From the NCBI GenBank assembly GCA_009840305.1, contig VXNY01000028.1, positions 62,001 through 126,000 on the forward strand: 64,000 nucleotides of DNA, in the 5' to 3' direction. Position 1 is the first letter of the stretch. Each line of letters opens with the position of its first letter. This DNA is from Gammaproteobacteria bacterium (GTDB lineage: Bacteria > Pseudomonadota > Gammaproteobacteria > Pseudomonadales > Azotimanducaceae). The notes beneath the pieces were generated by a model. The model made no database searches. It was not told the origin of the DNA and was given only the letters and a program-made list of their open reading frames with translations. Below, piece by piece: positions 1-64,000 of this stretch. The translations under genes were made by a program, and so were the position numbers.

Positions 1-368
1 TCTCTTGATTGCGCAGAGATCAAGCGATAAATACCAATACCGAACAATGCTAATACGCCAATATGGCTTAGCCAGAAAAACACGCGACTAAATATCGAAA
101 ATGTAAATCTCCCAGAGATTAGCGTCCCTGTTTCATCCGCTGTCAACCGCGCATAGAGCACCGGTTTACCGAGTATCAAAAATGGAACCCCCACCCGGTA
201 CATCTTGATATTCTCGTTTCGCGAGCGAGCTACTATTTTCTGAGTCTTTCCAGAAAGAGCTTTCACAAGAGAATATTGCTTCAAACGTTTAGTTATTCCT
301 TCCACCGGCACAGTCGTACGTGTTTTTAACTCTATTCCTTTGATCGCGAACTTAATAATTCTTAACAT
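1..368 (-). CDS. Membrane protein of unknown function, C-terminus cut off by window edge
   Basis: Translating the minus strand from an ATG at 368 gives 122 open codons running off the window start, so the 3' end is missing. The N-terminal third is basic and soluble (begins MLRIIKFAIKGIELKTRT). A middle segment, PFLILGKPVLYARLTADETG, is followed by a probable membrane segment around residues 95-117 (FFWLSHIGVLALFGIGIYRL). I do not recognise the family. It is divergent from the helix-turn-helix candidate at 584, across an AT-rich spacer. That it is a real gene rests on the long open frame, the ATG start and the protein-like composition. Confidence 0.55.
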   Translation of the reverse strand, partial: MLRIIKFAIKGIELKTRTTVPVEGITKRLKQYSLVKALSGKTQKIVARSRNENIKMYRVGVPFLILGKPVLYARLTADETGTLISGRFTFSIFSRVFFWLSHIGVLALFGIGIYRLISAQSR

Positions 369-440
369 CATATTTGATTACAACTAACTAAATATAAGTA
401 TTTGGTGTAATTGAATTAGAGTAACAAATTGATCGCCATC

Positions 441-484
441 ACGAAATATTTATACTTAAGTTTTCGTGTTCAATAAATTTGAAC
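441..484. promoter_or_regulatory. Two nested inverted repeats in an AT-rich divergent spacer
   Basis: ACGAAA (441-446) is mirrored by TTTCGT (462-467), and GTTCAA (468-473) by TTGAAC (479-484) with a 5-base loop. They sit in the AT-rich spacer between the divergent genes at 368 and 584, where promoters and operators are expected. The downstream gene may encode a DNA-binding protein, so autoregulation is possible but not shown. Short inverted repeats arise by chance in AT-rich DNA. Confidence 0.25.
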
Positions 485-583
485 AGCACAAAGCTAAAAT
501 AAAACAATTAAAATATATGATAGTAATGAGTTGTTGTAGCAAAAACACCGGTTATTCGATGTTGAAGGAGGGTTGAAATACAG

Positions 584-952
584 ATGGAAGCCAAGACATT
601 TGCGGATTATGTTGCCGATGAGAAAAGTCGAATCTTAGGACTGAAACGAGAATATGAGCAACAAATTAGAGCTGTTGAGGAGCAGATTGCGGATCTTGAT
701 CGACAAATGGTTGCGGTTTTGCAATATGAACGGACGGTCTCCGGTAGTCGCAACGTGTCAGAAAGTCGTCGTACACAAATTTTGAAGTTGGTCAAAGCAA
801 AACCAGGTATTCGACGTAAGGCAATCTGCGAAGAAATGGGTATCGATGTCAAAAGCAACAAAGCACAAAGTGTAAGCGTTGCACTTACGAAACTTGTTCA
901 GGAAGGGGACATTCGACGCGACGATTCTCGTGCTTACTATCCAACCAGATGA
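584..952 (+). CDS. Small protein with coiled coil and winged-helix-like C-terminus
   Basis: This is a 122-residue protein. Residues about 10-50 form a charged heptad-like helix (coiled coil, KREYEQQIRAVEEQIADLDR). Residues about 62-120 look like a winged helix: a basic first helix, a helix with RRKAICEEMGI, an SVSVALTKLVQEG recognition-like helix, and a wing ending RRDDSRAYYPTR. That fits a DNA-binding or phase-variation-type accessory regulator, but I cannot name the family. A strong AAGGAGGG ribosome-binding site at about 564-571 precedes the ATG. It is flanked by an AT-rich spacer upstream and the convergent bTHX gene downstream. Confidence 0.6.
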   Translation: MEAKTFADYVADEKSRILGLKREYEQQIRAVEEQIADLDRQMVAVLQYERTVSGSRNVSESRRTQILKLVKAKPGIRRKAICEEMGIDVKSNKAQSVSVALTKLVQEGDIRRDDSRAYYPTR

Positions 953-991
953 TAGCGCACGTTTTAGTGAAGTCTTAGCCGGCGGAGAAAA

Positions 992-1108
992 CTAACTCTC
1001 GTCAGTGTTCTTTTTGATTGGTGCTGGCTTTTTCTTTTTTGGGCGAGTATTGCCGTTTGTACCCCGGACAATCTTGCCTCGCCGCGTACGTATATCGCCT
1101 TTTCCCAA
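992..1108 (-). CDS. 30S ribosomal protein bTHX (small, TTG start)
   Basis: A 38-residue, very basic product starts (L)GKGDIRTRRGKIVRG and continues to an RPKKKKPAP tail. This matches the bTHX/Thx family pattern (MGKGDKKTxRGKIxxGTxGxxRPKKKK), a small protein bound in the head of the 30S subunit. The start is a TTG at 1108. A Shine-Dalgarno AGGAG at 1120-1116 overlaps the stop codon of the upstream metallo-beta-lactamase-like gene, so translation is probably coupled. The gene is short enough to be missed by length-filtered gene callers. The family match rests on the GKGD, RRGKI and RPKKKK blocks seen directly. Confidence 0.85.
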   Translation of the reverse strand: MGKGDIRTRRGKIVRGTNGNTRPKKKKPAPIKKNTDES

Positions 1109-1118
1109 AGTTTAACTC

Positions 1119-2057
1119 CTAACGTGTTCTTTGCAGTCCCCAACACTTGAGGTCGTCGGGAAGGAGTATTTTACCGGCGAATTCTTTTTGAATTTCTTCC
1201 ACAGAGTGCGCTTCCCGACCTTGGGTTCTCCAGTTCCTTCCCCCTAAGACAATGAAGCGAGGATCAGCACGTTTTGAAATTCTCGCAATTTCTCGAGGTA
1301 GCAGGTATTTTTCAGTATTCGGTCCCACTGTACCAACCGGGAGCGCGTGAGTGAACACAATGATATCTGCGTCCTTCGCAAATTCCGCCAATACATCTTT
1401 GCGATTGCTAAACGCTAATGCGAATACTAGCGAGTGGTCGCCAATGTCTACTCGCCAAGCGAGGGTCGGGACGTCGCCATGGTGTACTGGTATTGCCGAT
1501 AGTTGATAAGTTTCGGTCCCATAGTCTGACCAACGTTTGCGACCTATCGCGAGTATATCCGTACTTCGTATCGAATATCCCATCGTATTAACCGATTTTA
1601 GTACGGGCGCTAACTGCGGGAAAGCGCTATCTTCTCCAAGTAACCTTTCCAAGATTTCGGAAGTTGAAAAGTACTCTTCTGAGCTTTTCGGACCAAACAC
1701 CCACAACGGTTTGTCTCGATAGGCACGAGCAGAACTTCCGATCATCGCGGGGAAGTCAGCGGTTTGATTGATAGTGTTTTGAGTGAGCAGTATTGCATCG
1801 ACATCGCTAAATTTAGCACCACTCTCGTCGAAACGAGTCGACGTTCCTTCGCCAACATTGATCAATAGCGTCGCGACGTTGTCGAGCCACACTATATAGC
1901 TTTCAGTCGCCCGTTTGTTTTGGAGATCAAAATCACCTGAACCTAGGACTTGGAGCCATACACCTTCCTCGCCACAATATTGGACTTGCGAACTTTGACT
2001 CTGAATGGAGTTTCCTAAGAGTAGCAAGACGATAAAGAATATAGCAAATCTGCTCAT
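1119..2057 (-). CDS. Exported metallo-beta-lactamase-fold protein lacking its metal ligands
   Basis: A 312-residue protein with an N-terminal signal sequence (MSRFAIFFIVLLLLGNSIQS). The body follows the RNase Z/arylsulfatase-like metallo-beta-lactamase plan: LQVLGSGDF, then NVATLLINVGEGTSTRF where the first strands lie, then LLTQNTINQTADFPAMI where family members carry HxHxDH. The ligands are replaced by Q, T and Q. The later VHHGDVPTLAWRVDIGD strand pair is kept, but the GDT aspartate motif is ALAFS. It is therefore likely a periplasmic, catalytically dead or repurposed hydrolase. It lies 4 bases after nadE and is coupled to bTHX downstream. Confidence 0.75.
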   Translation of the reverse strand: MSRFAIFFIVLLLLGNSIQSQSSQVQYCGEEGVWLQVLGSGDFDLQNKRATESYIVWLDNVATLLINVGEGTSTRFDESGAKFSDVDAILLTQNTINQTADFPAMIGSSARAYRDKPLWVFGPKSSEEYFSTSEILERLLGEDSAFPQLAPVLKSVNTMGYSIRSTDILAIGRKRWSDYGTETYQLSAIPVHHGDVPTLAWRVDIGDHSLVFALAFSNRKDVLAEFAKDADIIVFTHALPVGTVGPNTEKYLLPREIARISKRADPRFIVLGGRNWRTQGREAHSVEEIQKEFAGKILLPDDLKCWGLQRTR

Positions 2058-2061
2058 AACA

Positions 2062-3987
2062 CTACAGCTGACTGACCTCTTCGATTAGGTGTTTTGGATC
2101 AATTTCGTCGGGCATCCTCCAATCCGTTCGTGGAGAGAGACTAATAGTTCCTACCTTGGGACCCGGTGGTAATGTCGTACGTTTAAACTGTGCCCTGAAG
2201 AAACGATCGACAAAAATCGTCAGGTACAACTTTAAATCGAGAGGTGAGTACCTGTCGGCAAAGGCTAGTTTGGCGAGTTCATAAAGTTTTCGCATGGACG
2301 CTCCATTCCGCATGTAGTTATAGAGAAAAAAGTCTTGAACTTCATAGGGACCCAAGATTTTCTCGGTCTCTTGTGCTATCTCTCCCTCTTTTGGTTCCAG
2401 CAACTCAGGCGAAGAAGGCGTGTTCAAGATTCGTTCTAGCACCGAACGCAGTTTGGTTTTGGCAAACGATTGCGAGTACCAGCGTACGATGCATCGTACC
2501 AATGTCTTTGGTATTCCAACGTTCACGTTGTAGGAACTCATGTGATCTCCGTTGAATGTACACCAGCCAAGAGCGAGTTCTGACATGTTCCCGGATCCCA
2601 CGACGATGCCATCGTGCAAGTTTGCGAGATTGAAGAGAACTTTGGTTCGTTCACGAGCTTGCGCATTTTCGAAAGTAATATCTCGAGCGCCGTCATGTTC
2701 GATGAGTTTTAGGTGTGCGGTTACTGCATCTCTGATGTCCAGTTCCCGATGTTTGATCTTCGCCGCAGCTGTCAGTTCTCGCACTGAAGTCAAGGTATGG
2801 TCCGAAGTACCAAAACTTGGCATCGTTACCGCGATCAGTTCTGCGTTGGTCTGTTCGAGACCTCGCAAAGCCTCTAAACACACTAGGAAAGCGAGAGTAG
2901 AGTCGACCCCACCAGACAATCCGACAACGAGATTTGTTTTGCCTGAAGCTTGCACTCTGCGAGACAGTCCAAGAACTTGAATGTCAAAAATCTCACTCAA
3001 CCTCGCATTCAACTGAATGTCGTCTTGCGGTACGAAAGGCGTTGGATCAATCTTGCGCACTGTATCCGTCAGCGGACCGGTCGGGGATAGTCGGACATCC
3101 ATTATTTCGTCCATGTTTGGAGGAGGAAACGTGGACGATCTTGCCCGTTCAAAAGACACTCGATGAACGTCGCAGTCGACGATTATCTGCTTGGACAGTT
3201 CTGAATACCGTGTCGTTTCGTCTAATAAATCTCCGTTTTCAAACGCTAAGAGATGCCCTCCGTACACAGTATCCTTTGAAGACTCTAGGGGTCCAGCACT
3301 CGCCATAACGTAAGCACACGCGCACTTTGCACTTTGAACGCGCACGAGATCTCGACGATAGGAAGTCTTTGTGACCAATTCGTTACTCGCTGATAGGTTG
3401 AGGATCAATTCAGCACCGTTGGCTGTTAACTTGTTCGACGGCGGATCGGGAACCCACAGATCTTCGCAGATTTCAATACCGAACTTTACATTTCGCCCTA
3501 TAGAAAAGGTTTGATTTGAATCAAGAGTAAACTCCTCTCCGTCAAATTGACCGAACCATTCGATGTCCTTTCCAGAGGTAAACCATCTCCGCTCATAAAA
3601 CTCGCCGTGATTTGGGATTGCGATCTTCGGCACGACACCTACAACTTCGCCTTCTGCACAGACGATCGCACAGTTCAATATCTGTTTCGTAGAACCAAAT
3701 GTCACCGGCGCTCCAAAAACCAAAACTACTTCATTAGTTTGCGACGCGACGTAGCAAATTGCGTCTATGGTGCGCGCGCGTAAATCATGAGTGTAGAACA
3801 GATCTTCGCAACTGTAACCTGTTATTGACAACTCTGGAAACAAAGCGATCGCACACCCGGCTTCGACCAATTCTTGATAGTGCTCGAGATGGATTTCCGC
3901 GTTCGTAAACGGATCGGCAAGCTTAGTTGCCGGAGCAACTGCGCCCACGCGTACAAACCCTATATTTCGATAATCAAAGTCTGACAT
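2062..3987 (-). CDS. nadE: Glutamine-dependent NAD+ synthetase
   Basis: Makes NAD+ from deamido-NAD+ and ATP, using ammonia released from glutamine; a cytosolic enzyme at the last step of NAD synthesis. It has 641 residues in two domains. The N-terminal nitrilase-type glutaminase shows the catalytic triad contexts FPELSITGYS (Glu), VPKIAIPNHGEFYERRWF (Lys) and FGIEICEDLW (Cys). The C-terminal synthetase has the PP-loop LVVGLSGGVDSTLAF and VGSGNMSELALGW. The length and GYSCEDL motif resemble the long, Mycobacterium-type NadE. The ATG at 3987 gives a sensible N-terminus (MSDFDYRNIGFVRVGA). First gene of a leftward operon; divergent from the acyl-CoA dehydrogenase at 4068. Confidence 0.93.
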   Translation of the reverse strand: MSDFDYRNIGFVRVGAVAPATKLADPFTNAEIHLEHYQELVEAGCAIALFPELSITGYSCEDLFYTHDLRARTIDAICYVASQTNEVVLVFGAPVTFGSTKQILNCAIVCAEGEVVGVVPKIAIPNHGEFYERRWFTSGKDIEWFGQFDGEEFTLDSNQTFSIGRNVKFGIEICEDLWVPDPPSNKLTANGAELILNLSASNELVTKTSYRRDLVRVQSAKCACAYVMASAGPLESSKDTVYGGHLLAFENGDLLDETTRYSELSKQIIVDCDVHRVSFERARSSTFPPPNMDEIMDVRLSPTGPLTDTVRKIDPTPFVPQDDIQLNARLSEIFDIQVLGLSRRVQASGKTNLVVGLSGGVDSTLAFLVCLEALRGLEQTNAELIAVTMPSFGTSDHTLTSVRELTAAAKIKHRELDIRDAVTAHLKLIEHDGARDITFENAQARERTKVLFNLANLHDGIVVGSGNMSELALGWCTFNGDHMSSYNVNVGIPKTLVRCIVRWYSQSFAKTKLRSVLERILNTPSSPELLEPKEGEIAQETEKILGPYEVQDFFLYNYMRNGASMRKLYELAKLAFADRYSPLDLKLYLTIFVDRFFRAQFKRTTLPPGPKVGTISLSPRTDWRMPDEIDPKHLIEEVSQL

Positions 3988-4067
3988 GTACCAATTACAA
4001 ATCTATTTCCGACATTAAAATTCCAAGATTCCTTTGTGTTACTGAAATTATTGTCAAAACCAGTGTC

Positions 4068-5183
4068 TTGAACTTCGAGTTTTCCAAAGAACACGATTTA
4101 CTTAGAGAACAAGCCCGTGCGTTCTTGACGCAGCATTGTCCAACCACTGTGGTTCGAAAGATTTTAGAAGGGAATGATCCATTTGATAGAGATTTGTGGA
4201 GAAAAGTAGCAGATTTAGGTTGGCTAGCGACCGTGATACCCGAAGAATATGGTGGGTTGGGACTTAGTTATTACGAACTGGCTGTAATCGCCGAAGAACT
4301 TGGTCGAGTATTAGCGCCGATCCCGTTCTCTTCCTCCGTTTATTTAGCGGCTGAAATAATACTGCGCGATAGTACTCCAGCACAACGTCGAAGATGGTTA
4401 CCACAATTAGCCAACGGAGAAGCGATTGGTACCTTGGCATTTGCTGAGAATCTTGGTCGTCCCTCGCCTCAAAATATTAAGACGGTTGCTAGAAATGGGA
4501 AGATAACTGGACGAAAAATCGCCGTCACAGACGGTGACGTTGCAGATTTTGCGATAGTCCTAGTCCAATCGGAAAAGGGTAACGGAACAAGTCTCTATTG
4601 TGTCGAATCTAGAGAGTTCTCTCACGAAACTGTTGACAGTATCGACCCGACACGATCGCACGCGACGCTCGAATTCCATGACTCATGCGGTGAATTGATC
4701 GGTGCCGATGGCCATGGTTGGGAGATGCTTAATGCGGTGTTCGATCGAGCTGCTGTTCTGTTTGCTTGGGAACAGGTCGGCGGCACGGAAAGTACGCTTA
4801 AGCAGGCTACCGAATACGCCAAGTCTCGTTACGCATTTGGTCGTCCCATAGGAAGTTTTCAAGCGATTAAATACAAACTTGCAAACATGTACGTAAAGCA
4901 CACTCTGGCACGCTCTAACTGCTACTACGGTACATGGACTCTCGCTGGTGACCACGCCGACTTACCTTTAGCCGCAGCGACCTGCCGAGTTAGTGCTATT
5001 CAAGCATACTACTACGCGACAAAAGAAAACATTCAAACACACGGCGGAATGGGCTTTACATGGGAGTTTGACTGCCAGTTATATTACCGGAGAGCAAAAT
5101 TTTTGTCTCTAAATTTGGGTAGCGAACACTGGTGGCAAGATCGATTGATCACAGCACATGAACAGCGAAATTTAGTCGCATAG
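4068..5183 (+). CDS. Acyl-CoA dehydrogenase family protein, probable non-catalytic partner subunit
   Basis: FAD-dependent acyl-CoA dehydrogenase fold, about 371 residues from a proposed TTG start at 4068 (LNFEFSKEHDLLREQARAFL). The frame stays open upstream to an ATG at 3927, but that would overlap nadE by 61 bases and add residues with no family counterpart. The family blocks are present: IPEEYGGLGLSYYELAVIAEELGR, the RYAFGRPIGSFQAIKYKLANM helix and THGGMGFTWE. Where long-chain/isovaleryl-type enzymes have a catalytic Glu in an LxxER motif, this one has VFDRAAVL (Asp). Next to a second dehydrogenase 26 bases downstream, it may be the partner of an alpha2beta2 pair like those of steroid side-chain catabolism. 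Confidence 0.85.
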   Translation: MNFEFSKEHDLLREQARAFLTQHCPTTVVRKILEGNDPFDRDLWRKVADLGWLATVIPEEYGGLGLSYYELAVIAEELGRVLAPIPFSSSVYLAAEIILRDSTPAQRRRWLPQLANGEAIGTLAFAENLGRPSPQNIKTVARNGKITGRKIAVTDGDVADFAIVLVQSEKGNGTSLYCVESREFSHETVDSIDPTRSHATLEFHDSCGELIGADGHGWEMLNAVFDRAAVLFAWEQVGGTESTLKQATEYAKSRYAFGRPIGSFQAIKYKLANMYVKHTLARSNCYYGTWTLAGDHADLPLAAATCRVSAIQAYYYATKENIQTHGGMGFTWEFDCQLYYRRAKFLSLNLGSEHWWQDRLITAHEQRNLVA

Positions 5184-5209
5184 AAACACCGTTGCAGTAG
5201 ATTCGAGTT

Positions 5210-6406
5210 ATGGATTTCAATGACGCACCTGCAGAAGCTAGCTTTCGTAAAGAAGTTAGGGAATGGCTGCACCAGAACGTGCCAACCAAAAACGAACTTA
5301 CAAGTTTAAATGAGATACAGCAGGGTAAGCTCTGGCAACGACGTAAGTTCGATGCCGGATGGGCGTGTATTCGTTGGCCAGCACAGTATGGTGGTCGAGA
5401 TGCATCTGCGATTGAACAGGTGATTTGGGGACAGGAAGAGTCGAAGTACGACTTACCTGTAGATATTTTTGACATTGGGATTGGGATGGCCGCACCGACT
5501 CTGATGCATTGGGGAACCGACCAACAAAAACAACAATATCTACCTCAGCTGGCTTCAGGTGAACACATTTGGTGTCAATTGTTTAGCGAACCGATAGCGG
5601 GCTCAGATCTTGCGGGAATTCGCTCACGAGCCATTCAAGAAGGTGATGTATGGGTGTTAAACGGACAAAAAATCTGGACCTCTGGCGCGCATTACAGTGA
5701 TTTTGGGATCATTGTTGTTCGCACCGATCCAACCGTGCCCAAACATGAAGGTTTGACGTACTTCTTCATAGACATGAACTCGCCAGGCATTGACGTGAAG
5801 CCGATTAAGCAGATTTCTGGCTCGTCGAATTTCAACGAGGTATTCTTCCGAAACGTAAAAATTCCTGATACAAACCGACTTGGTGCAGTCGGACAGGGGT
5901 GGCAAGTTTCGATCACAACACTGATGAATGAACGAGCCGTATTGGGCACTGGCGGTGGCGGTGTAGCATTTAAGAATCTCTTTGAACTTGCGAGTCAATT
6001 AATGATTGAGAATCGACCAGCAATTGACGACTCACAGGTGCGAAGTGCGCTTGCAAATTGGTATTGTCAAGAAAGTGGGTTACGCTATACTGGCTATCGT
6101 GCGATTACCGCTTTATCGCGCGGGGAGACCCCCGGTCCAGAACACTCCATCAGCAAACTCGTTGGGGCGTCAAAGATTCAAGACATGGCGTCATTTGCTT
6201 TAGATTTGTTGGAAATGGCTGGCTCGTTAGCCACTTCGGAACAAGCGCGATACTTTGATTCTTTCTTGAACTCGCCAGGGTATCGAGTTGCAGGTGGCAC
6301 CGATGAAATCATGCTCAATATACTAGCTGAACGAGTTTTAGGATTACCCCAAGAAGTGCGCGTCGACAAAGGGATCCCGTTTAACGAAGTGCCAACAGGT
6401 AGTTAA
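5210..6406 (+). CDS. Acyl-CoA dehydrogenase, probable catalytic subunit of a heteromeric pair
   Basis: A 398-residue flavoprotein that should introduce a trans-2 double bond into an acyl-CoA and pass electrons to ETF. Family blocks: WPAQYGGRDASAIEQVIWGQE, LFSEPIAGSDLAGIRSRA (FAD/substrate region), NGQKIWTSGAHYSDFGIIVVRT and the C-terminal GGTDEIMLNILAERVLGLP. The short-chain-type catalytic Glu (YEGT) is absent (YRVAGGT). A Glu in LMNERAVLGTGG near residue 242 aligns with the isovaleryl-CoA dehydrogenase and ChsE4 base. Together with the upstream gene this looks like a two-subunit enzyme. The substrate is unknown; branched, sterol-like or aromatic acyl chains are possible. Confidence 0.88.
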   Translation: MDFNDAPAEASFRKEVREWLHQNVPTKNELTSLNEIQQGKLWQRRKFDAGWACIRWPAQYGGRDASAIEQVIWGQEESKYDLPVDIFDIGIGMAAPTLMHWGTDQQKQQYLPQLASGEHIWCQLFSEPIAGSDLAGIRSRAIQEGDVWVLNGQKIWTSGAHYSDFGIIVVRTDPTVPKHEGLTYFFIDMNSPGIDVKPIKQISGSSNFNEVFFRNVKIPDTNRLGAVGQGWQVSITTLMNERAVLGTGGGGVAFKNLFELASQLMIENRPAIDDSQVRSALANWYCQESGLRYTGYRAITALSRGETPGPEHSISKLVGASKIQDMASFALDLLEMAGSLATSEQARYFDSFLNSPGYRVAGGTDEIMLNILAERVLGLPQEVRVDKGIPFNEVPTGS

Positions 6407-6463
6407 CTACAATGCTAGGCACGAAATTTGCTTTTAGAATAATCAACAAGTAGGAACTTTGAT

Positions 6464-7408
6464 ATGGAATATGCCATCCCTATAGTCATCGGCTTAATTC
6501 TGCTGTTTGCCCTTGTCATAATTTTGCGTTCTATTCGCATAGTACCACAAGGCTATCACTGGACCGTAGAACGTTTCGGTAAGTTCACCCGAACGATTAC
6601 TCCGGGTTTGAATCTTCTTACTCCGGTCCTTGAAGCAGTGGGCAGGAAATTTAACATGATGGAACAAGTCCTTGACATTCCAGCGCAAGATGTGATTTCC
6701 TCTGATAATGCGCTCGTAACTTGCGACGCAATCTGCTTTTATCAGGTCTTAGATGCGTCCAAAGCAGCATATCAGATCTCAAACTTAGAGCTTGCCACTA
6801 AGAATCTCGTGATGACCAATATACGTGCTGTGGTCGGATCAATGGAACTTGATGATATCCTATCGAATCGAGATCGCATCAATATAGAACTACTGAAAAA
6901 AGTTGATCAAGCCACCGATCCGTGGGGTACGAAGGTCACGCGTATTGAGATTCGAGATGTGTCTCCACCGCACGATTTGGTTCAAGCTATGGCTAGACAA
7001 ATGAAAGCTGAGAGGGAAAAGCGAGCTCAGATACTGGAAGCAGAAGGTGAACGCGAATCCGCAATCCAAGTTGCCGAAGGACAGAAACAGTCAGCAATTC
7101 TTGAAGCAGACGGAGAACTGGAGGCGGCTCGACGCGAAGCTGAAGCACGGGAAAGACTGGCGGAAGCAGAAGCAAATGCCACTCGAATGGTTTCTGACGC
7201 GATTGCACAAGGCGACAACCGAGCGATTAACTACTTCGTTGCACAAAAGTACGTTGATGCATTGGCGGCACTTGCTGCATCTCCAAACAATAAAGTGATG
7301 ATGATTCCATTGGAAGCGGCGAATGTGATCGGCTCGATTGCAGGAATCAGCGACATAGTTAAAGACATGAACAGTGACGAGTCTTCGCAAGGAGGATCAC
7401 GACAATGA
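6464..7408 (+). CDS. qmcA: SPFH/band-7 membrane protein, QmcA type
   Basis: A 314-residue stomatin-like protein. One N-terminal membrane anchor (residues about 4-24, [20 protein letters not shown]) is followed by the SPFH domain ([39 protein letters not shown]). A long Ala/Glu-rich coiled coil (about 180-250) and a conserved [29 protein letters not shown] segment follow. It forms membrane-associated scaffolds linked to membrane-protein quality control in relatives such as E. coli QmcA. The ATG at 6464 follows a TAGGAA site. Its stop overlaps the start of nfeD by 4 bases, a classic coupled pair. Confidence 0.9.
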
Positions 7409-7842
7409 ACAATGTATGGGCACTCGTTTGGTTAGGCGTAGGCCTAGTATTTGGCGTAGCCGAAGTACTGGGGGCAGGCGGTTTTCTTATAGGAATTGCT
7501 GTTGCCGGAGTCGGAATGGCAATTGTTGCATTCCTATTTCCAAACTTAGATGCTGTCTTTCAGATTATTGCTTTTGCGATTACCGCAACAGTGGCAACAT
7601 TCATTTATTACAAGTTTTTTCGAACAACGGACCCTAAACCAAATGTTGAATTGCACGATAAGGTTGGAAACATGGTTGGTACAGAATTCGTAATGGATGA
7701 TGCACTAGACAGACCCGGGCAGATTAGCACACAGATTGGAGACACTCGGTGGTCAGTGCGTTCTAACACCGCGATACCGAAAGGGACTCGAGTGCAGATC
7801 GTCGGAGGCTCTTCAACCATTCTTGACATTGAACCTATATAG
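7405..7842 (+). CDS. NfeD family membrane protein (QmcA partner)
   Basis: A 145-residue protein with two or three membrane segments in the first 75 residues ([58 protein letters not shown]). A C-terminal OB-fold NfeD domain follows, with [30 protein letters not shown] and [21 protein letters not shown]. This is the short NfeD (YbbK-like) form with no protease domain. It partners the SPFH protein encoded just upstream, with a 4-base overlap. It probably tunes QmcA assembly in the inner membrane. Confidence 0.88.
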
Positions 7843-7893
7843 GTTTAACTCTACACTAGTTAGTGCAATGTGGGACTGATTACGGTCCGACTT

Positions 7894-7911
7894 GACAGCA
7901 GTAATGCTGTC
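7894..7911. terminator. Hairpin between convergent genes, possible weak terminator
   Basis: GACAGCA (7894-7900) and TGCTGTC (7905-7911) form a perfect 7-bp stem with a GTAA loop. It lies 50 bases after nfeD and 130 before the end of the convergent large permease fusion, where transcription should end in both directions. There is no clean T-run; the following bases are TTAGTCTGTTGTGTT. Rho-independent activity is therefore uncertain. Confidence 0.35.
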
Positions 7912-8041
7912 TTAGTCTGTTGTGTTCTCAGTCTCGAATCTCGACCAGAAACTTTTAGCTATTCAACAAGTCCTCTGTAGCGGTAATTCTCAAGACTAGG
8001 CAAACCGAGCAAGCCTCGTACTACGACTTCACATCTCAATT

Positions 8042-11000
8042 TCACTCGTCACTGAGCTGCAAAAATCGAATAGCGTCGAAAACCAGCTGTTCAGTTCCTG
8101 ATTTCGGAACGACTGAGACTTCAATCGGACCTGCTGCTAGTTCAGCGCTTCCTATTTGAAGCCACCCTGAATCGTAGTCGCTTATTTCAAAATCAAGTTT
8201 AATCTCGGAATCATCGCTGGTGATCGCTGCTTCATACTCACCTTCAAATTTACCTTTGAAATAGTGTCGTCCTACAACCATCATACGGCGTTGTCTGTGT
8301 CCAATAGTGTGTTCACCACGAGTGTCCGGTACATGGAACTCGATTTGCCACTGATCACTGGTCGGCAACTCCAAATCCATTAATACATTAGCTGCTTTCG
8401 CATTTTCTGTATAGATAAAAGAGCGTCTGTCGATGCCCCAAGCACCGCCAAAGTCAAACCGTTCTACGTTTTTGTCATAGGTTATGACACCGTCATCTTG
8501 GGGTTGGACGCGTAAATCGGTGTCATCGACGACTATGCCAAGAATTGGTTCGGGTGTCCAAGTGCTTGGACGTGTACCTTCAAAAGGGACTTGCTCTGAT
8601 GTGTTTGCATCGGAGAAGTCAGGACGCACAATCATGCTAATCTCATTGACCTGCGACACATCGTAAGATCTGAGTTTCACCCTATATGGTCTTTTGTTCG
8701 TGATGATCCCAACTTCGCGAGTTGCGCCAGCTGGAATTAAGATGCGAGGACCTGATTGGTGCTCCGCGTTATTTAGACTACTGTAAGAAAGCGCGCGCTC
8801 ATCGTCTAGATTCCGAGTTGACACAAACTCTGTTGGTTCCGGGGCAACTCGGAGGCTAGTTCTAAACACTCCCGCTGTGTTTCCGGCACTGGCAACAGCA
8901 AATGTGACTTGATAAAAAGCTTCCAGGGTGTCTGGATTCACTTTTTTTGAAACGGTAGCCGGCGAGAAGGAATAGTGAAATTTCTCGGTTTCGTTGAACC
9001 AACCCGCCATTATCTCTTTGACGGGTAAATCCAGTGTTTGTGCTGTAGTAAAAACATCCGATACGGTGATGTTCTTATTTCGATAAGTCTTTGACAGTTC
9101 TTGTAAGAGTGTACGTGAATTGTCTCGACCAAGTAACTGGTAAATTTTTTGGGCTAGTGCCGCACACCGCAACCGAATCGCTTCCTGAGTTATAGGTGTG
9201 GGGTCAAGGTTCGCTAACTCTTGAAGACTGTGTTGCGTTGCGAAATCTAAGACGGCATCGCTCTCCAAAAAGTACTTGAAGACGATTTCGGTTTGATCGA
9301 TGTGTCGGGTGTACCGTTTGACATAGTCGGTCACAGTTTTTCTGAGCGATACAGCATCTTGCAACACAAACTGTAGCGTGGCATCATCCATCGGCATGTT
9401 GTGGATGCTTACCAAGAACTCAGCTTTTGGTGTCATGCGTTTAACCTTCATAGCTCGAGGAAAGAATACACTCGGGGAATAGGGTGCGGCATATGACGTA
9501 TTGGTCCAAACGAGATGGTGAAGATATGACAGCACCATTTTCATATACTCTCCTTCTGGTCCCTTAAGCCCGACGTCAAATTTAAAGAAATGGTCGGCTA
9601 ATCCGAGTGCCAAGTCTCCACCGTTGGTACGCATTCGAAAGTATGCTTCGAGATTGCTGCGGTACGCGGGCGTATAGTCATAGTCTTCCCCCATAAAAAA
9701 TATGACTTCGTGTAGCTTCGTGGCGAAAGCGCCGTGTTCCCGAATTAAATAAGTGCACGGTTCTGTGATCACCGAGTCCATAAAAATACCACCACCATAC
9801 ACCCGCAAATTACTTGGTACGGCTACAAGGCGATACGTGTCACATGTGAAGGAATATCCTTGTGATTTAGCTTCGTCGATAATTTCGACCATCCAGGTTT
9901 TGAACACTTCTATGTACTTTTCGTAGTTTTGGAATTCTTGTAGCAGATTTAGTTGACGTTCGGAAATATATAGTTCAAAAGTCACATCAGCAGCATCTAG
10001 GTGCGTTGAATACTTGTTTAATGCATTGGCGTACAAACTAATGCCAGACAACGGCTGTTCGGTCGTGAATTGGAAAGTGCGAGTTAGATCGTCCGATTTG
10101 TCAAGATCTTGCATTGAGGCATTCCCTGCTAGGATTACAACCCAATCCCTTGGTACATTTATTCTTAAATCCGCCTCAACGAAATCGATGCTACTAGCAC
10201 CGAGTTTTGTCTGACGAGGCGATGTGGGTAACCAATGAGTGGCGTGTGGTAATGCAACATACTTCCGATCAAATACTCCAGGACTCATCCCGTAGTACGA
10301 AATTAATTGATCCCAATAGGGCATGTTCGCTGCATCGAGAGAACTATCTTGATAACCGTATCGAGTATTTGGTCTTCCTCGATATTTAATAGTCAGTTCA
10401 ACTTGTTCGCTGCTGGCTTTTTCGTGGCTTAAATTTACGAGGAGTTTGCCAGTGTCGAATTCAAACGGTAGTTCTCTATCGTCCATCTGCACCCCATGAA
10501 CGTTGAATCCTGGATTGAGCCAAAACACCAATTGGTCGTCTTTTGTGACGTTGTCATCCAACGTACCCTTGACGGTAATTTCAGCTGCTAGATTCTTCCC
10601 CGGTGCGAACACAACGCTACCTGACAACTCCTGTAAATCCAAGGTAATTCCGTCATTAACGTCCATAACATGCTGTTGCCATTTCTGAATGTTTGATGTT
10701 TGATTAAACCATCCCAGGAAAAGGATCGCAAAACAAACTGAAGTAATTGCGCCCAAATATCCACCGAGCAAAACGCGCAGCTTTTGGAGTTGATCCCTAC
10801 GTGCTACAACCCATGTAGCGCCAACAGTCAGTGTTGCGCACAGACAAACGAAAGCAAGAAATCTGCAGTAATCAAGGTAATCTAGTTTGTCCGCAATCAT
10901 GTCGGATGCTACATCGCCAACTAAAGGTAAAAACTCGAACAAGACAAACTGATTAAAAGAGACTCGGGTCAGTGCGTAGATGATGCCTGTAGTGATTGCC

Positions 11001-11584
11001 GTACTAGCAAGCACACTCAATATGGTGATTCTTATCGCATAGTAGACGAAATAAGACAATAAGCTTGCGAAGCTGAGAGAAACAAGCGTAGTGAACACCA
11101 AGAAAACGCCAGTACTGACCAATTCAAAAGGTTCAGCCACATCAGCGCTGAGCCATCCTTGCATGGCCGAAACCGCGAACACTATGAAAACAAACCCTAG
11201 CATTGGAAGGGCACAGAATAGAGTGCTAGCGGTGGTAGCACTCAATGCATGTACAAGATTCCCAAATGGTTTTGTGAACAGGACCTCTTTGATCTTGAAT
11301 TGGGACTCGATGGCATATGTGCGAGTACTCAGAAAGCAAGAAACTAGCATCATGAGTGCAAGCGGCACTCCACCTAAATAAATGATCACATAGCGCGCGG
11401 GAGGTGATGTTTCGCCAGACCAAAAGCTCTGGGCTTGATCGACGAAGTACAAGTTGTAATGGACGACGGCAAAAACGATCACGAAGAGTGCTGTCCCCCA
11501 ATATAAGGACTGTTGCACAATTAATCTAACGTGATTTTTGAAAAGAACTTGAAACACTCGGGAACTCTCCTTTCTCCTCTTCAA
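8042..11584 (-). CDS. ABC-2-type permease fused to a degenerate M1 aminopeptidase-like region and golvesin-like domain
   Basis: A 1180-residue membrane protein. Residues about 1-280 hold six to seven membrane segments in an ABC-2 permease arrangement. Residues about 300-900 follow the M1 aminopeptidase plan of permease/aminopeptidase fusions: a beta domain, then VPSNLRVYGGGIFMDSVI where M1 enzymes have GxMEN, then KLHEVIFFMGEDYDY where HExxH is expected. The second zinc histidine is Phe, so peptidase activity is unlikely. The last 110 residues (GWLQIGSAELAAGPIEVSV, LVFDAIRF) look like a golvesin/carbohydrate-binding-like beta sandwich. No ABC ATPase lies beside it. A paralog of the same architecture is at 55290-58715. 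Confidence 0.75.
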   Translation of the reverse strand: MKRRKESSRVFQVLFKNHVRLIVQQSLYWGTALFVIVFAVVHYNLYFVDQAQSFWSGETSPPARYVIIYLGGVPLALMMLVSCFLSTRTYAIESQFKIKEVLFTKPFGNLVHALSATTASTLFCALPMLGFVFIVFAVSAMQGWLSADVAEPFELVSTGVFLVFTTLVSLSFASLLSYFVYYAIRITILSVLASTAITTGIIYALTRVSFNQFVLFEFLPLVGDVASDMIADKLDYLDYCRFLAFVCLCATLTVGATWVVARRDQLQKLRVLLGGYLGAITSVCFAILFLGWFNQTSNIQKWQQHVMDVNDGITLDLQELSGSVVFAPGKNLAAEITVKGTLDDNVTKDDQLVFWLNPGFNVHGVQMDDRELPFEFDTGKLLVNLSHEKASSEQVELTIKYRGRPNTRYGYQDSSLDAANMPYWDQLISYYGMSPGVFDRKYVALPHATHWLPTSPRQTKLGASSIDFVEADLRINVPRDWVVILAGNASMQDLDKSDDLTRTFQFTTEQPLSGISLYANALNKYSTHLDAADVTFELYISERQLNLLQEFQNYEKYIEVFKTWMVEIIDEAKSQGYSFTCDTYRLVAVPSNLRVYGGGIFMDSVITEPCTYLIREHGAFATKLHEVIFFMGEDYDYTPAYRSNLEAYFRMRTNGGDLALGLADHFFKFDVGLKGPEGEYMKMVLSYLHHLVWTNTSYAAPYSPSVFFPRAMKVKRMTPKAEFLVSIHNMPMDDATLQFVLQDAVSLRKTVTDYVKRYTRHIDQTEIVFKYFLESDAVLDFATQHSLQELANLDPTPITQEAIRLRCAALAQKIYQLLGRDNSRTLLQELSKTYRNKNITVSDVFTTAQTLDLPVKEIMAGWFNETEKFHYSFSPATVSKKVNPDTLEAFYQVTFAVASAGNTAGVFRTSLRVAPEPTEFVSTRNLDDERALSYSSLNNAEHQSGPRILIPAGATREVGIITNKRPYRVKLRSYDVSQVNEISMIVRPDFSDANTSEQVPFEGTRPSTWTPEPILGIVVDDTDLRVQPQDDGVITYDKNVERFDFGGAWGIDRRSFIYTENAKAANVLMDLELPTSDQWQIEFHVPDTRGEHTIGHRQRRMMVVGRHYFKGKFEGEYEAAITSDDSEIKLDFEISDYDSGWLQIGSAELAAGPIEVSVVPKSGTEQLVFDAIRFLQLSDE

Positions 11585-11757
11585 AGACTAGGATACCACG
11601 ACGAGGTATATGGTCACCGATTTGAGACGATTAACTTCAATTTGAAATATGACTCTTGAACAAACAGTGTTCTAGGTCGGTGATGAGGTCCTCGTGAATC
11701 AATGTCGAATATTTAAATTCTTTGAAGCTTGATGTGCTAAGATTAGATATGTACATA

Positions 11758-11773
11758 TGTTCCACGTGGAACA
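11758..11773. promoter_or_regulatory. parS centromere site (ParB binding)
   Basis: TGTTCCACGTGGAACA is a perfect 16-base palindrome. It has the Pseudomonas form of the chromosomal parS consensus (core GTTCCACGTGGAAC). ParB loads here and spreads to build the partition complex that recruits SMC/MukB-type condensin. Such sites usually cluster around the replication origin, so this stretch is probably in the origin-proximal part of the chromosome. parA, parB and dnaA are not in the window. The site is intergenic, as an active parS often is. I found no second full match in the window. Confidence 0.8.
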
Positions 11774-12022
11774 TTTCTTTATTCAGGATGTGTACTCGCA
11801 TGGTTCTTTGCACTACAAATCCACCAATGTATTGCTATAGTCTAGCGTGTTGTCGTGTTGTTGACTGTTGCGAAATAGATAGACTGAATTCGTTTGAACA
11901 GTTGGTATTGTGTTTAGTTCTTGGGATCGGTGAGGGAATTCGAGACCACAAGTCTTTGACAGAGACGCGTAATTGGCGCTCGGAGTTTGAGTGATCGTCT
12001 GTCGCTTTGGAAGAGCTGCTCC

Positions 12023-12049
12023 CTTGTGATTGTCGAAAATGCCCCTAGT
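12023..12049 (+). promoter_or_regulatory. Sigma-32-like heat-shock promoter of clpB
   Basis: CTTGTGA (12023-12029), a 12-base spacer and CCCCTAGT (12042-12049) resemble the RpoH consensus CTTGAAA-N11-16-CCCCATNT. The site is 38 bases before the clpB start codon. clpB is a classic RpoH-regulated gene in gammaproteobacteria, which supports the reading. The match is by eye only. Confidence 0.5.
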
Positions 12050-12087
12050 TATTGGTTATCACAGTAGTGCAGACTTAATAACTGAAT

Positions 12088-14721
12088 ATGCGATTTGACA
12101 AACTAACTCTTGGATTTCAGCAAGCGCTTCAGGATGCGCAAAGCTTAGCTCTGAAGCACGATCATCAAGTGTTGGAACCTGTGCACGTCTTGGGTGCAAT
12201 GGTCAAGCAAAAAGACGGAACAATTCCAAGTATCTTAGCGGTTGCTGATGGGAATTTAAAAGGCATTAACGAAGAAATAGAACGGACCTTGGAGTCCTTA
12301 CCGAAGGTTTCGGGCGGGAGCGGAGAGGTCGTTCCTAGTCGTGCTTTAACCGGTGTGCTAAATACCACTGACAAACTCGCGCATAAGAACGAAGATGCTT
12401 ATATCGCAAGTGAATTGTTTCTGTTAGCGCTCATCGAAGTAAAAGATAAAACGGCCAACATTCTTTACAAATGGGGAGTTCAAAAAGAAGCTCTTAAATC
12501 CGCTATCGACAGCGTTCGCAAAGGAGCAAAAGTTGTCGATCCGAGTGCCGAGGAACAGCGCGATGCACTGAAAAAGTACACCATAGACCTAACCGAACGC
12601 GCCGAAAATGGCCAACTCGACCCAGTGATTGGGCGAGACGATGAGATTCGACGAACTCTTCAGGTATTACAGCGCCGAACGAAAAACAATCCAGTTTTGA
12701 TTGGTGAGCCTGGTGTTGGAAAAACTGCAGTTGTTGAAGGATTGGCACAACGAATCGTGAACAAAACTGTACCGGAAAGTATGAAGAGCATGCGAGTACT
12801 TGCTCTCGACATGGGTGCTATGGTCGCGGGGACGAAATATCGAGGGGAGTTCGAAGAACGTATGAAAGCACTCCTCAACGACTTAGCGCACCAAGACGGT
12901 TCGGTAATCCTCTTCATTGATGAACTGCACACTTTGGTAGGTGCTGGTGCGTCAGAGGGATCAATTGATGCAGGGAATATGCTCAAACCAGCTCTTGCAC
13001 GTGGCGAGTTGCGTTGCGTAGGCGCGACCACACTGGACGAATACCGGAAATACATTGAGAAAGATGCAGCTCTGGAGAGACGATTTCAACGAGTACAACT
13101 TGACGAACCATCCGTTGAAGACACTATCGCAATTTTGCGAGGTTTGAATGAAAGATACGAGGTTCATCACGGGGTGGAAATTACAGATCCTGCATTGGTT
13201 GCTGCAGCGACTCTTTCCCACCGATACATTTCGGATCGGCAGTTACCTGATAAAGCTATTGATCTTGTAGATGAAGCCGCGAGTCGGATACGGATGGAAA
13301 TCGATTCCAAACCTGAAACGATTGATCGTTTAGATCGGCGGCTGATTCAGATGAAGATGGAACAGGAATCTCTCAAGAAAGAGTCAGACGACGCGTCGAT
13401 TAAGCGTTTAGAAGAACTTGACGAATCTATCGCAATTGCCGAAAAGGAACTCGATGATTTATCTCGGGTGCTTCAATCTGAAAAAGAAATCGTTTCGAGT
13501 ACGCACCAAGTCAAGGAACAATTAGAAGCAGCACGTTTGGAATATGAAGTGGCTGAACGTCGTGGTGATCTTGCCCGGATGTCGGAACTGCGTTACGGTA
13601 AGATCCCCGAGTTGGAGAAAGCCGCTCAAGTGTCGGTTGAACCCCAGGGACAAAATGGCAGTTTTAAATTGTTGCGGACGAAGGTAACCGAGGACGAGAT
13701 TGCAGAGGTAGTCTCCGCGTGGACGGGTATTCCGATCTCTCGAATGTTAGAAAGCGAAAGAGAAAAATTGCTCCGCTTAGAAGAGGTACTACACCGTCGC
13801 GTGGTTGGACAAAACGAAGCTGTGAGCGTTGTCGCGAATGCAATTCGACGCAGTCGAGCTGGTCTCGCAGAAGAAAATCGACCCAATGGGTCGTTGCTGT
13901 TTTTGGGTCCCACCGGAGTTGGGAAGACTGAACTGTGTAAGGCACTAGCAGAATTTTTGTTTGATTCTGAAACTGCTTTAGTACGTTTAGACATGTCCGA
14001 GTTTATGGAAAAACATTCTGTCTCGCGGATGATTGGTGCTCCCCCTGGTTATGTCGGTTACGATGAAGGTGGATATCTCACCGAAAAAGTACGAAGAAAA
14101 CCGTATTCGGTATTGTTATTGGATGAGATAGAAAAAGCTCACCCAGACGTATTCAACATCCTACTGCAAGTTTTGGAAGATGGACGTCTGACTGACGGCC
14201 AGGGGAGAACGGTAGATTTTCGGAACACCGTAGTCGTTATGACTTCGAATCTAGGCTCAGATTTGTTTGATACAACTACCGATGTATCTTACGTGCAGAT
14301 GCGAGAACGAGTAATGGAAATCGTGACGCAACACTTCCGACCGGAATTCGTGAATCGAATCGACGAAACAGTGGTATTTCATTCTTTGAATGCAGATCAC
14401 ATCCGTTCAATCGCGGCTATTCAAGTCGATCATTTGCGAACGCGTTTCCAAGACCAGGGATTCGATCTTGATATTTACGATGCCGCGCTCGATCTGTTGA
14501 GTAAGGCCGGGTATGACCCAATATACGGTGCTCGTCCACTCAAAAGAGCTATTCAACAATACCTGGAAAACCCTTTAGCTAAGAAAATTTTGGCTGGAGA
14601 ATTACCTCCACAGAGTACGATCACTGTAGATGTTGCAGAAGGGAACTTTAGTTTTGTGAGCAACGCCCCTCAAGAGAGTTCTACAGAACCTAAATCTCTC
14701 GAGAATGCAAATTCAGACTAA
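12088..14721 (+). CDS. clpB: ClpB disaggregase (Hsp100)
   Basis: An ATP-driven hexameric chaperone that pulls proteins out of aggregates with DnaK/DnaJ/GrpE. It has 877 residues, close to the family's usual 860. The order is an N-terminal Clp-N domain ([20 protein letters not shown]), the first AAA+ ring with Walker [16 protein letters not shown] and Walker [15 protein letters not shown], the coiled-coil middle domain (about 410-520), the second AAA+ ring with [15 protein letters not shown] and [16 protein letters not shown], then the C-terminal small domain with [23 protein letters not shown]. There is no ClpP-binding IGF/L loop, as expected for ClpB. The stop codon abuts the stop codon of the convergent cupin-like gene. 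Confidence 0.97.
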
Positions 14722-15288
14722 TCAGTCTTTTAGTTGTTTGTTCCCAAAGATCTCAATGCGAGCCGACTCGTGTCCAATAACGTTGTCTTCAACGTGCTCG
14801 TTGGTTTCGTCGTTCCAGTACCCCCAGTTGTAATCCTTTAGCTTTGGCGGCGCGAGGACGAGAGTCCACGCGGACCCACGAGGAAGTTCACGAATTGAGT
14901 GGTAGCGATTTAACCCGCGAAACACATTGAACCATCGAATGTGTTGCTTACCGAACTTGTTGGTGTTCCGATCGTAAGTGTCTTGAATGTAAGAACCGGA
15001 GAAAACAAAGGAAAAGAACCACCTCCACGGGTGATTGTGCAACCATCTAAAACTGTCTGTCGCATACATGTGGTGGACATAGATTTCAAACGACTTTCCG
15101 CTACCGTCCCCTAATAGGTAATACCGGGTTAGGTACAGCTTGTCATAAACGTATATTGTTTTACCACCAAATCGCTTAAGAATATTGTGAACCCAAGACT
15201 CTTGGCGTTCTTGGTCAATTTTTTTGGAGGTTTCGGTTCGTAGGTTTTCGTTTGAGACAGATATAGAATCGCGTAGTTGGTGTTGCAT
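14722..15288 (-). CDS. Cupin-like protein of unknown function
   Basis: A 188-residue soluble protein. The centre has a cupin-like metal-binding pattern: EIYVHHMYATDSFRWLHNHPWRWFFS, with several His residues, then FSGSYIQDTYDRN, and a second half with YHSIRELPRGSAWTLVLAPP in which a His recurs. This resembles small uncharacterised cupins seen in phage and marine genomes (H-x-HPW-W-x-S type), which I recall only by pattern. Substrate and reaction are unknown. It is a single gene with its own likely promoter at 15340-15345. Its stop codon directly abuts that of clpB with no intergenic base. Confidence 0.6.
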   Translation of the reverse strand: MQHQLRDSISVSNENLRTETSKKIDQERQESWVHNILKRFGGKTIYVYDKLYLTRYYLLGDGSGKSFEIYVHHMYATDSFRWLHNHPWRWFFSFVFSGSYIQDTYDRNTNKFGKQHIRWFNVFRGLNRYHSIRELPRGSAWTLVLAPPKLKDYNWGYWNDETNEHVEDNVIGHESARIEIFGNKQLKD

Positions 15289-15674
15289 ATTCGTGTGTTA
15301 AATTACAGGAAAACTGGCCGCTTAGGCCAGTAAAATCCTATTATAACAAATGGTTGTGTGTACATTCTCAGAGGACTATTTCCACCTAAGTGCGAAGGCT
15401 AGAATTGCGATACTGATGCACTTTCCAATACACAGCGTCCGATTGGATCGAATAGAGTTGGGAATGGCATTTCACTCAAGAAATGTAGTTTTTCCTAGAG
15501 ATGTATCCGATACTAGCTGACTTAATGCTAGCTTCGTTGTTGCGGAAGAGTCAAACAGCTCCTAAAACTCTATAAGTCTCAAATCGCGACTCGGATTAGT
15601 CCGACAAAGTACCCTAGTTCAACGAATTGGACGATAGAGGACTCTTCTATTCGTGTAAGTAAGGTGAGTTCACC
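15289..15674. other. 386-base spacer with a minus-strand promoter and hairpin, otherwise nothing seen
   Basis: The left end carries the extended -10 element and 7-bp palindrome described separately. The rest (about 15360-15674) has stop codons in all frames and no protein-like short frame. It separates the cupin-like gene from the esterase on the same strand, so the two are probably separate transcription units. Confidence 0.5.
15313..15345 (-). promoter_or_regulatory. Extended -10 promoter with a palindrome at the predicted transcript start
   Basis: On the minus strand TGTTATAAT (TATAAT at 15345-15340) is a perfect extended -10 element; no good -35 is visible, which extended promoters tolerate. 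The predicted start, near 15333, lands on a perfect inverted repeat ACTGGCC-GCTTA-GGCCAGT (15313-15331), 25 bases before the cupin-like gene. On the minus strand the stem is followed by TTTTCC. It could be an operator, a 5' stabilising stem or an attenuator. Confidence 0.45.
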
Positions 15675-16547
15675 TCATTGTTTTTGAACGAACTCATGAT
15701 CTTCTAGGAATTTGAAGACCGCCTCTTGAAATTGTTCGTGATAGGCGTCCTCGTAAAAACCATGTCCTGCTCCTTTGATCACCTCTAGATGAACAGGAAC
15801 ACCTACTTTCTTCAAGGCATCGCGCATGCGTTCACTATGGTCAATGTCCACTACCCCATCCTCATCACCGTGAACGAGCAAGATCGGCGGATCATCTTCT
15901 GACACTTTGAAAATCGGTGACACACTCTTAACTAACTCTACTTCGAAGTCCAACGCTGGAAAAGTATCAGCATCACCATCCGGTCCGACATGTTCAGTGA
16001 GGTCTACGGGTGGAAAAACCGCCAACGCCGCCGCGATTCGATTAGAGACTCTCTCAATGGGATCATCAGAACTCTCGTCGCCTGAGTCACTGTCTAGAGC
16101 CAGCATTAAACTCAGATGTCCCCCAGCACTATAACCCCAAGTTACAAACTTTTTTTCGTCTACTCCGTACTCTTCTGCGTGTGCGCGAATGTGCCGAACT
16201 GCACGACGTACATCGGAAACGGCATCTGGAACTTTATACTTCGGAGCACTACCGTGGTAAACGTTAAAGACGGTGAGATTACGATCTAGGTAATCTTGAA
16301 ACATTTCTTGATGCTCTTCGGCCGGTCGCCAATAGGACCACCAACCATAACTGACCATATAAATGATCGCAGTACCGTTTGGTTGGGCGGGTTTGAAAAC
16401 ATCGTAAATAAGAGCCATTCCGTCCTTGTGACCATAAATGACGTCTTCCACAATTTCGACATCGGTGTTCTCTTGGCCGTGAACCATCCAGCCAAAAATC
16501 GCCAACACCAAAGCTGTGCCAATTCGTTTATCTAGGTTGTACCTCAT
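15675..16547 (-). CDS. Exported alpha/beta-hydrolase (esterase/lipase-like)
   Basis: A 290-residue serine hydrolase with an N-terminal signal sequence (TALVLAIFGWMVHGQ), so probably periplasmic or secreted. The nucleophile elbow is WGYSAGGHLSLMLAL (Ser near residue 145), the acid is in LLVHGDEDGVVDIDHSERM and the His in KGAGHGFYEDAY. DVRRAVRHIRAHAEEYGVDEKKF before the elbow is typical of the BD-FAE/acetyl-esterase group. A Ser/Asp-rich insert follows the nucleophile (DSDSGDESSDDP). Its usual oxyanion HGG motif is replaced by VSYGWW. It is the last gene of a leftward group with two small membrane proteins. The substrate is unknown. Confidence 0.82.
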   Translation of the reverse strand: MRYNLDKRIGTALVLAIFGWMVHGQENTDVEIVEDVIYGHKDGMALIYDVFKPAQPNGTAIIYMVSYGWWSYWRPAEEHQEMFQDYLDRNLTVFNVYHGSAPKYKVPDAVSDVRRAVRHIRAHAEEYGVDEKKFVTWGYSAGGHLSLMLALDSDSGDESSDDPIERVSNRIAAALAVFPPVDLTEHVGPDGDADTFPALDFEVELVKSVSPIFKVSEDDPPILLVHGDEDGVVDIDHSERMRDALKKVGVPVHLEVIKGAGHGFYEDAYHEQFQEAVFKFLEDHEFVQKQ

Positions 16548-16572
16548 AGTTCTTAATTTCCTTGGTTTGAAA

Positions 16573-16947
16573 TTATTTCTTTTTTCTTCGTTGCATCAAA
16601 AGAGTTAAACAAAAAACGAGCAAACAAGCACCAAATAGTGTCCCCGCTTCAATGATTTCGTGAAGTTCGGTCGTAGACACTAGTAGTTGCTTTCCGCGGA
16701 CCACTATTAATGCAGTGATCGAAAATATGAGGACTTGATGAAGTTCAAACGTCTGAGCTATTCTAAAGCACACCAAGGTGAAAGCACCTACGACAACAAG
16801 ATAGAGAGTAAAAAACACTATACCTAAATTGAGTGTGCTCTCCGTCCAAGTCGAGGGGATGAAAGAAAATACTCCCATGACTAACAACGGCGTTGCTACG
16901 GCACACGCAAAGACGAGAATTAAGCTGTGAGTATTTCCGAGCTTCAA
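16573..16947 (-). CDS. Small four-helix membrane protein of unknown function
   Basis: A 124-residue hydrophobic protein with four predicted membrane segments (about 8-30, 40-62, 70-86 and 100-118) and a basic tail (QRRKKK). I do not recognise a family. It resembles PsiE-like or DUF-type phosphate-stress membrane proteins only in general shape (SLILVFACAV..., LIVVRGKQLLVSTTELHEII). It lies 25 bases upstream of the esterase and 35 bases downstream of another membrane protein on the same strand, which suggests one transcript. Confidence 0.6.
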   Translation of the reverse strand: MKLGNTHSLILVFACAVATPLLVMGVFSFIPSTWTESTLNLGIVFFTLYLVVVGAFTLVCFRIAQTFELHQVLIFSITALIVVRGKQLLVSTTELHEIIEAGTLFGACLLVFCLTLLMQRRKKK

Positions 16948-16982
16948 TTCAACTTCGGGATCTGTGCAATCGATTCTTACTG

Positions 16983-17423
16983 TTATGTCGAGGTTCTTTG
17001 GGCCGCTTCATACCGTTTTCGCGTTTCTTTAACGAACTTGTACCAACGGTGCGAACTTGGATAAAACAGGAGCACCACCGCAACGACTCCAATCAACTTT
17101 GTGATTTTTTCGTCCCAGCTAAGTGTTCCTATCAATTCACCAGGAGCGTGAGCATTGATGATTTCAACGAATCCTGCGACGACAACGACGGCGATTGCAT
17201 ATCTCACCCAGCTATGTCCGCGATAGATTGCAAATGCAATAGCACCCCACAGTAGAATGAAAAACAGTTGTGCTCCATTACTCTCGACATCGGAGGGAAA
17301 CACAACCCACCAGCCCAGAAGTATTACGGCATTCAGTCCTAACAAGGCAGCAACTGACCGCACTAACTCTGGGCGTGAACTAGATATTTCTTGGTAGAAG
17401 GAAACCGCGTTATCTGTGCTCAT
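16983..17423 (-). CDS. Four-helix inner-membrane protein of unknown function
   Basis: A 146-residue protein: a soluble N-terminal 20 residues (MSTDNAVSFYQEISSSRPEL), four hydrophobic helices (about 24-42, 50-66, 72-92 and 108-122), and a basic cytoplasmic tail (HRWYKFVKETRKRYEAAQR). The layout, with a short GHSWVRYAI turn between helices two and three, is like many small uncharacterised proteins. It is the first gene of a leftward group of three, ATG at 17423, and diverges from nuoA. No function can be assigned. Confidence 0.6.
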   Translation of the reverse strand: MSTDNAVSFYQEISSSRPELVRSVAALLGLNAVILLGWWVVFPSDVESNGAQLFFILLWGAIAFAIYRGHSWVRYAIAVVVVAGFVEIINAHAPGELIGTLSWDEKITKLIGVVAVVLLFYPSSHRWYKFVKETRKRYEAAQRTST

Positions 17424-17772
17424 GGTTGATGTTCTTTAAAGGGTATGGTTGCGACTTTACGTGGAGATTTAAGTCGTTGTACGCTTCGATGCAAACAAAG
17501 TATACAAAAATCTTAAATAGGCTTGAGTTTGACAATTTACACTAGCTAAGTTGCGACGACTCATTAAAATACCACGGCAGTTCACGAGGGTGGACTTTCC
17601 ATTTTTTTCAAAGTTTCATTCCTAACAGTCGAAAAATAATTGCTGTGCTGTGTCGAACACATCTCATGAGTGTTCTTGCCGTTCTGTGCACACACTGCTG
17701 ACCTCTTCCATAAGTGCAAGTTCACTCAATCTGTTTGGCTGTTTTCACTCTATTACAAGGTGCTAGACTATC
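17424..17772. other. 349-base divergent spacer upstream of the nuo operon
   Basis: Must hold the nuo promoter. A TTGACA hexamer occurs near 17530, but no -10 hexamer stands at the usual distance, so I do not call it. The sequence is AT-rich with a T-tract near 17600. I see no short gene on either strand. Confidence 0.4.
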
Positions 17773-18195
17773 GTGAACGTTGAAATCGTTGAAATATTAC
17801 CGTTTCTTCTGTACACACTAGCCGTAATAGTAATTCTCTCTGTAACTCTACTGTTTTCTTGGTTTGTCGGTGCAAAAGCGAGGCATGGTCGCGCCCAGGA
17901 TATTCCTTACGAATCCGGAATCGTTCCAGTCGGTGAAGCGGAGAATATGCGTTTGTCGATCGAGTTTTATCTGGTCGCAATTTTCTTCGTGATATTTGAC
18001 TTAGAGACGATTTTCATCGTCGCGTGGGCAATTGCCTTCTGGGAAGTAGGATGGGAGGGCTACATCGCGATCGCAGTATTTATTGTCATGCTCTTGATCG
18101 CACTTGCGTATGAGTGGCGCACCGGTGCTTTAGATTGGGGTATCAAATCGCGACACACGATGCCTGATGCGTACGCGCGGAGATCTTCGTCTTAA
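17773..18195 (+). CDS. nuoA: NADH-quinone oxidoreductase subunit A
   Basis: Small membrane subunit of respiratory complex I. It has 140 residues from a GTG start, with three membrane helices (about 8-30, 62-82 and 90-110). The family signature [19 protein letters not shown] lies in the long loop, and [25 protein letters not shown] forms the conserved helix that helps build the quinone channel next to NuoH. First gene of the operon; its stop overlaps the nuoB start (ATG at 18195) by one base. Confidence 0.95.
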
Positions 18196-18881
18196 TGCGC
18201 TGGCGCTTAGTCAAAACCTCACCGGACGAGTTGATGACTCGGTCGGACGAGGTATACGAAGAAGAAGCGTCTAAAAGTTTCTTAACTGCGCGCCTTGAGG
18301 ACTTGGTTGCTTGGGCTCGCTCAAATTCAATTTGGCCTTTCAACTTTGGCTTGTCCTGTTGTTACGTGGAAATGGCTACCGGTTTTACGTCACGCCACGA
18401 CATTTCACGCTTTGGCGCAGAAGTAATTCGTGCCACGCCGAGGCAATCAGACTTGATCGTGGTATCCGGGACTGTATTTCGAAAAATGGCTCCCGTTTTG
18501 CAGCACCTGTACGAACAGTTGTTGGAACCTCGTTGGGTGATTTCCATGGGATCTTGCGCGAATTCAGGTGGTATGTTTGATATCTACAGTGTAGTACAGG
18601 GAGTGGATAAGTTCTTGCCAGTAGATGTTTACGTACCCGGTTGTCCTCCCCGTCCCGAAGCTTTTATGCAGGGATTGAATCTACTGCAGGAGTCAGTTAA
18701 GAATACGCGCCGCCCGTTGTCTTGGGTTATCACGGAAAGTGGTGAACCGGCAAAATACGAACCAAGTCAGCGTGATCTGCACACGCCCGAACGCATGAAA
18801 ACTCGAGAGCTTGCCGAACCGAATTCCGTCGGTGCTGCGCCGTTGTCTAAAGACCTACTTGGGAAAAAGCGCGCGAAGTGA
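18195..18881 (+). CDS. nuoB: NADH-quinone oxidoreductase subunit B
   Basis: The peripheral-arm subunit that carries cluster N2, the last iron-sulfur centre before quinone. It has 228 residues with all four cluster ligands visible: the tandem Cys in GLSCCYVEM, then [12 protein letters not shown] and [12 protein letters not shown]. The C-terminal 50 residues after [11 protein letters not shown] form a charged tail like those of other gammaproteobacterial NuoB proteins. It overlaps nuoCD by 4 bases. Confidence 0.96.
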
Positions 18882-20656
18882 CCGCTGAACTAGCCACGGA
18901 GAGTACCGCGTTGCTCGACACTCCAAATGTTGTACGCGAACTAACCGATCGTTTTGGCGACCAGTGCCAATATCAACAAACTGTGGACGGAATTCCTAAC
19001 GTTTGGATCGACCGCAACCAAATTACAGAAGTCCTTCAATATCTGAAACACGACGCGCAAGACAGTTTCGAGCTGATGTTCGACTTGTCTGCAATCGACG
19101 AGCGACACCGTAAGTTTCGTGCAGACCAACCTCCTTCTGACTTTACGGTGTTTTACCACTTGATGTCGTTGTCCTCAGATCAGGATCTACGCATCAAAGT
19201 ACCCTTACGAGACGAAGACTCATCTGTAGCGAGCGTGGAGTCGATCTATCCTGTAGCGAATTGGTATGAACGCGAAGCTTTCGATATGTTTGGCATTCAG
19301 TTTGAAGGCCACCCCAATTTGCGTCGCATATTGACACCGCCACTGTGGGAGGGACATCCACTTCGTAAAGAACATCCAGCTCGCGCCACCGAGATGGATC
19401 CATTCGCACTGCCCGACGAAGTACAAGATGCGCAACAAGAAGCACTACGGTTTGTACCAGAAGAGTGGGGCATGAGTCGGTCCTCGAAACACACGGACTT
19501 CATGTTCTTGAATCTTGGACCGAACCATCCAAGCGTACACGGCGTTTTTCGCATAGCACTGCAGTTAGACGGTGAGGTAATAGTTCAGGCTGTACCAGAC
19601 ATTGGCTACCATCACCGCGGCCAAGAGAAGATGGCCGAACGACAATCTTGGCACACGTACATCCCCTACACGGATCGGATTGACTACCTCGGTGGCGTCA
19701 TGAATAACTTCCCCTATGTCATGAACGTCGAAAAAATGGCGGGTATAGAGGTGCCACCTCGAGCCCAGGTGATTCGGGTGATGGTCTCCGAGATGTTTCG
19801 TATTGCGAGTCATTTGTTGTTTTACGGGACCTTTGCACAGGATGTGGGTCAAATGTCGCCCGTGTTTTATATGTTCGCTGACAGAGAACGTCTGTTCTCG
19901 ATTGTTGAGGCGATTACCGGTGGTCGTATGCACCCAAGTTGGTTCCGGATTGGTGGAGTCTGTGATGATCTTCCCGAGGGTTGGTACGAGATGGTTACTG
20001 ACTTTTGTGATTACATGCCTGCACGAATGAATCACTATGACACGATGGCATTACAAAACAAGATCCTTAAGAATCGCACCGTCGGTATCGGTGCGTACAA
20101 CACGGCAGAGGGTTTGGACTGGGGAATTACCGGACCGTCCTTACGAGCAACGGGCCATGAATGGGACCTTCGCAAAAACCGTCCTTATAGTTCATACGAT
20201 CAGTTTGACTTTGAGATTCCTACGGCTGCCAATGGTGATTGCTATGACCGCTGCGTTGTTCGAGTAGAAGAAATTCGACAGAGCCTACGCATCATTCGAC
20301 AGTGTGCAGACAACATGCCCGAGGGTCCCTACAAAGCTGACCATCCCTTGACGACCCCTCCATCCAAAGAGTTTACGATGCAACACATCGAAACGCTGAT
20401 TCATCACTTTCTTAACGTGAGTTGGGGACCAGTGATCCCACCGTCGGAGTCGGCAACGTTGGTCGAAGCGACGAAGGGTTGGACGAGCTTCTACTCCATA
20501 TCGGATGGTGGAACTATGGCGTACCGCTCGCGCGTGAGAACTCCTTCGTTTCCAGCGTTACAGCAGATACCTTTTATTAGTAACGGATTTATGGTACCGG
20601 ATTTAATCGCAATCATAGCCAGTATTGATTTCGTGATGGCGGATGTAGACCGATGA
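18878..20656 (+). CDS. nuoCD: NADH-quinone oxidoreductase fused subunit C/D
   Basis: A 592-residue fusion of the 30-kDa (NuoC, about 1-190) and 49-kDa (NuoD, about 205-592) subunits, as in E. coli and Pseudomonas. NuoC shows the signature [31 protein letters not shown]. NuoD shows [21 protein letters not shown], with the His of the quinone site, [12 protein letters not shown] and a C-terminal [27 protein letters not shown]. The start is GTG at 18878, overlapping nuoB by 4 bases. The fusion supports a gammaproteobacterial host. Confidence 0.97.
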
Positions 20657-21141
20657 GCACAGTTGAGTTGATCTCGCCGTTAACCGACGCAGAACGCAAT
20701 GAAATCGAGGCTGAAGTTGCACATCTACCCGATCGAGAATCGGCTGCGATTGACGCATTGATGATCGTACAAAAACACCGCGGGTGGATATCGGACGAAA
20801 GTCTGCGTGCGATTGCGAAATTTCTTGATATGTCCGCGGCAACACTCGACGGGATCGCGACGTTTTACAACTTGATTCATCGACAACCAGTCGGGCGCAA
20901 CGTAGTGATGGTTTGCGATAGCGTTTCTTGCTATGTGATGGGCGCAGACAGCTTTGCACAAAAATTACAGGATCATCTAGGGATCAAATTTGGTGAAACG
21001 ACTCGAGACGACTGCTTTACCCTTCTACCCATAGTTTGTCTGGGTGCGTGCGATCGAGCTCCGACGATGTTGATTAACGAAGATCTTTTCGGACCTGTAA
21101 CGGAAGACGAACTCACCGAGATTTTCTCGAGGTATAGCTGA
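20653..21141 (+). CDS. nuoE: NADH-quinone oxidoreductase subunit E
   Basis: The 24-kDa thioredoxin-fold subunit that holds [2Fe-2S] cluster N1a near the NADH site. It has 162 residues. The four ligands are in [10 protein letters not shown] and [12 protein letters not shown]. The N-terminal helical part has [30 protein letters not shown] and [15 protein letters not shown], typical of the family. It overlaps nuoCD by 4 bases and touches nuoF. Confidence 0.96.
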
Positions 21142-22437
21142 GTGTCGCTTCAGGATACAAAACCCTTAATCGGCCGAGTGCAGGAAGTCGGAGGTCTGGT
21201 CACGCTTTCAGATTACGAAGCGGGTGGGGGCTACACTGCGGCACAAAAAGGACTGAAGCAAATGACTCCTAGCGAGATCATTGATCTCGTCCGAGAAGCG
21301 AATCTGCGAGGCCGAGGTGGAGCTGGTTTTCCAACGGGAGTCAAATGGGGATTCGCGAAAGGCGAACCACAAACACCGGGTTATAAATACCTCGTCTGTA
21401 ATGGGGACGAGATGGAACCCGGTACTTTCAAGGATCGCTATCTCATCGAATTCAATCCACACTCGCTGATTGAGGGGATGATATTGGGAGCTTATGCGAT
21501 CGGTGCCGAAAAAGCGTACGTCTTCCTGCGCGGTGAGTATCACGAGCCAAATCGTCAACTAGCGCGAGCGATCGCTGAAGCACGGGAGAAGAATTATTTA
21601 GGACGGTCGATATTTGGATCCGATTTCAATCTGGATTTACGCATCCACTTATCGGGAGGACGGTATATTTGTGGTGAAGAAACCGCATTACTGAACGCGT
21701 TGGAAGGAAAAAGGGGACAACCGCGTTACAAACCACCATTTCCTCCAGCGAGTGGAGCGTGGGGACGGCCGACGATTGTGAATAACGTCGAAACTTTGTG
21801 CAATGTACCGGCGATTATCCAGAACGGTGCTCAATGGTATCAAGATCTAGGACTGACTGAAGATGCTGGCACAAAAATTTATGGTATATCCGGTCGCGTG
21901 AATAAGCCGGGTCTGTGGGAATTACCAATGGGTACCCCTATCCGCGAATTGGTTGACGATCATGCAGGTGGAATGCGAGACGGTTACAAGTTACGTGGCA
22001 TCCTCCCCGGTGGTGCTTCTACCGACTATCTAGTCGAGGAACACTTTGATCTACCGATGGATTACAAGACGATTCAAGATGCTGGGAGTCGAATGGGTAC
22101 GGGTACGATGATTTTGATGGATGATTCGATTTGCCCAGTGGACATGGCGCGAAATCTACAACACTTTTTCGCCCAGGAGTCTTGCGGTTTTTGTACTCCG
22201 TGTCGAGAAGGTTTACCGTGGGTTGAGGAGTTGCTAGCTGACATAGAAAACGGTAATGGCAAGGACGGGGATCTTGAACTGTTAGACCAAAACGCACTAT
22301 ATATCGGAGCCCCAGGAAACACATTCTGTTTGCACGCAACCGGTGCCATCGAGCCGCTGCAATCAGCGTTGAAATATTTCCGCGACGACTTTGAACATCA
22401 CATTAAGCACAAGAGCTGTCCATACCGAAAAAGCTGA
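21142..22437 (+). CDS. nuoF: NADH-quinone oxidoreductase subunit F (NADH-binding)
   Basis: The 51-kDa subunit that binds NADH and FMN and carries cluster N3. It has 431 residues from a GTG start abutting nuoE. The glycine-rich NADH/FMN loops are visible (LRGRGGAGFPTGVKWGFA; YLVCNGDEMEPGTFKDR; GRYICGEETALLNALEG), as are the N3 ligands in ESCGFCTPCREG plus a downstream Cys in GNTFCLHATGA. Complete and normal for the family. Confidence 0.97.
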   Translation: MSLQDTKPLIGRVQEVGGLVTLSDYEAGGGYTAAQKGLKQMTPSEIIDLVREANLRGRGGAGFPTGVKWGFAKGEPQTPGYKYLVCNGDEMEPGTFKDRYLIEFNPHSLIEGMILGAYAIGAEKAYVFLRGEYHEPNRQLARAIAEAREKNYLGRSIFGSDFNLDLRIHLSGGRYICGEETALLNALEGKRGQPRYKPPFPPASGAWGRPTIVNNVETLCNVPAIIQNGAQWYQDLGLTEDAGTKIYGISGRVNKPGLWELPMGTPIRELVDDHAGGMRDGYKLRGILPGGASTDYLVEEHFDLPMDYKTIQDAGSRMGTGTMILMDDSICPVDMARNLQHFFAQESCGFCTPCREGLPWVEELLADIENGNGKDGDLELLDQNALYIGAPGNTFCLHATGAIEPLQSALKYFRDDFEHHIKHKSCPYRKS

Positions 22438-22470
22438 TTTAGATGATGGATAACCTGGAATAGATCGACC

Positions 22471-25179
22471 GTGGCGACGATACACATCGACGGCAAGACG
22501 TACGAAGCGAAGGCGGGTGAGAACCTTTTGGAAGCGATACTTTCGCAGCACTTGGATTTGCCCTATTTCTGTTGGCATCCTTCGATGGGATCAATCGGTG
22601 CTTGTCGACAGTGCGCGATTATTACCTACTCGGACGAAAACGATACCCGTGGAAGAATTGGAATGGCTTGTATGACTTCGGTCACTGATGGCATGCGCGT
22701 ATCCGTGGAAGCTCCACTAGCAAAGGATTTTCGCAGTACAGTGATTGAATGGCTCATGGAAAACCATCCGCATGACTGTCCCGTGTGTGAGGAAGGAGGA
22801 GAGTGTCACTTACAAGATATGACTGTAATGACGGGTCACTCTATGCGTCGGTATACCGGCACTAAACGCACGTGGGAAAACCAAAATCTCGGACCGTTCA
22901 TCGGCCATGAAATGAACCGCTGTATCACGTGTTACCGTTGTGTAAGGTTCTACGACGAATATGCAGGTGGTACGGATCTAGCAGCTTTCGGTTCTCGTGG
23001 TCGGATGTATTTCGGCCGTTTTGAAGACGGCACCCTCGAGAGTGAATTCGCCGGAAACTTGGTCGAGGTATGTCCTACAGGGGTATTTACGGACAAACCG
23101 TTCGCACAGTCTTACACAAGAAAATGGGATCTACAGTCGGCTCCCTCAATTTGCGTTGGTTGTGCTGTCGGATGTAACGTGTTTCCCGCGGAGCGCTACG
23201 GAGACTTGAAACGTATTACCAATCGATATCACGGCGAATTGAATGGGTATTTCTTGTGCGATCGCGGTCGTTTTGGCTCACACTTTGTTAATCATGAAAA
23301 ACGCATCAAACACGCTGGTGTACGAACTCGGAGTGGTGATTATGAATTTGGAGACGTCTCAAACGCGATCAAGGTTGCCGGTGCAACCCTAAGGGATGGA
23401 GCAATCGGGATAGGTTCGCCACGTGCGAGTTTTGAAAACAACTTCGCACTGCGTGAGTTGGTTGGAGCGGAAAATTTCTGCACTGGAATTATCGAAGCGG
23501 AGCTGGAAGTTATTAAGACCGCCCTTGACGTGATAAGCCGACAGGGCATTGTCGTACCGTCGTTGAAGCAAGTAGAAGACGCGGATGCGATCCTTATTCT
23601 TGGAGAGGACATCGCGAATACTGCCGCGCGTACCGCTCTATCTGTTCGCCAGGCGGTGCGAACAAAGTCGTTTGAAATGGCTACGGATGCTCACATTCCA
23701 ACGTGGCAGGACGCAGGCGTGCGGGGGCATGCTAAAAGTGAAAAGAGCGCATTGTTTATCGCTACTCCAGCGACTACGCGATTAGACGATATCGCTACAC
23801 AAGTCACCAGCGGCTCGGTCTCTGAACTGGTTGCGTTCGGCAGTTCGATTTGTACTAAGATTCGGTCATCTACGGCTAGTTCGGATGACTTTGCAGGACG
23901 GGTAGCCAGCACTTTACGAACTGCGAAAGCGCCGTTGATTATTACTGGCTCAAGTCTTCAAAGCATCGAGTTGGTGCAAGTAGCTGCAAATATCTGTTTT
24001 GCCCTACAAGAGCACGATCAACCAAGTTCGTTTCTTTTTGTTCCTGCTGAAGTCAACAGCGTTGGAGTCTCGTTACTCGAAGGTGGATTGTCACTTTCAA
24101 CTGCTTTACAAAGAATGGAAGAAGGCAAGGCTGCAGTTGTTTTAGAGAACGATTTATATTTCCGCGCACCTGCGGAGAGCGTGGACAGCGCACTTGGTCC
24201 CGGTAATTTTGTAGTACTTGATACATTGGAAAACCGGACTGCAGAACATGCTAGTGTTGTTTTTCCAGCGGCAACCTATGCGGAACAAACTGGGACGTTC
24301 GTCAATTACGAGACGCGCGCACAACGTTTTTACCAAGTGTTTAATCCGCAGGATGAAATCGCGCCGGCGTGGTTATGGTTGAGTCAGTTGGCCGAAACTC
24401 TAGGCACTGGAGCAACTTGGGAATCCTACGCCAGTGTTCTGGATCAATGTGCCGAACACACGTATTCGCAACTGAGGGAAATTGCGCCAAGTTCCGACTA
24501 TCGAATTGGCACCACCTCTCGAATCCCACGACAGTCGCACCGCTACAGTGGTCGCACCGCTATGAATGCGCAGGTCAACATACACGAGCCCAAGGCGAAA
24601 GTTGATACTGACACACCGTTCTCGTATTCGATGGAAGGACAAAATCCAGGGGATCAAAACGGTGCCACGATCCCGTACGTCTGGTCGCCCGGGTGGAATT
24701 CCAACCAGTCGGTGTTCAAGTTCCAGCAGGAAGTAGCCGGTAAGCTTGCCGGAGGTGACCCTGGTTTAAGACTGATTGAAAGCAACGGAGCTCAACTTCA
24801 GTACTTCGATGTCGAAACCCCTGAGTTGTCTAGAAGAGACGGCAGTTTTGAAGTAATTCCACTTCATTTAGTTTTTGGATCGGATGAGATGTCGAACCAA
24901 TCCTGGCCGATTCGAGCTCGAGTTCCGGCTCCATTTGTGCTACTGAGCCAACAAGATGCCACCAATTTAGGAGTTAAATCTGGAATGGGATTAAAAGTTG
25001 AAGGAATCACAGAGAGTTTGGAGGTTCAAGTTGATTCTCGATTGCCTAGTGGAGTGATTGGACTACCTCAAGGTCTCGCTGAAATTCCACAGAGAGAAAT
25101 CGATCGAGTTCACTTGTCGGTCGATCAAGAATTTGTCGTTCGTACCAATGTCAATCCAGAGGTGATCGCGAAAGGCTAA
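22471..25179 (+). CDS. nuoG: NADH-quinone oxidoreductase subunit G
   Basis: The largest peripheral subunit: 902 residues, a usual length, from a GTG start. The N-terminal ferredoxin domain has LPYFCWHPSMGSIGACRQCAI, the N5 motif HPHDCPVCEEGGECHLQD, and the N4-type MNRCITCYRCVRFYDEY...VCPTGVF. A further 4Fe-4S group in PSICVGCAVGCNVFP suggests that the extra N7 cluster is kept. The C-terminal 600 residues are the molybdopterin-oxidoreductase-like fold without the cofactor. It ends one base into nuoH. Confidence 0.95.
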   Translation: MATIHIDGKTYEAKAGENLLEAILSQHLDLPYFCWHPSMGSIGACRQCAIITYSDENDTRGRIGMACMTSVTDGMRVSVEAPLAKDFRSTVIEWLMENHPHDCPVCEEGGECHLQDMTVMTGHSMRRYTGTKRTWENQNLGPFIGHEMNRCITCYRCVRFYDEYAGGTDLAAFGSRGRMYFGRFEDGTLESEFAGNLVEVCPTGVFTDKPFAQSYTRKWDLQSAPSICVGCAVGCNVFPAERYGDLKRITNRYHGELNGYFLCDRGRFGSHFVNHEKRIKHAGVRTRSGDYEFGDVSNAIKVAGATLRDGAIGIGSPRASFENNFALRELVGAENFCTGIIEAELEVIKTALDVISRQGIVVPSLKQVEDADAILILGEDIANTAARTALSVRQAVRTKSFEMATDAHIPTWQDAGVRGHAKSEKSALFIATPATTRLDDIATQVTSGSVSELVAFGSSICTKIRSSTASSDDFAGRVASTLRTAKAPLIITGSSLQSIELVQVAANICFALQEHDQPSSFLFVPAEVNSVGVSLLEGGLSLSTALQRMEEGKAAVVLENDLYFRAPAESVDSALGPGNFVVLDTLENRTAEHASVVFPAATYAEQTGTFVNYETRAQRFYQVFNPQDEIAPAWLWLSQLAETLGTGATWESYASVLDQCAEHTYSQLREIAPSSDYRIGTTSRIPRQSHRYSGRTAMNAQVNIHEPKAKVDTDTPFSYSMEGQNPGDQNGATIPYVWSPGWNSNQSVFKFQQEVAGKLAGGDPGLRLIESNGAQLQYFDVETPELSRRDGSFEVIPLHLVFGSDEMSNQSWPIRARVPAPFVLLSQQDATNLGVKSGMGLKVEGITESLEVQVDSRLPSGVIGLPQGLAEIPQREIDRVHLSVDQEFVVRTNVNPEVIAKG

Positions 25180-26156
25180 TGTTCTTCGAAAACATCAATT
25201 GGTCCTATGTACTCATCCTCCCGTTGATAGGTGGTGCTCTAGGAGGCGCGCTTGTACTGGTGTGGTGGGAACGTCGACTTCTAGGATTTTTTCAGGACCG
25301 CTTAGGACCCAACCGTGTTGGGTGGTTTGGAATTTTGCAGTCGCTCGCAGACGCGATCAAGTTGATCACTAAAGACGATTGGGTACCACCATTTGGCGAC
25401 CGAGCGCTCTTCATTCTCGCGCCAATCATTGTCGCAGGAGCAATGCTCATGGCATACGCGGTGCTGCCGCTCGGTCCAGGACTGATCATTGCCGATTCAA
25501 ATATTGCTATCCTCTGGATTTTGGCGATGTCTTCGCTAGCGGTCTATGGAGTACTTCTCGCTGGTCTAGCCAGTAATAACAAGTACTCTTTGCTCGGTGG
25601 TTTGCGCTCCGCCGCACAAATGGTTACCTACGAAGTGTTCATGGGTTTGTCATTACTTGGCGTGGTGATGCTGACAGGGTCGTTTAGTCTGAAAGATGTC
25701 GTACATGCGCAAGAAGACATGTGGTTCTGCATCCCGCAATGCGTGGGATTGGTAATCTTTCTAATTGCTGGTTTAGCCGAGTCCCATCGCTTGCCTTTCG
25801 ACTTGCCCGAAGCAGAGCACGAACTAACGGCAGGGTTTCATACCGAGTATTCGGGGATGAAATTTGCTTTGATCATGGCCGCAGAATACTTGTCACTGAT
25901 TTTGATTTCCGCACTCATCGTGGTCTTGTTCTTCGGTGGTTGGTTGGGACCTAAATTTCTCCCAAGTGCATTTTTGTCGGGCATTGTGTGGTATGGTTTG
26001 AAAGTGCTGATTGTCATCAACTTTTTCATCCTGCTCCGCGCCGCGATTCCACGCCCGCGCTACGATCAATTGATGTCGTTAGGATGGAAAATTTTGTTGC
26101 CGCTGTCGCTGCTCAACATTTTGATCACGGGAGCGATCTTGCTTGGAACGCAGTAG
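25179..26156 (+). CDS. nuoH: NADH-quinone oxidoreductase subunit H
   Basis: The membrane subunit that forms the quinone chamber at the arm-membrane junction. It has 325 residues and eight predicted helices. Signature segments are WWERRLLGFFQDRLGPNRVGWFGILQSLADAIKLITKDDW and GLAESHRLPFDLPEAEHELTAGFHTEYSGM, which contains the conserved Glu/Asp-rich loop. It ends with AAIPRPRYDQLMSLGWK. The start overlaps the nuoG stop codon by one base, so translation is coupled. Confidence 0.96.
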   Translation: MFFENINWSYVLILPLIGGALGGALVLVWWERRLLGFFQDRLGPNRVGWFGILQSLADAIKLITKDDWVPPFGDRALFILAPIIVAGAMLMAYAVLPLGPGLIIADSNIAILWILAMSSLAVYGVLLAGLASNNKYSLLGGLRSAAQMVTYEVFMGLSLLGVVMLTGSFSLKDVVHAQEDMWFCIPQCVGLVIFLIAGLAESHRLPFDLPEAEHELTAGFHTEYSGMKFALIMAAEYLSLILISALIVVLFFGGWLGPKFLPSAFLSGIVWYGLKVLIVINFFILLRAAIPRPRYDQLMSLGWKILLPLSLLNILITGAILLGTQ

Positions 26157-26165
26157 GGACGAGAT

Positions 26166-26684
26166 ATGCTGAGTCAAATTAAAACACTCTGGACCGTCTT
26201 CGTGCACTTGTTCAAGCGCAATGAAACGGTGCAATATCCAGAGGAAATGCCCTATCAAGCACCTCGCTATCGCGGGCGCATCATTTTGACGCGCGATCCA
26301 GATGGAGAAGAACGCTGTGTTGCCTGCAACCTCTGTGCTGTTGCGTGTCCGGTCGACTGCATTGCCTTACAAAAAACTGAGAAGGATGAAGATGGACGAT
26401 GGTACCCAGAGTTTTTCCGAATTAACTTCTCTCGTTGCATCATGTGTGGAATGTGCGAGGAAGCATGTCCCACCTATGCGATACAGCTCACCCCAGACTT
26501 TGAATTGTGTGAGTTCGATCGCAACAACATGGTCTATGAGAAAGAGCACTTGCTGATTGATGGTACCGGGAAGTATCCGGACTACAGCTTTTGGCACGTA
26601 GCTGGAAAAACGATTGATGGAAAAGACAAAGGGGAAGCACAAAACGAAAACAAACCGGAAGACGTACGGAGCTTGCTCCCTTAG
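26166..26684 (+). CDS. nuoI: NADH-quinone oxidoreductase subunit I
   Basis: The ferredoxin-like subunit carrying clusters N6a and N6b. It has 172 residues with two perfect 4Fe-4S motifs: [15 protein letters not shown] near residue 56 and [17 protein letters not shown] near residue 95. The rest is the usual extended form, ending after the [16 protein letters not shown] segment. Located in the standard order between nuoH and nuoJ. Confidence 0.97.
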
Positions 26685-26705
26685 GATGAATCGGGTCGCG
26701 TTCTC

Positions 26706-27227
26706 ATGGGATTGAGCTTTTTACTGTTTTACATTTCCGCGGCGGTCGCGATTACGACAGCTATTATGGCAGTGACTCGAAAGAACGCGTCGCACGCGCT
26801 CATTTACCTCGTCGTGACTCTACTGTCAATTGCGGTGATTTTCTTCCTACTAGGTGCACCGTTCGCGGCAGCACTTGAAATTGTTATATACGCCGGTGCC
26901 ATCGTCGTGTTGTTCTTGTTCGTCGTCATGATGTTGAATCTCGGTCGGTCGTCTGTCGCCCGTGAAAGCCAGTGGCTTCGACCCGGTATGTGGGTACTCC
27001 CAGCTATTCTGTCGGGGGTACTTTTCATTGTCTTTGGATACACCGTTCTGCAAACCGAAAATAGTGCGATGATTGAAGGTCAGGTCGTACCACCGAAAGA
27101 AGTCGGGACCGTGTTGTTCCACGAATATCTCTTAGGCGTAGAGTTGGCTGGTGTATTACTGTTGGCCGCACTTGTCGGAGCGTTCCATTTAGGAAGAAGG
27201 TACTTGGAAGAGCGGCGAGAGAATTGA
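26706..27227 (+). CDS. nuoJ: NADH-quinone oxidoreductase subunit J
   Basis: A membrane-arm subunit of 173 residues with five hydrophobic helices. The third carries the family's FAAALEIVIYAGAIVVLFLFVVMMLNL block, with the pi-bulge region and the conserved Glu and Tyr. Between helices four and five is a short polar loop. The stop is one base from the start of nuoK. Confidence 0.95.
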   Translation: MGLSFLLFYISAAVAITTAIMAVTRKNASHALIYLVVTLLSIAVIFFLLGAPFAAALEIVIYAGAIVVLFLFVVMMLNLGRSSVARESQWLRPGMWVLPAILSGVLFIVFGYTVLQTENSAMIEGQVVPPKEVGTVLFHEYLLGVELAGVLLLAALVGAFHLGRRYLEERREN

Positions 27228-27228
27228 C

Positions 27229-27546
27229 ATGACCACCGCCCTCAGTATTCCACTAGAGCACGTATTCTTTCTAGCGATCATTCTGTTCTTGATTGGTGCG
27301 TTCGGTGTACTCATTCGTCGAAACATTATTTTCATGTTACTCTCTCTTGAGATAATGATGAACGCGTGCGGTTTAGCTTTTGTTGCAGCTGGAGCTCGGT
27401 GGGCTGAACCGGACGGGCAGATCATGTTCATGTTCATTCTCGCGTTAGCAGCAGCCGAAGTAGCAGTTGCTTTGGGTCTGGTCGTGCAACTTGCGCGCCG
27501 GTTTGAAACCCTTGACATTGATCGCGCGGAAGAGCTAAACGGCTAA
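27229..27546 (+). CDS. nuoK: NADH-quinone oxidoreductase subunit K
   Basis: A membrane-arm subunit of 105 residues and three helices. It keeps the two buried acidic residues of the family, in LLSLEIMMNACGLAFVA and FILALAAAEVAVALGLVVQL, which are part of the proton path. The stop codon overlaps the ATG of nuoL by one base. Confidence 0.96.
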   Translation: MTTALSIPLEHVFFLAIILFLIGAFGVLIRRNIIFMLLSLEIMMNACGLAFVAAGARWAEPDGQIMFMFILALAAAEVAVALGLVVQLARRFETLDIDRAEELNG

Positions 27547-29420
27547 TGCATCTGCTCTGGGCAATACCCGCATTGCCGCTCGCCGGCTTTTTGATCTTGT
27601 TGCTCACGGAAGGTCGTCTGCCACGATCAGTGGTGTCCAGCATTGGAGCGGGTAGTGTTGGCTTAGCCGCGCTGCTAACCGGATACGTTGCATGGCAGGT
27701 TATGTCGTCCGATTCCGCTCCCTTCACTTCCTCATCTTGGACATGGATGATTGTGGGCGAATTCAACGTTTCGTTCAGACTCTTTGTGGACGAACTTTCA
27801 TTAGTTATGGTCGGTGTGATCACTGGTGTGGGCTTCCTCATTCACTGGTATGCCACCGGCTACATGAGCGAAGAAGAGGGCTACAGTCGCTTTTTCTGTT
27901 ACATGAACCTCTTCGTTTTCGCAATGCTCATGCTCGTCATGGGAGACAACCTGCTATTGTTGTTCCTCGGTTGGGAAGGAGTCGGACTATGTAGCTACCT
28001 TCTGATAGGTTTTTTCCACAAAGTACCCGAATTCGGATACGCCGCCCGAAAAGCCTTCGTGGTAACTCGAGTGGGCGACACATTTCTAATTATCGCGTTG
28101 TTTCTGTTGTTCCACCAGGTTGGTTCGCTCGAAATCCAACAAGGACTAATTTTCGCGCGAGAGAACATGTCTGATGCTTCGATGATGAACACCATTATTT
28201 GTTTGTTGTTACTAGGCGGCGCGGTTGGTAAGTCAGCACAGGTTCCCTTACAGACGTGGTTGCCTGATGCCATGGCAGGACCGACCCCAGTGTCAGCGCT
28301 TATACATGCCGCGACCATGGTCACCGCAGGTGTCTATTTGATCGCACGCATGCAGGACTATTTCATGCTGTCACAGACAGCAATGCTGTGCGTAGCGGCG
28401 GTTGGGCTGGTCACGCTCTTTATTGCGTCGTTTACTGCACTTGTGCAGTCCGATATTAAACGTGTTCTCGCCTATTCAACTATGAGTCAGATAGGCTATA
28501 TGTTTTTTGCCCTTGGAGTGGGAGCATGGTCGGCAGGACTGTTTCACCTAATGACCCACGCGTTCTTTAAAGCTCTTTTGTTCCTTGCGAGCGGCTCGGT
28601 CATTTTGGCGATGCATCACGAACAGAACATGTTCAAGATGGGAGGGCTGTGGAAGAAACTCCCAATTCCATTCATAGCTATGTTGGTTGGATCCGCCGCA
28701 CTGGTAGCATTGCCCCTCACATCGGGCTTCTTTAGTAAAGATGCAATCTTGCTGAAAGCTTGGAAAAGTGACTCCGAGTTTGCGACACTGTTTTGGGTGG
28801 TAGCGGTTATCGCTGCATTTCTTACCTCACTCTACACTGTTCGAATGATGGTCCTGACTTTTTTCGGCAAACCACAGAGCGAAATGCATGAACTCAAAAA
28901 AGAATCGCTTTGGCATCCGAACCGGATTCGTACCGTTGTTCCGTTTGGACTTCTGGCGGTGTTATCCATTGCCGGCGGTTGGATGGGGTTTGAATTTACC
29001 TCAGATTTATTTGGCGACAAGGGGGTTCACGCTGAACTCCATTTCGATCTCATCGCATTCCTTACCTTGGGTATCCCTTTTGCGGGTATTGTGGTAGGGT
29101 ACTTCGTCTTTGCATCAGATTTAATCGATCGCCGTAACCTCATCAAGAACAAGATGAGTGAATTGCTGAGCAAATTCTGGGGTAATGGTTGGGGCTTTGA
29201 CTGGGTGTACGACACATTCGTCGTTAAGCCATTTCGGTTCATCGCTCAGACACGTCTAAATCGAAACGACGTTGTCGATTTATTTTTCAATCTAATCAAG
29301 TTCTTAGCCAACTTGTTTCATCACATCTTATCAATGTTCCAGACTGGTCACGTTCGATGGTATGCGTTTACGATGCTAGGTGGATTGTTGCTAGTGTTGC
29401 TAGCGGTAGTGTGGGTTTAG
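27546..29420 (+). CDS. nuoL: NADH-quinone oxidoreductase subunit L
   Basis: The distal antiporter-like proton-pumping subunit. It has 624 residues and about sixteen helices. Signatures: LFLGWEGVGLCSYLLIGF, with the key Glu; VGKSAQVPLQTWLPDAMAGPTPVSALIHAATMVTAGVYLIAR; and the Lys in FTALVQSDIKRVLAYSTMSQIGYM. The long lateral helix HL and the extra C-terminal membrane segment are present (last 25 residues TMLGGLLLVLLAVVWV). Confidence 0.97.
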   Translation: MHLLWAIPALPLAGFLILLLTEGRLPRSVVSSIGAGSVGLAALLTGYVAWQVMSSDSAPFTSSSWTWMIVGEFNVSFRLFVDELSLVMVGVITGVGFLIHWYATGYMSEEEGYSRFFCYMNLFVFAMLMLVMGDNLLLLFLGWEGVGLCSYLLIGFFHKVPEFGYAARKAFVVTRVGDTFLIIALFLLFHQVGSLEIQQGLIFARENMSDASMMNTIICLLLLGGAVGKSAQVPLQTWLPDAMAGPTPVSALIHAATMVTAGVYLIARMQDYFMLSQTAMLCVAAVGLVTLFIASFTALVQSDIKRVLAYSTMSQIGYMFFALGVGAWSAGLFHLMTHAFFKALLFLASGSVILAMHHEQNMFKMGGLWKKLPIPFIAMLVGSAALVALPLTSGFFSKDAILLKAWKSDSEFATLFWVVAVIAAFLTSLYTVRMMVLTFFGKPQSEMHELKKESLWHPNRIRTVVPFGLLAVLSIAGGWMGFEFTSDLFGDKGVHAELHFDLIAFLTLGIPFAGIVVGYFVFASDLIDRRNLIKNKMSELLSKFWGNGWGFDWVYDTFVVKPFRFIAQTRLNRNDVVDLFFNLIKFLANLFHHILSMFQTGHVRWYAFTMLGGLLLVLLAVVWV

Positions 29421-29421
29421 T

Positions 29422-30876
29422 ATGAACGTGCTAGTGCTCATATTGCTCTTGCTCGGTGCTGGTGTTGTCGCTTGGTTCTCTGAGCGTGTGAGTACTAAAC
29501 TTCCTAATTGGATCGCGCTAATCACCTTTGTCGCTACGACTCTATGGGTGCTTGTCATTTGGTTTAACGGTCCCGATGCGGCAGGACTATACGCAAGTCT
29601 AAGGCATGAGTGGATCCCACGATTTGGCATCGAACTTCATTTACGAGTTGATGCGCTATCGCTCATGCTCATTGGACTGACGACCTTCCTTGGAATAATC
29701 GCCGTAGTGTCTTCGTGGACCGAAACGAAGACTCGTCATGGATTCTTCCAGTTCAACATCCTTTGGGTCATGGCGGGTGTGGTCGGTGTATTTTCTGCTT
29801 TCGATCTCTTCCTCTTTTTCTTCTTCTGGGAAGTCATGTTGATTCCCATGTACTTCTTGATCGCAATCTGGGGGCATGAAGACAAAGAATACGCGTCAAT
29901 GAAGTTTTTCCTGTTTACCCAAATCAGCGGGCTGTTAATGCTCGTCGCAATCGTCGCGTTGGTTTGGATCAACTACAACATTAGCGGCACTTTAACGTTC
30001 GATTATTTCGAGCTGAAGAACGCGAATCTTGATAGCGCGACCGCGCGACTGTTGATGCTCGGCTTTTTCATCGCATTCATCACAAAACTCCCCAGCGTAC
30101 CGGTCCATACGTGGCTACCAGATGCTCATACACAAGCACCAACAGCGGGATCGGTAATTTTGGCCGGCATCTTGCTGAAAACAGGAGCATATGGGATCAT
30201 TCGATTCGTAGTACCCATGTTCAACGAAGCATCGCAAGAATTCTGGATATGGGGAATGTCCCTGGGAGTCGTAAGCATTCTGTACGGTGGGTACCTCGCA
30301 TATAGCCAAACAGACTTCAAGCGTTTGGTAGCATATAGCTCAATCGCTCACATGGGATTCATTCTTGTTGGAGTGTATTCCTTTAGCAAACTGGGAACTC
30401 AAGGTGCAATAATCACCATGATTGCACATGGTTTTTCGACGGCCGCGCTGTTTATGATGGCTGGTGCTTTACAAGAACGCTTGCACACCCGGGAAATGTC
30501 AAAGATGGGCGGATTGTGGGTACGCGCACCGCGCATGGGCGCAGTCACCATGTTCTTTGTCGTCGCGTCGGTGGGTATGCCCGGACTAGGCAACTTTATC
30601 GGCGAGTTCTTGGTACTGATTGGCGCGTTCCAAAAGAGCGTTGTCCTTACGGTATTTGCAGCAATCGGAATCGTCGTTGCCGCAGTATATGGCCTGTCAT
30701 TAATGCAGCGATCATTTCAGGGAGTACCCAATCCCGATGTCCCGAAGATGCACGACTTCGCATTTCGAGAGATGAGCGTCATGGTACTTTTAATGATTGC
30801 TTTGGTTTGGGTTGGCATTTATCCGCAATCACTTTTACAGATGACGGCACCGTTGCTGCCTGGGTTGCTGGACTAA
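29422..30876 (+). CDS. nuoM: NADH-quinone oxidoreductase subunit M
   Basis: The middle antiporter-like subunit. It has 484 residues and fourteen helices. Key blocks are FFFFWEVMLIPMYFLIAIWG (Glu), KLPSVPVHTWLPDAHTQAPTAGSVILAGILLKTGAYGI, and YSQTDFKRLVAYSSIAHMGFILVG (Lys). Starts one base after the nuoL stop codon. Confidence 0.97.
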   Translation: MNVLVLILLLLGAGVVAWFSERVSTKLPNWIALITFVATTLWVLVIWFNGPDAAGLYASLRHEWIPRFGIELHLRVDALSLMLIGLTTFLGIIAVVSSWTETKTRHGFFQFNILWVMAGVVGVFSAFDLFLFFFFWEVMLIPMYFLIAIWGHEDKEYASMKFFLFTQISGLLMLVAIVALVWINYNISGTLTFDYFELKNANLDSATARLLMLGFFIAFITKLPSVPVHTWLPDAHTQAPTAGSVILAGILLKTGAYGIIRFVVPMFNEASQEFWIWGMSLGVVSILYGGYLAYSQTDFKRLVAYSSIAHMGFILVGVYSFSKLGTQGAIITMIAHGFSTAALFMMAGALQERLHTREMSKMGGLWVRAPRMGAVTMFFVVASVGMPGLGNFIGEFLVLIGAFQKSVVLTVFAAIGIVVAAVYGLSLMQRSFQGVPNPDVPKMHDFAFREMSVMVLLMIALVWVGIYPQSLLQMTAPLLPGLLD

Positions 30877-30880
30877 CGTC

Positions 30881-32338
30881 ATGAAGCTAGCAACGATGTT
30901 TCAAGCTGGGTTGCCATATCTCGTACTTACTGGTGGTCTTCTTGTAGTCATGATCGGCGTCGCCATAAAACGCACTCACGCGGTGGCTGCGGTACTCACG
31001 ATTGTGACGTTGATCGCAACTACGCTGTCTCACATAGTCGCTTACAGCGCGCTGGGCGACGGCGCGGTTCAAATCGATTCGATGTTCAAAATTGACGGTG
31101 TCGCTTACCTGTTCAACATCTTGTTTTTGCTCGCAGCACTCGTGGTTGCGTTCTTAGGGAGCGAATTTCTCAATCGGCGTATTCGGTTCAAGGAAGAGTT
31201 CTATTTACTCTTACTGTGTGCAACTCTCGGTAGTCTAGTTTTACCAGCAGCAGTACATTTTGCCTCACTCATTCTGGGTTTAGAGATCGTTGGTATTTCG
31301 CTCTATGCGATGATTGCCTACCCAGAAAAAGCTCGTCCACCCTTGGAAGCCGGTTTGAAATATTTAGTACTCTCTGGAGTAGGATCGACCGCGCTTCTGT
31401 TCGGGATGGCGATGATCTATGCAGGTTCTGGTTCAATGGAATTTGCAAATTCGTTACCTTCAGACGGAAGCATAGAAGGGCAATATTTCTACTTGATTGG
31501 AAATGCGTTCTTTTGGAGCGGAATCGCCTTTAAACTCTCGCTAGTGCCATTCCATATTTGGACTCCGGACGTGTATCACGGCGCTCCCTCAACTGTCACG
31601 GCTTTTCTAGCGACAGTGTCTAAAGGTGCAGTGTTTGCTGTCGTTCTTCGATATGCTATCGAAGGTAATGTACTCGACTCTGGAAACGTGCAATTTGCAC
31701 TTTCTGTAATTGCATGTGTTTCGATGGTGATTGGTAATCTACTTGCATTGTTGCAGACGAACTTGAAGCGGTTATTAGCTTATTCGTCCATTGCACACAT
31801 GGGGTACTTACTCATTGCGTTATTAATAGTCGAGTCAAACAGTGCGCTCGGATATGAAACCCTGATACTGTATCTAGTCGGGTACTTTCTGATGACTTTG
31901 GCCGCGTTTGGAGTGGTTTCGGTACTGTCAATGAATCAGGAACAAGAACTGGATTCGATTGATAGTGTCTGTGGTTTATTGTGGAGACAACCCATAGCCG
32001 GTGCAGTGCTTATAGTTTCCGCGATATCTCTTGCGGGGATACCTCTAACGATCGGTTTTTTCGCCAAGTACTACCTTTTCTATGCAGGTATTGATGGCGG
32101 TATGTGGACGTTGATTGGAGCTTTAGTGGTGGGGAGTGCGATTGGTATCTACTACTATTTGCGGATCGTATTCACCGCAATCAAGAGACCTGCAGAAGAT
32201 GCTGAGGCGATGACCGGATTGCCTTGGACTGGTTTAGGAATACTCGCTTTTCTGGGTTTATGCATGCTGGTGTTTGGAATCTATCCCACTAATCTGATCA
32301 ATTTAATACAAAACGTTGTTCAGGCCTCAGGATTCTGA
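30881..32338 (+). CDS. nuoN: NADH-quinone oxidoreductase subunit N
   Basis: The third antiporter-like subunit. It has 485 residues and about fourteen helices. Seen: ILGLEIVGISLYAMIAY, with the Glu of helix 5; FKLSLVPFHIWTPDVYHGAPSTVTAFLATVSKGAVFA; and LQTNLKRLLAYSSIAHMGYLLIALL, with the Lys. Last gene of the nuo operon. A 28-base gap leads to a 2-hydroxyacid dehydrogenase in the same direction, which may be read through. Confidence 0.97.
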   Translation: MKLATMFQAGLPYLVLTGGLLVVMIGVAIKRTHAVAAVLTIVTLIATTLSHIVAYSALGDGAVQIDSMFKIDGVAYLFNILFLLAALVVAFLGSEFLNRRIRFKEEFYLLLLCATLGSLVLPAAVHFASLILGLEIVGISLYAMIAYPEKARPPLEAGLKYLVLSGVGSTALLFGMAMIYAGSGSMEFANSLPSDGSIEGQYFYLIGNAFFWSGIAFKLSLVPFHIWTPDVYHGAPSTVTAFLATVSKGAVFAVVLRYAIEGNVLDSGNVQFALSVIACVSMVIGNLLALLQTNLKRLLAYSSIAHMGYLLIALLIVESNSALGYETLILYLVGYFLMTLAAFGVVSVLSMNQEQELDSIDSVCGLLWRQPIAGAVLIVSAISLAGIPLTIGFFAKYYLFYAGIDGGMWTLIGALVVGSAIGIYYYLRIVFTAIKRPAEDAEAMTGLPWTGLGILAFLGLCMLVFGIYPTNLINLIQNVVQASGF

Positions 32339-32366
32339 CGTAGGACTGTTCCTTTAGAGATCACTA

Positions 32367-33368
32367 ATGACTCTTCGCGTGCTTTGGCCCCGTCGCGATC
32401 CAAATAAAGACAATTCGGCTGAATTGGAAGGCCTCGGAGAAAACCTTGAGGCGATATTCGGTGGTGGTATGGACAACGTAACCGAAGATCAGTGGGCTAC
32501 CTGCGATGGTATAGTGGGTACGCAACCATCACCGGAAATCATGGCGAAGATACGGAACTGCAAGATATTTGTTAAAACCGCTGTGGGTTATGACGACGTT
32601 GACGTGGAAGCGTGGACAGCTCGAAACATTCCCGTCTGTAATTGTCCCGATTACGGTACTCGTGAAGTTGCCGATCACACCATGGCATTGATGCTTGCAA
32701 TTTTTCGAGGAATTACGTACCACGATCAGTTGCTTCATGCACATCCAGATTTAAACTGGCACATGACAACGATTCCATTCGCAAAGAGACTTTCTACGCT
32801 AACCCTTGGTCTGATAGGCTTTGGACGTATTGCAGTTGCAACCGCGGTACGGGCGAAAGCCTTTGAGATTGATGTGGTCTTTTACGATGCGAATAAGCCG
32901 AACGGTATCGAACACTCATTAGGTGTACGTCGAGCGGATTCGATGGAGGGTCTTCTTCGACAATCCGATGTAGTGAGTATTCATGCACCACTGAATAAAC
33001 GCACGAATCGAATGTTCAACACACAGTTGTTCTATCAGATGAAAAGAGGAAGCGTACTTCTCAATACCGCACGTGGTCCTATTGTTGACCTTGACGCACT
33101 GTATGACGCTATGAAGAAAGACATAGTGCTCGCAGCAGGTTTGGATGTATTACCAGAAGAGCCGATGAACGTTGAAAATAAGCTTATTAAGGCATGGTTG
33201 AATCAGGAAGAATGGATCAAACATCGACTGGTGATTACACCACATACTGCATTCATCACGCCCGAGAGCATGTACGACATTCGTCGCTTGACAGCACGGA
33301 CGGCAGCACGATATCTACGAGACGGGGTATTGGAAAATTGTGTAAACAGAGATCAACTTCACATATGA
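32367..33368 (+). CDS. D-isomer-specific 2-hydroxyacid dehydrogenase (CtBP-like)
   Basis: A 333-residue NAD(P)-dependent dehydrogenase interconverting a 2-hydroxy and a 2-oxo acid. The Rossmann signature is TLGLIGFGRIAVATAVRAKAFEIDVVFYD. The catalytic Arg is in LLNTARGPIVD, the Glu in GLDVLPEEP and the His in ITPHTAFITPES. KTAVGYDDVDVEAWTARNIPVCNCPDYGTREVADHTMAL is the substrate-domain signature, close to C-terminal-binding-protein-type dehydrogenases. It sits between nuoN and a TRAP transporter, so it may oxidise the acid that the transporter brings in; that is inference. The exact substrate is unknown. Confidence 0.88.
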   Translation: MTLRVLWPRRDPNKDNSAELEGLGENLEAIFGGGMDNVTEDQWATCDGIVGTQPSPEIMAKIRNCKIFVKTAVGYDDVDVEAWTARNIPVCNCPDYGTREVADHTMALMLAIFRGITYHDQLLHAHPDLNWHMTTIPFAKRLSTLTLGLIGFGRIAVATAVRAKAFEIDVVFYDANKPNGIEHSLGVRRADSMEGLLRQSDVVSIHAPLNKRTNRMFNTQLFYQMKRGSVLLNTARGPIVDLDALYDAMKKDIVLAAGLDVLPEEPMNVENKLIKAWLNQEEWIKHRLVITPHTAFITPESMYDIRRLTARTAARYLRDGVLENCVNRDQLHI

Positions 33369-33528
33369 GAGTCTCGGTAAATCGTTGATAACGGACCGGT
33401 TGTAGTCATCCCACTATACAATCCACATAGTCAATTTTTACACACCGTGCCAAAGCGTATTGTCTTAACAAAATACGACCTTGTGTATCGGTGACTAGAA
33501 CCAAATGGATGCACAAAGAGCGAGTGTT

Positions 33529-34578
33529 ATGAAATTTGTGTCGTTGAAATACCTGATCTCGATCCTATTGGGGATCTCTTTAGCGCTGTGTGTTCAGACT
33601 CAATCCAGCGAATCCATCACAATAGTGGATGGACCAAAACTCCGATGGGACATTTCGCTGTGGGGTACAACACGTCCGGGCACGCGGGTCGTCGATGTTT
33701 TGTCAGAACAGGTCAAACAACATACCGACGGCAACTGGGAAATCAAACTTCACTACGGTGAAGCATTGTCCAAATCACGTGAAAATCTTGATGGAATTTC
33801 GATTGGCGCGTTCGATGGGGCGATGATATGTAATTTCTATCATCCGAAGAAGAACCCTGGACTCATGGTACTCTCCTTACCGTTTCTTCCTATCGATAGC
33901 TGGGACGATCATGTTAAAGTCCGAAAAGTGGTTTACGGACACGAGCAGATAAAGAAAGAAATGGCGAAGTGGGGAGCTCAAATTTACTCTACGTCATACT
34001 TGCCGATGTATGAAGTGATGGGTAAAGGTAAACCTCCTCGTACAGTGGCCGACTGGAAGGCATTGAATGTTCGTGCAGGTGGTGGGATCGGTGAAGTTCT
34101 AGCAAAGATCGGAGCGACTCCAACAAGCACGACCGCGACCGAAGTCTATACGGGCGTGCAACAAGGAACGATGGATGCAGCAGCATTTCCATTCACTTAC
34201 GCGCACGTTTCCTATCGAATTCACGAGGTCTCAGATTGGTTTACCTCAAATTTTTCACCGGGAACCGCTGATTGTCCAGTTGTTTTATCGACTCGCTCGT
34301 ATGACAAATTGCCTTCACAATATCAGGAACTACTTGAGCGACTTGAACCTATCATCGCTGAACAACAACGTTTAGCCTACGAACAGGTAGACTCAGAAAA
34401 TTTACCCATGTTGCGCGAAAAACTCACTGAAATTGAATATTCAGATCAAGTCGTCAAACAAATTCGAGAGGACTATGCTCGACCAGTGATTGAAGAATGG
34501 ATCGAAGAGAATAACAAATCTTTCGATGCTCGAGGGCTGGTACAGTTAGTGTTCGAAGCACTGGGGCATGAGTATTAA
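33529..34578 (+). CDS. dctP: TRAP transporter substrate-binding protein DctP
   Basis: The periplasmic binding protein of a tripartite ATP-independent transporter, which uses the ion gradient. From the ATG at 33529 it has a good signal sequence (MKFVSLKYLISILLGISLAL). An ATG at 33505 in frame would add eight residues and spoil it. The mature part has the DctP pattern: KLRWDISLWGTTRPGTRVVDVLSEQV, IGAFDGAMI, LKVRAGGGIGEVLAKIGATP-like (WKALNVRAGGGI) and the Arg-binding region GVQQGTMDAAAFPFT. Followed by dctQ and dctM. The ligand is probably an organic acid but cannot be read from the sequence. Confidence 0.9.
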   Translation: MKFVSLKYLISILLGISLALCVQTQSSESITIVDGPKLRWDISLWGTTRPGTRVVDVLSEQVKQHTDGNWEIKLHYGEALSKSRENLDGISIGAFDGAMICNFYHPKKNPGLMVLSLPFLPIDSWDDHVKVRKVVYGHEQIKKEMAKWGAQIYSTSYLPMYEVMGKGKPPRTVADWKALNVRAGGGIGEVLAKIGATPTSTTATEVYTGVQQGTMDAAAFPFTYAHVSYRIHEVSDWFTSNFSPGTADCPVVLSTRSYDKLPSQYQELLERLEPIIAEQQRLAYEQVDSENLPMLREKLTEIEYSDQVVKQIREDYARPVIEEWIEENNKSFDARGLVQLVFEALGHEY

Positions 34579-34761
34579 TTATTTGTTGTGGTAGTTTCTC
34601 ACTAAGTATCAATTGATGTGTGGAAAGCTTGTCAAGTAGCAACCAAGTCACGAGCAAACACATACATCCAATTGTTTGAATCACACAGAGCACTACCCTC
34701 ACTTGGCTAGTTCCGATCTCCGCTTATGGCACTTGTAGACCATTACACGTCGTAGCTCCAA

Positions 34762-35370
34762 GTGATTCAACCCAATCTTGATCTGCTCGGTCGCATTCTT
34801 AAGCACACAGATCGAATCTATTCCTATTTAGAAAACGCGACTAACGCAGTCGCCGGGATTCTCGTCTTTGCGCTAATGTGTTTTGGCGGAATTCGGATTG
34901 TGTTTCGTATTTTCGGTATTTCACTGTATGGATTTATCGATATTGTGGAAGTGTCGATGGTAGGTTTTGCAGTGCTGTCGATTGCATTCGTCCAACGACT
35001 AGGAGGGCACGTTAGGATGGAATTGATTTTGACTGCTTTGAAAGGACGTTGGCTTTGGTTCGCCGAATTCATGGGTGGACTCTTCGCGCTGTTCATAGTC
35101 GGCGTTCTGATTCCTTCCTCATACAGGCATTTTCAAAGAGCGTTTGAATTCGGTGATAGTACGATGGATATCGAACTGGTCACTTGGCCTGCTAAACTTG
35201 TGGTACCAATCGCGTTGGCCATCCTATTCGGTCGTTTAGTCATCCAAACGGTGGGATACTTGCGCCTCCTGTTCTGGCCAAGCTATGAACCTGTCGCAGT
35301 CCCTGTGATTCAAACAATGGAAGATAAGGCGCGATCGGAAGCTGCATTGGCAGATCGTCAACCAACATAG
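34762..35370 (+). CDS. dctQ: TRAP transporter small membrane subunit DctQ
   Basis: A 202-residue, four-helix small permease (helices about 28-46, 54-80, 90-120 and 140-165) that forms the inner-membrane scaffold with DctM. GTG start at 34762. The DctQ pattern is visible: IDIVEVSMVGFAVLSIAFVQRLGGHVRMELI. A 183-base gap separates it from dctP; I see no gene in that gap. The stop codon is 4 bases before the dctM ATG. Confidence 0.85.
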   Translation: MIQPNLDLLGRILKHTDRIYSYLENATNAVAGILVFALMCFGGIRIVFRIFGISLYGFIDIVEVSMVGFAVLSIAFVQRLGGHVRMELILTALKGRWLWFAEFMGGLFALFIVGVLIPSSYRHFQRAFEFGDSTMDIELVTWPAKLVVPIALAILFGRLVIQTVGYLRLLFWPSYEPVAVPVIQTMEDKARSEAALADRQPT

Positions 35371-35374
35371 ACTG

Positions 35375-36739
35375 ATGCTACCCTTTGACGATTTAACAAT
35401 CGGTATATTCGGCATCGTGCTCCTGATTGCCTTAGTGCTGGTTGGAGTACGTGTGTTTGTCGCAGCTGCGCTTGCTGGTTTTGTGGGGCTCGTGTTATTA
35501 CGGGGATGGGGTCCTGCTGTAGGTATAGTCGGTACGATCCCTCATTCGAAGACGGTTACATACCCACTGTCTGTCTTACCATTGTTTATTCTGATCGGTT
35601 TTCTAGCATTCCACGCTGGTTTTACCAATCGTTTGTTTGAAACAGCTAGAAAGTGGGTAGGATGGGTACCCGGTGGATTAGCGGTTTCGACAGTGTTTGC
35701 AAGTGCTGGTTTTGCTGCTGTATCGGGTGCATCAACCGCGACCGCTGCGGTGTTCTCTCGGGTTGCCATTCCAGACATGGCTCGACATGGCTATCATCGG
35801 CGGCTTATTGCTGGTGTGGTCGCAGCTGGTGGAACTCTGGCTTCTCTAATCCCACCCTCTGCAATCTTGGTGATCTACGCGATTATCGTAGAACAATCCG
35901 TTGGTAAGTTACTTTTGGCAGGTTTGTTGCCTGGTGTCGTTTCGGTGTTGATCTACACGGTTTTAATCGTGGGATTGTGCAAGGTCAAACCCGAACTGGG
36001 CAGTTCTGTTTCTGGAATATCGTGGAAAGAGCGATTTCGCAGTCTTCCCGGCGCGCTGCCGGTCCTCTTGGTAGTCGGTACGATCTTTGGCGCGTTGTAC
36101 ACTGGATATGCCACCCCTACTGAAGCCGGTGCACTTGGCGCGGCGATGATTTTTCTGCTGTACTTAGGTCGCACGTTCTTCAAAAAATCGTTCTCGTCTT
36201 TCCACAAGAATATTTTCCAAGCACTAATGGAAACGGCGAAACTAACCGTTATGATTTTTACCCTTATCTGGGGTGTCTTCGTCTTCGTTCGCTTCCTCGG
36301 CTATGCGGGTTTACCCAGTGCGTTTGCAGACTGGGTCGTGACTCTCAACGTATCTCCGTTAGTGATCATGATTTGCATTCTGCTTGCCTACGCTGTTCTC
36401 GGGATGTTCATGGATGCGATCGGAATGTTGATCTTGACGCTACCGGTAGTCTTTCCCGCGGTAATCGCTCTAGGGTATGATCCAATTTGGTTTGGTGTCA
36501 TCGTTGTCAAAATGGCCGAAATATGTCTGATTACTCCACCAATTGGACTAAACTGCTTTGTCGTCGCGGGAGTTTCCCGCGAATTACAGACATCCTCAGG
36601 AGAATCGCTTAGCATTCCGCTACAAGATGTCTTTCGCGGTGTCGGACCATTTTTCATCGCGGATGTGGTCACCGTTGCTATCCTTTTAATCTTTCCGGAT
36701 ATAGTGTTGTGGCTTCCGAACACCATGACCGACTTTTGA
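35375..36739 (+). CDS. dctM: TRAP transporter large permease DctM
   Basis: The 454-residue, 12- to 13-helix ion-coupled transport subunit. Typical blocks are PLFILIGFLAFHAGFTNRLFETARKWVGWVPGGLAVSTVFASAGFAAVSGAS, the GGTLASLIPPSAILVIYAIIVEQSVGKLLLAGLLPG loop, and YTGYATPTEAGALGAA. The last third has GMFMDAIGMLILTLPVVFPAVIALGYDPIWFGVIVVKMAEICLITPPIGLN. A normal member of the family, immediately after dctQ. Confidence 0.94.
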   Translation: MLPFDDLTIGIFGIVLLIALVLVGVRVFVAAALAGFVGLVLLRGWGPAVGIVGTIPHSKTVTYPLSVLPLFILIGFLAFHAGFTNRLFETARKWVGWVPGGLAVSTVFASAGFAAVSGASTATAAVFSRVAIPDMARHGYHRRLIAGVVAAGGTLASLIPPSAILVIYAIIVEQSVGKLLLAGLLPGVVSVLIYTVLIVGLCKVKPELGSSVSGISWKERFRSLPGALPVLLVVGTIFGALYTGYATPTEAGALGAAMIFLLYLGRTFFKKSFSSFHKNIFQALMETAKLTVMIFTLIWGVFVFVRFLGYAGLPSAFADWVVTLNVSPLVIMICILLAYAVLGMFMDAIGMLILTLPVVFPAVIALGYDPIWFGVIVVKMAEICLITPPIGLNCFVVAGVSRELQTSSGESLSIPLQDVFRGVGPFFIADVVTVAILLIFPDIVLWLPNTMTDF

Positions 36740-36846
36740 TAGAAGAGTCTTCTTTCTCGTAGCGATTTCGTCTATGCACCTGTGTAGTTTCCACCTCAAA
36801 CACAGAAATTCTGCTTTTCACGTTATACAATTGAAAAGGGGATAGT

Positions 36847-38169
36847 ATGTTCAGCACTAAGTTAGTAAGAGTTTTCACTAGCTGTATTGTTTTTGGCTTC
36901 GCGTTAGTACAACACAGTCAATCACATACGGTAATAGGAGAGCACAACAAAGAATTTGGGTTTCCTCCAAAGACAGAACCATTCCTACCGGTGACCGACG
37001 AACATCAAGCCGCGTGGGATCAAGTATTTGAAGATTGTTTTCCTTTGAATACCCGATCTTCTTTGAGCGATCGCTGTATGACCTCACTTGGAGAATACTT
37101 TGCCAACGAACCTGTCTGGGGTTATAGCGAGATGCATGTTTATATGGGAGGCGGATGGCGGCCCTTGATCTATATTGATATGGATCTGCGAAGAAACTAT
37201 AGTTCAGCAGATTTTCTCGATACTGATGTACCTTTCTGGAGGCATATTTTCGATGACCAAATAGAGCAACGTCAGGAGCTCTTCTTACGAGTGATCAAGG
37301 ATTCGAAGTGCTTGGAAATAACGCACCCCAACAACCATGGTATGCACGACGAATTGGCAGATCACTGTGCGGCGCGCGAGATGTATAAATATGCGGCGTA
37401 TCTCAATGCATGTGTAGACGCAGAGAACCGGCTTCACCAGCTACACGGTGAGGGGTCAGGGCTCATATACGTTAGTCTTTTATCTGAAGACGCCTCCGAG
37501 ATTGAGGGTTTAAACTTGCTCGAAAAGAGTTTTCGACTACTTAAAAAATGGATATCAGACCCGGCACTATGGTCAGCGGCGAAGAGCAGTATGGAGAAAA
37601 ACTACCTACATGCTTCTTGGGTCGCGGCCCAGTGCAGTCAACATGGTTTTGTCTTACGTCCGGGGACGAAGACTGGTTCCTATACATCGACAGAAGAAAA
37701 GTTGCCTTGGAGTGCTCTGGCCTTGGGCTTACGGGTGTCCTTTTTGGCTGACGAGAAAAAGTATCATCGACTACTGAACCATACTTATTCATTAATAATG
37801 CAGATAGCAATAAAAGCTGGTGATGATTGGGCGATACGAAGTGGTTATCTCGGTATTTCTTCAATAGCCGAATTTAGTGCCGAATTGATGCAACGCTATC
37901 CCTTGTTGATGCATCGAATTATTGGAGAAAACCCTTACGGTTTTGGGTTTTCAAACTTCAACTCCTTTACTTCAAAAGACCGCGCGCGCCATCGCGCGAA
38001 GGCGTACCTCTTACTGGTCGAAGAAGCGGGAGAAAAATTTGCACGAAGTGTATACGACCCCGCTGAATTAAGAAGAGAAATCCAATATGTAAAGCGCGGT
38101 GGTAAGTTGAAAGCACCACCCTCGCGCGCAGAGGTTGAAAAAAGAAGGAGAGAAAGGGCAAAAGAGTGA
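36847..38169 (+). CDS. Secreted protein of unknown function
   Basis: A 440-residue protein with a signal sequence (VRVFTSCIVFGFALVQHSQS). The mature part is rich in aromatic residues and has several Cys (CFPLN, RCMTSL, SKCLEITHP, HCAAREMYKYAAYLNACVDAENR, AAQCSQHG), suggesting disulfides. Repeated helical segments such as LLEKSFRLLKKWISDPALW look like an all-helical fold. The tail is basic and charged (APPSRAEVEKRRRERAKE). I know no family for it. The gene has an ATG start 107 bases after dctM and stands alone, with a 533-base spacer after it. Confidence 0.65.
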   Translation: MFSTKLVRVFTSCIVFGFALVQHSQSHTVIGEHNKEFGFPPKTEPFLPVTDEHQAAWDQVFEDCFPLNTRSSLSDRCMTSLGEYFANEPVWGYSEMHVYMGGGWRPLIYIDMDLRRNYSSADFLDTDVPFWRHIFDDQIEQRQELFLRVIKDSKCLEITHPNNHGMHDELADHCAAREMYKYAAYLNACVDAENRLHQLHGEGSGLIYVSLLSEDASEIEGLNLLEKSFRLLKKWISDPALWSAAKSSMEKNYLHASWVAAQCSQHGFVLRPGTKTGSYTSTEEKLPWSALALGLRVSFLADEKKYHRLLNHTYSLIMQIAIKAGDDWAIRSGYLGISSIAEFSAELMQRYPLLMHRIIGENPYGFGFSNFNSFTSKDRARHRAKAYLLLVEEAGEKFARSVYDPAELRREIQYVKRGGKLKAPPSRAEVEKRRRERAKE

Positions 38170-38702
38170 TAAGAATCACGACCGGGACAAGATAGCGAGT
38201 TGTTGCAGAGAGCACGGGAGTTGATCATACAACCCCTGAGAGTTCCAACTGAATGAACGGAGTTATCCTTTGCCCGTGGTAAGCTAGGTGTGTATTTGTT
38301 CTTGAATTAGTGTGTGATCCCTATAGCAATCGAAATTTCCCTTCTGGATAGACAGAGAAACCGAGTGATTTCAGTATTCCTCCAAAAGCTGTGTCTAATC
38401 GAGGAAAACCCCGAACAAAGAGCTGTTTGACAACACGTTACGTGTCCACGTACGCCTATAGATGTTCATAGGATTGTTGATGACAATCGTGCTGAGCGTT
38501 ACTGCCCGAGAACTTTCTAAATGAACCTGAAAGTGCTCATAGTTTTTTCAAGTGCGATAGGATCGGGAGAAGGAGTGGCAGCCGATACGGATAGCAGAGA
38601 TGAGTTCTTGTCACTGTATCTTACCTTAAAGTTTCACCGATTTACAATCTCAAATGCGAAACTTGCTACAAAAACATAAAATAAACTCCCCTTAACGCCA
38701 AG
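38170..38702. other. 533-base spacer, no confident gene
   Basis: Both strands carry only short frames. One on the plus strand (38521-38679) has a signal-peptide-like start. Two antisense frames near 38320-38420 also look protein-like, so one may be a decayed gene. None has a clear ribosome-binding site or family match. I see no terminator with a T-run. Confidence 0.4.
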
Positions 38703-39971
38703 GTGCAGTGGCAACCTCAAATTTTGGAATCTAGTCAAGTTGGCGCCGGTGGCTCGCTGATCGACGTCGGTGAAGCGACGACGCGTGGATCGGAAGCTCG
38801 CTCTATACGGGCGCGGTCTGCTTCGATCGTAGACCAATTCGAGGACATTCGTCCTTATCGAGATGAAGAGCTAGCCGACAAACTCGCAGAACTCTCAGAA
38901 GACCTCACACTCATACGTACGGTCTGTACGTTTACGATACCACGTTTGTATCGAATGTTCCCTGCTGGAGTGCAATGGCTGTGGCGTCGTATTCTCCGTA
39001 ATCGCTATCGAAATATTCACAACATTAAAGATCTCCAAGACCTAATGGGGAAGTATGTTGGGTTCTGTATGCGACGTACTTCTTTGGGTTTGACTACTTC
39101 AGGATTGGAACATTTACCGAGTGATCGACCCTGTCTGTTCATTTCGAACCACCGCGACATTGTGTTGGATTCGGCAATAGTTGTTGTTACCCTAGGATCG
39201 CAGGATGTGCCGAACATGCAGATTGCGATTGGCGACAATCTGTTTGAGAGTGGTTGGGAAAAAGAAATCATGCGCCTGAACCGAGGTTTCATGGTCGTTC
39301 GCCAAGCAGGTTCAAGACGCGCTCAGTACGAAGCTTTAGTAACCACTTCAAAATACATTCGCCATACCTTGGAACAAGGGGAATCTGTATGGATCTCGCA
39401 ACGCCAAGGACGATCGAAAGATGGTCTAGACAAGACCGATCCAGCGTTGATCAAGATGCTGTTGTTGGCGTATCGTGACGAGATTTCGGAAATTTCAGAT
39501 TGGTTAGAGCATGTTTATCTGGTGCCGATCTCTGTTTCTTATGAAATCGATCCTTGTGCTCCAATGAAAGCTATGGAACTCTATACTCGAGAGACTACTG
39601 GCACCTATGAAAAAGACGAAAGAGAGGACTTTCGTAGTATCGTCCAAGGAATTAGAGGATTCAAAGGTCGGGTGCATTTAACGTTTTCAGAACCGATCAA
39701 ACCAGAAGAAGTGAAGCAAAATGGTGATCCCAACGTGAGACCGTTGGACGCGGACGACTTCGCTTTACGGGTCGATCAGTCGATCACAAATGGGTTGCGG
39801 ACATTTCCCACGTTTTATGAAGCTCAAAGGCTACTCTCTGGAGGAGTTGGGTGTGAGCTTGAACGTGGTCCGGTACAACGTGCGTTCGAGAAACAATGCC
39901 AGAGTTTGGAACCCGAAGCCCGTAAATACTTATACATGCAATACGCGAATCAAATTCACCATTCGCGCTAG
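38703..39971 (+). CDS. PlsC/PlsB-type acyltransferase
   Basis: A 422-residue enzyme of the glycerol(phospho)lipid acyltransferase superfamily, probably on the inner face of the membrane. The active-site block is LFISNHRDIVLDSAIVVV, where the His-Asp pair is spaced H-x5-D rather than the usual H-x4-D. EQGESVWISQRQGRSKDGLDKTDPALIKML is the EGTRS-like motif, with QRQGRSKDG. VYLVPISVSYEIDPC is the usual strand that follows. Helical regions flank it. A GTG start at 38703 is assumed; the first 40 residues look weakly conserved. The substrate could be a lysophospholipid or glycerol phosphate. Confidence 0.7.
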   Translation: MQWQPQILESSQVGAGGSLIDVGEATTRGSEARSIRARSASIVDQFEDIRPYRDEELADKLAELSEDLTLIRTVCTFTIPRLYRMFPAGVQWLWRRILRNRYRNIHNIKDLQDLMGKYVGFCMRRTSLGLTTSGLEHLPSDRPCLFISNHRDIVLDSAIVVVTLGSQDVPNMQIAIGDNLFESGWEKEIMRLNRGFMVVRQAGSRRAQYEALVTTSKYIRHTLEQGESVWISQRQGRSKDGLDKTDPALIKMLLLAYRDEISEISDWLEHVYLVPISVSYEIDPCAPMKAMELYTRETTGTYEKDEREDFRSIVQGIRGFKGRVHLTFSEPIKPEEVKQNGDPNVRPLDADDFALRVDQSITNGLRTFPTFYEAQRLLSGGVGCELERGPVQRAFEKQCQSLEPEARKYLYMQYANQIHHSR

Positions 39972-39999
39972 CGTTCACTCCAACATTAAGGAAAAATAG

Positions 40000-41739
40000 A
40001 TGTTGCCTTACCGGCCGCCAGTAGAAGATACTATGTTTCTTTTGAAAGACGTGTTCAAGATCCACGAAGATTGGGCAAAGTGGTCGCAGTTTAACGAGGT
40101 GGATTTAGATTTGGCACAAGCTATTCTTGAGCAAGGCGGTAAGTTTGCAGCAGAAGTAATGGGTCCGGTCTCGCAAACCGCGGATCACGAAGGCGCAACA
40201 TGGCGCGACAACGAAGTCTACGCCCCGTTAGGATACAAAGAAGCTTTTGACGGCGTCGTCGCCGGCGGTTGGTTGAGTCTGACTGGGAATCCTGAGTACG
40301 GTGGTCAAGGTTTACCAGCTGTACTTTCCATCGGTGTTGAAGAGTACTTCTGGGGAGCTAATACGACTTTATGGCTGTACGCATCGCTTACGGTCGGCGC
40401 CGCGCATTGCATCGACGTATTTTGCGACGAAACGACCAAGACGAACTATCTACCACCGATGTATGAAGGGAAATGGACGGGTGCGATGGCGTTGACCGAA
40501 GCTCACGCGGGAACGGATCTCGGTTTGCTACGGACGAAAGCAACACCCGCGGAGGATGGCTCGTACCGCGTGAGTGGAACAAAAATATTTATTACGAGCG
40601 GGGAACACGACCTTGCGGAAAACATCATTCACTTAGTACTTGCGAAATTGCCAGACGCACCCGCTGGTTCCAAAGGGATTTCACTTTTCTTGGTACCAAA
40701 GTTTCTCGTTAATGACGATGGCACGTTAGGAGCTAGAAACAGCTTTTTTAGTGCTTCGATTGAAGAGAAAATGGGCATTCATGGTAGTGCGACGTCGACG
40801 ATCGTTTACGAAGACGCGATCGGTTACTTAGTAGGCGCGCCACATCATGGCTTAGCAGGAATGTTCGTAATGATGAACGCGGCTCGACTCTCGGTAGGAA
40901 TCCAAGGTCTAGGTGCTGCAGAACGAGCCTATCAAATGGCGTCTGACTACGTGAAAGAACGACGACAGGGCAAAGCAGTGCAGCGACCACCCGATGCCGA
41001 AGCCGAAGCAGATCCTATTATCGAACATCCTGATATTCGGCGACTCATGCTCATGCAACGCGCGTTTACCGAGGGAGGTCGAGCGTTCGCGCTATTTGTC
41101 GCGCATCAAATCGATCGTTCACGTTTTGCGGAGGCACCTGAAGATCAGGTGGAAGCCACAAAGTTTGTTGAACTACTGACTCCCATCGCAAAAGCGTTCC
41201 TCACGGATCGGGCAATGGACACGACGATTCATGCTCAACAGTGTTTTGGAGGACATGGATACATCCGGGAAACAGGGATTGAACAACTAGTCCGAGACAC
41301 ACGAATAACCCAGATTTATGAAGGTACCAACGGTGTTCAAGCATGGGATCTGGTTCGACGCAAGGTACTCATGAATCGAGGTGAGTACGTCGCTGATTTT
41401 GCCGAGTATATGCGGTCGAAGAATACTGAGGGTCCCTACAAAGAAGTCGTTGATGGATATATCGACGAGTGGCTCGAATGCACCAAGTTGATTATGGAAC
41501 GATCATCAAACACTTTAGAATTCGCTGCAGGTAATGCAGTCGACTATCTTGAGCTCAGTGGTCTAGTAATCTACGCTTGGTTATGGAATCAGATGAGCGG
41601 GGTGAATGACGAGCACTTGAATAAGAAATACACCGCCGAGTTTTATTTTGATCGCATACTACCAAAAGTCCCATCACTGTTCGCGGCGATCCGAAACGGT
41701 ACGGACTCTATCCAAACACCAGAATCAGCTTGGTTCTGA
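40000..41739 (+). CDS. Acyl-CoA dehydrogenase, DmdC-like
   Basis: A 579-residue FAD enzyme. The N-terminal YRPPVEDTMFLLKDVFKIHEDW block and the roughly 580-residue size match the group including DmdC, the 3-methylmercaptopropionyl-CoA dehydrogenase of DMSP degradation. MALTEAHAGTDLGLLRTKATP, SGTKIFITSGEHDLAENIIHLVLAKL and GATSTIVYEDAIGYLVG-like blocks define the fold. The catalytic Glu is in TQIYEGTNGVQA. Many proteins annotated DmdC act on other acyl chains, and no other dmd genes are near, so the substrate is open. The ATG at 40000 follows the acyltransferase by 28 bases. Confidence 0.85.
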   Translation: MLPYRPPVEDTMFLLKDVFKIHEDWAKWSQFNEVDLDLAQAILEQGGKFAAEVMGPVSQTADHEGATWRDNEVYAPLGYKEAFDGVVAGGWLSLTGNPEYGGQGLPAVLSIGVEEYFWGANTTLWLYASLTVGAAHCIDVFCDETTKTNYLPPMYEGKWTGAMALTEAHAGTDLGLLRTKATPAEDGSYRVSGTKIFITSGEHDLAENIIHLVLAKLPDAPAGSKGISLFLVPKFLVNDDGTLGARNSFFSASIEEKMGIHGSATSTIVYEDAIGYLVGAPHHGLAGMFVMMNAARLSVGIQGLGAAERAYQMASDYVKERRQGKAVQRPPDAEAEADPIIEHPDIRRLMLMQRAFTEGGRAFALFVAHQIDRSRFAEAPEDQVEATKFVELLTPIAKAFLTDRAMDTTIHAQQCFGGHGYIRETGIEQLVRDTRITQIYEGTNGVQAWDLVRRKVLMNRGEYVADFAEYMRSKNTEGPYKEVVDGYIDEWLECTKLIMERSSNTLEFAAGNAVDYLELSGLVIYAWLWNQMSGVNDEHLNKKYTAEFYFDRILPKVPSLFAAIRNGTDSIQTPESAWF

Positions 41740-41759
41740 CCGTTGTTGTACAGAGACTC

Positions 41760-42518
41760 TTAAAACTCCGGAAGGGTGCAAGACTCGTCGACTTCTATGA
41801 CGAGTTCTTCTATAGTACATTCTTGCAAGACCGAGTCGATTGCGTTCTTCTCGGCTTCATCAATCGTCATGTCGTATTTACGCTTAATATGCATGTGTTG
41901 CCACACATACCAACAAGCATTGTGGTCCGGTAACCAATCTGCTGAATCTCGATCGGACTTACTGCGATTCACCGACGCACTAGCTAACGCGATACTCTCT
42001 AAGTCGTTAGAAAAGTCAATTTTTGTTTGTGCTTCTGCTGCACAAAGACCGCTATCGTGTGCTTCCTTTCTCGCCACAAGATGATCGACGTCTACATCTT
42101 TGTAGGTGTCAAAACACTGATCTTCGAAAGCACCGAATATTCCACCCAACTCTTGGGCTTTGATCACATCTAGGGTAGAACCGTAAGGATATTCGGCTAC
42201 GTTGTACTCGGCACAAGTATCTTCAGGCTCGACTCTCAGTCCGAAATAGAGGTCCTGATCTACTTTCTCTAATACAAGCAGCAATTCCATTGATAGAGCA
42301 TCGTCGCAAGAACTGTTGACAGGTTCTTCCCCTGGAACGTGGCAATGACACTCATCTGTTTCTTCGGCCTCTACAACGATCTTGTGACATTCGAACGTTG
42401 TAATAATTTCATCATGCGCAATAGCTGTGATGGACATCGCTACTAGCACCACAAGTAAATTTGACCGAAATACTGGCCCCACAGGTTGAGCGCACTTCAT
42501 AGGGTAAACTGACATCAT
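41760..42518 (-). CDS. Exported HNH-family nuclease-like protein
   Basis: A 252-residue protein with a signal-like segment (SNLLVVLVAMSITAIAHDEI). The C-terminal half has an HNH/DUF1524-like pattern: YGSTLDVIKAQELGGIFGAF, then KDVDVDHLVARKEAHDSGLC with the DHL catalytic His, then ASVNRSKSDRDSADWLPD with the Asn, then the CWYVWQHMHIKRKYDMTIDEAEKNAIDSVLQEC helical tail. Cys residues are frequent in the N-terminal half and could form disulfides, in keeping with export. It may degrade extracellular DNA. It converges on the DmdC-like gene with a 20-base gap. Fold is fairly sure; activity is inferred. Confidence 0.7.
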   Translation of the reverse strand: MMSVYPMKCAQPVGPVFRSNLLVVLVAMSITAIAHDEIITTFECHKIVVEAEETDECHCHVPGEEPVNSSCDDALSMELLLVLEKVDQDLYFGLRVEPEDTCAEYNVAEYPYGSTLDVIKAQELGGIFGAFEDQCFDTYKDVDVDHLVARKEAHDSGLCAAEAQTKIDFSNDLESIALASASVNRSKSDRDSADWLPDHNACWYVWQHMHIKRKYDMTIDEAEKNAIDSVLQECTIEELVIEVDESCTLPEF

Positions 42519-42669
42519 TACGGACTACTGAATGGCAACGGATCTAGTGCGATAAACGGGCAGTCTAGACCCAGGATTACCAATCCAAAAAAACATTACG
42601 CAACAAGGGGGGATAAATATTTGCATTTAGAGTACTCTCGGGACTCTAGTGCAACAACAATCAAACCGT

Positions 42670-44055
42670 TCAATGAAATGCATCGGTGAGCTTTTGGTAG
42701 ATTCCACCGAACGCACCATTACTCATGACTACAACGTGAGTTCTTTGCCTCCGTGGTTCACAGAGTTCCGTTACTAGGGCATCAATGTCCGTTACGATTT
42801 TCGTCGGTAAAGTAGTATCAACTAAAAGTTCTTCCAATTTCCATTTAATGTTGGGAGATTGAAACCAAATAACTTCATCGGCCGCAACACAACACTCTTT
42901 TAGTTCAGATCGAAGGGTGCCCAACGACATCGTGTGGGTACGTGGTTCGATTACCGCAATTACTCTCTCCGATCCAACATGCTCCCGAATTCCTTCTAGT
43001 GTGCTCGCGATAGCGGTTGGGTGGTGAGCGAAATCACTGTACACGGTGGTTGAGTCATTTTGTGCGATCACTTCCATCCTGCGTTTCACTCCAGGGAACG
43101 CACTCAAATGTTGAATTGCTGTATCAAGTTCTATGCCCGCGTGGTAGGAGGCGATCAATGCAGCTAGACCGTTTGCGACATTGTGAGCACCAAGCAAATT
43201 CCACGAGACGCGTCCAACATTTCCTTGTCCGTGTTCGACGACATCAAATGCAGAACCATCAGACAAAACGTTGTCAGCGCAAAATTCGAATTTCTCTTCT
43301 GCGTTCTTGGTTGTCGTGAATCTAGTTATGGGAGTCCAGCATCCGCGTTGCAACACCGCTTCAATGTGGTCGTGATTGCAAGGCACAATGATCTGTCCGT
43401 TCCCTGGTACAGCCCGAATTAAGTGTTGAAACTGGTATTTGATTGCATCAAGATTTTCAAAAATGTCAGCATGATCAAACTCCAACGATGTTAGTACGAG
43501 AATGTCAGGGCGATAGTGTAGAAATTTAGACCGTCGATCGAAATAGGAGGTGTCATATTCGTCTGCTTCGACGACAAAAAGTTTATCGCTTCCAAGTTTC
43601 GCTGACAGCTCACTATTGACCGGTACTCCTCCGATCAGAAATCCAGGGTCGACCCCAGCTTCCGACAAAATCCATGCAATCATCGCCGTTGTGGTAGTCT
43701 TCCCATGAGTACCTGCTACCGCAATCACTTGACGATCCTTAAATATTTCTGTTCCTAGCCATTCAGCTCCCGATGTATAGGGAAGCTTTTGGTTTAGGAC
43801 GTATTCGAGCGGTTCAGATCCCCGGGGGAGATTTGCATTTCCCACGATGACTAGCTCCGGAGGCGGTTGTAGCTGCGAGGGATCAAAATGTTCATAGTGT
43901 TCGATATTGGCTCTAGCGAGCAGGTCACTCATAGGAGGATAAATCTGTCTATCAAATCCTTTGACAGAGAATCCCGCTTCCTTTGCGAGTAGGGCAAGAC
44001 TACCCATCAAAGTACCACCGATGCCCATGAAGAACAGTGTCTTTTCATCATTCAC
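42670..44055 (-). CDS. mpl: UDP-N-acetylmuramate:L-alanyl-gamma-D-glutamyl-meso-DAP ligase
   Basis: Recycles cell-wall tripeptide by joining it to UDP-MurNAc, bypassing MurC-MurE. It has 461 residues, three Mur-ligase domains: FFMGIGGTLMGSLALLAKEAG (UMP-binding), VIAVAGTHGKTTTTAMIAWILSEAG (ATP loop) with VVEADEYDTSYFDRRSKF, and the C-terminal domain with FAHHPTAIASTLEGIREHVG and VIEPRTHTM. MurC homologs differ in length and motif; this is the Mpl form by the EADEYDT and RRSKFLHYRP blocks. It overlaps the end of a Yip1-like gene by 8 bases. Confidence 0.93.
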   Translation of the reverse strand: MNDEKTLFFMGIGGTLMGSLALLAKEAGFSVKGFDRQIYPPMSDLLARANIEHYEHFDPSQLQPPPELVIVGNANLPRGSEPLEYVLNQKLPYTSGAEWLGTEIFKDRQVIAVAGTHGKTTTTAMIAWILSEAGVDPGFLIGGVPVNSELSAKLGSDKLFVVEADEYDTSYFDRRSKFLHYRPDILVLTSLEFDHADIFENLDAIKYQFQHLIRAVPGNGQIIVPCNHDHIEAVLQRGCWTPITRFTTTKNAEEKFEFCADNVLSDGSAFDVVEHGQGNVGRVSWNLLGAHNVANGLAALIASYHAGIELDTAIQHLSAFPGVKRRMEVIAQNDSTTVYSDFAHHPTAIASTLEGIREHVGSERVIAVIEPRTHTMSLGTLRSELKECCVAADEVIWFQSPNIKWKLEELLVDTTLPTKIVTDIDALVTELCEPRRQRTHVVVMSNGAFGGIYQKLTDAFH

Positions 44056-44581
44056 TAGTGGGTACCTCTTCCGGTAGGATTGGGGATCCTATGGAAATGT
44101 CTGCCATCCCAATCGATATGAAGGTGAATAACACGGAGATTAGGATTCCCGTCGGGAACATTACATTTAGAGCTTCCTTGAGTATGTACCCTGCGATACA
44201 CATTTGCCAAATTACAATCACAGCAGTCATTACATTGCGTAAGTATTCATCGGCCGGAGCTACAAACACAACAATGAGCATGAATAGATCAATCAGAGTT
44301 CTTGTTCCGACGAATGCGGATAACACCTTGGGGTATCGATTCTGGCTTTGCCTAAAGACCAAAGTAAGATACATCAACACGTTGAACACAACAAAAACCA
44401 CCAAGATTCTGCTGTAATATTTGACTGGATCGGCTGCGACGGGCGAGAACTCAAATCTAAGAAATGAGGTAAGTGCGAACAACGCGCAAACCAGTATCAG
44501 GGTTGCAGTACTCGCGCTAGCGTTTCTAACACTACTTCGGAAGAAGCAGAGTTGTATGTAGGTTCGATATGCTCCGAGCAC
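44048..44581 (-). CDS. Yip1-like membrane protein, copy 3
   Basis: A 177-residue protein with five predicted helices and an N-terminal cytoplasmic stretch containing the FFRSSVRNAS motif that recurs in the next two genes. A GTG start at 44581. The helix arrangement (TATLILVCALFALTSFLRF, YYSRILVVFVVFNVLMYLTLVF, TRTLIDLFMLIVVFVAPA, VMTAVIVIWQMCIAGYILKEALNVMFP, TGILISVLFTFISIG) suits the Yip1/DUF1282 family, whose bacterial function is unclear. Its end overlaps the mpl start, so it may be co-transcribed and coupled with mpl. Confidence 0.6.
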   Translation of the reverse strand: MLGAYRTYIQLCFFRSSVRNASASTATLILVCALFALTSFLRFEFSPVAADPVKYYSRILVVFVVFNVLMYLTLVFRQSQNRYPKVLSAFVGTRTLIDLFMLIVVFVAPADEYLRNVMTAVIVIWQMCIAGYILKEALNVMFPTGILISVLFTFISIGMADISIGSPILPEEVPTSE

Positions 44582-44613
44582 GAAGGTCGTCTAGCCGATG
44601 TGCGTTCTAGTGT

Positions 44614-45192
44614 TCAAGAACCTACTTCTTGTCGAACAATGGTGAGTATTTCGTCCGATATGATCGGACCAATTACAACAAACGCTATGACATACGAGAC
44701 TGTGTTGACGAGGAATGCAACAACTAGGCCTTGATAGAATTTGATGCTGAACGCGCTTCCAAACACATAACCAAAGACACAACAACTCCAAGAAAGCCAT
44801 ACAAACAATAGGACAGTCGGTATAACAGATGGAACGGTCCCTCGGTCTAGAAGTTGTAAAAGCACTCCCACGAGTTGAAACAATACAAACACACCAAAAT
44901 AAGACGCAAGGGTGCCACGAAATTGGCTTGCGGAGTGTTTCATCTTCAGTAATACAAAGATCATCACAATTGCCAACCCATGCCATACTAACGATAGGAA
45001 CCAGATTGTCATACGATGCTCCAATACCTTTAAAGCCAGTACCGAGTCGGTAAAGAGAGACACTAACGGATGCAACTCCAACAGTGCCAACAGTAGAAGA
45101 AACGTTATGATCGTAGCATTGTCTCCTTCGACATCTCGCACCGAACCTCGAAATATACAAAAGTGAACGCATGTTAAAGTCGCCTGCAGCAC
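44614..45192 (-). CDS. Yip1-like membrane protein, copy 2
   Basis: A 192-residue, five-helix protein from a GTG at 45192. It opens MLQATLTCVHFCIFRGSVRDVEG, sharing the FRGSVRDV motif with its neighbours. Helices lie near 29-48, 58-76, 91-113, 121-150 and 152-178, and the C-terminus is short and polar. A longer frame in another phase (44591-45226) overlaps it but is Cys/Arg-rich and not membrane-like. Yip1 family by pattern only. The gap to the copy-3 start is 32 bases. Confidence 0.6.
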   Translation of the reverse strand: MLQATLTCVHFCIFRGSVRDVEGDNATIITFLLLLALLELHPLVSLFTDSVLALKVLEHRMTIWFLSLVWHGLAIVMIFVLLKMKHSASQFRGTLASYFGVFVLFQLVGVLLQLLDRGTVPSVIPTVLLFVWLSWSCCVFGYVFGSAFSIKFYQGLVVAFLVNTVSYVIAFVVIGPIISDEILTIVRQEVGS

Positions 45193-45226
45193 TTAACTTG
45201 TTTAGGTGAAGTACTGAATCACGCAT

Positions 45227-45844
45227 CTATTCTGATGACTGAATTTCAAATCGTTGGTTTTGTAACTCAGCGAACGTCCCCACTTCCTCGGGGAACACTA
45301 TTCCGACAATGATTCCCGCAATAACCGTAGAGACCAACATGATCACTATAGTAGCGAGTATGCCTTGGTAGAGCTTTAGGCTGAACGCATGTTGGAACAC
45401 GTATCCCCCTGCACCGATGAACCAACAAAACATTGCAATTTGAACAGTTCCAAAGATGAAACTTAAGATCGATCCGAAGACAATAGACAATATAGATAGT
45501 AAAAAAACGCCAGCCTGGAACAAGAGCAATAAACCTAAGCATGCTGAGATCGTTTTTGGGAAGCGGTCATTAAATTTGCGGATGTTGAGTACTGTAAAAA
45601 TCATTAGTGCGGCAAATGCGTAGGTAACGATGGGGATGACTAAAAGTACCTTTCGCAAATCGGACACTACTTCTGGACTAAGATTTGTTGAGCCTTGCGA
45701 CGGCAAAGTTAGCCACACAAAAGCAACCAACAGAATAGTAAAGGTAGCAATGGTAGGAAAGCTCCCATTGACATCAACAGGCGAACCTCGAAAGAGCAAC
45801 AACCGAAAAATTGGTTGTAACATTTGATGGAATTTTTGACTCAT
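45227..45844 (-). CDS. Yip1-like membrane protein, copy 1
   Basis: A 205-residue, five-helix protein from an ATG at 45844, first of three tandem paralogs. After MSQKFHQMLQPIFRLLLFRGSPVDVNGSFPTIATF comes the membrane part with TFTILLVAFVWLTLP, VTYAFAALMIFTVLN, LLLLFQAGVFLLSILSIVFGSILS, GTVQIAMFCWFIGAGGYVFQHAF and ATIVIMLVSTVIAGIIVGIVF. Ends in a polar tail. The gene diverges from pfp. Tandem triplication of an uncharacterised family next to a cell-wall recycling gene is unusual, but no role is known. Confidence 0.65.
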   Translation of the reverse strand: MSQKFHQMLQPIFRLLLFRGSPVDVNGSFPTIATFTILLVAFVWLTLPSQGSTNLSPEVVSDLRKVLLVIPIVTYAFAALMIFTVLNIRKFNDRFPKTISACLGLLLLFQAGVFLLSILSIVFGSILSFIFGTVQIAMFCWFIGAGGYVFQHAFSLKLYQGILATIVIMLVSTVIAGIIVGIVFPEEVGTFAELQNQRFEIQSSE

Positions 45845-45876
45845 TTAAATATGCTTAACTCTTTACTTTGATCGGG

Positions 45877-47154
45877 ATGCCTACTTTGACCAATCCTCGT
45901 AATGCCGTGTACGCACAGTCGGGTGGTGTCACTGCCGTCATCAACGCGACCGCTTGCGGAGTTATTCAAGAATGTCGTGCGCACTCTAACTTAATCAAAC
46001 GAGTGCTAGCCGCTAACAACGGTATAGTAGGAATTTTAAAAGAGGAACTGTTCGACACCAGTTTGGAAACAGACGCTGATATTGAAAAACTTCGCTCTAC
46101 CCCTGGAGGAGCTTTCGGATCGTGTCGATTTAAACTCAAAGCACCCTCAATTCACGATCCGATTGCGCGCCGCATATTCGATGTGTTTAAAGCTCATGAC
46201 GTAGGATATTTCTTTTATAACGGCGGTGGTGATTCTCAGGATACTACAAACAAGATTTCGACGCTGAGTAAGCAATTTGACTACCCATTGCATTGTATTG
46301 GTATTCCAAAAACTGTCGACAATGATCTTGCCAATACAGATACATGCCCTGGTTTTGGTTCGGTTGCCAAGTACGTCGCGATTTCAGTGCAAGAAGCAGG
46401 ATTGGACGTGCGGTCGATGAGTGAAACATCTACCAAGGTGTTTATTCTTGAAGTGATGGGTCGTCATGCGGGTTGGATCGCTGCTTCGAGCGGCTTAGCT
46501 AGGAGGGGAGAGTCCGATCCGCCACACATTATTTTGTTTCCCGAGATTGCGTTCAACGAGAGCACTTTTTTGTCGAGAGTCGAAGAATGTGTTGGGCGTA
46601 ATAAACACTGCGTAGTCGTCGCTTCAGAAGGAGTTAAAGATAGCGAAGGTACTTTTTTGTCTGAGTCGGGACAACGGGATTCTTTTGGGCACATGCAATT
46701 AGGTGGAGTGGCTCAAGAACTCGCACAATTGGTAACGCGGAATTTAGGATTCAAAGTGCATTATGCTATTTCTGACTATTTGCAAAGATCGGCGCGGCAT
46801 ATCGCCTCACAAACCGATGTTGATCATGCGTACGCTGTTGGTACTACGGCCGTGTCTGCAGCGCTCGAAGGCAAGACTGATCAGATGGTGACCATAGAAC
46901 GTATACAGGACGAGCCGTATCGTTGGGAAGTGAGTACTACACCAATTCAAGGTGTCGCGAACGTAGAACGAACACTCCCTCGTTCCTATATCACATCGGA
47001 TGGTTTTGGGATCACTTCCAACGCGCGTCGGTATCTCGAACCGTTAATACAAGGTGAAGCGTTTCCAGACTATGTTTCTGGACTCCCGCAATACGTGCAA
47101 CTAAAGAACAAACTTGTTGCGCGTAAGTTGCCTAAATTTGACCTGGACAGTTAG
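45877..47154 (+). CDS. pfp: Pyrophosphate-dependent 6-phosphofructokinase
   Basis: Reversibly phosphorylates fructose 6-phosphate with PPi in place of ATP. About 425 residues from the ATG at 45877; a TTG at 45868 is an alternative. The nucleotide/PPi site reads NAVYAQSGGVTAVINATACGV and YFFYNGGGDSQDTTNKIS, with the GGDS form typical of the PPi-using group rather than the ATP-type GGDG. HCIGIPKTVDNDLANTDTCPGFGSVAKYVA holds the catalytic PKTVDND motif, and EVMGRHAGWIAASSGLA is the substrate block. It converges on a membrane pyrophosphatase, 2 bases apart, so both halves of PPi metabolism sit together. Confidence 0.9.
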   Translation: MPTLTNPRNAVYAQSGGVTAVINATACGVIQECRAHSNLIKRVLAANNGIVGILKEELFDTSLETDADIEKLRSTPGGAFGSCRFKLKAPSIHDPIARRIFDVFKAHDVGYFFYNGGGDSQDTTNKISTLSKQFDYPLHCIGIPKTVDNDLANTDTCPGFGSVAKYVAISVQEAGLDVRSMSETSTKVFILEVMGRHAGWIAASSGLARRGESDPPHIILFPEIAFNESTFLSRVEECVGRNKHCVVVASEGVKDSEGTFLSESGQRDSFGHMQLGGVAQELAQLVTRNLGFKVHYAISDYLQRSARHIASQTDVDHAYAVGTTAVSAALEGKTDQMVTIERIQDEPYRWEVSTTPIQGVANVERTLPRSYITSDGFGITSNARRYLEPLIQGEAFPDYVSGLPQYVQLKNKLVARKLPKFDLDS

Positions 47155-47156
47155 AC

Positions 47157-49208
47157 TCAAGCGATCAGAGGGACGATCACCAAGCTAACAATCGCCATCA
47201 CATTGATCAAAATATTCATGCTCGGACCAGAGGTGTCTTTGAATGGATCTCCAACGGTGTCTCCCACCACAGTTGCTGCATGAGTATCAGAACCTTTGAG
47301 GTGTCCGTCACCGAGTGCGCCTTTTTCGACAAATTTTTTCGCATTATCCCATGCACCACCCGCATTCGCCATAGTCAGTGCAAGTAGCACGCAACCGACT
47401 AGGCCACCTCCGAGAAGTCCACCAAGAGCTTCTGCTCCCAAAGTAAACCCTACAAGAGGTGGGAGGAACACTGCGATCGCACCCGGTAGGATCATGCGCG
47501 TAAGAGCTGCATTTGTTGCAATTTGAATGCACTTTTCGTGGTCCGGTTCAGCTGTACCTTCCCGAAGTCCAGAGATTTCTCTAAACTGTCGGCGAATTTC
47601 TTCGATCATTCGTTCTGCGGCTGATCCGACGGCACTCATCGTAATGGAGGCGATTAAGAACGCTGTTAGCCCGCCGATGAAGAGCCCAATCAACACCCGA
47701 GGATCACTGAGTTCCAAAATGAATGCGGCATCACGCTCGTGTCCTACCGCTTCAACAAACGCCGCAATAATCGCGAGAGCTGCTAGTGCGGCAGCACAGA
47801 TTGCAAAGCCCTTACCCATCGCAGCAGTAGTATTACCAAGTTCGTCGAGCGAATCGGTGATTTTTCGCACTCCTTCTCCGAGACCGCCCATTTCTGCAAT
47901 GCCACCGGCATTGTCTGCGACAGGACCATAGGCATCGACCGCCATGGTCATTCCTACGGTGGCGAGGAGGCCAACAGCTGCTATTGCCACTCCGTACAGA
48001 CCTGCGAGCTCAGTTGAAATCCAGATAATCCCGCAGATACTGAGAATGGGAATGACAACTGACTGCATACCAGTCGCTAAACCAGTAATTAGTACCGTAG
48101 CCGCGCCAGTTTTTCCTTGTTCTGCAATACGTTCGATCGGTCGACCGGAAGTATAGAACTCCGTAATCAGTCCGATAATGACACCGCCGATCGCACCGGC
48201 GAGAACGCACCCCCATACTTTCCAGGAGAGATCTGTGTATTGAGTGACTATAAAGTACGCCGCAACAATGAAGAGTGTAGGCGAGATTAGCATGCCCAAA
48301 CGCAGGGCTAGTGCGGGATTCCGATTGGATTGAGTACGAACGATGATGATGCCAAGAATTGAGCTGATCAATCCCGTTGAGGCTAAGGTGAGAGGTAAAG
48401 ACATGAGCACAGCGCGTGCCTGTGCCTCATCCATCTCTACGGTGAACAATTCGAAAAGACCACTTAAGCCAAGTGTCGCTGCTATAGCGATACTTGCGAT
48501 CATCGATCCGCAGTACGATTCAAAGATATCGGAACCCATGCCTGCGACATCGCCCACATTGTCACCGACATTATCAGCAATTACACCAGGATTTCTAGGA
48601 TCATCCTCCGGTATGTGTTCTTCTGTTTTACCTACGAGATCAGCCCCAACGTCTGCACTCTTGGTATAAATACCTCCACCAACACGAGAGAAAATGGCAA
48701 CTGTCGAAGCACCCGCACCGAAACCGTGGATGTGATGCGCATGCTCTGGATTCCCACCGAAAAAGTAATACACCAAACCTAGTCCAAGTAGTCCTAAGGA
48801 TGCGACCGCCAATCCCATAATGGACCCTCCAAAAAAGGCAGCCGATAAAGCTGCTGCTGCACCTCTAGTTTGTGCCGCTGTGGTCGTACGAACATTCGCT
48901 TTGGTCGCAGTGTACATTCCGATCCAACCTGCGAGTGCGGAGGCGATTGCGCCGGCGGCAAAGGCGGCACCCGTACGAATACCTAAGTGTTCTCCGCCCA
49001 GAATAATTAATGTGAAAAGAACGAGAGCAAAGATAAAAAGGAGACTGTACTCTCGGCGCATAAAGGTCATCGCACCGCGATGAATTTGATCCGCGATATG
49101 GCGTACCTTCTCCTCGCCCGCAGGATAGCGTTTCACCAATAAATATACGATCAACGCAGCGATAAGACCTACACCGCCAAGGATTGGTGGAATCAAAGCT
49201 AAGTCCAT
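47157..49208 (-). CDS. hppA: Membrane-bound ion-translocating pyrophosphatase
   Basis: Hydrolyses PPi and pumps ions across the membrane. About 683 residues and sixteen helices from the ATG at 49208 ([12 protein letters not shown]); a GTG at 49244 is an alternative. Catalytic blocks: [60 protein letters not shown]; the C-terminal [14 protein letters not shown] and [35 protein letters not shown] has Ala where K+-independent enzymes have Lys, so it is K+-dependent. The Glu in SDIFESY lies at the position seen in Na+-pumping enzymes, so Na+ (or mixed) transport is possible. Sequence alone does not settle the ion. Confidence 0.92.
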
Positions 49209-49321
49209 AGATTCTCTCTTGTCTCCTGCTAAATAAGAAGCCACGGAATGTGGCTCGAAGAACTAAATATGATATTGAAAAGACTCATTTTCAAATGTTG
49301 CATGAAGTGAAAAAGGCCAAG

Positions 49322-49765
49322 TTATTCCGGAGCATCATCAAGTATTTCAAAAGTCGCTTGGAAGGTGAGATCACTTTCAGCATGAAAGTTGATTACGTGT
49401 TTGTCTTCGTCGACTTCTTTAATACGGAATAACATCAGATGGAGCCCCCCGGGTTCGAGCTTCAAGATGTCTTTAGGGGGAATCTCTAAATTGTCCAACT
49501 TTACCATACGATGTCTCCCCTCTCTAAGCACCGACTTGTGGAACTCAATCGCTCCAATGGTCTCCGAATCTGCTGAAGTTAGAGTGATCGTATCGTTAGT
49601 GTGATTCTTCAATCGTACATAAGCTGCGGTAGTTGTTTTTGAGGGTAAGGGAGTTCTTACCCAAGCGCCGTCGACGGAGATTTTTGTAGTACTCTGACCA
49701 CAGCTCGCTATGAAGATGACGAGAATGCTTGTGGTCAGCCAACGAATGTCTATTACTTTCAACAA
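49322..49765 (-). CDS. PCuAC-type periplasmic copper chaperone
   Basis: A 147-residue lipoprotein with an IASCGQ lipobox after the hydrophobic start (LTTSILVIFIASCGQ). The mature domain has the PCuAC copper site H-x10-M-x21-H-x-M-like pattern: AIEFHKSVLREGRHRMVKL, then LEPGGLHLMLF. It begins with the typical VDGAWVRTPLPSKTTTAAYVRLKN. Such proteins deliver copper to the CuA or CuB site of cytochrome oxidases. No oxidase or Sco gene is in the window. It stands between hppA and tRNA-Phe. Confidence 0.88.
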   Translation of the reverse strand: MLKVIDIRWLTTSILVIFIASCGQSTTKISVDGAWVRTPLPSKTTTAAYVRLKNHTNDTITLTSADSETIGAIEFHKSVLREGRHRMVKLDNLEIPPKDILKLEPGGLHLMLFRIKEVDEDKHVINFHAESDLTFQATFEILDDAPE

Positions 49766-49836
49766 AGACCTTACTAGCTCAAGAGTGAGTACACAAAAGA
49801 CAACGATTTGTGACTCAACTCATTGGTGAAAAACAG

Positions 49837-49912
49837 TGGTGGCCAGGGGCAGAATTGAACTGCCGACACGAGGATTTTCAGTCCACTGCTCTACCGACTG
49901 AGCTACCTGGCC
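49837..49912 (-). tRNA. tRNA-Phe (anticodon GAA)
   Basis: The minus strand folds as a complete cloverleaf of 76 bases, including an encoded CCA end. The acceptor stem is GGCCAGG/CCTGGCC, the D-arm GCTC...GAGC, the anticodon stem and loop GTGGA-CTGAAAA-TCCTC-like with GAA at its centre, and the T-arm GGCAG-TTCAATT-CTGCC. Discriminator base A. All stems pair. Confidence 0.95.
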
Positions 49913-50063
49913 GCACCGGATGTTCGTCTGTTGATGGAACAAAGAATCGAGAATTTTAAGGATACACTGAAATGCTTTGTAGGTGCATGTTCTGATCGTT
50001 CTCGTTGTCGCACAACCTCAATTTAAAATCTTCGAAGTCCTGATCAGTGAGCAAATTTCCTCT

Positions 50064-51152
50064 ATGGGCCAACTACCGAATTGGGTGCACCAATCTCAAA
50101 ATCTTCCACTTCGTTTCGCACAAGTTCGAGAAGATCCCAATTTAGACGCTTGGATCGTTGAAAAGCTCCCTCAAGACGCGACTCTTTTAGTAATAGGTTC
50201 TGGTGGATGTACCCTCGCGGTACTTGCGAGTATGCCTAGTGTGCGAATAATTCACGTCGTTGATCCCAATCCCGCTCAGCTAGCTCTGTGCCGCGTCAAA
50301 CTCGCACTGTTACGAGACAACGACCCTGACGCCCGTCTAAGATTTCTCGGTCATAGCGACCTCTCCCGCGAAGCGAGGGAACATCAATTACATCGTATCT
50401 GTGATGAAACTTGTGAGCCTGTAAGTAGCTTAGGTCCGATAGATCATATCTTAGAGGTCGGTCTTGACTATGGCGGCCGATACGAATCGGTGTTTGGACA
50501 GATCAGCAAATCCGTCGCGACGTTTGACGATTCAGTACTCGACTTGCTCCGACTTGACAACTCGAGTAAACAAGCAAAGTGGCTTCAGATTCACCCCGAC
50601 TTTGTGGCCGGACTATTAGGATGTTTCGATCAAGTGATGAGTTTAGAAAACCTAGTCGCGCTCTTTGGAGAAACCGCGACCCAAAATCCAGTGATGCCTT
50701 TTTCCACTCACTTTTTTCAAAGAACTGTGCATGCTTTGCATTCGTTTAACGCTAGTACCAATCACTTTCTATGGCAAGTTCTAGCGTGTTTCACGAAGAC
50801 CAAACCCATCGCACGATGGCTCAGTCAGCCACGTCAGGAAGTATCAGTGAACTTTCACTTTGAAGCTGAGACCATACAGCATTACTTAGCGCAAATTGAT
50901 GTTCAGTTTGACTACATTCACCTGTCAAATGTGTTAGATTGGTTGACTGTAGAGGAAGCTTGCGCATTGTTAGAATTAACTTGGAATCGATTGAAACCAA
51001 AGGGGTATACCCTGATACGGCAATTAAACTCAGATCTACCTATTCGGGCACTTGGTGAACACTTTACTTGGTTAGATGAGGAATCCGACAATTTACATCG
51101 GGCGGACCTGAGTTACTTCTATCGTCGTGTACATTGTGGTCGAAAAATTTGA
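50064..51152 (+). CDS. BtaA-like aminocarboxypropyl transferase (DUF3419)
   Basis: A SAM-binding protein of the DUF3419/BtaA family, which in characterised members moves the 3-amino-3-carboxypropyl group of SAM to diacylglycerol. The SAM site is TLLVIGSGGCTLAVLA with HVVDPNPAQLALCRVKLALL. The C-terminal family motif is YIHLSNVLDWLTVEEACALLELTWNRLKPKGYTLIRQLNS. Upstream, LRFAQVREDPNLDA is the family's opening block. The ATG at 50064 (MGQLPNWV) is chosen; a GTG at 49983 would add 27 unlike residues. No BtaB methyltransferase lies nearby, so betaine-lipid synthesis is unlikely. First of three co-directional genes, after a divergent tRNA-Phe. Confidence 0.8.
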   Translation: MGQLPNWVHQSQNLPLRFAQVREDPNLDAWIVEKLPQDATLLVIGSGGCTLAVLASMPSVRIIHVVDPNPAQLALCRVKLALLRDNDPDARLRFLGHSDLSREAREHQLHRICDETCEPVSSLGPIDHILEVGLDYGGRYESVFGQISKSVATFDDSVLDLLRLDNSSKQAKWLQIHPDFVAGLLGCFDQVMSLENLVALFGETATQNPVMPFSTHFFQRTVHALHSFNASTNHFLWQVLACFTKTKPIARWLSQPRQEVSVNFHFEAETIQHYLAQIDVQFDYIHLSNVLDWLTVEEACALLELTWNRLKPKGYTLIRQLNSDLPIRALGEHFTWLDEESDNLHRADLSYFYRRVHCGRKI

Positions 51153-51199
51153 CTCACATCGGAACCATACTTTGAAACCACAAGAGTTCGGAAACAACC

Positions 51200-52171
51200 T
51201 TGGCTGAGACTTCACAAATCTTTCGATTGACCGCTCAGGAGATCGCTGAATTCAGTCCGATGTTACGAGACTTCGAATATCAGTTTTGGTATCCGTTGGG
51301 AGAGTCGAGAGAATTTCGTATAGAACATCCGAGCCTGTACACGGATTTTTTTAGTTCGATGGGAGATGCCTATTGTTTTGTAGCTCTGAGAGAAGACGAG
51401 GTAGTAGGTGTATTGAGTGCTGTTATCCGAACTCTTATGGCACCTAACGGGAAAACGACCCAAGTCGCCTATGTAGCAGACGTAAAGATCGCGAAAGAAC
51501 TACAAGGTAGCACGTTACTTTACCGCTTAGCGCGAACTGCTATTCTCTGGTTGCGACCGAAAATCACTTCGGCGTACTCTGTCGTCATGGACGGTACTTC
51601 GGTGACTCCAAAGCAATACACAGGGCGAGTGGGAGTCCCTCAATTCTCATGGTCGGGACGCGTCCATCTACTTAGTTTCTGTACTGCGACAAACTTTCCT
51701 TGGGCGTCAAAAGTTTCGGAACATCCCGTCGACTTGAGCTCCACAGGGTCGGGGATTGAACCACGTCGAACTTCGACTACTGTTTCCACTTGGGCTTCAT
51801 TGAACCCTTTGTTGCGAGCACAGGAAAGCCCAGTGTGGCTTGTCGATCAACAGACCGATGCCGCCGCACTTCTAGAAGATACCAGACTTGCGAAGAGGTT
51901 GTACGACCGGCAACAGAGCGAATATAGATACGCACACTTAACGTACCTCTCGTATGCTGATCCAGAGCACATTGTTCGCTTATTACCTCGTGCGTGTACT
52001 CGGAGTCATTCTTCGGGCTTTACTCATTTATTTGTTACAGTTCCCGACACCCACCTAGGAGCGGTAGAAAGTCGTTTAGAAGATCTCGACCACAATTCGT
52101 TTTCAGCGTCCATATACGGCGTAAGCCTCAGCGAGGACTTTCCTTTTTTGATCAATTCATCGGAGATTTGA
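51200..52171 (+). CDS. GNAT-like acyltransferase in the BtaA-HDO cluster
   Basis: A 323-residue protein from a TTG at 51200. Residues about 60-115 follow the GNAT plan: YCFVALREDEVVGVLSAVIR (strand pair), VAYVADVKIAKELQGSTLLYRLARTAILWL (acyl-CoA-binding motif A with Q-x-G-S). The region beyond is a second, less typical domain with VWLVDQQTDAAALLEDTRLAKRLYD, ending SEDFPFLINSSEI. Two-domain length is greater than simple GNATs. The gene starts 47 bases after the BtaA-like gene and ends 5 bases before the next, so it is likely part of the same transcript. Function unknown; N-acylation of an amine or amino acid is a reasonable guess. Confidence 0.7.
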   Translation: MAETSQIFRLTAQEIAEFSPMLRDFEYQFWYPLGESREFRIEHPSLYTDFFSSMGDAYCFVALREDEVVGVLSAVIRTLMAPNGKTTQVAYVADVKIAKELQGSTLLYRLARTAILWLRPKITSAYSVVMDGTSVTPKQYTGRVGVPQFSWSGRVHLLSFCTATNFPWASKVSEHPVDLSSTGSGIEPRRTSTTVSTWASLNPLLRAQESPVWLVDQQTDAAALLEDTRLAKRLYDRQQSEYRYAHLTYLSYADPEHIVRLLPRACTRSHSSGFTHLFVTVPDTHLGAVESRLEDLDHNSFSASIYGVSLSEDFPFLINSSEI

Positions 52172-52176
52172 GGTCT

Positions 52177-52971
52177 ATGACCACTTCAAGTGAATCCACC
52201 GACTATCCCACTTTACAAGTTAGTAATCGTGCAGAAAAGGTATTGAAAGAGTCAGGTGTTCTGACTAATAGCTATCTAACCGCGTTAGCAGATGGTAGCA
52301 TGACAAGAGAAATGTTCCGATTGTCGCAAGAACAGTTTTTCTTTGCCGTCACGTTCTTTCCCCGACCTATGAGCGCTTTAGTGGGTCGTCTTCCTGATCC
52401 AATACAAAGACTCGACATCCTAAAAAACGTCGTGGAAGAACACGGCGAGTTTGCCGAAAGTAAATTTCATCAAACGACTTTCGTACAGTTTTTGACATCG
52501 CTAGGGAGCGAAGTTGAGTCATTGGGTGAAAAATCTGCGTTGTGGCCTGAAGTTCGGGCTTTTAATACGGTATTAGCAGGTTCCTGCGTGCTTTCGGAAC
52601 TTGAGGTAGGAATCGCGTGTATGGGCATTATTGAACTTGCTTTCGCTTCGATATCGGCGAGTATTGGTACAAGCGTTGTGCGTCGTCAATGGGTCGAAAG
52701 AGACAACTTGACACACTATACCTTACATGCCGAACTCGACGAACAGCACGCCGACGAATTTTTTCGCGTGATCGAACCAGCCTGGGACATTCCAGATCGC
52801 CGACACTACATTGATCAAGGTCTCAAATTAGGGGCTTATGTCTTCAAACAACTGTACGAGAGTCTTTACGCTACAGCACAGTTAAAACTCGCTACAGTGG
52901 AAAACCAGAATGACAAGGATCCAAATGAGTCGGATCTTTTCGATGCGGAAGCCACGGAAGATCCACATTAG
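52177..52971 (+). CDS. Heme-oxygenase-like diiron enzyme (TenA/PqqC-like superfamily)
   Basis: A 264-residue all-helical protein. The frame stays open upstream to 51994, but that overlaps the GNAT-like gene; the ATG at 52177 follows a GAGG site and gives the expected N-terminus (MTTSSESTDYPTLQ). Likely metal ligands are seen in EQFFFAVTFFPRPM, NVVEEHGEFAESKFHQTTF and HAELDEQHADEFF, the latter an H-x-x-D-x-x-H-like pattern, as in the heme-oxygenase-like diiron oxidases that cleave or oxidise amino acids and lipids. Partners: a BtaA-like and a GNAT-like gene. The substrate is unknown; the stop codon overlaps that of the convergent FG-GAP lipoprotein gene. Confidence 0.75.
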   Translation: MTTSSESTDYPTLQVSNRAEKVLKESGVLTNSYLTALADGSMTREMFRLSQEQFFFAVTFFPRPMSALVGRLPDPIQRLDILKNVVEEHGEFAESKFHQTTFVQFLTSLGSEVESLGEKSALWPEVRAFNTVLAGSCVLSELEVGIACMGIIELAFASISASIGTSVVRRQWVERDNLTHYTLHAELDEQHADEFFRVIEPAWDIPDRRHYIDQGLKLGAYVFKQLYESLYATAQLKLATVENQNDKDPNESDLFDAEATEDPH

Positions 52972-54974
52972 TTGCTTGCAACTAGTAGTACTGCTGTAAG
53001 TTCCACTGTTTTCGGCGGTAAACAAATGTCGTCATTACAGGTTTGGTAAGTGACCTGACTCTCGATCGTGTATTCACCCGGAGCACTATCCTCTGTTCCT
53101 ATTTTTTGGATCACGGCGAGGTCTGAGCCACGAAAGACATCGTAAGAGCCTTTAAACTGATGCATCGGCATTTTCAGCTTTCCTAACTGTTGTATGCTTT
53201 CAGGTACGGTAAACGAGACTTTAGTCTCTTTCATGCCTTGTTTGGCGTTTTTCCCCGTGGGCGCGTAAATGTACCACCCGTCTTTTATATCAATGGCGAG
53301 AGAAACTTCCGCGGTGGAATCAGGGTCGACTTTCTCGGGAACGACTAACTCCAATTTGACCGGTAGCTTGGATTCTTCTTCTACCTGAGAAGTCTCGTTT
53401 TTATCGGTTTTCGGATTGGGTAATTTGGAATCAGCCGTTTCAGCATCGTCCGCCTCGGTACCCAACATTACATAGATTCGTCCTTGGTGGCGCATGGTCA
53501 ACCAGTGTTCTCGCCCTGTGTCGTACAGAACACCGACAGATTTTTGCCAGTAGTCCACTTGCATTTGAAAGAACTCGTCAAACTCTTCGTCAGTACCCCT
53601 AAAGCCGCCAGTGTCCTCGTATTGTGCTAGAAACGCCTCACGGTCGGGCTTTTCTCTTGGTGGATAGCGACCGGGGTCTTTTCCAGCACTCTCGACGCTG
53701 TTTGTACCTTCCCATTCCCATGACAACTCATCAGAGAATTCACCTCCATTCACGGTTGCAACACTTGCACCGATGATTAGGTCTGGGATGCCGTCAAGAT
53801 TCCAATCGTCAACGTACAAGCGGGGACCGCTACCCGGCAGTGCTTTACTACCATCCTCGGTTGCTAATAAGTCGATCGCGGGATGAAAGCGATGCTCACC
53901 ATCTACTTTGACTCCTTTGAAAAACGCTACAGCCAAGGCACCTTCATTTCTATAGCTACCGGTCACCAGGAGATCTAAGACTCCGTCGCGATCCCAATCC
54001 ACAACATATGGCGAGGTCTTAGAATCTCCGGCAAGGGAAACCATAGACGTTTGTGCCCAACCTTCAACGTCTTCGTCGGTTGCGACTTTGCCAATAGTTA
54101 ACGGTTTACCATTGACATCTAAAAGTAGTTCTCGGCGTCCAAACTTGGGTTCAGTTTTTGTTCCAATGTTCTTACTGATTTTCAGGGCATTACCGCCAAA
54201 AATTAGATCGTAATCTCCGTCGTCGTCGAAGTCTCCCATTGACGCTGAGGAATACACCCAATAATCAAACGTTTCAATTGGATCAGGTATTTCAGCTTCC
54301 TCCGGATTCTCCATAAGTTCAAGGTATATTGGGTTCCATGCGGCTTCGGGATTTCCTTCTTGTGGCAGTTTCACGCCCGGTAGAAACCCTTCTTCATTGC
54401 CGCGAAACCATGTAACTTCGCCGGGATGGTATTGACCCGTGATCATGTCGTCAAAGCCATCATCGTCTAAGTCGTAGAAGTACGGAGTGAAGCCGATGCA
54501 ACACCATTGTTCAACTTCCATGATCGTCCCCGCGGTATCTCGTGCCCACTCAAATTCATTTGCGAATTGAGGGTTGTCGTCGCTCCCTATGTTAAGATAG
54601 ACACGAACGGTCGAACCGTCCTCGGACATTGGAAAGTTTTCTCCAGAGTTGGTTTCAAACTCGCCGACAAGTAAATCTCGCTTACCGTCCCCGTTCCAAT
54701 CCCATAGCGCGGGTGCCGCTAAACCGTGTTTTTCTGTTAACGCGGGAGCATCACCAGCCATAACCAACATTGGTTGTTGCAATTTCGGGGCCCCTGGAAT
54801 ATCAGCTCCGACAATTTCGGGAAACTGCATTTCTCCCATTGTGGAAGTCTGTTCGGATTGCGGTAGGAGAGATTGTTGCACCACCGATTGCTCTTCCTCT
54901 GATTCTTGACTACATCCTAGTAGCACAAAACCGCAAGAAATCAGGAAGAGTCTTGTTAAAAGTCTGATATTCAT
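52968..54974 (-). CDS. FG-GAP-repeat lipoprotein with C-terminal DsbD-type domain
   Basis: A 668-residue exported protein with a lipobox (FVLLGCSQ). Residues about 60-480 hold at least five FG-GAP/VCBS-like repeats with calcium-type acidic loops: DWNGDGKRDLLVGEF, DLDDDGFDDMITGQY, DFDDDGDYDLIFGG, DWDRDGVLDLLVTGS and DWNLDGIPDLIIGAS. Residues about 540-668 match the DsbD N-terminal (DsbC-corrector-like) domain: GWYIYAPTGKNAKQGMKETKVSF, then VTYQTCNDDICLPPKTVEL with the paired Cys of the redox site. An exported beta-propeller joined to a thiol-relay domain is uncommon. It may receive electrons from a DsbD-like partner; that is inference. Confidence 0.8.
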   Translation of the reverse strand: MNIRLLTRLFLISCGFVLLGCSQESEEEQSVVQQSLLPQSEQTSTMGEMQFPEIVGADIPGAPKLQQPMLVMAGDAPALTEKHGLAAPALWDWNGDGKRDLLVGEFETNSGENFPMSEDGSTVRVYLNIGSDDNPQFANEFEWARDTAGTIMEVEQWCCIGFTPYFYDLDDDGFDDMITGQYHPGEVTWFRGNEEGFLPGVKLPQEGNPEAAWNPIYLELMENPEEAEIPDPIETFDYWVYSSASMGDFDDDGDYDLIFGGNALKISKNIGTKTEPKFGRRELLLDVNGKPLTIGKVATDEDVEGWAQTSMVSLAGDSKTSPYVVDWDRDGVLDLLVTGSYRNEGALAVAFFKGVKVDGEHRFHPAIDLLATEDGSKALPGSGPRLYVDDWNLDGIPDLIIGASVATVNGGEFSDELSWEWEGTNSVESAGKDPGRYPPREKPDREAFLAQYEDTGGFRGTDEEFDEFFQMQVDYWQKSVGVLYDTGREHWLTMRHQGRIYVMLGTEADDAETADSKLPNPKTDKNETSQVEEESKLPVKLELVVPEKVDPDSTAEVSLAIDIKDGWYIYAPTGKNAKQGMKETKVSFTVPESIQQLGKLKMPMHQFKGSYDVFRGSDLAVIQKIGTEDSAPGEYTIESQVTYQTCNDDICLPPKTVELTAVLLVASN

Positions 54975-55289
54975 TGTCTTATCACCCTGTAGTCGGTTAT
55001 TCCTGAAAGGGAAAGTGTCTTGCTAAATTCTATATAGAAACAGCGTTATATAGGTTTCGCGCGGGATTTCGGATTGGATAGTCGTAACCCTAGTTGTTTT
55101 GGTCCTTTCGATGTGTTGTATCCTCATCAGAATTCTGAGAAATCCCAAAATAACATTCTTGTTCTTGTTTCACAATGCACTGAACGGGAGTTCAAAATAG
55201 ATGTGCAAATCTAGATTCCTGATGTCATTCGATTAGTTCTCGGTGATTTAGCCAAAGACTCTCGACCGTTGATTCGAACTGTTAATCCG
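54975..55289. other. 315-base divergent spacer, no gene seen
   Basis: Lies between the FG-GAP lipoprotein gene (leftward) and the second permease fusion (rightward). It contains an A/T-rich block with repeated TATATAG near 55031-55050, which may include a promoter, but no hexamer pair is clear. No short frame looks like a protein. Confidence 0.4.
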
Positions 55290-58200
55290 ATGTCTCCTTC
55301 TACCGCAGTTGTGTCACTTTGGACTGCGGTTCAAGTCGCGCGGACTGAAATATGGAGCTTAATCAGACTCTTTCGATTTTGGTTCGTCGTAATTCTTCTT
55401 TCAGGCACTGCAATGAGTGCTTACGTACTGTCGTGCTTAGTGTTTGCCAACACCGCACCGTACAACATCAGCTCCGTAGGTGGTACTCCGTTGTACTTAT
55501 TAGGGAACTTAGACCCCGCCTACTTCGTGTTTTTCTTAGCTGGTTTATTACTCTTAGTTTTTGACTTTCAACACCGAATCGGTAGGTATAGACTAGAAGA
55601 AGTCATCGAGTCTCGTCCTGTCACAAACTTGGAGTTCCAACTGGGTCGTACCTTGTGTTACGCGGGTTTGATTTGGATGGTCGTATGTGTAAATGTACTG
55701 TTAATGCAATTGTTCGGTTTTGGATCTCAACTGTTCAAGCTCCATATTGCAGACACTGTTCAACTTCACTCGATGTTTAATCTGCTTTTGGTGGACGCAC
55801 CCGTCTCGTTGCTCTTCTGGACTTCGCTATTTCTCTTGCTAACTATGCTGCTTCGCTCGCGATTGTTGATTGTGTCAGCGTCAGCGATTGTATTGCTAGT
55901 TCATTACCTGTGGGTGCTCAATACTCCATTCTTGTTCGTCGACCTTCTTTCCCATTCTTCCAATCAAACTCTATATGTCTCTGACATTTTGCCCGCTCTC
56001 CCATCAATAACTTCTTGGATCATGCGTATTGGTACTTGTCTACTTGCATTGGCATTTATTGGGGCGGGAGCATGGGCTCATTCGCGAACGCATCACATGA
56101 GCCAAATTTGGACCAAAGTGATTCCAATAGTTTCCTTCGGTGTTGGCGTGCTAGTAATGTCTGCGGGTGTTGGGTATGAACTAAGCAAATCGAACGAAAT
56201 CAGGAATTGGCAGCAAGCTCACTTATCTCACGATTGGAATGCAACGTTGGATGTACGGTCGATTCAGGGGGAGGTTCAAATCAACCCGAACCAACGCATG
56301 CACCTCGACCTCAATATAGCTTTCATTTTGACGTCGCAAACACCAACTAAGTCGCTAATCTTCACGCTGAATCCGGGGTACCAAATATCCACGATTGAAG
56401 TTGATGATACGTCGTGTGATAGCGAATTTAAACACGGTATTTTGGAAGTATCCGTTCCCTTTGAACTTCAACCAGAAAGCGAATACTCACTGAATATCGT
56501 TGCTGAAGGAAAACCAAAGCCGCACTTTGCCTATCTGAACGCTCCTTACGATTACCTCGCTGACAAGAAATTTCCGATTCAAGCTATTCATTCGTATGGC
56601 TCCGACGGTGCGATTTACGACAGTAGATTCGTCGCGCTGATGCCAGGCGCGTACTGGTATCCCGTCCCTGGATTGGTTCCTAGGGCGGTAGATGATGACT
56701 TATTTGGTTCTGATTTCTTCGAAGTTGAGTTGAAAGTTCAACTGCATGCCCCCTCTTCTTGGAAAGTCGTCGGAACGGGCACGTCACAAACCAATCCCAA
56801 GGAACGAAACGAGTATCTGATGAAACCAAATATTCCCGTTGCATCGATAGGTCTCTTTGCTTCTGAGTTCGAAAGAATGTCTCATGATTTTGAAAACGTG
56901 GATTTTGCGCTGTATTTACATTTGCAGCACTCCAAAAATTTTGTTGCATTAGAACAGTATAAAAGTGAACTTTTAGCGAAGATTGATGGGTATTTAAAAA
57001 AATTTGAGGAAGAAGGGTTCCCAATTCCATACTCGTCGTTGGTATTTGTTGAAGTACCTAACAAGTTACGCACCATTGGTGGTGGGTGGCGGATGGGTCG
57101 TGTGAATTCGCTTCCTGGTGTGATTTTGTTAAAAGAGCGGGGTCTTCCGACCCTCAACATTGACGCTATGGTGAAACGTATCGAAATAGCCGAGACTGCA
57201 CAGGATGACCGATCTAGCAGGATCTGGAGTCGTCTGTACGGCGCATCAAATCTTGCGCTAGGAAATGAAAATTTGGATAGTCCGATTCGCGATCAAATCT
57301 GGAACCATCTAGTATCTACTTCTGGCGAACATCGCAAAGTACTCGAGCTTCTTTTTCACATTTGGATGGGGAGATTTACTCCATCTTATACCGAAGGATT
57401 GTTTTCGATCTATGCATCCGCACACGCATCGCGGTGGACTGGTGTTAATCTTCCAGCGACTGATTTAGAAGGACTATTCTGGAGAGAAATGGACTACAGC
57501 GGACGACCGTCGGTTCACAACCTCTCAGAAAGGACTGCATTAACAGGGCTAGCATTCAATCCTGATGATTACCAACAAGAATTTGAAGCGCTATATCAAA
57601 AATGTTTTTCTATATATCAATCATTATTTTGGTACTTCAATTTTCGAAAACAAAACGGAGACAGAAACCAGTGGCTTGCAGAGTTACGACGCAGATATGG
57701 AGGTCAACAATTCACATACAACGACATGATCACTGTCGCTCGCGAGTTTGATATCGACATAGGCCTCTTTCTCGACGATTGGTTCTCAAAAGATACACCC
57801 CCCGGTTTTGAAGTTTCACCTGGTACAGCGACGCGAATTGCGAATAGTGAAGAAGGGTCGCTTCGCTACGTGTTCACCTTTGACGTTGCAAACACTCAGT
57901 CTACCACAGGTTTCGTATATTTGTTGACAGGCTCGCTACCACCTATCGTAATCGAAGGAAATACTTCAAAACGATTTACTGTGTTACAGGAATTGGACGC
58001 TGACGACTCTGAAGCAGCCTCATTCACAATCCACACCGGTTTTTCGTTAAACCGACGTCGATTTGGGGTGGTTATACCGACAGACCGCTCCTCGGTTGAC
58101 GCGACATTAGCACCGGTCGACAAGATTGAGGAGAGTGATTTCGTCCCACAACGCGACGAGATTATTGTTGACGATCTCGATTTAGGGTTCGTCGTGCATC

Positions 58201-58715
58201 AATCTAATCCGCTGCCGTTTCTGTTTCGATACGCACCACGTGATTGGTTTTGGGTTTCTACTATGCATGAGGACTTTGACGGTACACTACCGGATATTGA
58301 TTTAAGATTTTCTACTCGCAATGCGCGGTGGATACGTCGTACTGAAAAACTTGGTTATGGAAAATTTCGTCGGACGGTCGCAATCTCTCGGGTCACGAGG
58401 TCTCTTAAACTGCACCCGGTACGATTTGTCGCGGAAATTCCGAAAGCTGGTCAATGGTCTCTGGATTTCTACTTACACAAACCTACTAACCAAATCGAAT
58501 ATGGAAGTCTTGCGAGTTTCAACTTAGAAATCGAGAACAACTCAAGACTTTGGAAGAATGCGGTTAACCCAGATTCTTCGGAAGTCGGGTGGAAATTGGT
58601 CGACAATTTTGAGCTCGACGCAGGAAGAACCGATGTTGTCTTGGTCGGAGTAAGTGAACCATCAATCGTATATGCGGACGCGATTCGGTGGCGCAATTCT
58701 TCAGTGTTAGAGTAG
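55290..58715 (+). CDS. Second ABC-2-type permease/degenerate M1/golvesin-like fusion
   Basis: A paralog of the protein at 8042-11584. About 1141 residues from the ATG at 55290; a TTG at 55269 is an alternative. The N-terminal 280 residues hold six to seven membrane helices. The middle region keeps the plan, with VPNKLRTIGGGWRMGRVNSLPGVILLKERG where M1 peptidases carry GxMEN. No HExxH is found at all in the following stretch. The C-terminal beta sandwich ends GWKLVDNFELDAGRTDVVLVG, VYADAIRW, matching its paralog. No ATPase gene is adjacent. Two dead-peptidase fusions in one window suggest a dedicated, possibly structural or export role, not known. Confidence 0.75.
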   Translation: MSPSTAVVSLWTAVQVARTEIWSLIRLFRFWFVVILLSGTAMSAYVLSCLVFANTAPYNISSVGGTPLYLLGNLDPAYFVFFLAGLLLLVFDFQHRIGRYRLEEVIESRPVTNLEFQLGRTLCYAGLIWMVVCVNVLLMQLFGFGSQLFKLHIADTVQLHSMFNLLLVDAPVSLLFWTSLFLLLTMLLRSRLLIVSASAIVLLVHYLWVLNTPFLFVDLLSHSSNQTLYVSDILPALPSITSWIMRIGTCLLALAFIGAGAWAHSRTHHMSQIWTKVIPIVSFGVGVLVMSAGVGYELSKSNEIRNWQQAHLSHDWNATLDVRSIQGEVQINPNQRMHLDLNIAFILTSQTPTKSLIFTLNPGYQISTIEVDDTSCDSEFKHGILEVSVPFELQPESEYSLNIVAEGKPKPHFAYLNAPYDYLADKKFPIQAIHSYGSDGAIYDSRFVALMPGAYWYPVPGLVPRAVDDDLFGSDFFEVELKVQLHAPSSWKVVGTGTSQTNPKERNEYLMKPNIPVASIGLFASEFERMSHDFENVDFALYLHLQHSKNFVALEQYKSELLAKIDGYLKKFEEEGFPIPYSSLVFVEVPNKLRTIGGGWRMGRVNSLPGVILLKERGLPTLNIDAMVKRIEIAETAQDDRSSRIWSRLYGASNLALGNENLDSPIRDQIWNHLVSTSGEHRKVLELLFHIWMGRFTPSYTEGLFSIYASAHASRWTGVNLPATDLEGLFWREMDYSGRPSVHNLSERTALTGLAFNPDDYQQEFEALYQKCFSIYQSLFWYFNFRKQNGDRNQWLAELRRRYGGQQFTYNDMITVAREFDIDIGLFLDDWFSKDTPPGFEVSPGTATRIANSEEGSLRYVFTFDVANTQSTTGFVYLLTGSLPPIVIEGNTSKRFTVLQELDADDSEAASFTIHTGFSLNRRRFGVVIPTDRSSVDATLAPVDKIEESDFVPQRDEIIVDDLDLGFVVHQSNPLPFLFRYAPRDWFWVSTMHEDFDGTLPDIDLRFSTRNARWIRRTEKLGYGKFRRTVAISRVTRSLKLHPVRFVAEIPKAGQWSLDFYLHKPTNQIEYGSLASFNLEIENNSRLWKNAVNPDSSEVGWKLVDNFELDAGRTDVVLVGVSEPSIVYADAIRWRNSSVLE

Positions 58716-58756
58716 TCTCGTTGCCTACAAATTATTCTCGAATTGATTCTCAATAC

Positions 58757-59218
58757 TCAGCATGCGTCGGTGGAAATTTCGGTATAGAAACCATGCTCGG
58801 AGAGAAAAAGCGTGGGACGAACGAAAGAAAATGAAAGTTTCACAACTTTTTGAGGTACGAACACAGGAGGGTTGCGTGCGTACCCCACGGTTACATGTGG
58901 ATTGAAACGTTTATTGTTGCAAATGGTTTGTACTTCTAAGCTAGATAAGGAAATGAGAGCGACGATCACTCGAGCTCTACGATGGGTAGGAAAGCCAGAA
59001 AAGCATTTGAGTTCGCTCTTCAGGGGAAAGTACTTTGATAACGCTTGGACTTTTAGGTGGACGTTCTTAAACATTTCGTTAGATAGGTCAGGGAAGTATT
59101 CAAACGTTATGTGGTATTTTTCAGGCTTCATCCATCGTACGTCATCAATTTCAGGTTTGTTACTGGACAGGAAGTCGCAGACTGCGGTGGGAACCATTGC
59201 ACCGATGAAATAACTCAT
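58757..59218 (-). CDS. thpR: RNA 2',3'-cyclic phosphodiesterase (2H family)
   Basis: A 153-residue protein of the LigT/ThpR family, which opens 2',3'-cyclic phosphate ends of RNA. Both HxTx motifs are seen: EKYHITFEYFPDL near residue 35 and FNPHVTVGYAR near residue 112, and the fold opens with MSYFIGAMVPTAV. It is somewhat shorter than the E. coli form of about 176 residues but has both motifs. It lies 6 bases downstream of cysQ in the same direction. Confidence 0.87.
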   Translation of the reverse strand: MSYFIGAMVPTAVCDFLSSNKPEIDDVRWMKPEKYHITFEYFPDLSNEMFKNVHLKVQALSKYFPLKSELKCFSGFPTHRRARVIVALISLSSLEVQTICNNKRFNPHVTVGYARNPPVFVPQKVVKLSFSFVRPTLFLSEHGFYTEISTDAC

Positions 59219-59224
59219 TCTGCT

Positions 59225-60040
59225 TCAACTGTCGTTGGGCAGGACACCAGACAGGGCGATGATATTTGACCATTCTTCGGGGAGTGAACTGCACGCAAAA
59301 AACGCAGAATTTAATGTCGACTCCGACTGGTTGTATACCTTCTGGGTACCGTCAAGTGAATACACTCCACCGCCGGCCGCACGGAGAACCGCATGGGCAG
59401 CCGCGATATCCCATTCGTTAGATAGTCCGAAACGTACGTAAATGTCTGCTTGACCTTCGGCGATATAGCACATTTTGATACTACTACCAACGGTATTCAC
59501 TTGCACCTTCATTCCAGTCGACTCGAGATAGTCAATTATCTGTTGATTTTTAGTTGTGGTGTAGTGTCGACTGGTGATCATTCGAACGCAATCGGCGGGA
59601 TGGCTAGTCGAGATTTGTGATTCGTAATCCGTCTTATGTCGCATTGCTACTGCATGTTCAACATCGCCCGTGTACACAACTTCTTTCGTCGGTATTCCCA
59701 CCACTCCTAGCTTGGGTGTCCCACGTTCTATCAACGCGATGTTTACCGTAAATTCATCGTTTCTTTCTGTAAATTCTCGAGTACCGTCTAAGGGGTCCAC
59801 AATCCAAAGGCGATCCCAGTTCCGACGTTCCTCAAACGGCGGAATTTGACCTTCTTCAGAGAGCACGGGAATAGAAGGATCAATTTTTATTAGTCCTTCC
59901 ATGATTACATCGTGCGCTCTTCGGTCCGCATCCGTAATTGGTGTGTTGTCGGATTTGGTGTCTACCCTGAAGTTTGAGTTGTACACGTCGAGAATTTCTT
60001 GGTGTGCACGGCGGGTGATCGCGACCAATTGACTAAGCAT
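59225..60040 (-). CDS. cysQ: 3'(2'),5'-bisphosphate nucleotidase
   Basis: Removes the 3'-phosphate from PAP, a by-product of sulfate assimilation. About 271 residues, of the lithium-sensitive inositol-monophosphatase superfamily. Metal-site motifs: PITDADRRAHDVIMEGL, VLSEEGQ, LWIVDPLDGTREFTERNDEFTVNIALIE (the DPLDGT core) and NEWDIAAAHAVLRAAGG. The frame extends upstream to a TTG at 60061, but an AGGAGG lies inside that extension (60055-60050) at the right spacing before the ATG at 60040, so the ATG is the start. Neighbours thpR and, divergently, hslR. Confidence 0.92.
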   Translation of the reverse strand: MLSQLVAITRRAHQEILDVYNSNFRVDTKSDNTPITDADRRAHDVIMEGLIKIDPSIPVLSEEGQIPPFEERRNWDRLWIVDPLDGTREFTERNDEFTVNIALIERGTPKLGVVGIPTKEVVYTGDVEHAVAMRHKTDYESQISTSHPADCVRMITSRHYTTTKNQQIIDYLESTGMKVQVNTVGSSIKMCYIAEGQADIYVRFGLSNEWDIAAAHAVLRAAGGGVYSLDGTQKVYNQSESTLNSAFFACSSLPEEWSNIIALSGVLPNDS

Positions 60041-60368
60041 TTGATTGCACCTCCTCGGCAATTAAAGAGGATTCGGTCACGTTGGGTAGAGTGTACGCAA
60101 ACCGATTGGCTACGCACTTCCTATAGCTTAGAATCAATTCGCGATCTCGTCTTCTAAATAATTTATGAGATTCCAATGAAGCAAATGTTAATGTTAGGAA
60201 CAGAAAAGAGAAAGTCATTACTAAGACCTCTTTGCAAGTTGGAAGTGGTCGATGAAGTTAACCAGAGATAATGGATTGACCGACATAAAGACTTCGTTGA
60301 AACGAGTGCTCTAGGCATAAGTGTCTGGCTCTGGAATGACTCAGACTTCAAACTAAGACACGACCGAT
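60041..60368. other. 328-base divergent spacer between cysQ and hslR, no gene seen
   Basis: Should contain the promoters of both genes. A TTGAAA near 60296 has no convincing -10 partner. A 31-residue frame near 60175 has no ribosome-binding site and no recognisable content. Confidence 0.4.
60050..60055 (-). promoter_or_regulatory. Strong ribosome-binding site deciding the cysQ start
   Basis: AGGAGG on the minus strand, 9 bases before the ATG at 60040. It lies inside the longer frame that would start at a TTG at 60061, so that upstream start is unlikely. Confidence 0.7.
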
Positions 60369-60752
60369 ATGAGAGTAGATAAATGGTTATGGGTTGCGCG
60401 TTTTTACAAGACCCGAAGTCGCGCGAAGGCTGCCGTAATGCATGGAAAAATTCAAGTAAATGGCGACCGCATCAAACCCGCGAAAGAGATACAAATCGGA
60501 GATCTAGTCTCGATTAAAGAAGAGTACTTTAGCCGTGAGTATGTGGTGCGAGAGTTCCGAGAGCAACGAGGCCCAGCAAAAATCGCGCAAACTCTTTATC
60601 AGGAAACTGAGGAATCAATCGCTCGAACAGAAGAAGCTGCTGCACGACGAAAATCAAACTTTGACTCAGTGTTACGTCCAAGAGCAAAACCGAGTAAGTC
60701 CGATCGGCGCGTTTTAGCCCGATTGAAGCGAAGTGGTGGCCAACAAGACTAG
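60369..60752 (+). CDS. hslR: Heat shock protein 15 (ribosome-recycling S4 protein)
   Basis: Binds free 50S subunits that carry a stalled nascent chain. It has 127 residues. The S4 RNA-binding domain is at the N-terminus: MRVDKWLWVARFYKTRSRAKAAVMHGKIQVNGDRIKPAKEIQIGDLVSI. A charged C-terminal tail rich in Arg and Lys follows (AARRKSNFD, KPSKSDRRVLARLKR), as in E. coli Hsp15. It lies near pckA, as in other gammaproteobacteria, but the hslO gene usually found between is absent here. Confidence 0.92.
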   Translation: MRVDKWLWVARFYKTRSRAKAAVMHGKIQVNGDRIKPAKEIQIGDLVSIKEEYFSREYVVREFREQRGPAKIAQTLYQETEESIARTEEAAARRKSNFDSVLRPRAKPSKSDRRVLARLKRSGGQQD

Positions 60753-60803
60753 CCCGTGTTCGACTGGTAACAGTTCTAGGTACGAGACTTGTGCCGCAAA
60801 TGG

Positions 60804-60938
60804 TTAATAGTCTCGCCAAATTCCAAAGCATATTGCTGAAGATACAATGATCAGTACGCCACCAGCTAGTTTTGCTCCCATCGGCAAAAATCCTAAAATT
60901 GTGACTCCGTTGTAGAGTGTCCCAACGACTCGGCGCAC
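60804..60938 (-). pseudogene. Possible remnant of an EamA/DMT transporter C-terminus
   Basis: A 44-codon frame from a GTG at 60938. Its product, ending PMGAKLAGGVLIIVSSAICFGIWRDY, looks like the last helix and tail of an EamA-type drug/metabolite transporter (P-x-AKLAGGVLI...G-x-x-x-R/RDY pattern). No matching upstream part is found in the neighbouring sequence, and a stop lies just upstream in frame. It would be a decayed fragment. A chance frame is possible. Confidence 0.3.
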
Positions 60939-61042
60939 ATTTCTGTACTAGTCAGACCCACAAGAAATGAAAGTCTCAGCAGTTAAAACGCCCTTCCCAC
61001 TGTAATCTAGAACCAACACCAATACGTGGAACACCACTAAAT

Positions 61043-61480
61043 ATGAAAAAAGCCGGAAAAATTGTCGGGAGTATGTTCGCTTCATTAGGTATATTAGTTT
61101 GTCTGTTTACCCTTGTTGCTTCCGCAAAGCTCCAATATATGAAAGAGAATCCTGATACTGAAGCCGAGAGCCAAATACACTCCAGCGAGACGGAGATGGA
61201 CGACGTTTTAGCTGATTTAGACTTGGACAAACTTGACGAGTCGCACCAGGAAGTGGACTACAAGAAGACGATGACTCACAGTTGGGTAGGAGCACTACTA
61301 TTTGGGGTCGTTTTGCTTGGAGTGTTACTTAATGTACCAAAAGACTCGTTTTTCACACCATCAATCGCTGTAGTGGCTGCAGGAGTAGGTGCAATTTTTT
61401 GCGGAGTAGGGTTTGCTTTCTTATTTGGTATGGCACTAATCGGTAGTGGACTAGTAGCGGTCGCGAATCTGAAACAATGA
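61043..61480 (+). CDS. Small membrane protein of unknown function
   Basis: A 145-residue protein: one N-terminal helix (VGSMFASLGILVCLFTLVASA), an acidic soluble loop of about 50 residues (NPDTEAESQIHSSETEMDDVLADLDLDKLDE), then three close helices (WVGALLFGVVLLGVLLNVP, SIAVVAAGVGAIFCGVGFAF and FGMALIGSGLVAVA). No family recognised. It occupies part of the place where hslO often stands between hslR and pckA. Confidence 0.55.
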   Translation: MKKAGKIVGSMFASLGILVCLFTLVASAKLQYMKENPDTEAESQIHSSETEMDDVLADLDLDKLDESHQEVDYKKTMTHSWVGALLFGVVLLGVLLNVPKDSFFTPSIAVVAAGVGAIFCGVGFAFLFGMALIGSGLVAVANLKQ

Positions 61481-61891
61481 CACGCCGTTTAATTGGGGGT
61501 AACCCTATTTATGAAAGTTTTGACTCGAAAAGTACGAGAAGAGTTGTTGATAACGCAGATGTTAATTTATGCGATACAGCTTGACATACCGACACCGCCT
61601 TCTTCGATGCAAATTCAAGATTTCGGTATTATTGGCCCCACCTTCGCGCTTTGAGTGACATGCGCGGAAAGCGAATCGGACCAAGGTACAATACGCGCCG
61701 TAGGCGACACTGTTGATGAAACTTCGCTAATCGAGTGATTGCACTCTGTCTTACGAATGTGTTGTATTTGTGAACATGAACTCGGTAGGACGAACGTCAG
61801 GGCTAAAATATACGAACTTTTTTATTCAACGGATTGAGTACATATCGAAGCACTTCAAGAACCGACGCGATTTGAAAATTTAACCATCCCC
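61481..61891. other. 411-base spacer upstream of pckA containing a CsrA-like remnant
   Basis: Holds the short CsrA-like frame described separately (61511-61654). The remaining 240 bases before pckA show no long frame. In its last 54 bases the pckA reading frame is already open and protein-like, from a TGA at 61835. Confidence 0.5.
61511..61654 (+). pseudogene. CsrA-like N-terminal remnant
   Basis: A 47-codon frame begins MKVLTRKVREELLI, close to the CsrA opening (MLVLTRKVGEELLI): about 12 of 14 residues agree by eye. After this the product diverges at once (TQMLIYAIQLDIPTPPSS) and lacks the RNA-binding C-terminal half of CsrA, such as the GVKAP-x-x-V-x-V-x-R-E-E region. In another phase the next bases read ADVNLCDTA and stop. 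A G-rich site precedes the ATG. Reads as a truncated or frameshifted csrA paralog; chance similarity cannot be excluded. Confidence 0.35.
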
Positions 61892-63391
61892 GTGTTGGCC
61901 GAACACGTGGTCCAACGCGGCGAAGGTAGTCTGCTCGTGAATGGTGCCATCGCGGTTACGACAGGTCGGCGTACTGGCCGTTCTCCCAAAGATCGATTCA
62001 TCGTTCTTGATGAATTAACGCGATCAACCGTAGACTGGGGGGCCATCAATCAACCGTTTGAACCTGACGCTATGGATGTTCTATGGTCTAGAGTTCAAAA
62101 TTTCGTTGATCGGGGTGAATCTTGTTACCGTGGGTTGATGCACGTAGGGGCGCATCCTGAACATTACTTACCTGTACAGGTAACAACCCAGTTTGCGTGG
62201 CATCAGATGTTCGCAAGCTCGTTGTTTTTAGTCCCAGATACATTCAATCCTGAACGCAGAGACATTTGGCAAATACTGAACGCGCCACGATTTGTTTGCG
62301 ATCCCTCGCGAGACGGTACTAATTCAGACGGTACTGTAATCATAGATTTCAGTGGTAAGCGGGTATTAGTGGCAGGGATGCACTATGCTGGCGAGATGAA
62401 GAAAGCAATGTTTGCTGTACTAAACTTTTTGCTCCCTGACAAGGACATCTTGCCGATGCATTGCTCGGCTAATGTTGATTCAAATGGCAAAGTCGCGCTA
62501 TTTTTTGGTCTTTCGGGTACCGGAAAAACCACACTTTCTTCAGACCCCGAATGTCTCTTGATCGGTGACGACGAACACGGCTGGGGAACTGGTACAGTTT
62601 TTAACTTTGAGGGCGGTTGCTATGCAAAGTGTATTAATTTAAATCACGAAACCGAGCCCGTGATTTACGATGCCATTCGATTCGGCGCGTTGTTAGAAAA
62701 CGTCGTAATCGATGAACACACAAGAGCGCCGGATTACTCAGACTCCAGTCTCACCGAAAACACCCGCGCATGCTACCCACGTGAAAACATTAAGTTGTGC
62801 GTCCCCGACAATCGAGCTGGCGAGCCGGAGACAATCATTTTCTTAACTTGCGATGTCAGTGGAGTGCTACCCCCGGTTTCATTACTGTCATTAGAGTCCG
62901 CAGCCTACCACTTTCTGTCTGGCTACACCGCCCAAGTTGGGTCTACAGTGGTCGGTGCGACAGAGCCTTTTACTTCGACGTTTTCAGCTGGGTTCGGAGC
63001 AGCGTTTTTACCACGTCCTCCGCGTGTGTACGCGGAATTGTTGATGCGCCGTATCAATGCCTTCGGTGCTAACGTTTATCTGGTAAACACTGGTTGGTCC
63101 GGTGGAGCATTTGGCGATGGACGTCGAATGAGCATTCCAGATACGCGTCGAATTATCAATGCCGTGCGTTCTGGTGAGTTAGTACACGCGCCGACGAAAC
63201 ACCTACCGGAATTGAATCTTACTATTCCAACACAAGTTGAGGGAATTGATCCACAAATTTTAGACCCAAGGGCGGGATGGAGCAATCCTCACCAATATGA
63301 TGCCGCCCGCGAAGCACTGATTTCCAAATTCAAAGACAACTTTACGAAGTTCGACATTGGATCTAATATCTTGGAAGCCGGACCGAAGTAA
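61892..63391 (+). CDS. pckA: Phosphoenolpyruvate carboxykinase (ATP)
   Basis: Turns oxaloacetate and ATP into PEP and CO2 for gluconeogenesis. It has 499 residues from the GTG at 61892. Signatures: TGRRTGRSPKDRFIV, LPMHCSANVDSNGKVALFFGLSGTGKTTLSSDPE (kinase-1 loop), LIGDDEHGW, FNFEGGCYAK and the YTAQVGSTVVGATEPFTSTFSAGFG block. Homologs begin about ten residues earlier, and the frame upstream (IEALQEPTRFENLTIP, after a TGA at 61835) looks coding but has no ATG, GTG or TTG, only an ATC at 61844. The true start may be non-canonical. Confidence 0.93.
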   Translation: MLAEHVVQRGEGSLLVNGAIAVTTGRRTGRSPKDRFIVLDELTRSTVDWGAINQPFEPDAMDVLWSRVQNFVDRGESCYRGLMHVGAHPEHYLPVQVTTQFAWHQMFASSLFLVPDTFNPERRDIWQILNAPRFVCDPSRDGTNSDGTVIIDFSGKRVLVAGMHYAGEMKKAMFAVLNFLLPDKDILPMHCSANVDSNGKVALFFGLSGTGKTTLSSDPECLLIGDDEHGWGTGTVFNFEGGCYAKCINLNHETEPVIYDAIRFGALLENVVIDEHTRAPDYSDSSLTENTRACYPRENIKLCVPDNRAGEPETIIFLTCDVSGVLPPVSLLSLESAAYHFLSGYTAQVGSTVVGATEPFTSTFSAGFGAAFLPRPPRVYAELLMRRINAFGANVYLVNTGWSGGAFGDGRRMSIPDTRRIINAVRSGELVHAPTKHLPELNLTIPTQVEGIDPQILDPRAGWSNPHQYDAAREALISKFKDNFTKFDIGSNILEAGPK

Positions 63392-63448
63392 AGCGTTTTT
63401 TACGCCGAAAATTACGAGACTAAATCCCAACGAACGGCACGGTCGCTA

Positions 63449-64000
63449 ATGTTGGAAAAGAAATTTTCACAGCTAATTGCTGGGTTTCGAGGTCATCCAG
63501 ATCTAGGACGACTCAACCATGGATTGGAAAAGGAGGCATTGCGGATTGATAAGCACGGGTATCTGTCCAAAAAACCCCATCCAAGCGCATTAGGCTCGTC
63601 TCTCACACATCCATGTATTACGACCGACTTTTCAGAGGCACAACTCGAACTTGTCACCAAAGTGCACACCTCGATAGAGAGTTGTATGCAAGAAATGGAA
63701 GAAATACATCGCTTCGTATACGATGTGTTGGACGACGAATTGCTTTGGCCATCCAGTATGCCTTGTATGCTGAGAGGGGAAAAGTCGATACCTCTAGCCG
63801 ATTATGGGAAATCTAATATTGGACAATTCAAGCGAGTCTACCGGCAGGGATTAGCTCTCCGTTACGGCAAGTACATGCAAACAATTTCCGGTCTGCATTA
63901 CAACTTTTCGCTTCCGAAGACTTTATGGGCACACTATGCTGAGTTGCTAGGTGTAGACGATACGATGGACTTTCGGAACCAGTGTTATCTTGGGTTGATC
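63449..64000 (+). CDS. gshA: Glutamate-cysteine ligase, C-terminus cut off by window edge
   Basis: First step of glutathione synthesis. The 184 residues in view match the gammaproteobacterial type-1 enzyme: GLNHGLEKEALR-like (RLNHGLEKEALRID), THPCITTDFSEAQLELVT, LWPSSMPCMLRGEKSIPLADYGKSNIGQFKRVYRQGLALRYGKYMQTISGLHYNFSLP. The full protein is about 520 residues, so the rest lies beyond 64000. ATG at 63449, 57 bases after pckA. Confidence 0.93.
   Translation, partial: MLEKKFSQLIAGFRGHPDLGRLNHGLEKEALRIDKHGYLSKKPHPSALGSSLTHPCITTDFSEAQLELVTKVHTSIESCMQEMEEIHRFVYDVLDDELLWPSSMPCMLRGEKSIPLADYGKSNIGQFKRVYRQGLALRYGKYMQTISGLHYNFSLPKTLWAHYAELLGVDDTMDFRNQCYLGLI

What the first reader, a model, noticed from the sequence alone, without database searches (positions are those of the whole stretch)
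50064..52971. BtaA-like transferase, GNAT-like protein and diiron enzyme cluster: a candidate undescribed pathway
Three co-directional, closely spaced genes encode a SAM-dependent aminocarboxypropyl transferase fold, a GNAT-like acyltransferase and a heme-oxygenase-like diiron enzyme. BtaA proteins normally work with BtaB to make betaine lipids; here BtaB is absent. Heme-oxygenase-like diiron oxidases are known to rearrange or cleave amino-acid substrates. Together they suggest aminocarboxypropylation of an acceptor, oxidation and acylation, giving a small molecule I cannot name.
Basis: partly seen in the sequence, partly recalled or inferred. Interest (0 to 1): 0.75.

Follow-up and report, generated by a model that had tools for sequence, protein, structure and literature searches.

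The report
Recurring three-gene pathway, product unknown
Three neighbouring genes in this bacterium form a small set that recurs in distant bacterial groups and probably builds an unknown molecule by adding part of S-adenosylmethionine, acylating it and oxidising it with oxygen.

Summary
The three genes are real and sit where stated. A GTDB contig scan with the HDO (haem-oxygenase-like diiron enzyme) gave 32 loci; 28 carry DUF3419, GNAT and HDO adjacent in one order. GNAT searches of sampled genomes of three phyla gave 26 strong genomes (8 already known): all 26 have DUF3419 within 2 kb, 21 the HDO nearby, 4 elsewhere, 1 not found. Gene order varies.

The DUF3419 proteins group apart from BtaA. 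The GNAT is a tandem GNAT; its predicted fold best matches eukaryotic N-myristoyltransferase, whose C-terminal carboxylate is the catalytic base, and its own extreme C-terminus is conserved in 47 of 51 loci. The HDO keeps its metal ligands but not the sacrificial residues of the related p-aminobenzoate synthases. In 11 loci an FA_desaturase gene joins, in 4 a PAP2_3 gene.

Best reading: aminocarboxypropyl transfer from SAM, O2-dependent oxidation and N-acylation, giving an amphiphilic amino-acid product. All reactions are inferred; acceptor, acyl chain and product are unknown. The papers searched do not describe the set.

The parts
50064..51152 (+). DUF3419 (BtaA-like) SAM-dependent transferase, 362 aa
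   Evidence: PF11899 E 6.3e-19; AlphaFold2 model pLDDT 94.7, nearest PDB folds are generic class I methyltransferases with poor TM scores; groups with 36 other rows of the set apart from 22 high-scoring PF11899 (BtaA) rows
51200..52171 (+). tandem GNAT (N-myristoyltransferase-like) N-acyltransferase, 323 aa, ending SSEI-COOH
   Evidence: model pLDDT 86.2; Foldseek best 4caw, N-myristoyltransferase, E 1.5e-12, TMq 0.65; C-terminal motif in 47 of 51 loci
52177..52971 (+). haem-oxygenase-like diiron oxidase (HDO), 264 aa
   Evidence: PF14518 E 7.2e-17; nearest PDB sequences are p-aminobenzoate synthases and BesC; ligand positions kept

Best explanation
The three genes are the core of one biosynthetic pathway. 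(1) The DUF3419 enzyme transfers the 3-amino-3-carboxypropyl group of SAM to a nucleophilic acceptor, most likely an alcohol as in BtaA (inferred from family; not shown). (2) The HDO, joined in 11 loci by an FA_desaturase-family membrane enzyme, uses O2 to oxidise this amino-acid moiety or the attached chain, for example by desaturation or C-C scission (inferred). (3) The tandem GNAT acylates the amine, its N-terminal domain binding the acyl thioester and its own C-terminal carboxylate acting as base, as in N-myristoyltransferase (inferred from fold and from the conserved C-terminus). The product would be an N-acylated, oxidised aminocarboxypropyl compound, i.e. an amphiphile or lipid. The order of steps 2 and 3 is open. 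Shown: families, predicted folds, ligand residues, the conserved C-terminus and the co-occurrence. Inferred: every reaction.
For: Co-occurrence: 28 of 32 loci; of the four exceptions three come from genomes that hold a DUF3419 gene beside a GNAT gene on another contig. A GNAT query gave 26 strong genomes (E below 1e-15) in three phyla, 18 of them new, all with DUF3419 within 2 kb. Gene orders differ while the content stays. Identity distances of the three proteins correlate at 0.80-0.85 over 37 loci (shared ancestry contributes). DUF3419 shares Q.xED..D, SGGC, VDxN, DW and DRSxxY with BtaA. GNAT fold and C-terminus; the base role in NMT is in PMC7048800 and PMC4964394 (passages seen). HDO: H-x3-D-x2-H in 54 of 56 matched pieces and E-E-[HQ]-G...H in 53 of 56; an H-x3-[D/E]-x2-H core helix marks HDOs (PMC11611611, passages). 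FA_desaturase beside the set in 11 and PAP2_3 in 4 of the 59 loci given.
Against: I know of no assayed enzyme of this DUF3419 group, and its acceptor-side motifs differ from BtaA (SNxLDW for LLDAQDW, RQLNS for FRTA in the 23 set rows; L135 reads SNISDW and RRLNG), so it could be a methyltransferase or use another acceptor. The GNAT could use acetyl-CoA: Eis-like acetyltransferases also rank among the fold hits (3n7z, 2hv2). I had no model coordinates, so I could not check that the C-terminus reaches the active site. The desaturase and PAP2_3 genes are not beside the window's set, and no such desaturase was found in its genome. G356, the cyanobacterial MAG of L044, holds the HDO but neither partner; in G426 no HDO was found, its pair ending at a contig end.
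Confidence: 0.55

Rival explanations
1. A membrane lipid: the acceptor is diacylglycerol as for BtaA, giving a homoserine ether lipid that is N-acylated in place of BtaB's N-trimethylation, with acyl chains modified by the HDO and desaturase. PAP2_3 would supply the diacylglycerol.
For: BtaA kinship; no separate BtaA found in the genome; FA_desaturase and PAP2_3 genes beside the set in several phyla; myristoyltransferase-like fold. BtaA uses diacylglycerol and SAM (PMC10685587, passages). [quoted passage not shown]
Against: Acceptor-side motifs differ from BtaA; no lipid data; the closest NCBIfam model of the three desaturases scanned is an arginine hydroxylase, GntB, at 74-89 bits against a cut-off of 380; the aminolipid N-acyltransferases reviewed in PMC11631085 share PF13444 (passages), which did not match here up to E 1.
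Confidence: 0.3
2. A soluble enol-ether (vinylglycine-type) amino acid, built like rhizobitoxine: an aminocarboxypropyl ether made from SAM by DUF3419, desaturated by the desaturase or HDO, and N-acylated for protection or transport.
For: Rhizobitoxine is an enol-ether amino acid whose last step is a desaturase, RtxC (PMC6304460, PMC5827301, PMC3222319, passages); that dihydrorhizobitoxine carries an O-aminocarboxypropyl group and that RtxC is of the FA_desaturase kind is recalled. [quoted passage not shown]
Against: RtxA and RtxC were not searched for or compared here; the window's genus lacks the desaturase beside the set; PAP2_3 is unexplained by this reading.
Confidence: 0.2
3. The HDO is a self-sacrificing p-aminobenzoate synthase (CADD/NePabS type) serving folate synthesis, and its neighbours are incidental.
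For: Closest PDB sequences are p-aminobenzoate synthases; no pabB match was found in the window's genome although all 14 control genomes ring, 4 of them over the cut-off.
Against: The sacrificial Tyr27 and Lys152 (PMC11965152, passages) line up without gaps, by eye on the printed alignments, with F/L/V and a nearly invariant Ile; the CADD model scores 46 bits against a cut-off of 200; the neighbours recur across phyla.
Confidence: 0.03
4. A peptide or protein modification system: the myristoyltransferase-like GNAT, DUF3419 and HDO act on a ribosomal peptide or protein.
For: NMT acts on peptides (PMC7048800, passages); an HDO acting on a peptide, MboA, is known (PMC13185094, abstract and introduction).
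Against: Of the 12 largest clusters of small frames within 800 bases of the set, at a lenient E of 0.01, none spans all groups; two link different groups (8 loci of two gammaproteobacterial groups; 6 loci of Verrucomicrobiota and Gammaproteobacteria) and were not examined further.
Confidence: 0.08

Closest known systems
BtaA (SAM:diacylglycerol 3-amino-3-carboxypropyltransferase), PF11899
   Same: same Pfam family; shared SAM-side motifs
   Different: set rows on one side of a branch at 100/100; 68.8 bits to PF11899 against 327-395 bits for the 22 rows taken as BtaA by that score; acceptor-side motifs differ; none of the 7 window neighbours scanned is a methyltransferase
Eukaryotic N-myristoyltransferase (and Eis-like tandem GNATs)
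   Same: tandem GNAT fold, best TMq about 0.65; conserved free C-terminus as in NMT, where it is the base
   Different: about 9-13% identity; about 260-340 aa rather than 352-446 in the NMT chains listed; genetic context; acyl donor and acceptor unknown
HDO p-aminobenzoate synthase (CADD, NePabS) and BesC
   Same: sequence kinship and metal ligands
   Different: sacrificial Tyr and Lys absent; recurring partners DUF3419 and GNAT
Rhizobitoxine pathway (RtxA/RtxC)
   Same: aminocarboxypropyl ether (recalled) followed by a desaturase; in 11 loci an FA_desaturase-family gene joins the set
   Different: RtxA has an O-acetylhomoserine sulfhydrylase-like part (PMC3222319, passages) instead of SAM/DUF3419; no HDO or tandem GNAT is known there (recalled)

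Membership tests
BtaA | PF11899 match with the BtaA motif set | tested here: inconclusive
   Over the Pfam cut-off, but only the SAM-side motifs are shared; the acceptor-side motifs differ
BtaA | falls inside the BtaA group | tested here: not met
   37 set rows (100/100), 22 BtaA rows (100/98) and 3 rows of a third type (100/99) are separate groups
BtaA | works with BtaB on diacylglycerol | not testable with these tools
   no assay possible; btaB was not searched for in the genome
N-myristoyltransferase-like tandem GNAT | two GNAT domains in one chain | tested here: met
   model; whole-chain Foldseek match, E 1.5e-12
N-myristoyltransferase-like tandem GNAT | conserved free C-terminal carboxylate | tested here: met
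   47 of 51 loci (one genome counted twice); the four others are a contig end, a frame with ambiguous bases and two broken frames
N-myristoyltransferase | long-chain acyl-CoA donor and N-terminal glycine acceptor | not testable with these tools
   no coordinates or assay
HDO | three His and three carboxylate ligands incl. HxxxDxxH | tested here: met
   assigned by alignment to CADD; E87/E88, H98, E153, H184, D188, H191 invariant in 27 rows; motif counts
p-aminobenzoate synthase (CADD) | sacrificial Tyr27 and Lys152 | tested here: not met
   F/L/V and a nearly invariant Ile at these positions in gapless alignment, read by eye
Aminolipid N-acyltransferase (OlsB type) | PF13444 domain | tested here: not met
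   no PF13444 match listed up to E 1

The most novel reading that the evidence does not exclude
A bacterial myristoyltransferase-like enzyme with a catalytic C-terminus, a BtaA-like SAM transferase and up to two O2-activating diiron enzymes make a lipid or lipid-like compound class that has not been described, spread across several bacterial phyla and probably including cyanobacteria.
Probability: 0.35. Interest if true: 0.85.

Novelty: new variant of a known kind. Interest (0 to 1): 0.7.

Why it matters
Each enzyme belongs to a known superfamily, but the combination, its constancy across phyla and a bacterial tandem GNAT with a conserved, NMT-like C-terminus are not described in the papers I could search. 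It gives a concrete way to find a new product class: three or four genes, some of them in genomes of the cyanobacterial phylum that may be cultured. It would also test whether C-terminal-carboxylate catalysis, called unique to NMT among GNATs in a 2016 review (PMC4964394, passage), is wider.

Tried and rejected
Considered and rejected: chance neighbours; BtaA proper; p-aminobenzoate synthase, although the absence of a pabB match in the genome speaks for it.

Led nowhere: HDO query in viral contigs, no match; PDB sequence searches for DUF3419 and GNAT, best E 0.082 and 0.018; Foldseek for DUF3419, only generic methyltransferases with poor TM; promoter scan, 3 sites against a shuffle mean of 4.0, and terminator scan, 8 against 3.3, none of them followed up. 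One search picked wrong reading frames for the BtaA loci and was replaced. In one search the desaturase was already present as cluster k10 (6 of 27 loci) and an ABC-ATPase-like cluster, k5 by eye, in 10 of 27; I noticed the first only later and did not annotate the second.

Results against the reading: HDO without partners in G356; no HDO found in G426; weak GNAT matches (E above 1e-15) in 2 of 19 Planctomycetota genomes and one second match (L103, L104, L105), 2 of 7 Verrucomicrobiota and 9 of 13 Cyanobacteriota genomes showed no full set in the fetched stretches; L104 has a weak DUF3419-like match that one search does not list, and no HDO; in G355 the DUF3419 and GNAT genes are divergent and the former is cut by the contig end; no desaturase in the window's genome.

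Limits: the GTDB scan used two peptide patterns; at most 5 or 6 candidates per genome were scored and genomes were a sample, so counts are lower bounds; phylum names of G genomes come from the record title of the locus at the centre of the sample.

Rows dropped: L021-L023 (near copies) from A4-A6; also L027, L036, L040, L046 from A4, L030 and L040 from A5, L040, L046 and L051 from A6; L077 and L078 (partial matches) from the BtaA rows; L021-L023, L088-L090, L027, L030, L036, L043, L046, L051 and loci without all three genes from the distances and the tree.
Full report
1. The observation. The window (G000:C24:62001-126000, a 2.62-Mb genome of 35 contigs, 95.6% complete) holds three co-directional genes: DUF3419 at 50064-51152, a GNAT-like gene at 51200-52171 (TTG start) and an HDO gene at 52177-52971. 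Pfam gives PF11899 (6.3e-19) and PF14518 (7.2e-17) over their cut-offs and two GNAT models below theirs (8.7e-4 and 1.3e-3). A tRNA-Phe lies at 49837-49912 on the other strand, and an FG-GAP/DsbD_N protein at 52968-54974 faces the HDO gene.

2. Co-conservation near home. Searched with the DUF3419 protein, 9 of 17 other genomes of the same genus match and 0 of 40 from other genera of the family and order. In all 9 the GNAT and HDO genes follow in the same order. The set sits in three different neighbourhoods in these genomes, so the neighbourhood is not what holds it together.

3. Co-conservation far away. A GTDB contig scan with the HDO alignment (two peptide patterns) found 32 loci: records titled Gammaproteobacteria or Pseudomonadales, Planctomycetota, Verrucomicrobiota, a cyanobacterium, a Melainabacterium, a Rickettsiaceae bacterium and two named only bacterium. 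In 28 of 32 the three genes are adjacent in the same order; 9 of these 28 are the genus mates above. In L027, L030, L036, L046 and L051 one or more of the three genes is broken over frames. The four loci without partners are L037, L038, L042 and L044. The genomes of the first three hold a DUF3419 gene beside a GNAT gene on another contig (in that of L042 the two are divergent and DUF3419 is cut by the contig end); the genome of L044 holds neither.

4. A second query. The GNAT alignment A5 was searched in samples of three phyla: 392 Planctomycetota (19 genomes with 20 matches), 387 Verrucomicrobiota (7 genomes) and 339 genomes of the phylum of the Melainabacterium, Cyanobacteriota in GTDB (13 genomes). 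Matches with E below 1e-15 leave 17, 5 and 4 genomes. All 26 have DUF3419 within 2 kb. The HDO lies in the same gene group in 12, 5 and 4 of them, elsewhere in the genome in four Planctomycetota (G353, G354, G355, G495), and was not found in one whose pair ends at a contig end (G426). Eight of the 26 genomes were already known, so 18 are new. The weaker matches showed no full set. Gene orders: DUF3419-GNAT-HDO; DUF3419-HDO-GNAT (L165, L167, L169, L170); HDO-DUF3419-GNAT, with a desaturase gene before (L162-L164) or between (L137, L138), or a longer gap before GNAT (L135). Content kept while order changes is the mark of one function. DUF3419 and GNAT overlap by 4 bases in 19 of 28 loci, and the identity distances of the three proteins correlate at 0.85, 0.84 and 0.80 over 37 loci (shared ancestry contributes).

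5. The DUF3419 protein. Model pLDDT 94.7; the PDB folds found are generic class I methyltransferases with poor TM scores. Against 22 sequences that match PF11899 at 327-395 bits, which I take as BtaA (their BtaB was not checked), it shares Q.xED..D, SGGC, VDxN, DW and DRSxxY but has SNxLDW and RQLNS where they have LLDAQDW and FRTA (23 set rows of the DUF3419-GNAT-HDO kind; L135 reads SNISDW and RRLNG). In a maximum-likelihood tree of 62 rows, 37 set rows (100/100), 22 BtaA rows (100/98) and 3 rows of a third type (100/99) are separate. So it is kin of BtaA, not BtaA. It is the only PF11899 gene found in this genome; btaB was not searched for.

6. The GNAT protein. Model pLDDT 86.2, pTM 0.87. 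Foldseek ranks N-myristoyltransferases first (4caw, E 1.5e-12, TMq 0.65), with Eis-like acetyltransferases among the first 21 (3n7z, 2hv2). The last four residues read SSEI in the window and fit [ST][SAGY][EDQ]I in 47 of 51 loci (L052 and L092 are one genome); of the four others one is cut by a contig end, one has ambiguous bases after SAEI and two have broken frames, one of which reads TAEV in another frame. In human NMT1 the C-terminal carboxylate of Gln496 is the catalytic base (PMC7048800, passages), and a 2016 review calls this unique to NMT among GNATs (PMC4964394, passages). I recall a like role in Eis. That the C-terminus does this here is inference; I could not read model coordinates.

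7. The HDO. Its nearest PDB sequences are p-aminobenzoate synthases and BesC. E87/E88, H98, E153, H184, D188 and H191 (numbering of the 264-aa protein; ligand roles by alignment to CADD) are invariant in alignment A6 of 27 rows; over the loci HxxxDxxH is found in 54 of 56 matched pieces and the E-E-[HQ]-G...H stretch in 53 of 56. The CADD sacrificial residues Tyr27 and Lys152 (PMC11965152, passages) fall on F/L/V and on a nearly invariant Ile (by eye). The genome nevertheless has no pabB match while all 14 control genomes ring, 4 over the cut-off, which I report as evidence for the p-aminobenzoate rival.

8. Accessory genes. An FA_desaturase-family protein lies beside the set in L027, L029, L031, L041 (partial), L047, L137, L138, L142 and L162-L164, that is in 11 of the 59 loci (which include eight HDO-only loci, some short stretches and four second copies). 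Four of these proteins were scanned and match PF00487 at 4.8e-46 to 8.5e-43; for three, the closest NCBIfam model is the arginine hydroxylase GntB at 74-89 bits, cut-off 380. A PAP2_3 protein (PF14378) lies beside the set in L027, L029 and L031 and is fused to the desaturase in L142. Neither is beside the window's set, and no such desaturase was found in its genome. L162-L164 come from the phylum sample; by eye their neighbours look cyanobacterial, but their names are not known.

9. Mechanism. Shown: families, predicted folds, ligand and C-terminal conservation, co-occurrence. Inferred: SAM aminocarboxypropyl transfer to an acceptor, O2-dependent oxidation, amine acylation. The accessory genes suggest an amphiphile or lipid. 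Against a soluble amino acid of the rhizobitoxine kind I have little; the RtxC comparison rests on recall and on passages naming RtxC the desaturase of an enol-ether amino-acid pathway.

10. Literature. Searches: 'DUF3419' with 'heme-oxygenase-like' 0 papers; 'aminocarboxypropyl', 'BtaA' and 'diiron' 0; 'heme-oxygenase-like diiron' with 'genome neighborhood' 1, on mangotoxin; 'DUF3419' 4, on algae, plants or a fungus; 'betaine lipid', 'BtaA' and 'Planctomycetes' 2; 'betaine lipid', 'homoserine', 'N-acyl', 'aminolipid' and 'bacteria' 4; 'GntB', 'guanitoxin', 'desaturase' and 'hydroxylase' 0. None described the set in the listings and passages that I saw; no paper was read whole. The library lacks most subscription journals.

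Noticed in passing
L042:4162-5331: The HDO frame runs on into roughly 140 residues that look like a VOC/glyoxalase domain (by eye, no domain search): a possible HDO-VOC fusion.
   Followed up: no
L142:4292-6226: FA_desaturase and PAP2_3 domains in one 645-aa frame just before the DUF3419 gene.
   Followed up: partly
G000 (window genome): No pabB match at E 0.001 although all 14 control genomes ring, which suggests that chorismate-using enzymes of this kind are missing or very divergent.
   Followed up: no
L129, L130, L131 (G354, G353, G495): A third DUF3419 type of about 385 aa in Planctomycetota genomes that also carry the set; a group of its own in the tree.
   Followed up: partly
G355:C937 and G355:C1251: A second, more divergent HDO and another, contig-cut DUF3419 in one Planctomycetota genome.
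   Followed up: no
window 44048-45844: Three consecutive membrane-protein-like frames on the minus strand that look alike by eye and recur in genus mates.
   Followed up: no
window 52968-54974: Minus-strand protein combining FG-GAP repeats with a DsbD N-terminal domain, overlapping the end of the HDO gene by four bases.
   Followed up: partly
L026, L028, L033-L035, L037, L038, L042, L049, L051: An ABC-transporter-ATPase-like gene cluster (k5, by eye) lies within the fetched stretch of 10 of 27 loci; a very common family, so possibly chance.
   Followed up: no
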